In this document: one piece after another, positions 1 through 31,979 of the stretch
Numbering within the stretch: position 1 is the stretch's first letter
Layout: the number at the start of each line of letters is the position of its first letter
Virus record (IMG/VR): IMGVR_UViG_3300022690_001608
Location: 1-31,979 of that record
Source: a virus
DNA length: 31,979 nucleotides
Reading direction: 5' to 3' (one strand)
Program-made: the position numbers and the translations under genes
Notes under the pieces: generated by a model
The model's input: only the letters and a program-made list of their open reading frames with translations
Database searches by the model: none
Told to the model about the DNA's origin: nothing

Positions 1-89
1 AGATTAAACGCTTCTGTAACGATGTTATCTCTAAGAAACTGAGACTCTCCTTCCTTTTTATAAGTCTCGGTCGTCTCTATGATGATTTT
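1..89. repeat. Inverted copy of 427-515 at the window edge
   Basis: Bases 1-82 are a perfect reverse complement of 434-515. One mismatch follows, then six more matching bases to 89/427, after which similarity stops. The copied stretch lies inside the second small gene (343-576). Read on the minus strand it encodes the same peptide (ETTETYKKEGESQF...), with an ATG at 98. The repeat starts exactly at base 1 and joins inside the open frame of the first gene. That fits either a library or assembly chimera at a contig end or a real inverted duplication; the sequence alone cannot decide. Confidence 0.9.
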
Positions 90-128
90 GGAAGTCATAC
101 AAAAGAGGGAGTTAAGGGCAATTCAGAT

Positions 129-365
129 ATGCCATTTCAAGCCAACGCTGAGCGGATAGTCGCTTGCGTCAATGCCTGTGCTGGGCTCAATCCCTCAGCC
201 GTGCCGGCTCTTATCAAAGCTGCCCATGCTTATAGAAAAAAAATAGATTCGATGACGAGTGACCAATTCTGTGTTGGAGGTGAAGGGAAAGAACGTGATG
301 ATTTGAGATGGATTCTAAACAAAATAAAAGGAGAAACCAGCCATGAAAACAAAAACAGTAAGTAA
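129..365 (+). CDS. Conserved phage protein of unknown function, probably 5'-truncated
   Basis: This 78-residue product contains the block AERIVACVNACAGL near its start. I recognise this block from many small phage proteins of unknown function, where it is usually preceded by a further N-terminal segment. Here the frame stays open upstream of the ATG through to base 3, and only the part after about base 90 (reading GSHTKEGVKGNSD) is plausible native sequence. The rest is the inverted copy of 427-515. The native start therefore probably lay further upstream and was removed by the rearrangement. No good ribosome binding site sits at the expected distance from the ATG. The last 23 bases overlap the next gene. 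The rest is charged and has no motif I can assign. Confidence 0.6.
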   Translation: MPFQANAERIVACVNACAGLNPSAVPALIKAAHAYRKKIDSMTSDQFCVGGEGKERDDLRWILNKIKGETSHENKNSK

Positions 366-576
366 AGGGAAACGAGCCACCCTAGCCACAATTGCTAAAC
401 TCCAAAGCAAGGTCGATAAGTGTACAAAAATCCTCATAGAGACGACCGAGACTTATAAAAAGGAAGGAGAGTCTCAGTTTCTTAGAGATAACATCGTTAC
501 AGAAGCGTTTAATCTTGTCGAGGCAGTTCAAGCGCTCGAAAAAGCAGAGCAAACCCGTAAGCCTAAAGGAGCCTAA
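343..576 (+). CDS. Small charged phage protein, paralogue of the next gene
   Basis: A 77-residue lysine-rich and glutamate-rich protein, probably mostly alpha-helical, of unknown function. The ribosome binding site AAGGAG lies upstream of the ATG. Its N-terminus (MKTKTVSKGKRATLATIAKL) matches the next gene at most positions (MKxKxVSxGKRAxLxTIxKL), so the two are tandem paralogues. It overlaps the preceding gene and ends two bases before the following ATG, as expected in an operon. The part coding for residues 29-57 is the source of the inverted repeat at the window edge. Confidence 0.75.
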   Translation: MKTKTVSKGKRATLATIAKLQSKVDKCTKILIETTETYKKEGESQFLRDNIVTEAFNLVEAVQALEKAEQTRKPKGA

Positions 577-578
577 GC

Positions 579-857
579 ATGAAAATAAAAAACGTGAGCC
601 CTGGTAAACGAGCTAGCCTCGATACGATTAACAAGTTACGCGAGGAAGTGGATGCTAAAGAGGAGAAGTTAATGACCGCTCAAACTAAGCTTTTGGAAGC
701 AGCATCAGCATGGGCACAACATAGAGTAGACGGCAGCATGGATGACTTTGCACTTAAAAGAGCTGCCATTGTCTACGATAAAAAACTCTTGTCATTGGGG
801 GAAGCTTTAGCGAAACTGAAAATCGCTGATCCACCCGTTAAACCTAAGGATCATTAA
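579..857 (+). CDS. Small charged phage protein, paralogue of the preceding gene
   Basis: A 92-residue protein sharing the N-terminal pattern MKxKxVSxGKRAxLxTIxKLxxxVD with the gene just upstream. The middle and C-terminal parts have diverged and carry about 15 extra residues. It is predicted helical, possibly coiled coil (residues 18-45). A clear AAAGGAG site precedes the ATG. Conservation is confined to the first 25 residues, suggesting a shared binding surface with different downstream parts. Function unknown. Confidence 0.75.
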   Translation: MKIKNVSPGKRASLDTINKLREEVDAKEEKLMTAQTKLLEAASAWAQHRVDGSMDDFALKRAAIVYDKKLLSLGEALAKLKIADPPVKPKDH

Positions 858-858
858 T

Positions 859-1104
859 ATGAGCGTAGACTTAGATAAAGACAGTTGGTGGCCCTGTAAG
901 CCATGCCAAAAAGTAATTGAAGAAACAGGAGAGTACTTAAACCTCTGTGAAATCTGTCAACACAATAGCGATATTTGGTGGGCCAACAATCAAGAAATTT
1001 GTGACTATGAATCCTTTTTGAAAGATTTAATTGGCGGACTGTCGGGAGCTAAAAAAATCTTGGAATTTATGGAAGCACAAGCGAAGCTAAAACAAGGAGG
1101 TTAA
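859..1104 (+). CDS. Small CxxC-CxxC putative zinc-binding protein
   Basis: An 81-residue protein with two cysteine pairs, CKPC (residues 13-16) and CEIC (residues 30-33), spaced like a small zinc ribbon, and an acidic, tryptophan-rich middle (DIWWANN). The C-terminus is an amphipathic helix. AAGGA lies upstream of the start, and the ATG follows the previous stop by two bases. Zinc binding is inferred from the cysteine spacing. No specific family recognised. Confidence 0.7.
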   Translation: MSVDLDKDSWWPCKPCQKVIEETGEYLNLCEICQHNSDIWWANNQEICDYESFLKDLIGGLSGAKKILEFMEAQAKLKQGG

Positions 1105-1106
1105 AC

Positions 1107-1424
1107 ATGGATCTGTATTCTGCTCAGAGACCCTCAAGACAAATACTTTGTAATGGGATACCCATCGAGGCCCGTCAGGGTTTGTTTAACCACAGCCCTG
1201 ACGGCTTCGAGTGGGGCTATGGAGGATCAGGCCCGACGCAATCGGCTCTGGCCATCCTCGCTCATTACACAAAGAATGATGATTTTGCGCTTAAATTTCG
1301 TTATGAATTTAAAAATAAATTTATCGCCACAGCTCCTCGTGAAGGCTTTAAGATCACATCAGAAGAAATCGATCTTTGGATCGTGGAGACCATGAAAAAT
1401 GACGTTAAAAAAAGCACGGCTTAA
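1107..1424 (+). CDS. DUF6166-like protein
   Basis: A 105-residue protein with the block HSPDGFEWGYGGSGPTQSALAI (residues 29-50, middle part). I recognise this as the hallmark of the DUF6166 family of small proteins found in phages and mobile elements. Family function is unknown. A very strong ribosome binding site (AAGGAGG) precedes the ATG. The last 26 bases overlap the XRE regulator gene in another frame, so the two are probably translated together. A shorter ORF in another frame (1153-1395) is a shadow. Confidence 0.75.
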   Translation: MDLYSAQRPSRQILCNGIPIEARQGLFNHSPDGFEWGYGGSGPTQSALAILAHYTKNDDFALKFRYEFKNKFIATAPREGFKITSEEIDLWIVETMKNDVKKSTA

Positions 1425-1590
1425 GGCGAATCTTACCCAAGAGCAACTTGCGAAGCTATTGGGGATCGGTCAGGGGCATCTTTCTGAAATTGAGCAAGGA
1501 CATAAAATGCCCTCATTAGAGTTAGCCAATAAGATTACTGAAAAGTTTCCCCAGGTTACTATCCGAACACTGCTGGGGTTATCGGGCTAA
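1399..1590 (+). CDS. XRE-family helix-turn-helix regulator
   Basis: This 63-residue protein is essentially one Cro/CI-type helix-turn-helix domain. Residues 5-15 form helix 1, LTQEQLAKLLGI (12-23) helix 2, and GQGHLSEIEQGHKMPS the recognition helix and following turn. It would bind DNA as a dimer. It has no extra oligomerisation domain, so a Cro-like role or a minor regulator is more likely than a full CI repressor. It starts inside the end of the preceding gene with GTGGAGA upstream of the ATG. A large hairpin follows 20 bases after the stop. Confidence 0.85.
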   Translation: MTLKKARLKANLTQEQLAKLLGIGQGHLSEIEQGHKMPSLELANKITEKFPQVTIRTLLGLSG

Positions 1591-1609
1591 ATTGAAGCTG
1601 AAGTTAATC

Positions 1610-1647
1610 GAGGGGGCAAGCGAACCAGCCTGAACGCTTACCCCCTC
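1610..1647 (+). promoter_or_regulatory. Long hairpin ahead of the lipoprotein gene
   Basis: Arms 1610-1622 and 1635-1647 pair over 13 bases with a single C-A mismatch, around a 12-base loop. The stem starts GAGGGGG. No run of T follows, so it is not a typical intrinsic terminator. It lies between the XRE gene stop and the lipoprotein ribosome binding site and could separate the two transcripts, protect the lipoprotein message or serve as an attenuator. Confidence 0.6.
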
Positions 1648-1671
1648 ACCACAACAACAAGGAGATCTACT

Positions 1672-2106
1672 ATGCGAGCAGAATCTATAAACAGAATCAC
1701 AAAAAAAGCAAGTATTTTATTAGGGATTACCCTAATAGTCAGTATAATCCTACCAGCCTGTGGGCAGGAAAAAACAAAAGCAGTTTTTTTCCCTTCGCCT
1801 TTTGGGACTGTAGCTCAAATACTCAATCAAATTGGTGTCGATTTATGGCGATGCACTGATGAGCCTGGGGGCGAAATTGATGTTCAATTCTTTGAAGATA
1901 ATACAGGAGTCTCTACAATTTTTATGCTTGCTTTTTTTAATTGGGCTCAAATTGGTTTCAGTAATATTTTCGTTACCAACTTCGATTCGTTTGGAACAAT
2001 ACGTTTTCTTAATATTACATTAGGAAACACAGAAGATGAGATGGAAATGGACTTAGTTCTTACAGGAAATACTTTTCCAGTTACTTGCCAAAGAATACTT
2101 ATTTAA
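1672..2106 (+). CDS. Predicted phage-encoded lipoprotein (moron candidate)
   Basis: A 144-residue protein with a lipoprotein-type signal: a basic N-terminus, a hydrophobic stretch (residues 14-27) and a lipobox-like LPAC ending at Cys30. Proline at the -2 position is less usual. The mature part has two further cysteines (C61, C139) that could form a disulfide, alternating hydrophobic and acidic segments, and no domain I recognise. The start has AAGGAG upstream. The gene is preceded by a large hairpin, followed by a terminator, and convergent to the tail fibre gene. That position is typical of phage morons that alter the host envelope or block superinfection. The role is inferred from signal and context only. 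Confidence 0.7.
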   Translation: MRAESINRITKKASILLGITLIVSIILPACGQEKTKAVFFPSPFGTVAQILNQIGVDLWRCTDEPGGEIDVQFFEDNTGVSTIFMLAFFNWAQIGFSNIFVTNFDSFGTIRFLNITLGNTEDEMEMDLVLTGNTFPVTCQRILI

Positions 2107-2124
2107 TGAATTGAAAATTTATAA

Positions 2125-2154
2125 GGGAGCGAAATATAAAATATTTTCGCTCCC
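2125..2154. terminator. Bidirectional hairpin terminator between convergent genes
   Basis: A perfect 10-bp stem (GGGAGCGAAA, 2125-2134, with 2145-2154) around an A/T loop lies between the plus-strand lipoprotein stop (2106) and the minus-strand tail fibre stop (2168). Both flanks are A/T-rich (TATCTTTATAATTTT on the plus side, TTATAAATTTT on the minus side), so it may stop transcription from both directions. The T-tracts are imperfect. Confidence 0.7.
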
Positions 2155-2167
2155 TATCTTTATAATT

Positions 2168-3586
2168 TTAAAAAGGATAAACAAATCCATTACAATAAAT
2201 ATCTAGATCGTTATTAGCTGCGCCTGATTGCGACCACCTGTATTGAAAAATTTGATCAGTATCAAGATTTTGCTCAATGCTTGATGTATTAGTAGATCGT
2301 CCCGTTGAATCGGTTGAAGTTTCTATAATGATACGTCCACTAGCTACACTTGAGCCTTTGGGACGTGTAAAAATTCTCACAGTGGTTACAACTCCATTGT
2401 CGTCAAAAACGCTAATACAATCAAATCTTCCTATTCTTACATTTGAAGGAACAAGGGCAGAACAATCTACGTCGGGAGAACCCCCAAACGAAGTTTCTGA
2501 TCCATTATTTAAAACTTGGAGTATTGTTGAGCTGTCTTCATCATAGAAAAATTGATCGCCAAATTGAAATGAGTTTAAAAGATCGAGCGATGCATCATTT
2601 CGACAAGGACCCACACGTCTAAAGAAAGTAACACCCGCCGGAAAAGTAACCGTAGAGCCATCATCTCGTGTTGAACTAAACGATCCCACGGTGGTATCAT
2701 CAAAAGTAACATATAAATGATAATGCGTATTAGGAGCCTCGCCACCTCGCTTGACTGTTTCACCGGCTGAAACATCCGTGCCAAAGGCACTCTCAAGTGT
2801 CATGCTCGTAGCGCCACCGATTAAAGTAATCCGGCGAGCTTCGCCCTTAGCATCGGACCAGATCACATCGCCGACAACAAACTCAGTATTAAACGCAGTG
2901 CCCGCACCTGTAACCGCCGTGCCACTAGTGGAGTAAGTGCCTGTCTCAGTAACTTGCTCCGTTCCATTGACAAGGCCATTAGAAGTCAAATCCATTGTAA
3001 GATTGACATTCTCAGCGCGAAAAGAAGTCGTGCCACCATCGAGAGCCACTTCGTCAGCGTCGATATCCATTTGAGATACAGGCGTGCCTGTATTATTTTG
3101 AATAATTAAATTAATAGGCTGAGATAAAGCCTGAAACCCAAGAGATCTTGAAATAAGACGAAAATTAGTTCCATCGTAAAGCAACTTGGTTAATTGAGTT
3201 GTTAATATATCTGCTGAAACTAATGCAGTAACCCCATCTTCACGAAGAATAGTCTTAACACCAAGTCCTGCCACATTTATGGTCGACGCACCTGTATTAT
3301 CGTTGGCTGCAAAAAATGAAACTTCCATGCCTTCAACATAATCAAAAGGTGCTTCACGAGAAGCTACAACAGATGCAACATATACATTAGCAGCACCACT
3401 TTCAGAATAAAAAGCACCGACAGCTGCATAAGTCGCCATTGCCTTTGATACTTGAAAATTGTCAGGAGTGCTAAGGGTTTGACCTATTGTAGTAACCGTA
3501 TTTTTTAATTCAGCTACCTTAGAGTTTTCATCGGTAGCGTCAATGGAATCGACAAGATTAACTTTATTTTCGTTTATATCTTTCAT
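2168..3586 (-). CDS. Tail fibre / receptor-binding protein
   Basis: A 472-residue protein at the distal end of the late operon, in the place of the fibre gene of Mu-type tails. Residues about 70-150 contain a module common in phage fibres (ASTINVAGLG ... LLYDGTNFRLI). About 200-270 carries a second beta-rich module (GTAVTGAGTAFNTEFVVGD). The C-terminal region begins about 285 with THYHLYVTF and runs to the end; it probably forms the receptor-binding tip. No collagen-like repeats or autoprotease motif seen. AGGAGATTAA lies just before the ATG. No separate fibre chaperone gene follows. Host receptor cannot be predicted. Confidence 0.8.
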   Translation of the reverse strand: MKDINENKVNLVDSIDATDENSKVAELKNTVTTIGQTLSTPDNFQVSKAMATYAAVGAFYSESGAANVYVASVVASREAPFDYVEGMEVSFFAANDNTGASTINVAGLGVKTILREDGVTALVSADILTTQLTKLLYDGTNFRLISRSLGFQALSQPINLIIQNNTGTPVSQMDIDADEVALDGGTTSFRAENVNLTMDLTSNGLVNGTEQVTETGTYSTSGTAVTGAGTAFNTEFVVGDVIWSDAKGEARRITLIGGATSMTLESAFGTDVSAGETVKRGGEAPNTHYHLYVTFDDTTVGSFSSTRDDGSTVTFPAGVTFFRRVGPCRNDASLDLLNSFQFGDQFFYDEDSSTILQVLNNGSETSFGGSPDVDCSALVPSNVRIGRFDCISVFDDNGVVTTVRIFTRPKGSSVASGRIIIETSTDSTGRSTNTSSIEQNLDTDQIFQYRWSQSGAANNDLDIYCNGFVYPF

Positions 3587-3594
3587 TTAATCTC

Positions 3595-4203
3595 CTACAA
3601 TATAAATCTAAAAATCGCCTCTACATTAGCAGGTTTTAATTTATTAAACAAACATTCCACAATGGTAACACTAGGACTCCCCAATTTATCCTGTGCCAAA
3701 AGAAAAGGTAACCTAAATAAATCCAACTCAGCAGGAAGATCAACAAACATTGTAAATAATGAATTCCCACCATCCAATAATGATTTACCAAGAATAAACG
3801 GCAATACTGTCGCTTCAAATTCAGCCACTTCAAGGCCAGGAGTTATTTGTACGACTATATTATATATGGCTGCTACTCGGACGAAATCAGCAATTGTAGT
3901 CACGCCATCCATTGTTATCTTAGCAATGACATTATCTCGCCTTTCTTGAAGCGTGTCAGCAATATCAATGCAATCATCAGGAATGCCAAATTCTGTCTCC
4001 CATTCAGAAATAAGATCCTCAGTTGTTGTAGGATCTAACTCATCAAACATAGCTATAATATTGTCATTTAAAACAAGAAATGAAAATGAACATGCCCTTA
4101 AAAATTTATATAAATTACTTTCAATAATATTTTTTGCTAAAAAAGATTTTCCTTCGGGTAAATATCCAGCTATAATTCTTGCTTGCTCATCGACATTAAG
4201 CAT
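3595..4203 (-). CDS. Baseplate wedge protein, Mu gp48 / YmfQ-like
   Basis: A 202-residue protein with the N-terminal pattern of the YmfQ (DUF2313, Mu gp48) family: YLPEGKSF (residues 14-21), then DELDPTTTEDLISEWETEFGIPDDC (about 54-78) and the RRDNVIAKI block. In Mu-like tails this protein sits at the baseplate edge between the gp47/J wedge and the fibres. Its start lies 8 bases inside the end of the baseplate J gene, indicating coupled translation. The C-terminal third is less conserved. Confidence 0.8.
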   Translation of the reverse strand: MLNVDEQARIIAGYLPEGKSFLAKNIIESNLYKFLRACSFSFLVLNDNIIAMFDELDPTTTEDLISEWETEFGIPDDCIDIADTLQERRDNVIAKITMDGVTTIADFVRVAAIYNIVVQITPGLEVAEFEATVLPFILGKSLLDGGNSLFTMFVDLPAELDLFRLPFLLAQDKLGSPSVTIVECLFNKLKPANVEAIFRFIL

Positions 4204-5500
4204 AAATAACAGTTCCTAAAAGTGCTATTTGACTGCTTGTAACCACAATATCACCTACTGGAGATGTCAATGTAAACGATTGTAAGGGTTCGCCATTTTC
4301 GGGATCAATCGTAGTTTGAATAACACTTTTATATTCATTCTCTGTCAAATCTTGCCCCACTATTGTTCCTGTTTTAAAAAACTCAGTAAGTTGATTTGTG
4401 ATCGCTGTTCTCATGGATGTAGTATCAGGAGTTATAGAACTAAAATTAAAATTCACATTAATAGGTGTAGGTGCATTAATAAATATACTGTTTATGCTCA
4501 CATGGGCGGGCAAAACTAATAACATGGTATCACTTGCAATTTGCAATTCAGATGAATTGGGTAGTGCGTTATCTTCCTTAAGTAGAAAAATAGTTACTTG
4601 ACCCACTGATGGGGTAATAGATTGAACAAATACCCTTTCTACAAAAGACAATTCTCCTAATGTGGTGATAATAAATGCTTCATTGAAAAATGATACAGGA
4701 TTTTGTTTTCTAAAAATTAGACGCGATCTTAATGACTCATCATCTTCTTCATCAGCTCCACCACCTACGCCTCCAAACGTTACAAAGGCGATATTATCAA
4801 CACCAGCAATGGGAGTGGATAAGGTTAATTGAGTGCTACCATCAAGATTTTTATCTGCACCTGGATCTTCAGATTCAAGGGTTACATTAACTCCGTCTAA
4901 GGAGGCAAAAATAGTTCCTGTAGCAGTACCAGTTCCCACTTCAGCAGTATTGTATTGAAATTGTGTCTCAGACAAGACTGTTATTATAGCTGTTTCATTA
5001 AGGGAACTCGGAGTAGCACCTGATATTGTCATGCTAACGCCACTGGCTAAACCATGGGCATTTACAGTGGTTGCTGTAGCAATTTGACTTGCGAATGTAA
5101 GTAATGAAACGCTTAAGCTTAATGCTACAATAGAAACTGTCTCTTGCGTAAGATAAACATTACTATCTGAACTTGTTAATTGAGTACCAATTGGTATATT
5201 GGAGCTCACAGTGCCAGTAAATAAAATAATACCTTGAGAAATGGTTGCAGGATTTCTTGTAATTGCATATACCGCAGCCTTTCGTTCTAAAAATGTTCCA
5301 AATGTTGTATCATCAAATGAAGCAAGAATGATTTGTCTCAGTTGAAAATAAATATCAAAAAAGGCACCTGCGAATCCTGCTAATACAGCCGATAACCAAC
5401 TACGTTGCAATTGTGGATTTGAATTAGGAAGCTCACTCTTTACATCTGCCTGTAACTTAGCATTGATCTCATCTCTACTTTCAGGAAATCGAATCGCCAT
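4196..5500 (-). CDS. Baseplate J-like protein (Mu gp47 / P2 gpJ family)
   Basis: A 434-residue baseplate wedge protein. The N-terminal part (residues 1-120) matches the J family (LQRSWLSAVLAGFAGAFFDIYFQLRQI, then LERKAAVYAITRNPATIS and FTGTVSSNIPIGTQL). The GGGADEEDDESLRSRLIF block (about 246-263) is a family hallmark. Between residues about 125 and 200 it carries an extra beta-rich module with the signature AHGLASGVSMTISGA and TVLSETQFQYNTAEVG, which I know mainly from fibre or adhesin-like proteins. The wedge protein may therefore display a surface domain. The gene is packed between gp46-like and gp48-like genes. Confidence 0.88.
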   Translation of the reverse strand: MAIRFPESRDEINAKLQADVKSELPNSNPQLQRSWLSAVLAGFAGAFFDIYFQLRQIILASFDDTTFGTFLERKAAVYAITRNPATISQGIILFTGTVSSNIPIGTQLTSSDSNVYLTQETVSIVALSLSVSLLTFASQIATATTVNAHGLASGVSMTISGATPSSLNETAIITVLSETQFQYNTAEVGTGTATGTIFASLDGVNVTLESEDPGADKNLDGSTQLTLSTPIAGVDNIAFVTFGGVGGGADEEDDESLRSRLIFRKQNPVSFFNEAFIITTLGELSFVERVFVQSITPSVGQVTIFLLKEDNALPNSSELQIASDTMLLVLPAHVSINSIFINAPTPINVNFNFSSITPDTTSMRTAITNQLTEFFKTGTIVGQDLTENEYKSVIQTTIDPENGEPLQSFTLTSPVGDIVVTSSQIALLGTVIYA

Positions 5501-5962
5501 TTAATTGAGCCACAATTGAAATGAAAGGTTATTCGTCACGTCATTATCCACCACGTAGTTTATATCAAGTTGAATTCCATTGGTTATAAATTGACCTTGA
5601 ATATCAATGGATTTAACATGATTATTATCAACAAGCCACTGTAAAGATATTTGAGCAAAATCAATGGCTTTATTTAAATTGTCTTGAGTTCTACGGCCCT
5701 GTATCAGCCATAATTTAGATCCAAAGTTTTGATTGGGATCATCAGGGAAAAGAACTTCATCAGCCCAAAAACCACGCCTTCTTTCTGGTTCCGATACTTC
5801 GCTTTGATCTGCCCGCGCATCGGACAATAAAGAAATGGCAATATTGGTATCAAATGTGTCCTCTAAAACAAAATCACCCTTATCATCAAAGTCAATATCG
5901 AATGCTTGCAATGTTTCATCAAACTCAATTTTTATATCATGGGTTTCGTCTACTTCTGCCAT
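5501..5962 (-). CDS. Baseplate protein, Mu gp46 (GP46/W) family
   Basis: A 153-residue protein of the phage GP46 family, which forms the inner baseplate wedge near the hub. Hallmarks are the acidic N-terminus (DIDFDDKGDFVLED), SDARADQSEV (residues 47-56) and RRRGFWADE (61-69). Its ATG overlaps the stop of the preceding spike gene by one base (TAATG). The length is normal for the family. Confidence 0.88.
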   Translation of the reverse strand: MAEVDETHDIKIEFDETLQAFDIDFDDKGDFVLEDTFDTNIAISLLSDARADQSEVSEPERRRGFWADEVLFPDDPNQNFGSKLWLIQGRRTQDNLNKAIDFAQISLQWLVDNNHVKSIDIQGQFITNGIQLDINYVVDNDVTNNLSFQLWLN

Positions 5963-6591
5963 TATACTGGAGGTCCTGTATTTCCAACGCCCGTAGTCAC
6001 ACCAGAATGAATATGAGTTTCTAAATCCTTACCCCCTGCTGCAATGCTTCCAATACCTGCAATACTGCCCTGATTGTCAATGACTGCTGTACTGTCTATA
6101 TTACCCGCTAAGGAAGAATTAGTGCCTCCTGGAGCATTGATCGGATTTAAGATTAAAGCTCCGTTCACACGTGTTATAGGAGAATCTAGAACGGTTTCTG
6201 GAGCATCTATAATAACCTTGATAACTGATGTAATTTCCACATTATCAGCCGCTGTAATCTTTATCTTACCTCCTGGTGCTGATTGCTCGATATCTCCATT
6301 TTCTAAGTATTTAGTCGTGGCCTTTGTAATAAAATTGCCTGATTCAAACTCCCCCTCTTTTAGCCCTTTATTGCGAGTTAATGCTGAAATAGGAATAATC
6401 CACCGATTGCTTTCATCGTTTCCTACAGTGAGCATGAGACATGGAGATCCCACAGGGGGGTTTCCATGCGTGCCATAAGGGTAAGCCATCACAGTATCAG
6501 CCACTTTTTCAAGATAGGTTACTTGAACAAGGGGATATTCCGTATCATCAGCACTAGGCTTTGTAGTAAGAGCTTGTTTAATATTTTTCAT
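5962..6591 (-). CDS. Baseplate spike protein, Mu gp45 / P2 gpV family
   Basis: A 209-residue central spike protein. An OB-fold-like N-terminal domain (residues about 10-85, ending around WIIPISAL) is followed by a beta-helix region. The C-terminal end contains THIHSGV with H193 and H195, then TGPPV. In P2 gpV and Mu gp45 an HxH motif at the tip binds iron and sharpens the membrane-piercing apex, and these histidines probably do the same. The gene overlaps the hub gene by four bases (ATGA). Confidence 0.9.
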   Translation of the reverse strand: MKNIKQALTTKPSADDTEYPLVQVTYLEKVADTVMAYPYGTHGNPPVGSPCLMLTVGNDESNRWIIPISALTRNKGLKEGEFESGNFITKATTKYLENGDIEQSAPGGKIKITAADNVEITSVIKVIIDAPETVLDSPITRVNGALILNPINAPGGTNSSLAGNIDSTAVIDNQGSIAGIGSIAAGGKDLETHIHSGVTTGVGNTGPPV

Positions 6592-7682
6592 ATAGAATCT
6601 GCTCCAATAAGATTAAATAAAGAATTGCCCTCTTTTTCTAGCGGCTCTGTAGTATAAGCATCTTTATTGACCAAATTTATCACTACTTGGGTACCCTGTC
6701 TAGGAGCGATGGAATAATCCACAGATTGAATAAGCATAAGTGCCCGTATATCCGCAAAATCATCTTCAACAAAAATAAGCTTGTTGGGTTCATAAATTTG
6801 ATTTTTTTGCGAATCTACAAACAATGAGGGAAGTGTGCATGAATAAAGAAGGGATCGCGCCCTTCTAATATTTGACTCCCACTCTACTCTGGCTTTGGCT
6901 GAATCATTATCTGAGGATGTTTCAGCTTGAATTTCTAATATTCTTCCAACTCTAATCTCTGAATCTGTCACTACGCTGCTCACTGAACTCACTGATCCTG
7001 AGATAGATCCAAAGGAAGGATTGGACTGAGAACGTACCACATATTTATTATACCTGTTTGAAAAATTGTAACTAGAACTAGCTGATAAAATATTATTATT
7101 TACTCCACCTCGAATGCTTAACAAAGATCCTCTTAATTGAGAACTTGCAGCCCTTGCCAATACAATGTTTCCTTCTCCATTGGTAGTAAACAAGACTTGT
7201 CTTTTTCGACAATAAGTTTCAATAAGTGAAAAAGCATTCTCACCAACGTCAGCTGCTACGAGATCATTCTTCTTAAAAGACTCAATTGTTCCAGCTTCAT
7301 TAACAACTTCCAAATTAGATATTCCAAGATTACTTATAATATTTTGAATGACTTGCTGTAATGTAATAGGAGTTTTAAAATCAACATTACCTGAAATAGT
7401 GCTGTCAATAATATCCATGGTCTTATCCCGGCCGGAGATAGATATCGTGTGTGAATTTTTATCGTACTGCTGGACAATAGAATCAATAAACCCTGTAATT
7501 AATGTGAAGTCATTTATCCTTACTCGACAGGGATCTTGCACTTTAAACGGAACTGGCCGTGCTTCCCTAGTGGTTGCACTAAAATCAAAAAAGCCACTTG
7601 CATTTTCTAAAGAATTGCTAACACTGATTGAAGTAAACCCTTGAAATGGAATACTGTTTACTTCTAAAATAACCTCATCCAT
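6588..7682 (-). CDS. Baseplate hub protein, Mu gp44 / P2 gpD family
   Basis: A 364-residue hub protein, the equivalent of T4 gp27, which forms the ring on which the spike sits. Typical segments are the N-terminal beta region with PCRVRINDFTLITGFIDSI (about 50-68), ISISGRDKTMDIIDSTI (about 79-95) and the central AFSLIETYCRKRQVLF followed by ARAASS. The start lies within the end of the gp43-like gene (8-base overlap) and the end overlaps the spike gene. Order and length match Mu. Confidence 0.88.
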   Translation of the reverse strand: MDEVILEVNSIPFQGFTSISVSNSLENASGFFDFSATTREARPVPFKVQDPCRVRINDFTLITGFIDSIVQQYDKNSHTISISGRDKTMDIIDSTISGNVDFKTPITLQQVIQNIISNLGISNLEVVNEAGTIESFKKNDLVAADVGENAFSLIETYCRKRQVLFTTNGEGNIVLARAASSQLRGSLLSIRGGVNNNILSASSSYNFSNRYNKYVVRSQSNPSFGSISGSVSSVSSVVTDSEIRVGRILEIQAETSSDNDSAKARVEWESNIRRARSLLYSCTLPSLFVDSQKNQIYEPNKLIFVEDDFADIRALMLIQSVDYSIAPRQGTQVVINLVNKDAYTTEPLEKEGNSLFNLIGADSI

Positions 7683-8856
7683 CAGTCAATACAGTAACAT
7701 CGCCTTCAATAGATAAAGGATTAAGACGATTGTTTAAATTAAATAGCCTGTCATATTCATCCATATTGCCATAAAGACCATAAGTAATATTAGTTAAGGA
7801 TTGCCTGTTGACTTGAATCTCAATCACACGCCTTACTGTTTGATCATCAAAAAAATCCTTCATATCACTTCTTAAAATAGAAATCGTAAACCGATACTCA
7901 GGCGTCAAATTTTCTATGATCTTATCATATTGATCTTCCAATAAATCTTGAATGGCATTTAATTCAACATCTGTTTCAAAATCTATAGTAGCAGCGTTGG
8001 TGTATGCCAATGCCAATACAGCACCTTGAACAGTATCGTTTAAAGTTTGTCTATTTTTAATAGTTATCTGCTGATTAAAGGTAACATTATTTATGGAAGC
8101 ATCATCATCGCCAAAACTAAAAAGAGATGAAAGGATTTCTATATTTGATTCTGCACTGTCGGATAAAAACAATATCTTATCATAAACATTAACCAAATCT
8201 TCAGCATAACTAGCTATGTCAAATATATTACTAAACACATTGTTCTGAAATGTATCTACAACTAATTGATATTCTGAAACGCGATCAGGTGCTACTGCGG
8301 CAATGTTTTTTGCATCTTCAAAAAGTTTAATAAGTTTGTTTGATTTATCTTTAAAATCATCATAAACGGTATTGTTTATAATAACATTATTAGTAAGAGC
8401 TTCAGATATTGAACCCAAAAACGTTTCAGATCCTTGACGAATCTCTGCCGCATTACTCCCTTCTTGCCGAGGGAATATTCCTTTCTCAACTTTTTGAAAT
8501 GTAACACTAAACCTAGCAATGCCAAGTTCACGATCATTTTCAATTAAAGTATTGGCAACAGCCGATGCGGTAATCTCACCTTCATAAGGATGTACAAGTA
8601 CACCTTCACCATCACTTGATAATGCATTTTTAAGAGCGTTTCGCTGTTGAATGTAATCTTGACCTTGACCATGAATATAAATATCTAAATTAAAAACATC
8701 TAAAGATTGACCTAAGAACTCAGTTTCCGTTCTGTTTGCATTGGGATAATCATGCACAGCTACTTTCTGACCAAAAGTAATCGATGAGTTCTTAACTAGA
8801 AATGATGCACCCTTAAAACTAGCTTTTTGTAATTTATTTAAAAGTTCAATGGCCAT
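7675..8856 (-). CDS. Mu gp43-like tail protein (DNA circularisation protein family)
   Basis: A 393-residue protein whose N-terminal half matches the DNA_circ_N family: LQKASFKGASFLVKN (residues 8-22), VHDYPNANRTETEFLGQS, IHGQGQDYIQQRNAL and LVHPYEGEI. Despite the family name, in Mu-like phages it is a tail/baseplate component encoded between tape measure and hub; a link to DNA circularisation is not supported here. The C-terminal half is helical and poorly conserved. It starts two bases after the tape measure stop. Confidence 0.85.
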   Translation of the reverse strand: MAIELLNKLQKASFKGASFLVKNSSITFGQKVAVHDYPNANRTETEFLGQSLDVFNLDIYIHGQGQDYIQQRNALKNALSSDGEGVLVHPYEGEITASAVANTLIENDRELGIARFSVTFQKVEKGIFPRQEGSNAAEIRQGSETFLGSISEALTNNVIINNTVYDDFKDKSNKLIKLFEDAKNIAAVAPDRVSEYQLVVDTFQNNVFSNIFDIASYAEDLVNVYDKILFLSDSAESNIEILSSLFSFGDDDASINNVTFNQQITIKNRQTLNDTVQGAVLALAYTNAATIDFETDVELNAIQDLLEDQYDKIIENLTPEYRFTISILRSDMKDFFDDQTVRRVIEIQVNRQSLTNITYGLYGNMDEYDRLFNLNNRLNPLSIEGDVTVLTDG

Positions 8857-8857
8857 A

Positions 8858-10318
8858 TTATTGAGCCGGTTTCATGTTCATACCTACACTGACGAAATCC
8901 CCCCGGGTAGCTACGGATTGAACAACTCCTGGAAGAGAATTTAAATTGATATCTACTGAAGCTTGATTATCAATTACAAAATTTTGAGTGGCATTACTAT
9001 TTACATTGAGGTCACTACCGCCAAAAGCACCCCCGATCATACTTTTGATTTTACTGAAACCTCCGATAAGAGAGTTCATGAAACCAAATATTTTAGGGAA
9101 AGTTTCTTCGAATGTGATCAATATACCACGAAAAACAAGACCAACATCTAATTCTTTTAGCCCCTGCCAATGCTTAACAACGGTCCTCAATAAAAATACC
9201 ATACTCCCTAAAAATGCTAAAATCGGTAAACCTGGAATGGATGCTAATGCGCTTATAACGACCCCCACAATTTTCCCCACCGATAAAATAGCGCCACCCA
9301 TTTTTACAATTAAACCCAGTCCACCGCCCAAGAATACTACGGATTTGGCCAAAACGGCCACGCCGATTGCCATCTGTCCCACAATAATCAATACAGGCCC
9401 CAATGTGGCTAAAAGACCTGCCACAATAAGAGCCATTTTAGTTATTCTAGGGTTATTTTTTATCCATTGAACTGTTGCTTGAGCAATCTCAATAGTACTA
9501 ATAGCAAGTTTTTTCATATCTTCTAAAAAGACATCTCCAATTTGTTTTCCTAATAAAAATAGATTATCTCGTAATGTGGATATAATACCTGATAAAGTTT
9601 TAGACTGAAGAATCATTGCTTTATGTGCAAAACCTCCCTCTCTTGTCATTCTTCTTAATGTTCTAGTAATTAATGGAAAAGTTATTTTCCCAGATTGAGC
9701 TAATTCAAATACCTGCTCTTTAGTAGTTCCAAATTGTTTAGCCAATTCAGCAATAATAGGAATACCACGATCGGACATTTGCAGAATTTCCTCAGTCATG
9801 GCCTTACCTTTATTTTTTATCTTAGCAAAAATAGAAGCCATATCATTCAATGGAACATTTGCAGCCGCAGATAAATCTCCAAGCAATTGAAGTTGATCGG
9901 ATATGGTTTCATCTGAAAAACCGGCAGCAAGTAACTTTTTGGCAGAACTAGCAACTTGCTCAAGTTGAAATGGTGTTTTAGCTGTAAATTCAGCAAGTTT
10001 ATCAACAAGTTTTCCTGCCTTATCAGCATCGCCTAAGATACCCACAAAAGATGTGCGCATTGTCTCGAATTGAGCAGATGCTCTAAGAGCCATACCGCCG
10101 AGCAATACAAGGGGTGCGGTTAATTTTAGACTAAGTGATTTTCCAAAATTGGTTACATCTTTTCCAATTTTTTTCATTTTTTTAGAAAACGCTTTAAGAC
10201 CTAAGCCAGCTTTATGAATACGACTTTTAAAATTCTTGGTTGCTTTAGCCATGCGTTTAGCTGCAGGGGTATAGCGATCAACAATTTCATAGATATATTT
10301 TATAGGAAAGGTTGCCAT
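8858..10318 (-). CDS. Tail tape measure protein
   Basis: A 486-residue tape measure protein. The N-terminus is basic and helical (residues 15-70). Then comes the block RASAQFETMRTSFVGILGDADKAGKLVDKL and KTPFQLEQVASSAKKLLAAGF, typical of Mu-like tape measures. A long hydrophobic stretch follows (about 290-380), expected to be inserted into or released near the host membrane at DNA delivery. At about 0.15 nm per residue the length predicts a tail near 70 nm. The ATG overlaps the stop of the frameshift chaperone product (TAATG). Confidence 0.9.
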   Translation of the reverse strand: MATFPIKYIYEIVDRYTPAAKRMAKATKNFKSRIHKAGLGLKAFSKKMKKIGKDVTNFGKSLSLKLTAPLVLLGGMALRASAQFETMRTSFVGILGDADKAGKLVDKLAEFTAKTPFQLEQVASSAKKLLAAGFSDETISDQLQLLGDLSAAANVPLNDMASIFAKIKNKGKAMTEEILQMSDRGIPIIAELAKQFGTTKEQVFELAQSGKITFPLITRTLRRMTREGGFAHKAMILQSKTLSGIISTLRDNLFLLGKQIGDVFLEDMKKLAISTIEIAQATVQWIKNNPRITKMALIVAGLLATLGPVLIIVGQMAIGVAVLAKSVVFLGGGLGLIVKMGGAILSVGKIVGVVISALASIPGLPILAFLGSMVFLLRTVVKHWQGLKELDVGLVFRGILITFEETFPKIFGFMNSLIGGFSKIKSMIGGAFGGSDLNVNSNATQNFVIDNQASVDINLNSLPGVVQSVATRGDFVSVGMNMKPAQ

Positions 10319-10970
10319 TATTTGATCTTCTTTTTTTGTTGTCTTTCCTCTTCTCTGTTAATCGTTCCAGCTATTTCATTAAGATTCAATATACGTGGAA
10401 TAGTTAATGATTCGACATATTGAAATGTTAACCCGCCTTTATAAAATCTTACTAACCTCCCAACAAGTAAATCTATGTCGATATTTTGATCTTTTAATCT
10501 TGTTGGGAAATAACTAAAAAATTTATAATGTACTTCCCTAGTATCTCCTTTGTATCTATTGGAGACATATCGTCAAACATAGATGGGGTCATTTTAGTCT
10601 CGCCATCCACGATGGATTTTTTCAATATGATCTTTAGGGCGCTAAAACATTTGACCATATTAGATCCACCACCCATCATGCTTGATATAACAGCATTGGG
10701 AGTCATTTCAGAGTCCTGATCTTTAGATTTATCTTGATCCTCCCTCTCTTTCATTAAGTTTGCAAAAGCTTCTTCTCCAATGACATTTTTAAATGATTCG
10801 ACCATCTTTAACTCAGATTTACGGTACTCTTTTTCAATTGTAGAAATCTGTTCTAATAGTCTATTACTTGGTGCTGGGATAACTATCTTCTGGGATAAAA
10901 CCTCATCACCACCAGAAGCGTATTTGAATGGCTTTAAAAATTCATGCTCAAAATCTTCTTTATACTCCAT
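10318..10970 (-). CDS. Tail assembly chaperone, long form made by -1 frameshifting (G-T type)
   Basis: Reading the short chaperone frame to the slippery heptamer at 10521-10515 and slipping back one base extends translation by 65 codons. The added tail starts SYFPTRLKDQNIDID and ends with a basic stretch (EEERQQKKKIK). The fused product would be about 217 residues. In lambda gpG/gpGT, P2 E/E' and many other tails, such a fusion loads the tape measure protein, and here the gene sits immediately before the tape measure gene. The extension has no start codon with a ribosome binding site and fills the otherwise empty gap exactly, ending in TAATG. This is strong evidence, though not proof, of programmed frameshifting. 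Confidence 0.82.
10494..10970 (-). CDS. Tail assembly chaperone, short form (G-like)
   Basis: A 158-residue product translated without frameshifting. It is acidic and helical, with a glutamate/aspartate-rich middle (EDQDKSKDQDSEM, residues about 76-88) and a C-terminus ending LVISQQD. Position between tail tube and tape measure identifies it as the counterpart of Mu gp41 and lambda gpG, which chaperone the tape measure during tail assembly and are not kept in the virion. It starts two bases after the tube gene stop. Confidence 0.8.
   Translation of the reverse strand: MEYKEDFEHEFLKPFKYASGGDEVLSQKIVIPAPSNRLLEQISTIEKEYRKSELKMVESFKNVIGEEAFANLMKEREDQDKSKDQDSEMTPNAVISSMMGGGSNMVKCFSALKIILKKSIVDGETKMTPSMFDDMSPIDTKEILGKYIINFLVISQQD
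10515..10521 (-). promoter_or_regulatory. -1 ribosomal frameshift site, T TTT TTA
   Basis: On the minus strand the codons AAT TTT TTA contain the heptamer T TTT TTA in the correct phase for simultaneous slippage (X XXY YYZ). It lies seven codons before the stop of the short chaperone frame, and the -1 frame beyond it is open for 65 codons. I did not identify a clear stimulatory stem-loop downstream. Confidence 0.8.
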
Positions 10971-10971
10971 A

Positions 10972-11355
10972 TTATCTGACCTGATCGCCCATAAATTCTA
11001 ATTCCACCTGGCCATCATTAGAAAAATTAAGCTCAGGATCATTAGTTAAGGCAACGTTTCTAAAAACTTTATCGACGCCAGATTCAGATAATGTGATAAA
11101 GTTTTGATTGGTGTTGTTCTTTAAAGTTTCAACCGAAGCAATGTTTTCAGCAGTAACATAAAGCGAGCATTTAAACATCGATAGTCTAGTTTCCACATTT
11201 TCAGAAAATACTGTCTCTATGTTTCCATTTCCTGCCGATTGGGTCTTAACTTCACTTTCGCCAAGTCCACTGACATAGCTTATGCTATTGGGGACAACTG
11301 CAAAAGTATCATTATTGATCCGTATAGACGGATCGCTTAATATCCTTCTAGCCAT
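10972..11355 (-). CDS. Tail tube protein (Mu gp40-like)
   Basis: A 127-residue protein forming the inner tube through which DNA passes. Placement directly after the sheath gene and before the chaperone, the length, and the beta-strand pattern (SISYVSGLGESEVKTQSAG near residue 25; C-terminal GQVELEFMGDQVR) fit the Mu gp40/M tube family. AAAGGAG precedes the ATG. Confidence 0.85.
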   Translation of the reverse strand: MARRILSDPSIRINNDTFAVVPNSISYVSGLGESEVKTQSAGNGNIETVFSENVETRLSMFKCSLYVTAENIASVETLKNNTNQNFITLSESGVDKVFRNVALTNDPELNFSNDGQVELEFMGDQVR

Positions 11356-11367
11356 AATTAATCTCCT

Positions 11368-12972
11368 TTATGCCTCAAAATCAAAAGTGGTTTTATTATT
11401 TACTAAGATATTTCTTAGCTGAACCACTATTGGCAAATTATTATTAGCAGTTATTCTTCCGTTTAAAAGATCAACTATAATTTGCAGATTATCCTTGAAA
11501 AAGTTGACTGCATCATCACCCGTTGGAACAAGCAATAACTCACCCAAATCCAAGAAATACTTAACCATCTGAGATCTGAAAGCTGCTTCATTAACAAGAG
11601 CAAATCCCTGCCTTACTTCGCCACCTGTTAATCGTGACTGAACAAAATCAACCTTCAAGTTATTAAACATAAATTCAGCAGCAGCACTTACTGTATCCAC
11701 AGTGTTCAAAAACTTAAAAGTAGGATCAGGGTTTGCAGCAACATCAGTTTTGTACGTGGTCACCATTTCACCAAGTAAGACATTTGTGCCCGATAGATTG
11801 TTTCCAATCAATGAAACACCCACATCGAAAAGCTCCTCTATCTCTGTTTGAGTAAACCCAAATCCAATTGAAATGGGTTCAACTCCAAAGACAGGCGTAT
11901 TGAAGTAGGGCAATGACGATATACTTATACCTCCACGCCCATCAAGAGGGGCGGAAGTAGAGGCTGGAGTAATGCGAACAATATTTGCATCGTCAGTTCT
12001 TCTAATAGCCCTTAGAGCTGCCATGCGAGCTGAGATCGCATAATCAAGTTCAACCAATGCAGCACCTTTAAAGACATCATCGCTGATCGTCTTATCTCCT
12101 AAAATAACCAATGATTGAGAATTGAGCGCATTAGCAGTGGCTTTGAGATTTGACAGTGTATCGGTATCCTTAATAACAGCAACACCATCTAAGATTTCAT
12201 TGTCCACATTAAATCGATTATCCAAGAAATTAGTGACTGAAAATGCAACGCCATATTCTGACGGATGCGTAATCGTTTGATACCTCTTATTACCCAATAA
12301 AGCAGTTAAATCAGGATTTGTAGGGTCTGTAGCTCCCGAAGCAAACCCAGTTAAGGTAAATCCAACATTGCCAATAACATTGTTAGCCCCACTTACAGAT
12401 AATCCCTTCAATCTAACAGTGATACCGTTACCTACCGTTCCGTCATGATCATAAGTCAATGTCACTGTTCCGGCAGCAGCACCCGCAGAAACGGGAATGT
12501 CAAGATCGGCATTAATCAAAGCAGCAATAGCATCATCAATATCTGCAATGGTATCCCCAACGGCAATAGCTAATTCAAAAGTAAACTCTGCGGCCGATCC
12601 TACTATCACTTCAAGAATGCCAGCCGCATCGGCAAGCCCAGTGGCGCCGCCTACTTCTGCTACAACTATGGTAGCAGTAGCTGAAGTACCCGAAGCATCA
12701 TCCAAGGCAATGGTATCTACCTGGGGAAGCCGAAGCGAAGCAGTACGTTCAAAGACATCGAATGCTGCTCTAAGCTGACCTGCCAGCATTGAATTTTGAC
12801 CAAACAAAGTATTAACCTGAGCTTGACTAATCGCTTCAAGTAAAACTCCAGCACTGGCTGATCCAGCAGCTAGTTTTTGACCAATGACCAGCATTACTTG
12901 AGGATCGACACCAGCAGTGATACTGGCGGGTAATTTATTTACTGTAACATTGGGTTGATTGATAACAGTCAT
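11368..12972 (-). CDS. Contractile tail sheath protein
   Basis: A 534-residue sheath protein, which surrounds the tube and contracts at infection. The N-terminus and residues 30-90 (PQVMLVIGQKL ... AFDVFERTASLRLPQVDTIAL) match Mu-like sheaths. The middle (about 95-210) is a threonine/alanine-rich beta domain that is variable in the family and faces outward. The C-terminus (about 430-534: MFNNLKVDFVQSRL ... NNLPIVVQLRNILVNN) carries the conserved core that links subunits. GGGAG lies before the ATG. Confidence 0.92.
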   Translation of the reverse strand: MTVINQPNVTVNKLPASITAGVDPQVMLVIGQKLAAGSASAGVLLEAISQAQVNTLFGQNSMLAGQLRAAFDVFERTASLRLPQVDTIALDDASGTSATATIVVAEVGGATGLADAAGILEVIVGSAAEFTFELAIAVGDTIADIDDAIAALINADLDIPVSAGAAAGTVTLTYDHDGTVGNGITVRLKGLSVSGANNVIGNVGFTLTGFASGATDPTNPDLTALLGNKRYQTITHPSEYGVAFSVTNFLDNRFNVDNEILDGVAVIKDTDTLSNLKATANALNSQSLVILGDKTISDDVFKGAALVELDYAISARMAALRAIRRTDDANIVRITPASTSAPLDGRGGISISSLPYFNTPVFGVEPISIGFGFTQTEIEELFDVGVSLIGNNLSGTNVLLGEMVTTYKTDVAANPDPTFKFLNTVDTVSAAAEFMFNNLKVDFVQSRLTGGEVRQGFALVNEAAFRSQMVKYFLDLGELLLVPTGDDAVNFFKDNLQIIVDLLNGRITANNNLPIVVQLRNILVNNKTTFDFEA

Positions 12973-13154
12973 TATTTATCTCCCATTTTTTGAAAAATTC
13001 TGTTTACAGAATCTGTATCAAGTTTGGCTTCCATAATCCACTCATCGGAAACTGTACAATTTAACTCAATCAATTCATCATCTTCTTTAAATAGTGGTAA
13101 TATTAGAAAATAAGGTTGTGAATTTAAAACATTAGGGTGTGTAACAACGAACAT
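12972..13154 (-). CDS. Small tail-region protein of unknown function
   Basis: A 60-residue protein starting MFVVTHPNVLN. I chose this ATG because it has AGGGAGG upstream and overlaps the stop of the preceding gene as TAATG. A longer reading starting at 13241 would run through the neighbouring gene in another frame and is unlikely. The stop overlaps the sheath start by one base. Its place between terminator and sheath matches the small gp38-like gene of Mu-type tails, whose role is unknown. Confidence 0.6.
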   Translation of the reverse strand: MFVVTHPNVLNSQPYFLILPLFKEDDELIELNCTVSDEWIMEAKLDTDSVNRIFQKMGDK

Positions 13155-13366
13155 TATTTTCCTCCCTTTTTGCCATAATTTTTTTGGGAGTATTTTTCTT
13201 CTTTGTAAGCGGGCTTCCCATCCTCCACTAAAGAAACACATTGATCGATCTCAGAATCTTTTATCCTACTTTTCCAATAAGTCAATTCTGATCCAGTTAA
13301 TTTGCTTAGATCAATAACATCGCCTTTTTTATTCTTATGCAAATCATGATTTAATTGTATTTTCAT
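13154..13366 (-). CDS. Small basic protein between tail terminator and sheath
   Basis: A 70-residue protein with a lysine-rich tail (SQKNYGKKGGK). It begins MKIQLNHDLHKNKKGDVIDL, a pattern like short beta-barrel or SH3-like phage proteins, though I cannot name a family. AAGGAG precedes the ATG, and translation is coupled to the next gene. Function unknown. Confidence 0.65.
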   Translation of the reverse strand: MKIQLNHDLHKNKKGDVIDLSKLTGSELTYWKSRIKDSEIDQCVSLVEDGKPAYKEEKYSQKNYGKKGGK

Positions 13367-13382
13367 AATAAATACTCCTTAC

Positions 13383-14459
13383 TTAGGGTAGATCCAAATC
13401 AAGAACCTTCTTAACTAAATCAAATTCATCAAATTCTAGTTTAATCTCTCCTTCATATCTTCTGAATGCTGCCGAGTCAGCCGGATCCACCGCATCTGAA
13501 TCATAGAACTTAAATACTGTCTCGAATATAAATTCATGGACGTAATATGCACCAGCATAGGCAAAAAAACCATCACTAAATGGAGAGGTCAAAAGCCTCT
13601 TTTCCTCAGATGCTAATCCACTATCAAATTGAACACCCGCAAGTGTTTTATAGAGGGCTCTACGAATATCAAAAATTTCATCCCCAGCCAAGCGACCACT
13701 TATCGTGCCACTTGAAGGCACAAGAATATAAACACTAAAAGGCTGTATAGCCTCCCCAAAGAAGAATTCTGATTGATTAAACCGCGTATTAGCATCCGTA
13801 GGTATATTCCTATCATGTGAAATATTGAGATCGCCATTAACAACAAAAGCCCAAAAATCAGTACTTTTAGTTTGCTTGGTATAAAATTCGACCAAAGCAT
13901 CAGCAGTCAAAGCCCCTGATACTCTAATCTTAGAAATAGCCAGCGCATTGGTAAGCTCAAACGATGTAAATGCAGTGGTAGTAGAATAAGTAAAAGTTTT
14001 AGCACCTGTCACTGTAATTTGTTTTCGTCCATTGATATCATCAATCCTATCTTCTAACAAAATTCCCGATCCAATTGGAGCGTCAGTGCCAGCAAAAATA
14101 AACGTATCAGGACCATTCACATCCACAAGACTTTGTGGTGAGGGGTAATTCGTAAAGCCACTAATATCGACTTCATTGACCGGCTCAGGCCCGAAATTTA
14201 AAGTTAAATCATGATTATTAGTACACGTTGCTTCAATGCCATTAGAAACAATCGATGTAGATAAAATGGGATTATTGATTCTAGCACCTTGAATAGTGAC
14301 AATATCATTGGTCTTAAGAAGATGATTATTTGGCAATGTAACTGTAGCTATGCCACCTGCTACCACAAGAGAAGAAATTACCTGTTGCTCATGAAAACGA
14401 TTCGTATGTTTAGGTAACACAGCTTGCATCTGATTGATAATATCAGCGACTTTAGCCAT
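13383..14459 (-). CDS. Tail terminator-like protein with inserted beta domain
   Basis: A 358-residue protein in the tail terminator slot (after the HK97 gp10-like gene, before the sheath). The N-terminal helix (residues 1-25) and the C-terminal part (about 176-358, including DEIFDIRRALYKTLAGVQF and YYVHEFIFETVFKFYD) look like the terminator family that caps the tail tube and joins it to the head. Residues about 26-175 are an extra beta-rich region with two HGL-type modules (NNHLLKTNDIVTIQGA; NNHDLTL ... TGAKTFTYSTTT), similar in style to the insert in the baseplate J protein. Family members are usually under 200 residues. Assignment rests on position plus the C-terminal region. Confidence 0.65.
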   Translation of the reverse strand: MAKVADIINQMQAVLPKHTNRFHEQQVISSLVVAGGIATVTLPNNHLLKTNDIVTIQGARINNPILSTSIVSNGIEATCTNNHDLTLNFGPEPVNEVDISGFTNYPSPQSLVDVNGPDTFIFAGTDAPIGSGILLEDRIDDINGRKQITVTGAKTFTYSTTTAFTSFELTNALAISKIRVSGALTADALVEFYTKQTKSTDFWAFVVNGDLNISHDRNIPTDANTRFNQSEFFFGEAIQPFSVYILVPSSGTISGRLAGDEIFDIRRALYKTLAGVQFDSGLASEEKRLLTSPFSDGFFAYAGAYYVHEFIFETVFKFYDSDAVDPADSAAFRRYEGEIKLEFDEFDLVKKVLDLDLP

Positions 14460-14892
14460 GATGTCTCTTGATCTCTTCCTTGAGTGATTCCTGCATTTGA
14501 TTCCAGTTTACTTTTTCATTATCACGAATAACCCGAATAAGAAACGGCCTGGGTTCCATAATCTGCGTTCCTTCTTCCAGGAATGGACCGTAGAAAGCTT
14601 TGGCACCAATAATCATACGTTTACTACCTTGCACTGAGAAATCTGTACTACGACGAAGTCTGCCCGTTCTATTAGCTGGGAATTCCCCCGGCGCGGATGC
14701 TCTTTTACGTCGACCTTTGAAGTTATAGAAACGACCTGTTTTGGGTGGATTTTTAATACCATTCCGAATATCTTTAAGATTCTTTTTACCTACACGATAC
14801 AGGCCCCGCCGTATGCCTGTTTCAAATATGCGATCCTTAGTGCCCTCAATGCCTAAAAACACCCGCTTATTTTTAGGATCTACCTTAATCAT
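14452..14892 (-). CDS. HK97 gp10-like head-tail protein
   Basis: A 146-residue protein of the HK97 gp10 family, a head-tail connection component. Clear motifs are ASAPGEFPANRTGRLRRS (about 66-83), AFYGPFLEEGTQ and MEPRPFL (about 112-118). The N-terminal half is strongly basic. It overlaps the terminator-like gene by 8 bases. Confidence 0.88.
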   Translation of the reverse strand: MIKVDPKNKRVFLGIEGTKDRIFETGIRRGLYRVGKKNLKDIRNGIKNPPKTGRFYNFKGRRKRASAPGEFPANRTGRLRRSTDFSVQGSKRMIIGAKAFYGPFLEEGTQIMEPRPFLIRVIRDNEKVNWNQMQESLKEEIKRHHG

Positions 14893-15288
14893 TTATATTT
14901 CCCATTGAGATCCAGGCTGATCTTCTGAACCCTTATTCGTACATTCCAATTTCATAAATTCATCTTCTTCATTGATATTAACTATATCTAAAATATCGTA
15001 ACGGCGATCCTTAAAGATTATCCACTCCTGTTCAGTTAATCCTGCAAGAAAACGAATATAAAACCTGTGTGTTATATTTTGAGCCACATTGATATTATCG
15101 AAATCTTCTAACCCATTGACTGTTTCAATCATAGCCCAAGTTTGAATAAAAGCTCGTTCATCGTAATTAAAGTCAACACCATCGCTAGGTGCTTTAATAT
15201 CTCTTGTCTGTATCGTGATTCGATGACTTAAATCACCCGCGCAAACAAGTTTCTTTTTAACCTTTATCCGTTGGCAATCAGAAGCCAT
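14893..15288 (-). CDS. Head closure / head-tail joining protein (SPP1 gp16-like)
   Basis: A 131-residue protein with the joining-protein pattern: AGDLSHRITIQTRDI (about 17-31), the WAMIETVNGLEDF block and FIKDRRYDILDIVN-like strands (about 90-103). Such proteins form a ring below the connector and plug the head after packaging. The ATG overlaps the end of the connector gene region, in tight operon spacing. Confidence 0.8.
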   Translation of the reverse strand: MASDCQRIKVKKKLVCAGDLSHRITIQTRDIKAPSDGVDFNYDERAFIQTWAMIETVNGLEDFDNINVAQNITHRFYIRFLAGLTEQEWIIFKDRRYDILDIVNINEEDEFMKLECTNKGSEDQPGSQWEI

Positions 15289-15972
15289 TTAAATTTCCAT
15301 TATTTTGTATTGATTTAAAACGGCTAATGCTTGAGGAGGCACATTGCTCAATTCGCAAAAACAACTTGTACTGGCGGGACCAATACAATCGCCTCTATAC
15401 TGATCAAGACTCGCAATAATTTGAAGCAATGCTATTTTCAAATCATCATTTAAAATATCAGATGAAGTATCGATATCCCCTGATTTAAGTGTGACCTTAA
15501 AAGGTTGAGGAACATCATCATCAGCATCAGGAATATCAGCATCATCTTTAAACACAATGCATGGAAAAATATTGGATTGCTTTAAATTAAAATCCGTAGC
15601 AAGTATCGTTTCAAAGACACCCCCACTAAAAACCTCGATAGAATCAACAGATATTAAAGGCGATTTTCGTATAGGCAATATACACGGCAAACAAGTAGGG
15701 AAGTACTCCCATGTTTTTCTTTGAATATCCCGCCATGTATATTTCTCGACAAACTTAGTAACAGCAGTGGTTAACATAGTGTAGTAGTCTTCTAACTGCT
15801 TATCACCAACAATAGTTAATTTAAGATGTACACATATATCTTCAAAGGAAATAGGTAATTGAGATGAAGTCGCTGTGAGTATATAAAACTCATCATCATC
15901 CGGTAAGTTTTCATTTCTTAACGGATCTAAATCACTGTAAAAACGTGTTTGATTGTTAAAGAAACCATGCAT
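15289..15972 (-). CDS. Head-tail connector / adaptor protein (gp6-like)
   Basis: A 227-residue protein resembling gp6-like connectors. SFEDICVHLKL and LEDYYTMLTTAVTKFVEKYTWRDI (about 40-82) give the helical core; RKSPLISVDSIEVF is the strand after it. It would attach to the portal and receive the closure protein. The C-terminal half contains an acidic loop (DADIPDADDDV) and several cysteines (CFCEL) not expected in all members. Confidence 0.78.
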   Translation of the reverse strand: MHGFFNNQTRFYSDLDPLRNENLPDDDEFYILTATSSQLPISFEDICVHLKLTIVGDKQLEDYYTMLTTAVTKFVEKYTWRDIQRKTWEYFPTCLPCILPIRKSPLISVDSIEVFSGGVFETILATDFNLKQSNIFPCIVFKDDADIPDADDDVPQPFKVTLKSGDIDTSSDILNDDLKIALLQIIASLDQYRGDCIGPASTSCFCELSNVPPQALAVLNQYKIMEI

Positions 15973-15980
15973 TTAAAATA

Positions 15981-16223
15981 TTATTTACGATGAGCAGATT
16001 TTTTAAATTTACTCGATTTGTTTTCCTGAACCTTAACAGCCTTATTTTCCTGAACCTTAACAGCTTTTTTTTCGGAAACTTGTTCTATGCATTCCCTTTT
16101 TAGAAGAGCGTCAACAAGATCATCAGAACAAGATTTATCATCAAGCTCATCTCCAACTTGAAAATAATCAGTCGTTGCTCCATTTAAACTGGCAGAAAAG
16201 GGCCTTAATGCTTTGTATTTCAT
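15981..16223 (-). CDS. Small head-region protein with repeated lysine-rich tail
   Basis: An 80-residue protein. I chose the second of two adjacent ATGs (MKYKALRPF) because AAGGAG lies five bases before it; the upstream extension to 16274 lacks support. The N-terminal part (about 1-45, KYKALRPFSASLNGATTDYFQVGDEL) resembles small phage proteins encoded after the capsid. The C-terminus is a basic tail containing the 8-residue repeat KAVKVQEN twice, then SSKFKKSAHRK. Possibly DNA- or capsid-binding; unknown. Confidence 0.65.
   Translation of the reverse strand: MKYKALRPFSASLNGATTDYFQVGDELDDKSCSDDLVDALLKRECIEQVSEKKAVKVQENKAVKVQENKSSKFKKSAHRK
16021..16064. repeat. 24-base tandem repeat inside the small head-region gene
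   Basis: Two copies of a 20-base unit (16021-16040 and 16045-16064) recur with a period of 24 bases and give the duplicated peptide KAVKVQEN. The copies are identical, so the duplication is recent or maintained, and copy number may vary between related phages. Confidence 0.85.
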
Positions 16224-16280
16224 CATCACTCCTTTTTTAAATGGGGGAAAGAATGAACCTCTCCCCCATAACAATGCTTC

Positions 16281-16682
16281 CTATGGGTTATGTCGCAATG
16301 GAGTTGATACTGCCACAGCGGAAAAGAAGCCTCCGGTAGTAACACCCGTGGAAGTGACAACCAATCTTGTGAATTGCTTATTGCCAATATATCCAAATTT
16401 ACGGACTACATCATCATCCGTAGATATGAAATTAGCAATGGCACCTACAATGTCAGCCGCTGCAACTGCTGATGCATCAGATAGATTAGATTGCTCACCC
16501 TCTTCTAAACTAACTGCATAAACACCATCAGTGATTCCACCAGCTTGCAGGATGTATTCTAATCCTTCACGCAGGGCTCCATCAATGATGTTTCCATTGG
16601 TTGTAGTGTTTGAGGTAATCTCAGTTTCATCTAATGCTGATTCTGCCTCAGTTGTACTATCAATATCGTATGCTGCACTCAT
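16281..16682 (-). CDS. Head-region protein encoded next to the capsid gene
   Basis: A 133-residue protein of a type often found directly after HK97-fold capsid genes. It has GGITDGVYAVSLEEGEQSNLSDA (about 48-70), then FGYIGNKQFTRLVVTSTGVTTGGFFSAVAV near the end. Family function is not established; decoration or head completion is possible. AAGGAG precedes the ATG. Confidence 0.7.
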   Translation of the reverse strand: MSAAYDIDSTTEAESALDETEITSNTTTNGNIIDGALREGLEYILQAGGITDGVYAVSLEEGEQSNLSDASAVAAADIVGAIANFISTDDDVVRKFGYIGNKQFTRLVVTSTGVTTGGFFSAVAVSTPLRHNP

Positions 16683-16707
16683 GTTTTATTCTCCTTATCT
16701 ACTCAGA

Positions 16708-17949
16708 CTACGGTGTGACTGAGATCAATTTAAAGGCTTCGGGAATAACAACTTGCCCTGTGTTATATCGAAACCAATGCATGTTGATGATGGCCTCATC
16801 AGCCTGAGTCACTTCATCACGGAGGAGTTCAATCATCATACTATCAAAAATAGTATAGCCTCGTGCGAAATCACCTAAACCAACTGCCTTAGCATTCGCG
16901 GTATCGAAATCAGGCATAGCTTGGAAAATGCGATAAGGAATACCATTCAATGTAGATGGCTGACCTTCAGCACCTTCACGCCACAAGTAATTACCTGTGC
17001 CAGCACCAGCACCTGAGTCTGTTCTAATGGTTCTTAAGTGCACCAAGGTTTTTCGGTTCCAAAAGTAAACAGGTTCATAGCCTACTTTTAATTCACCAAA
17101 CAGTGTGATGGTTTCAGTCAAGCCAATGGTCAATGCTGTGCCACTAGGTGTCACTGCAATATCAGAATTGACCAACACACCTTCAGGCTGCTTATCACCC
17201 GTTCCCGTTAAGAACAGATCACCTTCAGAAACAGCAAAACCTTCCGTTGCATCTATAGTCATTTCATTCTCAACATTCACATCGGCGAAGTTAAGCAAAT
17301 CACGAGTCACAGGCACAATGACATGATGTCTATGTGCAACCATGGTTTCAGAGCGATAGGTCGAAGTTTGCTTTTCGGCAGTTTCGCGCTCTCCCTCATA
17401 CTTCGCTTTGGGGATACTGGTTCTTACAGGAATATTGATTGCTTTAGTATTCCCGATATTTCTTACACGTGCCTCTTGTCGAACAGGTGAAAGCTCCTCA
17501 ACCTGGCGAAGCAAATCAACTACCATTGGTCCACCTAACAAATAACCCCCTCTGCCATTCGTGTCAGTAGCAAGCAATTGCTTCTCATCTAAAGAAAGTC
17601 CATCCTTACCATCTTTGATATAATTCTTAAGGGCTAAATATTCAGGTGAAGCTTTATAAGATTCCTTGGTTTGAGGATCTTGTGATTGACGAGACACAAC
17701 CTTTTCTAAGTTGTCAAACTTTTCTTTATCTTCAATTCGAGCTGATTTTTCTTCAGCAAGCTCTTTCATGATTTGCTCGTTCTTGTCGTCATAGCTCTTT
17801 AAAGTTTCATCAAGCTTTTCAAAACGAGTCTTTGCTTCACCTTGCAGCTCTTTAACAGTGCCGCCATGTTCTTCAACAAGTTTTCTAATTTCGTTTACTG
17901 CCTGAACAGCATCTTTTTTATCCTTTTCTGTGACTTTTGTTTCTCCCAT
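16708..17949 (-). CDS. Major capsid protein, HK97 fold
   Basis: A 413-residue capsid protein. Residues about 1-115 are charged and helical (coiled coil, about 35-90), as expected for the delta scaffolding domain removed by the prohead protease. The mature part starts near the NGRGGYLLGG region and contains HVIVPVTRDLLNFADVN-type segments, the LFLTGTGDKQPEGVL loop, a YLWREG E-loop-like region and the conserved GDFARGYTIFD block near the C-terminus. AAGGAG lies before the ATG, and the protease gene is immediately upstream in the operon. Confidence 0.93.
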   Translation of the reverse strand: MGETKVTEKDKKDAVQAVNEIRKLVEEHGGTVKELQGEAKTRFEKLDETLKSYDDKNEQIMKELAEEKSARIEDKEKFDNLEKVVSRQSQDPQTKESYKASPEYLALKNYIKDGKDGLSLDEKQLLATDTNGRGGYLLGGPMVVDLLRQVEELSPVRQEARVRNIGNTKAINIPVRTSIPKAKYEGERETAEKQTSTYRSETMVAHRHHVIVPVTRDLLNFADVNVENEMTIDATEGFAVSEGDLFLTGTGDKQPEGVLVNSDIAVTPSGTALTIGLTETITLFGELKVGYEPVYFWNRKTLVHLRTIRTDSGAGAGTGNYLWREGAEGQPSTLNGIPYRIFQAMPDFDTANAKAVGLGDFARGYTIFDSMMIELLRDEVTQADEAIINMHWFRYNTGQVVIPEAFKLISVTP

Positions 17950-17958
17950 AACAACTCC

Positions 17959-18750
17959 TTATAAAGTTTTTTCCACTTGGGGTAATTTATCTAAACAAGT
18001 TTGTTTGAGTTCTTGAAGTGCTTTTAAAAGCAAATCTTGATCCTCGTCGCTCTTATTGCGAGAGCGATCCTCCTCATTGCAAGGAAGTTGTGAATCCTTA
18101 TTATTCTGATTCTCTACCGGCGTAGCATACTCTTGCTTTAATTTGCAAGAAATAATTTCTTTAAGGCAAAATACAATATCGTCTGTTTCCTTATTCGATA
18201 ACCCCTTGCCTTTCAAAAACTTGCTTACTTGACCCATGTTTCTAAATGCATAATCACCATTAAGCTCCAAACCCTTAAACGCTGTAATCATAGCTTGAGT
18301 ATTCATAGGTATACTCACTAGAGAAATTTCAAAGAGCTTAACTTCTATAATTTTTCGTATATCAGTCTCTGTATCAAACTCAGATTTAATGGTGCGAAAA
18401 CCAATCGACATACTGTTAATTGATCCTACTTTTATTTGAGGAATGACTCGACCTTCAACAAAGGTATCTGACTTGGGAAGCTTTGCATCAACAAAAAGAC
18501 CTATATTATCTTCTTTGACTTCTTGAAATATGCCAATGGGCTCGCTGTGATCGTGTTGCCACAGTAACTTAGGCTGCCTTTCGCTTAAACTCTTTATGAA
18601 GGCACCCGGCATCACCACATCATCGCCAAGGTCTAAATTCCCAAATGTCGATGCATAGCCTTGAAAGAAAAAGAATTCCTCATCGTCATCATGCAGTAAC
18701 TTTATTTCACAGGGGACAATCATGTGTTTCATTTCAAAGGACTTTGACAT
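17959..18750 (-). CDS. HK97-family prohead protease (U35)
   Basis: A 263-residue serine protease that matures the prohead by cutting scaffold domains. Candidate catalytic residues by family pattern: His66 in LLWQHDHSEPIG, Ser115 in SINSMSIGF and Glu141 in LFEISLVSIPMN. The protease core spans residues about 10-160. The C-terminal 100 residues are charged and helical, possibly a self-cleaved scaffold-like tail. AGGAGG lies just before the ATG. Confidence 0.92.
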   Translation of the reverse strand: MSKSFEMKHMIVPCEIKLLHDDDEEFFFFQGYASTFGNLDLGDDVVMPGAFIKSLSERQPKLLWQHDHSEPIGIFQEVKEDNIGLFVDAKLPKSDTFVEGRVIPQIKVGSINSMSIGFRTIKSEFDTETDIRKIIEVKLFEISLVSIPMNTQAMITAFKGLELNGDYAFRNMGQVSKFLKGKGLSNKETDDIVFCLKEIISCKLKQEYATPVENQNNKDSQLPCNEEDRSRNKSDEDQDLLLKALQELKQTCLDKLPQVEKTL

Positions 18751-18758
18751 CGTACCTC

Positions 18759-19625
18759 CTAGGTAAAGCTGTAAACAGCCTCACATCGACAATTGATAAT
18801 ATTGCCAGGACTTCCATTAGGATCGCGTGGAAATTTTAGACTTTCCCCAGTCACAATGAAGTTATCAATAGCAGGTATTGGAAAAAGTGCATAGGTAAAG
18901 TCTGCATTTGCATGGCCTGGCCGGGTGACATTATCCAATATAGCATTCCACCCCTTTAAAACTTTTCCCCGTATGGACTGACCCTCTACAAAGGCATCTG
19001 ATGAATTTACCATGGATGCCTCCGTAAATTGTGATTGGCTTTGAGATACCCCCACTTCTTGCATGGCTATCAAATTACTTCGAGCAGGGGTAAAACTTGC
19101 CAAATGGGGCGTAGCAATCGCCGCAACAGCAGCGGGTTCAATGAATTGCATCGCTTCACTTAATTCTCTTTTAGCCCTCGATACAGATTGATTGATAAGG
19201 TCATTGTTAGTGGCAGTGATAAGCTTTGCCTGTTCTGTTGAAGTCTCATCAATCCATATAGCCATGGCTGCTGCAATTTCAGCCTCAACCTTCGCAGATT
19301 CAGTATCAGTCACCTCGACATTAGTTTGTTTCACGTGGAACTCTTTTTTTGATTTCGTTCCAAATCGTATGGATCGAGAAAATATTTTAGTCGTCTCTAC
19401 ATAGATTTCTATAAGTAAATCCTTCCAATTAGGAAAAAACGCCTCTGCTGGAAGAATCAACCCCACATTGCTATAAAGGTCATCAAACTCACGGGTCATG
19501 GTATCAAGTAATTTTTTTACCTTACGTTGAAATCTAACCTCAAGCTCGAGCTTTGCCCTAAATTGCCGCATGGCTTGAAGATCTGAAGTGCGTCGAGTAA
19601 GATTAGTTATCAGCGCCTTGGGCAT
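18759..19625 (-). CDS. MuF-like minor head protein
   Basis: A 288-residue protein whose C-terminus carries the MuF / SPP1 gp7 signature: KGWNAILDNVTRPGHANADF (residues about 223-242), a SLKFPRDPNGSPGN loop and INCRCEAVY at the end. The N-terminal two thirds are helical. Family members bind the portal inside the procapsid and may be injected with DNA. The start overlaps the portal gene by 23 bases, with GAGAAG upstream. Confidence 0.85.
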   Translation of the reverse strand: MPKALITNLTRRTSDLQAMRQFRAKLELEVRFQRKVKKLLDTMTREFDDLYSNVGLILPAEAFFPNWKDLLIEIYVETTKIFSRSIRFGTKSKKEFHVKQTNVEVTDTESAKVEAEIAAAMAIWIDETSTEQAKLITATNNDLINQSVSRAKRELSEAMQFIEPAAVAAIATPHLASFTPARSNLIAMQEVGVSQSQSQFTEASMVNSSDAFVEGQSIRGKVLKGWNAILDNVTRPGHANADFTYALFPIPAIDNFIVTGESLKFPRDPNGSPGNIINCRCEAVYSFT

Positions 19626-21000
19626 AAAACTTCTCGTATTCTTTTATTTGAGTATCAGTGAAACCCTTTCTCTTTAGAATATCCCTAAATCGTTTCGTGG
19701 CTATAATCGATGCCTGAGATTTTTCATTACTTGGAACAATGGGTGAAGTTCCCACAGGGACTAACGATAGGGGTTGATAAAGCACATCGCCTTCAGGGCC
19801 AATGGATTCATCGCCCGCTTGATTTCTAAGCTCATTAATTAAAGAAACCCCAATATTTGCCTTGGCTTTTAATTGTGCATTGAACCTGGGTTGAAGTGCT
19901 GGAATATCCTGCAAATTAAATGATACAATTACATCCTGAGTATCTGGCAACTGCTGGTGCATTATATAGGACAGCTCATCGTAAATACGATCCGCTATAG
20001 GCAATACAGCAAAGTCATAGAGATTTAATCTATCGCTTTCTTTATTATTAAAAGTAGATGCTGAATTATCATAAAATGAAGCGGGAATTTCCAAAGCTTC
20101 ATAAAGTGCTTGATTGACACGCTGTTTCAATTTTTCAAAATCCATGTCTTTAGCAGAAATAGAAAGTTGTTGAAAATCCTTTCCACCATCTAACACCATG
20201 ACATTTCCAGCATTTTGATCGCCTGAGTAAAAAGCTGAGATCTGTTTTCTTAAATAATCCTTTTGTTCCTTGGTTGCAGCACTCGCTAAAGTGAGAACAC
20301 CCGATGGACGAGCGCCTTTTCTAAGCGTAGAAATATTATGTATACTCGTTCTAATGTACTGCTCAATTTCATAATACACTGCGGATAGCCTAGACAAGCC
20401 ACGTTGTTCATTGGCGTAGCGTGGATTGAAGTCTGAAATTTGATAGATTTTTTTTGATCCATCACTCGATCGAAATTCAAAGTTAGCTCCACTTTCTTCA
20501 GGTTTAAAGAAAAATGATTGAAACGAATCATTGTAACTAATACTTTTAGGAATACCATTACTGCCTGGGACCACATTAATAAATCCAGGATTGAAAAAAA
20601 ATAACTCCTGCGGTTTATTGACACCCGTGCACATAATATAAATCTCACCTGTTACGATGAACGATGAACACAGGGAGAACATAAACTCTCTAAATGTCTT
20701 ATCAAAGTTAGGGCGTTTAATAAGGTCTAAAAAAAGCTGAGCATTGGGACTAGGATCGTTGATAATTTCTAATGTTTCCCTATCTCTAATAATAGGATTA
20801 ATACTTGCAAACTCATTACACACAATGCGAACACCGCGCCCTATGGGAGCAATGGATTTCATGTAACGCCATGCTTGATGAGCTCTTATCTCATACCAAC
20901 CAAAGTGATTGACAAAATCACATCCAACGAAATCGAACAAACTCAGTGCCTTCGATTTCTGTTCCATGGGTTGAAATAGTGATTTAATTTTTTCAAACAT
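19603..21000 (-). CDS. Portal protein, HK97 type
   Basis: A 465-residue portal protein, which forms the dodecameric ring for DNA entry. Family features: the N-terminal WRYMKSIAPIGRGVRIVCNEFA region (about 45-66), an LFLDLIKRPNFDKTFREFM block, QRGLSRLSAVYYEIEQYIRT (about 194-213) and FNNKESDRLNLYDFAVLPI (about 314-332). The C-terminal tail probably forms the crown. It lies between the large terminase and the MuF-like gene, the canonical order. Confidence 0.92.
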   Translation of the reverse strand: MFEKIKSLFQPMEQKSKALSLFDFVGCDFVNHFGWYEIRAHQAWRYMKSIAPIGRGVRIVCNEFASINPIIRDRETLEIINDPSPNAQLFLDLIKRPNFDKTFREFMFSLCSSFIVTGEIYIMCTGVNKPQELFFFNPGFINVVPGSNGIPKSISYNDSFQSFFFKPEESGANFEFRSSDGSKKIYQISDFNPRYANEQRGLSRLSAVYYEIEQYIRTSIHNISTLRKGARPSGVLTLASAATKEQKDYLRKQISAFYSGDQNAGNVMVLDGGKDFQQLSISAKDMDFEKLKQRVNQALYEALEIPASFYDNSASTFNNKESDRLNLYDFAVLPIADRIYDELSYIMHQQLPDTQDVIVSFNLQDIPALQPRFNAQLKAKANIGVSLINELRNQAGDESIGPEGDVLYQPLSLVPVGTSPIVPSNEKSQASIIATKRFRDILKRKGFTDTQIKEYEKFYAQGADN

Positions 21001-21017
21001 ATTGAATCACAGAATTC

Positions 21018-22211
21018 TTACCATACCTCGAACACACTTTCTTCCTTTTTTATATATTTAACAAGGGCATAGCGTTCGCTGTCGATGGTATGATTATGTT
21101 TATCTATAATGATTGGCAGGATTTCACCCGTATTTTTATCCATTTTGTAGCTATAAAACTTCATCTCATCGATGACGTGAGGGCATCGTGTGTGGACAAT
21201 GATCTTCTCAAAGCTACGCATATACTCGATCCCATCCTCAACGCTGCCGGGCCACTTTTCAGCCCCCACAATATTAAACCCTTTCCTTTTAACATGTGAT
21301 ATCGTTTCAGGTCTTGAACAATCTGCCTGTATTGTCCATTTCCTAGCTTCTGGTACACTATCAAATAACTGGGGTATTTCATCTAATTCAACACCAATAC
21401 CATAGGCTTCATAGTCAATATAAAGTTTTCGCTCCATGATGAATGATCTAACAAGCGTGGTGGGATCCTGAGAGAAACCCCAGTCAGCACCCATGAAAAA
21501 TCTGTTTTCATAAACTTTAGATAAGGGTGGAGTATCGAAATCAGTAACTTCATACTTATTGCGAAATATCTGAGCATCAGTTTTTGATTGACATTTTCCA
21601 AGCCAAATATGCTCGTATTTCTCAAAATCAGTACGCCGATCGTACTCCATCTCTTTTCTAAGCACATCGGGGAAAAACGGATTGCTATCATAATTAACTA
21701 ATATTCCTGAAGTATTAGGGGGTGGATTGACGATAAAACGTCGATGCGTTTCGTCTGTTTCCACATCGGGGTTATAGCTTATCCATATTTCAGAGTGTTC
21801 TTTTCGTATTGTAGGTATAAGCACATCCCATGAATGCTTAGATACTTTAGTGGCCTCTTCTACCCAACACAGATCAATCCCTTCAAGTGACTTAATATTA
21901 TCCACATTGTTTTTAATACCCGCAAATATGAACTCTGAACTATTAGCATGTCTTATACTTTCATTTTTAATTGTAAACCCAGGAAGTTCATATCTCCTAA
22001 TAAGATCAGACAAGAGCTTATGAACGGATTGTTTAATAGACTTCTGTATTTCACGTGTACAAAGAATTCTCTTGCATGATTGTAAAGATTGGAGTAAAAG
22101 TGATAAGCCGAAATTAGTAGTCTTTCCACTCCCCCTAACACCATAAGCTATCTTATATCTCTTGTGATCAAATAGGAGTCCCTTAAATATATCAGGTATT
22201 TCTATAATCAC
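21018..22211 (-). CDS. Terminase large subunit
   Basis: A 397-residue DNA packaging motor. The ATPase half has Walker A GVRGSGKT (residues 24-31) and Walker B IDLCWVEEA (112-120, with the catalytic glutamate). The nuclease half has the acidic triad candidates Asp243 (GADWGFSQD), Asp297 (QADCSR) and Asp377 (NHTIDSERYA). This matches the PBSX/Terminase_3-type family. The start codon is GTG and overlaps the small subunit stop (GTGA), so it probably depends on translational coupling; no clear ribosome binding site of its own is visible. Confidence 0.94.
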   Translation of the reverse strand: MIIEIPDIFKGLLFDHKRYKIAYGVRGSGKTTNFGLSLLLQSLQSCKRILCTREIQKSIKQSVHKLLSDLIRRYELPGFTIKNESIRHANSSEFIFAGIKNNVDNIKSLEGIDLCWVEEATKVSKHSWDVLIPTIRKEHSEIWISYNPDVETDETHRRFIVNPPPNTSGILVNYDSNPFFPDVLRKEMEYDRRTDFEKYEHIWLGKCQSKTDAQIFRNKYEVTDFDTPPLSKVYENRFFMGADWGFSQDPTTLVRSFIMERKLYIDYEAYGIGVELDEIPQLFDSVPEARKWTIQADCSRPETISHVKRKGFNIVGAEKWPGSVEDGIEYMRSFEKIIVHTRCPHVIDEMKFYSYKMDKNTGEILPIIIDKHNHTIDSERYALVKYIKKEESVFEVW

Positions 22212-22594
22212 TTTGTGGAGGGCTTTGCTTTTTTAGATTCAACAAAAGTTACTTTCACATTATTATCTATCTTTCCACTGACACCCATATTCAATTCATC
22301 AGGTACTTTACCAATCATGCGTTCAAGTATGATATTAGCGGCAGCTAAATTTCCTTTGGTTGCCATGTCCATGATTTTTAAAATAATGCGTTCAAGGTTG
22401 GGAGTAGGTTTTTCTTTGAGCCCAGCATTTACATCACTTGCGGTATCATTGAGATATTTACTTAAGATTTTGTAAAATAAGTTTGCATTGATTACACGTG
22501 CTTCTCTGACTTCTGGAGCTATGCGCGGCCTTCCCCCCTTGCTTTTATGGCCTTTCACAAAGTCTCTACCCCCAAATTTTTGTCCTTTAGGCAT
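22208..22594 (-). CDS. Putative terminase small subunit
   Basis: A 128-residue basic protein with SKGGRPRIAPEVREAR (about 18-33), a segment typical of small terminase or DUF5681-like proteins, followed by helices and a charged C-terminus. It would recognise the packaging site and regulate the large subunit, whose gene it overlaps. I prefer the ATG of MPKGQKFGG. An alternative TTG start at 22630 adds 12 residues with no better ribosome binding site, and neither start has a strong one. The cloverleaf-like element lies about 55 bases upstream. Confidence 0.75.
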   Translation of the reverse strand: MPKGQKFGGRDFVKGHKSKGGRPRIAPEVREARVINANLFYKILSKYLNDTASDVNAGLKEKPTPNLERIILKIMDMATKGNLAAANIILERMIGKVPDELNMGVSGKIDNNVKVTFVESKKAKPSTK

Positions 22595-22648
22595 GTTGTA
22601 ATTTAGTGCAGTTGAGGTTATGCAACGCAATTTTAACGCAATTAGGCC

Positions 22649-22722
22649 GCCCCCTAACCGGAATCAAACCAGCCTCTGCCTCGTGGTCATGCAAGGCTGC
22701 ATCGTCACTATGCTTTAGGAGC
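22649..22722 (-). ncRNA. Degenerate tRNA or tRNA-like cloverleaf
   Basis: Folded by eye on the minus strand this 74-nt stretch has tRNA layout. The acceptor-like stem is 22722-22716 with 22656-22649 (one bulge, one G-U). Two linker bases precede a 4-bp D-like stem (GCAT/ATGC), and one base precedes a 5-bp anticodon-like stem (GCCTT/GAGGC). A 4-base variable segment follows, then a 5-bp T-like stem around TTTGATT, contiguous with the acceptor. Deviations: the D-loop lacks GG, the anticodon-like loop has 10 bases so no anticodon can be assigned, and T-loop C56 is T. It may be a decayed tRNA, a tRNA mimic, or chance folding. A 13-codon ORF (22749-22708) overlaps its 5' end. Confidence 0.4.
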
Positions 22723-22899
22723 GTCGAAGAATGGATCATAAGTCGGCATTACCACAAGAGAAGTTAGGAATCAAACTGAGCCTTTACCAAGTAGTTGTTT
22801 TAAAAGATCAATTGGATAGAAAACCATCGCTCTTTTGAATCGTTTTCCTGAAGGAAGGAAAACGATAGAAATGCCAAAAGGAGCCCAAGAAAGTAGAGA

Positions 22900-22939
22900 G
22901 CCTGGTTCACCTTCCCGCGAAGAAGCTCATGAACCAGGC
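22900..22939. promoter_or_regulatory. Nested hairpin downstream of the candidate promoter
   Basis: Arms GCCTGGTTCA (22900-22909) and TGAACCAGGC (22930-22939) pair perfectly over 10 bases. The 20-base interior contains a second small hairpin, CTTC-CCGC-GAAG. No T-run follows on either strand. It would lie at the extreme 5' end of a leftward transcript from the candidate promoter. Confidence 0.65.
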
Positions 22940-22946
22940 CTAGGCG

Positions 22947-22975
22947 CTTAAACATCTTGTCAGGGCTCTAGTCAA
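22947..22975 (-). promoter_or_regulatory. Candidate sigma70-type promoter for the packaging operon
   Basis: On the minus strand TTGACT (22975-22970) is followed after 17 bases by TTTAAG (22952-22947), giving 5/6 and 4/6 matches to the consensus boxes. Transcription would start near 22940, just before the hairpin at 22939-22900, and run through the cloverleaf into the terminase genes. It is weak and could be chance. Confidence 0.3.
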
Positions 22976-23047
22976 TGGACAACCCTGTTACATAGCTTAT
23001 CAAACTTAGAACAAAATGTCACGTCATGGGTTTTTTATGGCTTTAAT

Positions 23048-23071
23048 CCGACCTTCCAATCTGAAGGTCGG
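23048..23071. promoter_or_regulatory. Perfect 9-bp hairpin after the methyltransferase gene
   Basis: CCGACCTTC and GAAGGTCGG pair without mismatch around CAATCT. It lies about 100 bases past the methyltransferase stop on the minus strand. The minus-strand 3' flank is A-rich, not T-rich, so it is at best a Rho-assisted end or an RNA-stabilising element. Confidence 0.55.
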
Positions 23072-23082
23072 GTCTAATTAGT

Positions 23083-23118
23083 CCGTAGTGTAGAAATCCC
23101 CACCACGGAGGGACGTGG
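23083..23118. promoter_or_regulatory. Two mutually exclusive hairpins sharing one arm
   Basis: The segment CACCACGG (23101-23108) can pair with CCGTAGTG (23083-23090; 8 bp with one G-U on the minus strand). Alternatively CCACG (23103-23107) can pair with CGTGG (23114-23118) around a 6-base loop. Only one can form at a time, an arrangement seen in switches and attenuators, but there is no direct evidence of function. Confidence 0.45.
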
Positions 23119-23169
23119 ACAAATAGTATGTATTTTCGGGTATGGTTGCATACATTGAATGACAACCAG

Positions 23170-24453
23170 CTATAAGCTTTTCAAATGCTTAGCCTTATCC
23201 CCCGTCAAAGTTTCCCAGCGTTCAACGATGACATCGCAGTACCCTGGATCAATTTCCACGCCGTAGCACACGCGATCTGTGCTTTCGCAAGCGATGAGGG
23301 TGGAGCCTGAACCGAGGAAAGGATCGACGATAATTTTATTTTTTTCGGCTATAGATCTAATAAATTTGCTAGGCAAATCAACAGGAAACACGGCGGGGTG
23401 GAGAGTAACAACTTTACGATCTTGTTCTTGACCTAGAATAATTACGCTTTCAAGTTGTTTTAGTAGTTCTTCACGACCGATGGAAGATCTGGTCATCGTT
23501 CCATCGGGCTTCCGACGAGTATTAAAAACATTTCCTTTTGTCTTACTTTTCCTTTCTTCACATCGATTAATATTTTTAAACTCTTTTCCAAAAGTAAAAA
23601 TCCATTCGTGAGTAATTGGGAAAAAAGCGGATTGATTCCCAATGCCGCCCGCCGTAGGGCGTGCCCACACTCCCCAGCTTAAAAACTTGTAACCACAAGT
23701 TTTTGCTTCTTTTATATAGTCTTGCCAGTACTCTACAATTTCATGATCTTGACGCTTCAAGCCTAGATTGATAATTTGATATTCAGCATAATTAAAAAAG
23801 AGTGGGATAAACTTAACCAATTTTTCAACGCTTAAATCTTGATCGCCCCCATAAGTTCTAAGGTCAGAATAGGGAGGAGAAGTAAAAAGTAGTTCCGCTT
23901 TATCGTCTCCCATCAACCGTTCCACATCTTCGACCTTGGTGCTGTCACCACAGAGCAGCCGGTGTTTCCCCAGTTGATACAGATCGCCGAGCTTTGTTTT
24001 TGGCTTCTTGGGAACTGCAGGAACCGTATCAAGTTCCTCCTCATCGTATTTATCTGAAGCATCGAGTTTAAAATCCTCGAAGCCTAGAAGATCAAGATCC
24101 GTGCCGTTGTCTAAAGTAATCACATCTTCAGTGATTAGGGTTAAATCTAATTCGGCTTGGCTGGCGATGGCGTTATCACTGATAACATGAAGCCACTCTT
24201 GATCCTTACTTTCGTACTTCTGATAGACCACGGGAACTTTGCACTTGAGTTGCTGGGCCACCAGCATGCGTCCATGCCCGGTAGTGATACATCCTGAGAG
24301 CTTACTGACCACCACAGGGTTGCGCCAACCCTGGTATTGAATGATCTTGGCAGCTTGTTCGATTTGCGCCTTGCTGTGTTTGTTGGGATTGCGAGGAAAG
24401 GGCTTAAGCTCTTCGGGGTCAACCAAGGCATCATATTTGCAGTGAACTTCCAT
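23170..24453 (-). CDS. ParB-like domain fused to a DNA methyltransferase
   Basis: A 427-residue protein. Residues 1 to about 110 form a ParB/sulfiredoxin-type domain (LKPFPRNPNKHSKAQI and the GHGRM motif at 59-63). Residues about 155-427 form a class-beta methyltransferase, with catalytic motif TSPPY (191-195) preceding the AdoMet-binding motif DPFLGSG (377-383). SPPY-type motifs are common in N4-cytosine enzymes, though N6-adenine activity cannot be excluded. Such fusions are frequent in phages and near packaging genes; they may protect phage DNA from host restriction. AAGAAAGGA lies upstream of the ATG. No linked restriction nuclease gene is visible. Confidence 0.9.
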   Translation of the reverse strand: MEVHCKYDALVDPEELKPFPRNPNKHSKAQIEQAAKIIQYQGWRNPVVVSKLSGCITTGHGRMLVAQQLKCKVPVVYQKYESKDQEWLHVISDNAIASQAELDLTLITEDVITLDNGTDLDLLGFEDFKLDASDKYDEEELDTVPAVPKKPKTKLGDLYQLGKHRLLCGDSTKVEDVERLMGDDKAELLFTSPPYSDLRTYGGDQDLSVEKLVKFIPLFFNYAEYQIINLGLKRQDHEIVEYWQDYIKEAKTCGYKFLSWGVWARPTAGGIGNQSAFFPITHEWIFTFGKEFKNINRCEERKSKTKGNVFNTRRKPDGTMTRSSIGREELLKQLESVIILGQEQDRKVVTLHPAVFPVDLPSKFIRSIAEKNKIIVDPFLGSGSTLIACESTDRVCYGVEIDPGYCDVIVERWETLTGDKAKHLKSL

Positions 24454-24641
24454 GATAGTCCTTTCTTATTAAAAAGCCCCCCCTGCGTCATGGCCTATGA
24501 AATTGAGAGAAACACGTTCGGAAACTCCCACCTTCGCAGCTCGTCAGGGAGGGCATCTGCTGCTCAGACAGCTAGAAACCCTAGCCTCTTTTATTCAAAA
24601 CAGCAATGAAAAATGCTTTTGAAAAAAGTCTATTTTAATGC
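24454..24641. other. Divergent intergenic region and methyltransferase leader
   Basis: This stretch separates the leftward methyltransferase gene from the rightward regulatory operon. On the methyltransferase side, CTCCC (24525-24529) can pair with GGGAG (24547-24551), and GCTAG with CTAGC around 24571-24585. Both would lie in the methyltransferase 5' leader. A 22-codon ORF on the minus strand (starting MPSLTSCEGG) has no ribosome binding site. I found no convincing minus-strand promoter here. Confidence 0.45.
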
Positions 24642-24670
24642 TTGACATAACTATAACACTATGTTACAGT
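24642..24670 (+). promoter_or_regulatory. Strong sigma70-type promoter of the regulatory operon
   Basis: A perfect -35 box TTGACA (24642-24647) and -10 box TACAGT (24665-24670, 4/6) are separated by exactly 17 bases. The expected start of transcription is about 24676-24678, at the ATG of the first gene, so the message may be leaderless or nearly so. Confidence 0.75.
24650..24670. promoter_or_regulatory. Palindromic operator overlapping the promoter
   Basis: Half-sites ACTnTAACA and TGTTAnAGT are arranged symmetrically around CTA (centre 24660), with 8 of 9 positions complementary. The site covers the spacer and the -10 box, so a bound dimer would block RNA polymerase. The operon encodes an XRE-family protein as its last gene, the natural candidate for autoregulation through this site. 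Confidence 0.7.
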
Positions 24671-24676
24671 ATAGGC

Positions 24677-24823
24677 ATGATGAAAACAAACAAAAATGAA
24701 AAATCACTTCCCCCTCATATTTTAGACATGATCAAGAAGGCAGAAAAAAGAGACGAAGAAAAAGCCCTTAAAAAAATGTTCACAATTAAAACAATCGACC
24801 CTTTCGCTAAGGAGGAAAATTAA
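24677..24823 (+). CDS. Small charged protein, first gene of the regulatory operon
   Basis: A 48-residue protein (MMKTNKNEKSLPPHILDMI...), rich in lysine and glutamate and helical. I place the start at 24677 or the adjacent ATG at 24680, because the in-frame ATG at 24638 lies upstream of the -35 box and could not be on the transcript. No ribosome binding site precedes it, consistent with leaderless translation. It ends immediately before the next gene. Function unknown. Confidence 0.6.
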   Translation: MMKTNKNEKSLPPHILDMIKKAEKRDEEKALKKMFTIKTIDPFAKEEN

Positions 24824-25072
24824 ATGACAACGTCACGAGTAATAGCAGAAATAGCAGACTGGAAACACATCGAAAAAGCCCCGCAAAGGTTTATTGAAAA
24901 AGCGTGTGGCAACGATCTCTATGGCGTTTTTGATACCCACGCCACATCATTTCTTGATCAATGGAAAGTGCGGAACATCCCCCAACAAGCCGCTATCGAT
25001 TTTGCATGGGACTTTAACCATAATAGAGAATATCCGCCTTATACGCCTTGCATAGCCGAAGAGGTCAACTAA
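24824..25072 (+). CDS. Protein of unknown function in the regulatory operon
   Basis: An 82-residue protein with several aromatic residues (DWKHIEKAP, DFAWDFNHNREYPPYTP) and no motif I recognise. AAGGAGGAAAATTAA precedes the ATG, one of the best ribosome binding sites in the window, so it is probably the most highly translated gene of the operon. It abuts the previous stop and precedes the next gene by one base. Confidence 0.65.
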   Translation: MTTSRVIAEIADWKHIEKAPQRFIEKACGNDLYGVFDTHATSFLDQWKVRNIPQQAAIDFAWDFNHNREYPPYTPCIAEEVN

Positions 25073-25073
25073 T

Positions 25074-25298
25074 ATGGCTACTTGGGGACTTTACAGGGGT
25101 AGTTGCACCAAAACACCCGGACAAAAAGAATGGGATCATTGGGCTGTTATGGTTCACCCTTGTCATCCTAAAAAGTGGATGAGACGATTTAAATGGTGGC
25201 AGATTCAACGTCGCAAGCAACATTTAAGTGATGCGCCAGAGGCATTGGATAATAAGCTTTGCAGGATTTATTATAACTTAGCAAAACAAGGTTATTAA
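25074..25298 (+). CDS. Tryptophan-rich basic small protein
   Basis: A 74-residue protein, strongly basic and tryptophan-rich (KKWMRRFKWWQIQRRKQH, about 34-51), with two cysteines and a histidine in CTKTPGQ and HPCHPKKW. The basic aromatic helix suggests binding to nucleic acid or membrane, but no family is recognised. It sits between an unknown gene and the XRE gene and touches the latter directly. Confidence 0.6.
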   Translation: MATWGLYRGSCTKTPGQKEWDHWAVMVHPCHPKKWMRRFKWWQIQRRKQHLSDAPEALDNKLCRIYYNLAKQGY

Positions 25299-25484
25299 AT
25301 GAATCTCAAACGCTACCGTCTCAAAGCTGGGCTGACTCAACTAGAGCTAGCCCAGCTTACTGATCTGTCAGCAACATACATTGCAATGCTTGAGCGTGGC
25401 GATCGAAAAGGACGCAATGTTGAGATCCTACAAAAAATCGCTAAAGCACTCAAAGTCAAAGTTGATCAGCTCATAGAGAATTGA
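25299..25484 (+). CDS. XRE-family repressor-like helix-turn-helix protein
   Basis: A 61-residue single-domain Cro/CI-type protein: helix 1 NLKRYRLKAG, helix 2 LTQLELAQLTD (12-22) and recognition helix SATYIAMLERG (24-34), then a helical end (NVEILQKIAKALKVKVDQL). It is last in an operon whose promoter carries a palindrome of suitable size, so autoregulation is likely. It is too short to carry a cleavable CI C-terminal domain. The coding end faces the convergent VRR-NUC gene across 25 bases with no clear terminator. Confidence 0.88.
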   Translation: MNLKRYRLKAGLTQLELAQLTDLSATYIAMLERGDRKGRNVEILQKIAKALKVKVDQLIEN

Positions 25485-25509
25485 TTCGAGCACTCCCCCA
25501 CCAGCTCAT

Positions 25510-25818
25510 TCAAAATATCAATGGAAGATGTTCTTTGAATTCTTGCTGCACATCCTCAAGCGACGTGGTCCAGAAAGAAAGCGCACCGGCTTCCTTCCAT
25601 TCGGCGAGTCGTTGATATTGTAGCGGGGTCGGTTTTTTCCCTGGTGCCTTGACCTCAATATGAAACGCAACGCCATCTAAGCATCCAGCAATATCAGGCT
25701 CGCCGGAATAGCTAAAAGGGCTTCCATGCATCTTAAGTGCCTTGCAGCTAGGCAGTGAGTTCAGCCACTTGAGGATGGAACGTGTGATCGGTTTTTCGAG
25801 CTTGGCTTCAGCGGGCAT
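25510..25818 (-). CDS. VRR-NUC domain nuclease
   Basis: A 102-residue stand-alone VRR-NUC domain (PD-(D/E)XK superfamily). It has PITRSILKWLN near the N-terminus, GEPDIAG (residues 39-45) and the catalytic EVKAPGKKPTPLQ (55-67, Glu55, Lys57 and Gln67). Such nucleases act on branched or replication DNA, and in phages they are commonly linked with SNF2-type helicases; one is encoded about 3 kb upstream in the same strand. It overlaps the preceding gene by 11 bases. Confidence 0.9.
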   Translation of the reverse strand: MPAEAKLEKPITRSILKWLNSLPSCKALKMHGSPFSYSGEPDIAGCLDGVAFHIEVKAPGKKPTPLQYQRLAEWKEAGALSFWTTSLEDVQQEFKEHLPLIF

Positions 25819-26029
25819 GCGAATGTTTTTCTACATAGAGATCGTGAGTTTCTTTTGAAATTTCCTTAAAATTTAAAATGCAAATTTGCTGCCTTTCTTT
25901 GAGGTATTTTTTAAGAATCATATCTTCAGCTTCAACTATATCAAAATCACCTTTTCCTCTTAGAACTATATTGATAAACCCAAAATCGTGAGCAGCAATC
26001 ACAAAATAATATTTATAATTAAGGGGCAT
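25808..26029 (-). CDS. Small protein of unknown function
   Basis: A 73-residue protein (MPLNYKYYFVIAAHDFGF...), with a beta-rich start and a helical lysine-rich second half. GGGAG lies seven bases upstream of the ATG. It overlaps both neighbours (methyltransferase upstream, VRR-NUC downstream) by 11 bases, so the three are probably translated as a coupled set. No family recognised. Confidence 0.65.
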   Translation of the reverse strand: MPLNYKYYFVIAAHDFGFINIVLRGKGDFDIVEAEDMILKKYLKERQQICILNFKEISKETHDLYVEKHSHAR

Positions 26030-26492
26030 GAAAAATACTCCCTAGATCTTCAAACGTGGCCTCAAACTTTTCTATGATTTCAACTTCATTCGTCCACAGA
26101 TAGAGGATCTGATCCCTATCATTTCCTTTCTTAGGCTGGCCCGTTTCAGGATCAATAAAGGCGATACGCTCATAGAGATCACAAAGAGATACAGATTTTT
26201 TCTTGATCTCTATACGGTTCGCACAATTTCCGTAATTAATGAGCCAGATAAATCCCATTGGTAAAGTTTGGTTAAGGCCTTTATCGTATTGGATTAGTGC
26301 TTTATCGGACCATTTTTCTAAACTTCCACGACTGTAGGGAGGATTAATAAAACATCGTTTCATCCACCAAACTTCAAGTCCATTGAAAGTTGGAGTTACG
26401 GGGCACGGATCAAAATAATCCTCCCCTAAAACTTTTTCAACACGTTTGAGTATGGAGCGCGGCGTGCGCCAGTTATCGTTTGTGCATATCAT
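26019..26492 (-). CDS. Phage Dam-like N6-adenine methyltransferase
   Basis: A 157-residue enzyme of the phage DNA N-6-adenine methyltransferase family. It begins NWRTPRSILKRVEKVLG, followed by YFDPCPV (26-32) and catalytic NPPYS (50-54) in FINPPYSRGSLEKWSDKA. The C-terminal part has KGNDRDQILYLW. It would methylate adenine in phage DNA, masking restriction sites or marking replication origins. GAGGA precedes the ATG. It is the second DNA methyltransferase in the window and unrelated in type to the ParB fusion. Confidence 0.9.
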   Translation of the reverse strand: MICTNDNWRTPRSILKRVEKVLGEDYFDPCPVTPTFNGLEVWWMKRCFINPPYSRGSLEKWSDKALIQYDKGLNQTLPMGFIWLINYGNCANRIEIKKKSVSLCDLYERIAFIDPETGQPKKGNDRDQILYLWTNEVEIIEKFEATFEDLGSIFHAP

Positions 26493-26516
26493 GGTTAAAT
26501 TCCTCTAATTGAAAAA

Positions 26517-26798
26517 TTAATTAGGACCATTCCCTTTTTCTTTTGATTCTTTCGCTACGAACTCTCCATGTTGTAACCCATGAACTTTACCAACAAAGTC
26601 ACGGACAATCTCAATGAAAGGAATTCCACCTGTATTTAATTTCCAAGCAATCGCAGATGCGGCTACTACATTTTTAGGAACTATCGAACCAAATTCAAGC
26701 TTTGGCATAATGAGTTCAATGTCTAAGTTTTCTCTAAAGACGATGAAGGAATCACTTTTTTTAATCGTAAAATCTTCTATCGAGTAATAAGTTTTCAT
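26517..26798 (-). CDS. Protein of unknown function
   Basis: A 93-residue protein starting MKTYYSIEDFTIKKSDSF, with a mixed alpha/beta pattern and a hydrophilic lysine-rich end (AKESKEKGNGPN). AAGGAGG precedes the ATG. It lies between a possible HTH protein and the Dam-like enzyme in the early cluster. No motif identified. Confidence 0.65.
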   Translation of the reverse strand: MKTYYSIEDFTIKKSDSFIVFRENLDIELIMPKLEFGSIVPKNVVAASAIAWKLNTGGIPFIEIVRDFVGKVHGLQHGEFVAKESKEKGNGPN

Positions 26799-26817
26799 TG
26801 AAATCCTCCTTCCATTG

Positions 26818-27093
26818 TTAACTTCCAGGATAGTACATTCCCTGAATCACAGACCAATCGCAATTGGGACCAGGGGGTTTTCCATACATATCAGACATTT
26901 TAATTTTAAACTTTCTAATAAACTGCCATGCTTGTTGCGTGTTGGGTTTAAGATATCCCCTGTAAATTCGATCAAAGGTAATGTGTTTAATATCTAGCTC
27001 ACTGGCAAGATCTCTTCTTTCAAATTCATTTTTACAGACCTTATCAATGCATTTAATAAGCTTAGGCGATTTAAAAATGAGTTTCTTTTTCAT
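26818..27093 (-). CDS. Small protein with possible helix-turn-helix
   Basis: A 91-residue basic protein. Residues about 26-60 (RRDLASELDIKHITFDRIYRGYLKPNTQQAW) have the spacing of a helix-turn-helix similar to XRE domains, but without the usual Q-E-L pattern, so DNA binding is tentative. The C-terminus ends with a proline/glycine-rich segment (GKPPGPNCDW). AAGGAG lies upstream. Confidence 0.6.
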   Translation of the reverse strand: MKKKLIFKSPKLIKCIDKVCKNEFERRDLASELDIKHITFDRIYRGYLKPNTQQAWQFIRKFKIKMSDMYGKPPGPNCDWSVIQGMYYPGS

Positions 27094-27110
27094 GGTTGGC
27101 TGTCTCCTTC

Positions 27111-27353
27111 TTAAGAATTTTTCTTGGCGTTGAGTTCCGCTTTCTTGGTACTGATTTCAACTAAAAACTTGTATAGATCTCTCAAGCACTCAGGGGTGTA
27201 AGCTGTATTTTCACAAGGGCAAAACTCAAATTGTTTCCATCGAGTGTTGTATGCAATTTCACCCAAAATTAACTTTCGTTTTCGATTAGCTACGATAAAG
27301 TGACCTTCAATGGTCGAACTCACTTCCATAAACTTCCCTAATTCTTGATACAT
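27111..27353 (-). CDS. Conserved small phage protein of unknown function
   Basis: An 80-residue protein with LGEIAYNTRWKQFEFCPCENTAY (about 31-53, middle part) and CLRDLYKFLVE. I recognise this pattern from several phage proteins without known role; it looks like a small beta-sheet followed by a helix. GGGAGG precedes the ATG. The start overlaps the end of the preceding gene by 16 bases. Confidence 0.65.
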   Translation of the reverse strand: MYQELGKFMEVSSTIEGHFIVANRKRKLILGEIAYNTRWKQFEFCPCENTAYTPECLRDLYKFLVEISTKKAELNAKKNS

Positions 27354-27559
27354 TGTATATCCTCCCTCGCTTCAAAATACTTCGCTTCGCGGCCACACTT
27401 TCCCATAATGCGCGCCGTCTCAGAATCAACTTCGCGCTTGCTCCCATCCACGGGGGAGACGAAGGCGAGGTCAGGGCAAAGACACTCATTTTTTTCTAGA
27501 CCGTAAGCAACGGAAGAAGTTGTTGTTTTATTCCACTTGCAGTCTTTACAAAGTTTCAT
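27338..27559 (-). CDS. Small cysteine-rich putative zinc protein
   Basis: A 73-residue protein starting MKLCKDCKWNK (Cys4, Cys7), then CLCPDLAFVSPVDGSKREVDSE, KCGREAKYFE and a final cysteine. The order CxxC ... CxCP ... VDG ... CG ... FE is one I know from small phage proteins, with zinc binding likely. ATGA overlap with the upstream gene indicates coupling. Confidence 0.7.
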   Translation of the reverse strand: MKLCKDCKWNKTTTSSVAYGLEKNECLCPDLAFVSPVDGSKREVDSETARIMGKCGREAKYFEAREDIQCIKN

Positions 27560-28086
27560 GTGTCTTGATCCTTATCAATGAGCTCTAACCATCTACGCAT
27601 TTTTTTATTTTCTTCGAGTGCCTGGAGGCGTAAGTATCCGAGAGTTCCGAGTGAGTCTGCAAAATCGTACTTCTTTTTAAAAACTTGCTTAGCGATATCT
27701 TTAAGCGTCTCCTCCGTTTTTAATTCTGCGGCTTTCATGGCGTCCGCTTCATTGTCAAACAGATCCTTTTCTTTATAAACACTCCCTGATCCAATCCCTG
27801 TCTCTTCGCACATATATTTTGGTACTCCGTCTTCATAGCGAAGTTGACCGATAGTAAGCGTGCGAACTTGAGCAACCCAAGATTGTAAAACAATAACGCC
27901 TTGAGGCCGCTCCCAGCGCTTTGTGCATGTATAACAATCCGTGTCAGCCTCTTCTCCAGTAGGAAATATTATTTTCCATTTTTTTGTTCCCAGACAATCA
28001 GGACATTCGATCATCTCCTTTTTATAAGCTGATTGAGGATTAAAAACCTTGTCGCCGATATCGTATTTTAAAGTAATTGTTCCCAT
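27556..28086 (-). CDS. Zinc-ribbon-containing protein of unknown function
   Basis: A 176-residue protein. Residues about 28-55 contain CPDCLGTKKW and CYTCTKRW, two CxxC pairs that resemble a DnaJ-type or zinc-ribbon knuckle. N-terminal residues form a short beta segment (ITLKYDIGDKVFNP), typical of small SH3-like folds. The C-terminal third is a long helix, possibly coiled coil (about 120-170). AAGGG precedes the ATG. Function unknown. Confidence 0.65.
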   Translation of the reverse strand: MGTITLKYDIGDKVFNPQSAYKKEMIECPDCLGTKKWKIIFPTGEEADTDCYTCTKRWERPQGVIVLQSWVAQVRTLTIGQLRYEDGVPKYMCEETGIGSGSVYKEKDLFDNEADAMKAAELKTEETLKDIAKQVFKKKYDFADSLGTLGYLRLQALEENKKMRRWLELIDKDQDT

Positions 28087-28091
28087 AGTTA

Positions 28092-28316
28092 TTACCCTTT
28101 AGCTAAAGTGTCGATTAAGTCAGGTTCAACTTGATAGAAGTTCAAACTCGCTAAAAACATATCTAATTTATTCCAAATTTTATCCCTTTCTTTTTTTGTT
28201 TTGTATCCAAAAACAATTTCCCACTTCTCTTTGTCTTTAGGAACACTTGAAATCTGTTTAAAAATAGATCTCATTTGAGAAATGTTAATAAAAGTCCCTG
28301 AAAATTCAATAAGCAT
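28092..28316 (-). CDS. Small protein of unknown function
   Basis: A 74-residue protein starting MLIEFSGTFINISQM, with a helical charged middle (YKTKKERDKIWNKL). AAGGGGG precedes the ATG, and it starts two bases after the helicase stop. The beta-then-helix layout looks like a small domain shared by many phages, but I cannot name it. Confidence 0.6.
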   Translation of the reverse strand: MLIEFSGTFINISQMRSIFKQISSVPKDKEKWEIVFGYKTKKERDKIWNKLDMFLASLNFYQVEPDLIDTLAKG

Positions 28317-28318
28317 AG

Positions 28319-29695
28319 TTACCCCCTTAATCGTTTGATCACTTCTTCGACGAGTTGTTGTTTCTTTTTGAGTGCTCCAAACACAATGTCATCAATCGTA
28401 TCGGCAGCGATCAAATGAATATGGCGCACCGTGCTTTCTTGTCCTGGCCGGTGTAAGCGTGCGCACGCTTGTTGATAATCCCCTAAGCTAAAGCCAACTG
28501 AGAACCAAAGTGCGGTGCATGCGCGGGTGAGATCAATACCGATTCCCCCTGCTTGGATTTGAACACCTAGGATCTGCACCCACTCAGGCATCTCTCCCTG
28601 ATCAAGATCTTTTCTTGCGCCGGAAACCTCGCCATAGCGTAGGCCCATATCATCAGCCATCTGCTCAACCTGTTTTAGATCATGTCTAAAGCGGCAGAAC
28701 ACCACAAAGGGGGGCTCAATATCTTGCGCTAAGTCTCTCATCAAATCGATCTTAGCGGTGGAGATAATTTGTAAGCCGGTCGCTTCGAGTTCTAAAAATC
28801 CACTGGTGATCTGTTGCAAGCGTAAAAGCTTAACGAGTCCGTTTTTAACGGTGAAGACTTCCTCATCGATGAGGGCAATCATCTTTCTTTCGAGATCTTT
28901 ATAAATTTTAAAGGTTTTGGGATTGAGAACACACTCTCGACGTAAAAATAACTCAGGCGGCAAGTCCGGCAACGCCTCATCCTTAGTCACTTGATGCGTG
29001 ATCGTGCTCATCTTGTCCGCTAACATTTTCTGATTTTTAAAACTCACAGGTTTGTAGTTTCCGTACCCTCCCATATTCGCGTACTGTGATCTGAAACTTG
29101 TATAGCGATAACCAAACACCGACGGGTCTAAGATACGAAACTGACCGTAAATATCGAGGATCGAATGCGGCATCGGGGTGCCTGTGAGCCCTAGTTTTTT
29201 AGGAATGTGTTTCGCAAAGGTCGCAAGCCATCTACTTGACTTACCTCCTGGAGCCTTCGCACGATGAACCTCATCACAAACAAGGACATCCCAAACCTTA
29301 CGTCGGGCGTAAAGTTCAAACATCTGAGCAAGACGCGGACGCCAGATACTTTCATAATTCACCACAATGGCGAGGTTTTCATTCTTCGCATCGGCGAGTT
29401 TAAGTAACCGTTCAAGCTCTCGACCTTTGTCAGCCGCCGTGCCGAACGTCAGCGCTTTAACAATCCACTTCTCACTGCTATGCGTTTCAAACTCTCTCGG
29501 CCACACGCCGAGAACAGAAACGGGGCACACGATGATGACGCGCGTTGCTTTCCAGGTATTGAGTAAGGCGATGGTCGATAAGGACTTGCCGCTCCCCATC
29601 GCGTGAGCAAAGAGAGCGCCTGATTTATGTTCGGCGAACTCTACAGCACGGCACTGATGTTGCCATGCTTGGGTTTTAATTCCGGCTGGTTGCAT
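28319..29695 (-). CDS. SNF2-like helicase
   Basis: A 458-residue superfamily 2 ATPase of the Snf2 type, which translocates on double-stranded DNA. Motif I is AHAMGSGKS (Walker A at 30-38), motif Ia is near VCPVSVLGVW, motif II DEVH (141-144), motif III GLTGTPMP (169-176). The C-terminal lobe contains GGIGIDLTRACTALW and motif VI QACARLHRPGQE. I start it at MQPAGIKTQA because GAGG lies just before and the upstream gene ends at 29703. An ATG at 29806 would force a 100-base overlap. It belongs to the early replication/recombination module with the VRR-NUC nuclease. Confidence 0.9.
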   Translation of the reverse strand: MQPAGIKTQAWQHQCRAVEFAEHKSGALFAHAMGSGKSLSTIALLNTWKATRVIIVCPVSVLGVWPREFETHSSEKWIVKALTFGTAADKGRELERLLKLADAKNENLAIVVNYESIWRPRLAQMFELYARRKVWDVLVCDEVHRAKAPGGKSSRWLATFAKHIPKKLGLTGTPMPHSILDIYGQFRILDPSVFGYRYTSFRSQYANMGGYGNYKPVSFKNQKMLADKMSTITHQVTKDEALPDLPPELFLRRECVLNPKTFKIYKDLERKMIALIDEEVFTVKNGLVKLLRLQQITSGFLELEATGLQIISTAKIDLMRDLAQDIEPPFVVFCRFRHDLKQVEQMADDMGLRYGEVSGARKDLDQGEMPEWVQILGVQIQAGGIGIDLTRACTALWFSVGFSLGDYQQACARLHRPGQESTVRHIHLIAADTIDDIVFGALKKKQQLVEEVIKRLRG

Positions 29696-29702
29696 AGTTT
29701 CC

Positions 29703-30161
29703 TCAATGACCCTTGCTGCCTCCATTAGATCCCCCTGCTGTAAGTTGTTTAAAGCCACTGTCTTTAAGAGCGTGAAATAAAGTTTTACCTGTAGGTGACT
29801 GTGCATAAGGTAAAAATACTTCAGGAAGTTCAGCTAGTCCCGCCTCAACAATCGCTAATTGAGCCTCTATCCAATCTTTCAAAATACGCCACGCTACACG
29901 AGTAGCTTGTTCTTTATGGCAAAGTCGATTAGGAACTGATCGATCGTTCTCCATAGCTTCAAGAACGCCATCAATTTGAGAAGGCAATCGAAAAGTAAGC
30001 AATCCATATTGAGTTTGGATTCTAAAACTAAGAGCATTCATAATTCCATCGTCATCGAATTCAGTTATGATGGCTTGAGCACTAGCCTGAGCTAGTTTTT
30101 GCTGTATGAGAGTCACGGTTTTTACTACATCAACCGAGGTCGTGTAATTTAAAATCCCCAT
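29703..30161 (-). CDS. Conserved phage protein of unknown function beside the helicase
   Basis: A 152-residue protein starting MGILNYTTSVDVVKTV. Recognisable blocks are the N-terminal NYTTSVDVVKTV, SFRIQTQYGLLTFRLPSQIDGV and the helical QATRVAWRILKDWIEAQLAIVEAG. I know this family from many phages next to helicase genes, but not its function. The start is placed at this ATG because GGTGG precedes it and the preceding gene stops two bases before; an ATG at 30236 would lie deep inside that gene. Confidence 0.75.
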   Translation of the reverse strand: MGILNYTTSVDVVKTVTLIQQKLAQASAQAIITEFDDDGIMNALSFRIQTQYGLLTFRLPSQIDGVLEAMENDRSVPNRLCHKEQATRVAWRILKDWIEAQLAIVEAGLAELPEVFLPYAQSPTGKTLFHALKDSGFKQLTAGGSNGGSKGH

Positions 30162-30162
30162 T

Positions 30163-30369
30163 CTAAATCCACCTGCGCATTTTAGCAGTCCACTCACTGA
30201 CCCGGTAGTAACCCGAAGCGTCATGCTTCGGATCACTACTGAATTCTAGTATCAATGATTTAGGAATCCATCCTTCGTAGGTGCCATCAGTTAAAAGCAC
30301 GAAAGAATCGCCCTCTTCAACCTTCGTCAGATAAAGCTCAATCGTGTCTTTAGTCTGCGTGCTCGGCAT
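30163..30369 (-). CDS. Small conserved phage protein
   Basis: A 68-residue protein starting MPSTQTKDTIELYLTKVEEG, a beta-rich small fold (SFVLLTDGTYEGWIPKSLIL). The start has AAGGAG seven bases upstream, inside the end of the preceding gene (20-base overlap). The upstream ATG at 30459 would add residues with no ribosome binding site. The C-terminus is basic (AKMRRWI). Function unknown. Confidence 0.65.
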   Translation of the reverse strand: MPSTQTKDTIELYLTKVEEGDSFVLLTDGTYEGWIPKSLILEFSSDPKHDASGYYRVSEWTAKMRRWI

Positions 30370-31072
30370 CGATGATCTCCTTACTTGATCGGCTAACAAA
30401 CGGCTTATATAAACCAAGCAATTGACGTACTCTGGCAAGCTCTTCCTCCTCCAAGACACTCGCCATGGATGGAACCATGAAAGAAAATACAGTGCCCCTT
30501 GAATTTTTCGTTTTTTCTAATGCGATCCGTGTAATCACACTGTAGTAAGGTTTGGCTTTAGAAGCTAAGCGTAGAAAGTACTTCGTCATGGACTTAAGAC
30601 TTCCCGGTGGCGCAACCACAACCAGCGGCAAGAAGTCATCCTTGCGTAGCATGAAAAGAATTTTCATTGATTTACATGCTTGACCGGGACCTTTTTCTGC
30701 CGAACCAAATTCTGAGAGTGGACAAACAGCACAATTACCACCAGGATTACCCACGCCTAAAACACCATCATCTGAATAACAGTCCGGCGGTGAGCCTCCA
30801 CCTGATTCATTGTAAGATACCTTCCAATAACTTCGTGGATCTTTAGCCGCCACGATGATCCCTTCAACGACTGGTGAACTTTCTTCGCCTTCGAGTCCAG
30901 GAATTGACCAATTTGTACCGCCGCCGGTAGGCACGTGGATCCGATCTAATGAGAATTCATCCGCGCTTGATCCCGATCCTAAATTTACGCTGAGTGCTTC
31001 TTTTACATTTTCTATTTTTGTGACTAAAACTTGATATTCACTCGCCTTGACCAGTGCTTGTTCTTTGCTCAT
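30350..31072 (-). CDS. Conserved phage protein with four-cysteine motif
   Basis: A 240-residue protein with DRIHVPTGGGTNWSIPG (about 43-59), then PPDCYSDDGVLGVGNPGGN followed by CAVCPLSEFGSAEKGPGQAC. The four cysteines C98, C114, C117 and C133 (CX15CX2CX15C) suggest a zinc site or iron-sulfur cluster. The second half (LPLVVVAPPGSLKSMTKYFLRL) is alpha/beta. I recognise the family from phages of several hosts, usually near replication helicases, with unknown function; single-stranded DNA binding has no direct support here. AAGGAG precedes the ATG. Confidence 0.78.
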   Translation of the reverse strand: MSKEQALVKASEYQVLVTKIENVKEALSVNLGSGSSADEFSLDRIHVPTGGGTNWSIPGLEGEESSPVVEGIIVAAKDPRSYWKVSYNESGGGSPPDCYSDDGVLGVGNPGGNCAVCPLSEFGSAEKGPGQACKSMKILFMLRKDDFLPLVVVAPPGSLKSMTKYFLRLASKAKPYYSVITRIALEKTKNSRGTVFSFMVPSMASVLEEEELARVRQLLGLYKPFVSRSSKEIIDAEHAD

Positions 31073-31111
31073 TTTACTTACTCCTTTGTTTTTCGTTTCT
31101 TTGTTCTTTGT

Positions 31112-31129
31112 GCCAAGTAAAAACTTGGC
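31112..31129 (-). promoter_or_regulatory. Short hairpin in the leader of the four-cysteine gene
   Basis: GCCAAGT (31112-31118 region) pairs perfectly with ACTTGGC around four bases (TTTT on the minus strand). It sits between the cloverleaf element and the ribosome binding site, about 40 bases before the start codon. No T-run follows the stem, so it is not a terminator. It may space or shield the ribosome binding site. Confidence 0.6.
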
Positions 31130-31130
31130 G

Positions 31131-31230
31131 TGGAGTCAGGCGGGATTCTCACCCACATACTACTTATTCCAACGGTTGCTTCGCCGGGTAGCCCACTTAA
31201 GGACACGATCCATCCGTGCTGCTGACTCCA
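31131..31230 (-). ncRNA. 100-nt cloverleaf-like structured element
   Basis: By eye on the minus strand: a 9-bp closing stem TGGAGTCAG/CTGACTCCA (31230-31222 with 31139-31131). Two linker bases lead to a 5-bp hairpin GCACG-GATGGAT-CGTGT (31219-31203), and 11 unpaired bases follow. A 10-bp hairpin with a 5-base bulge (31191-31160, loop AAGCAAC) and three bases come next. A 5-bp hairpin GTGGG-TGAGAAT-CCCGC (31156-31140) then joins the closing stem directly, as a T-arm joins an acceptor. It is not a standard tRNA: no U33 in the 7-base loop, no T-loop TTC. A 23-codon basic ORF (31231-31160) overlaps it, so coding is the alternative reading. Confidence 0.5.
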
Positions 31231-31236
31231 TAAAGT

Positions 31237-31299
31237 TTAGCCGCCACAATGCGGACAAGGATCATAATCGTCGTAACGATCGCGTTCTGTATTAATCAT
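31237..31299 (-). CDS. 20-residue microprotein ending in CPHCGG
   Basis: A very short frame with an excellent ribosome binding site (AAGGAGGGGGAG) before its ATG. It encodes 20 residues: an acidic, tyrosine-containing start (INTERDRYDDYD) and the end PCPHCGG, one half of a zinc knuckle. It could bind metal as a dimer or lend a CxxCGG knuckle to a partner. It lies between the small membrane protein gene and the cloverleaf element on the same strand. Confidence 0.6.
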   Translation of the reverse strand: MINTERDRYDDYDPCPHCGG

Positions 31300-31331
31300 C
31301 TCACTCCCCCTCCTTGAGTTCGGTGCTAGGT

Positions 31332-31463
31332 TTAAAAAACGTTCCACCCTGCCTTAAGTAAAAACCATCCTATCCTGCCAAACGTTCCCATCCAAAGAAC
31401 TGCAAGGCCAGCAAATAAAATAAATAAACAACATACACCTACCTGCTCAGCAAAGTGTTTCAT
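31332..31463 (-). CDS. Small single-pass membrane protein
   Basis: A 43-residue protein starting MKHFAEQVGVCCLFILFAGL. Residues about 9-27 are a continuous hydrophobic segment, and the C-terminal part (GRIGWFLLKAGWNVF) is amphipathic and aromatic. The ATG overlaps the stop of the preceding gene as ATGA, which argues strongly that it is translated. Small phage membrane proteins include holin-like, host-inhibiting and envelope-altering types; nothing here selects among them. Confidence 0.65.
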   Translation of the reverse strand: MKHFAEQVGVCCLFILFAGLAVLWMGTFGRIGWFLLKAGWNVF

Positions 31464-31876
31464 GTTACTTTAACCGAAAAACCGACTTTGTATGTTTCGC
31501 GCCCCGTCACAACGGTGGCAATCGCATCCTCAACTGGATCTCCATCACGATCACATTCTCTTAAATGGGATGTAAGTGTTTTCAAATTTGCTTTTAACTT
31601 TGCATATTGAGGGAAGCCATTGGCATTAAGATACTCAGCCGCCGTGTCAGTATTAAATCCCTCATTGTAGGAAGCCCACAATTCCCGTCGGGGAGAAAGA
31701 GTATATCCATCAAGAGATATTTTATCCGCACCTGTTTGTGCAAACCAATTTAAAACGGAAGGCTGCAAATCTTCTAAATGTTTTTTAACTGCTTTGAGAT
31801 CTTCTTCGATCTCTGTTTTGCGTTTTAGATAACCGATGTAAATTCCAAGCTGGCGTGTGTCTTTGTTTTCAGGCAT
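31460..31876 (-). CDS. Conserved phage protein, probably coiled coil
   Basis: A 138-residue protein starting MPENKDTRQLG. Residues about 10-45 are a charged helix (KRKTEIEEDLKAVKKHLEDL), followed by ADKISLDGYTLSPRRELWASYNE, a pattern I recognise from phage proteins near recombination genes. The start is preceded by GGAGG at good spacing; the longer reading from 31915 has no site. The stop overlaps the small membrane protein start. Function unknown. Confidence 0.7.
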   Translation of the reverse strand: MPENKDTRQLGIYIGYLKRKTEIEEDLKAVKKHLEDLQPSVLNWFAQTGADKISLDGYTLSPRRELWASYNEGFNTDTAAEYLNANGFPQYAKLKANLKTLTSHLRECDRDGDPVEDAIATVVTGRETYKVGFSVKVT

Positions 31877-31908
31877 AAACATTCCTCCAATCAAGTAGTG
31901 AAAGGCCA

Positions 31909-31979
31909 TCAACAAATAACAAGAGTGGACTGCAACTGGGCTGGTATGCTCTGCTCGACTTCAACTTCTGCGACAAGAT
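31909..31979 (-). CDS. C-terminal end of a gene running off the window
   Basis: The minus strand is open from the window edge to a TGA at 31911-31909, giving the C-terminal 22 residues (LVAEVEVEQSIPAQLQSTLV followed by IC). The stop lies 32 bases before the next gene's start, a normal operon gap. Too little is present to name it. Confidence 0.4.
   Translation of the reverse strand, partial: LVAEVEVEQSIPAQLQSTLVIC

Follow-up and report, generated by a model that had tools for sequence, protein, structure and literature searches.

Does the 100-nt cloverleaf ahead of a phage gene for a four-cysteine protein represent a genuine structured element and, if it does, what is its relationship to tRNA? 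The window, by which we mean the whole stretch of DNA analysed (a virus record of 31,979 bases, 39.5% GC), comes from a tailed phage carrying a Terminase_3 large subunit.

Gene neighbourhood

The cloverleaf region sits on the minus strand within a replication-type gene block. The order on that strand is DUF7307 gene, 43-aa ORF, 20-codon ORF, cloverleaf, second hairpin, A-rich tail and four-cysteine gene, with a further open frame overlapping the cloverleaf itself:

31460-31876 (about), minus strand: DUF7307 (Pam3 gp33-like) gene (Pfam PF23984, 2.8e-06)
31332-31463, minus strand: 43-aa ORF with many hydrophobic residues, sharing ATGA with the end of the DUF7307 gene
31237-31299, minus strand: 20-codon ORF MINTERDRYDDYDPCPHCGG with a strong Shine-Dalgarno sequence AAGGAGGGGG, ending 6 nt ahead of the cloverleaf
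31160-31231, minus strand: 23-codon basic ORF MESAARMDRVLKWATRRSNRWNK, an open frame without a Shine-Dalgarno sequence
31081-31086, minus strand: Shine-Dalgarno AAGGAG of the four-cysteine gene, in the A-rich tail and outside the cloverleaf
30350-31072, minus strand: four-cysteine gene, 240 aa (phrog_23155, function not known)

The four cysteines of the 240-aa protein are invariant across six homologues, and in relatives the DUF7307 gene is the immediate predecessor of the four-cysteine gene. The 20-codon ORF has two Cys codons near its end; it terminates in CPHCGG, half of a zinc-ribbon-like motif, just ahead of the cloverleaf. Two further gaps without a listed gene, at 10319-10493 (175 nt) and 24454-24637 (184 nt), were examined for GC content and folding energy per base.

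Architecture of the cloverleaf

Sequence and pairings at 31131-31230 are those given by the initial annotation, which had not specified a strand. The cloverleaf lies on the minus strand, which is the coding strand here, and has the orientation of the four-cysteine gene. Its parts, from 5' to 3', are:

31131-31230, minus strand: whole cloverleaf, 100 nt (MFE -37.8 kcal/mol, z -2.58)
31222-31230, minus strand: 5' strand UGGAGUCAG of the closing (acceptor-like) stem, 9/9 Watson-Crick pairs with 31131-31139
31203-31219, minus strand: D-arm-like hairpin GCACG-GAUGGAU-CGUGU (5 bp, 7-nt loop), separated from the closing stem by two bases, CA
31193-31202, minus strand: two-pair mini-stem CC-UUAAGU-GG, at the place of an anticodon arm or extra arm
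31159-31192, minus strand: central bulged hairpin (5 bp, AAUAA bulge, 6 bp, 7-nt loop AAGCAAC), pair probabilities mostly at least 0.92
31140-31156, minus strand: T-arm-like hairpin GUGGG-UGAGAAU-CCCGC (5 bp, 7-nt loop), the loop having T54, R57 and A58 and lacking T55 and C56
31131-31139, minus strand: 3' strand CUGACUCCA of the closing stem, immediately after the T-like arm with zero linker
31112-31129, minus strand: second hairpin GCCAAGU-UUUU-ACUUGGC, beginning one base past the cloverleaf, with no T-run behind it

Every stem of the cloverleaf is either perfect or contains G-U pairs; when the cloverleaf is folded by itself, most pairs form at a probability of 0.8-1.0. The plus strand of the same bases folds less well (z -1.46). 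The perfect 9-bp closing stem (UGGAGUCAG/CUGACUCCA), the linkers (CA after its first strand, none before its last) and the further hairpin downstream (31129-31112) are all present as annotated. The distance of about 60 bases to the start codon is likewise borne out, the last base of the cloverleaf (31131) lying 58 nt before the ATG at 31072. The count of three hairpins holds if the two-pair CC/GG mini-stem is left uncounted. With 55% GC the cloverleaf stands out from the genome (39.5%), a value that 1.4% of 100-nt windows reach. No convincing second copy was found within the window, where the closing-stem sequence is unrepeated.

Likeness to tRNA and to known leader RNAs

The cloverleaf is not a tRNA. 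ARAGORN reported 0 genes at default settings and none at the cloverleaf when relaxed (ps80, no intron). Rfam, including the tRNA models RF00005 and RF01852, gave no cloverleaf match at gathering score or at E up to 10, the sole match at E up to 10 being an unrelated lncRNA model on the opposite strand. Position 8 is C instead of U; U33, T55/psi55 and C56 are missing, and no loop gives an anticodon arm with U33. The acceptor-like stem has 9 bp, not 7, its 3' CCA is paired with 5' UGG rather than free as an unpaired NCCA, and the stack of T-like arm and closing stem comes to 14 bp compared with 12 in tRNA. The earlier judgement that this is no working tRNA thus stands.

What the cloverleaf has of tRNA is geometry. 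It shares with RF00005 the arm order, the two bases from acceptor to D arm, GG in the D loop and a T arm of 5 bp with a 7-nt loop (T54, R57 and A58) that joins without a gap to a closing stem of at least 7 bp. It differs in its 9-bp acceptor and in lacking U8, U33, T55/C56, a free CCA, a normal anticodon arm and a covariance-model score. The T arm GGGTGAGAATCCC has two differences from the canonical GGGTTCGAATCCC, exactly T55 and C56. The cloverleaf may be a tRNA mimic. A Cys-tRNA reading of the central loop AAGCAAC, with its anticodon-like GCA, was ruled out by the A in place of U33 and by the bulged stem.

Two kinds of known leader invite comparison. The operator of Escherichia coli thrS is an mRNA leader that mimics tRNA, specifically anticodon arms, and through which its own synthetase is repressed. 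The cloverleaf is similarly a tRNA-like mRNA fold upstream of a start codon, but its gene encodes a phage protein of unknown function and the Shine-Dalgarno sequence lies outside the fold. Cobalamin and SAM-I riboswitches combine a multi-helix junction with a GGUGNRAAUCC-type T-loop hairpin, features that the cloverleaf shares, whereas their helix order is unlike that of the cloverleaf and neither is matched in Rfam at E up to 10; a likeness of the GGUGAGAAUCC hairpin to them was ruled out by the absence of any Rfam score. The initial annotation had suggested riboswitch-like control and an Rfam search. That search returned no relevant match for the cloverleaf at gathering score or at E up to 10, and Rfam gives the riboswitch reading no support. 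The cloverleaf belongs to no family tested.

The leader in relatives

First protein searches with the four-cysteine protein yielded relatives of up to 46% identity; among 80 viral loci listed by a profile search, the best reached 48%. In the close relatives the DUF7307-like gene runs directly into the four-cysteine gene and the leader is absent; in a few more distant ones a gap is present. One of these, L047 (39% identity), holds a 97-nt element and a tRNA-Met between the upstream gene and the four-cysteine gene (1748-1920). The element has a perfect 9-bp closing stem (GCTCTGATG/CATCAGAGC, z -3.20) and is followed within a few bases by the tRNA-Met (1848-1920, 55.7 bits to RF00005). Although the element has no sequence likeness to the cloverleaf of the window, L047 shows that the intergenic site before the four-cysteine gene can hold a tRNA together with a stem-closed element. 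In L087, L089, L092 and L095 the same gap contains a low-complexity AAGAAACAAAG/AAGAAGCAAAG repeat leader of varying copy number.

DNA pattern scans of all IMG/VR contigs, BLAST searches of phages and plasmids and covariance searches yielded no homologue of the cloverleaf. The IMG/VR-wide patterns, exact and gapped, gave 0 matches, 1 chance match inside other sequence (L025) and 22 gapped matches; BLAST gave only one 29-nt chance match. A covariance model, R1, built from the single cloverleaf sequence reached at best 17.7 bits for a non-self match among the relatives (L081) and 21 bits to genuine tRNAs. The same single-sequence model, run with no positive control, had no match in 149 genomes of one bacterial phylum. 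Terminase used as bait did not find a close relative of the phage.

Chance fold or structured element

Of 200 dinucleotide shuffles, 4 fold as stably as the cloverleaf. Among 5,000 such shuffles, three or more branches enclosed by a stem of at least 8 bp occur in 26 and the energy is reached in 60; the two coincide in 1. Folding of a 110-nt stretch every six bases on both strands identified some 20 distinct places in the 32-kb window where one or other strand forms a multibranch structure with a closing stem of 9 bp or more; two of these structures are similar to the cloverleaf in stability. The cloverleaf shape alone is therefore not extraordinary. What singles it out is where it lies: the genome has few non-coding gaps, and the cloverleaf occupies most of one of them, 164 nt long.

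A similar picture emerges from a tRNA-geometry descriptor, drawn from general tRNA geometry but chosen after the cloverleaf had been seen (7-bp closing stem; 0-1 nt to a 5-bp arm with a 7-nt loop carrying T54, R57 and A58; at least three MFE branches). Searching 1.79 Mb yielded 35 matches, namely 33 with a canonical TTC[G/A]A loop, one in L138 and the cloverleaf. Shuffled DNA gives 2.2 matches per Mb, or about four expected by chance in 1.79 Mb, so the two non-canonical matches are within chance for the whole set. The annotated acceptor/T-arm geometry is borne out in that the descriptor overwhelmingly retrieves canonical loops (33/35), but non-canonical matches such as the cloverleaf do not exceed chance frequency. 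Shuffling the 164-nt gap reproduced a match in only 2 of 20,000 cases (about 1e-4), and the match is thus remarkable for its gap, not genome-wide.

On balance, we consider the cloverleaf to be probably a real structured element. It is somewhat unlikely, if a serious alternative, that a GC-rich non-coding insertion merely happens to form a cloverleaf and is functionless. Such an origin accords with the frequency of multibranch folds in the window and of descriptor matches in shuffled DNA, with a z no stronger than -2.58 and with the finding of the element in no relative. It is harder to reconcile with the single shuffle in 5,000 that jointly matched stem and energy, and with an element that takes up most of its gap in a genome with few gaps. 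Were the fold due to chance, the case would urge caution on inferring function from single-sequence folds.

Transcript context and proposed processing

No promoter-like or terminator-like site lies beside the cloverleaf on the minus strand, and the neighbouring genes overlap or abut; hence the cloverleaf is probably part of an operon transcript, in which it would act in cis. A reading as an intrinsic terminator was rejected: there is no GC stem with a T-run at the cloverleaf on either strand, and the second hairpin has no T-run.

RNase P recognises substrates by using the T-arm/acceptor stack as a ruler rather than by sequence (PMC4919913), and its non-tRNA substrates include the phage M3 and C4 RNAs, mRNAs and polycistronic messages (PMC11143913). 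Because RNase P reads this stack and accepts such substrates, we favour an element acting in cis whose 5' side is either cut or protected. Our preferred reading, which we put forward tentatively, is of a tRNA-shaped, non-decoding element in the operon mRNA, with two small ORFs before it and the four-cysteine gene after it, possibly serving as an RNase P-type processing or stability site. RNase P would measure the stack of T-like arm and closing stem, or a different endonuclease would cut the RNA. A cut near 31230/31231 would separate the four-cysteine message from the small upstream ORFs and leave it with a stable structured 5' end, while the A-rich ribosome-binding region would remain outside the structure, as predicted for both the isolated cloverleaf and a 251-nt fold.

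Folding in longer contexts bears on this proposal. In five of the eight sequence contexts folded, the two longest (308 and 441 nt) among them, the full 9-bp stem has a probability of ~0.6-0.7; the MFE fold of the 251-nt context is not the cloverleaf. The 251-nt MFE fold leaves the AAGGAG of the four-cysteine gene unpaired, but some folds of different length pair it with sequence further upstream. The known non-tRNA substrates of RNase P resemble the cloverleaf in having a T-arm/acceptor-like stack inside a longer transcript, in a phage or operon context (PMC11143913). They differ from the cloverleaf, for which cleavage is predicted, in that its stack is 14 bp and that no sequence relation is shown. 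The 14-bp length of this stack and the pairing of the CCA argue against the cloverleaf as an ideal substrate for RNase P, and the failure of the searches to find a homologue, and with it any covariation, counts against the preferred reading.

If the element is real, it would be a case of a dsDNA phage that exploits the shape of tRNA, though not its function, in controlling or protecting part of an operon. A bolder version appears improbable to us: that it typifies a new class of phage mRNA element, a non-decoding, tRNA-shaped cloverleaf with a longer acceptor, read by host RNase P or another tRNA-handling enzyme in a polycistronic message, which would set the level of one cistron or act as a tRNA decoy against host defence.

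tRNA remnant, switch and peptide

The cloverleaf might instead be the remnant of a phage tRNA gene, perhaps of a kind with a long variable arm, after loss of the decoding residues; we regard this as rather unlikely. The T arm is indeed only T55 and C56 away from canonical, GG is retained in the D-like loop and a second cloverleaf with a tRNA-like T loop occurs at 22649-22722. The idea also gains a little from the true tRNA-Met at the same intergenic place in the distant relative L047, and a remnant would then record decay of phage tRNA cargo at a site where a relative still has its tRNA. Against these points, there is no Rfam tRNA score even at E 10, the residues U8, U33, T55 and C56 are missing, the acceptor is 9-bp rather than 7-bp and 100 nt is long. 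Moreover, the stems are intact, although decay usually breaks stems as well. Intact stems with lost decoding letters suggest selection, if any, on shape, which fits better than simple decay.

The closing stem invites a further alternative, since its 3' strand can pair with GGAGUGAG, beside the start of the 20-codon ORF. The 20-codon ORF, with its strong Shine-Dalgarno sequence, would then be a leader peptide, and formation of the cloverleaf would be decided either by a ribosome at the stop codon of this ORF, which lies 6 nt ahead of the closing stem, or by pairing with GGAGUGAG. For a transcript starting near the Shine-Dalgarno sequence of this ORF the rival fold is 1.3-2.9 kcal/mol better, a near isoenergetic pair (-66.3 vs -65.0). 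The alternative pairing is gone in longer contexts, however, no terminator lies downstream, coverage of the four-cysteine Shine-Dalgarno sequence changes with folded length without a clear on/off pair, and there are no homologues, all of which make such a switch quite unlikely. Finally, that the region encodes the overlapping 23-codon peptide, with the structure incidental, is very improbable: the ORF exists at 31231-31160, open and basic as annotated, but coding is unsupported, as the frame has no Shine-Dalgarno sequence, starts within the stem and gives no tblastn match for its peptide, and it is probably not a gene.

Other structured elements

A repeated family among the gapped IMG/VR matches (L119, L122, L126, L131, L134, L136 and L138) is a structured RNA, rejected as a homologue and treated as unrelated to the cloverleaf because it has no covariance-model score and no in-register alignment. 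Phage contigs, several with tRNA arrays, carry many structured elements of ~55-140 nt that are each flanked by the same inverted repeat, CCATATTGAAGCACATT ... AGTGTGTTTCAATATGG, and differ in their interiors:

L122, 258-356, 482-578, 775-910 and 1105-1165: inverted-repeat elements
L131, 161-252 and 776-912: inverted-repeat elements
L119, 6491-6544 and 6854-6989: inverted-repeat elements
L138, 10834-10962 and 11178-11313: inverted-repeat elements

Rfam has no family for these elements of L119, L122, L131 and L138; one of those in L131 contains a canonical tRNA T arm. In the window itself, a 539-nt ORF-poor gap (22631-23169, z -3.14, no relevant Rfam match) precedes the gene upstream of terminase. 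This gap contains the second cloverleaf (22649-22722, minus strand; MFE -26.7, z -1.68), which has the T-arm loop TTTGATT and is called "tRNA-???" by relaxed ARAGORN.
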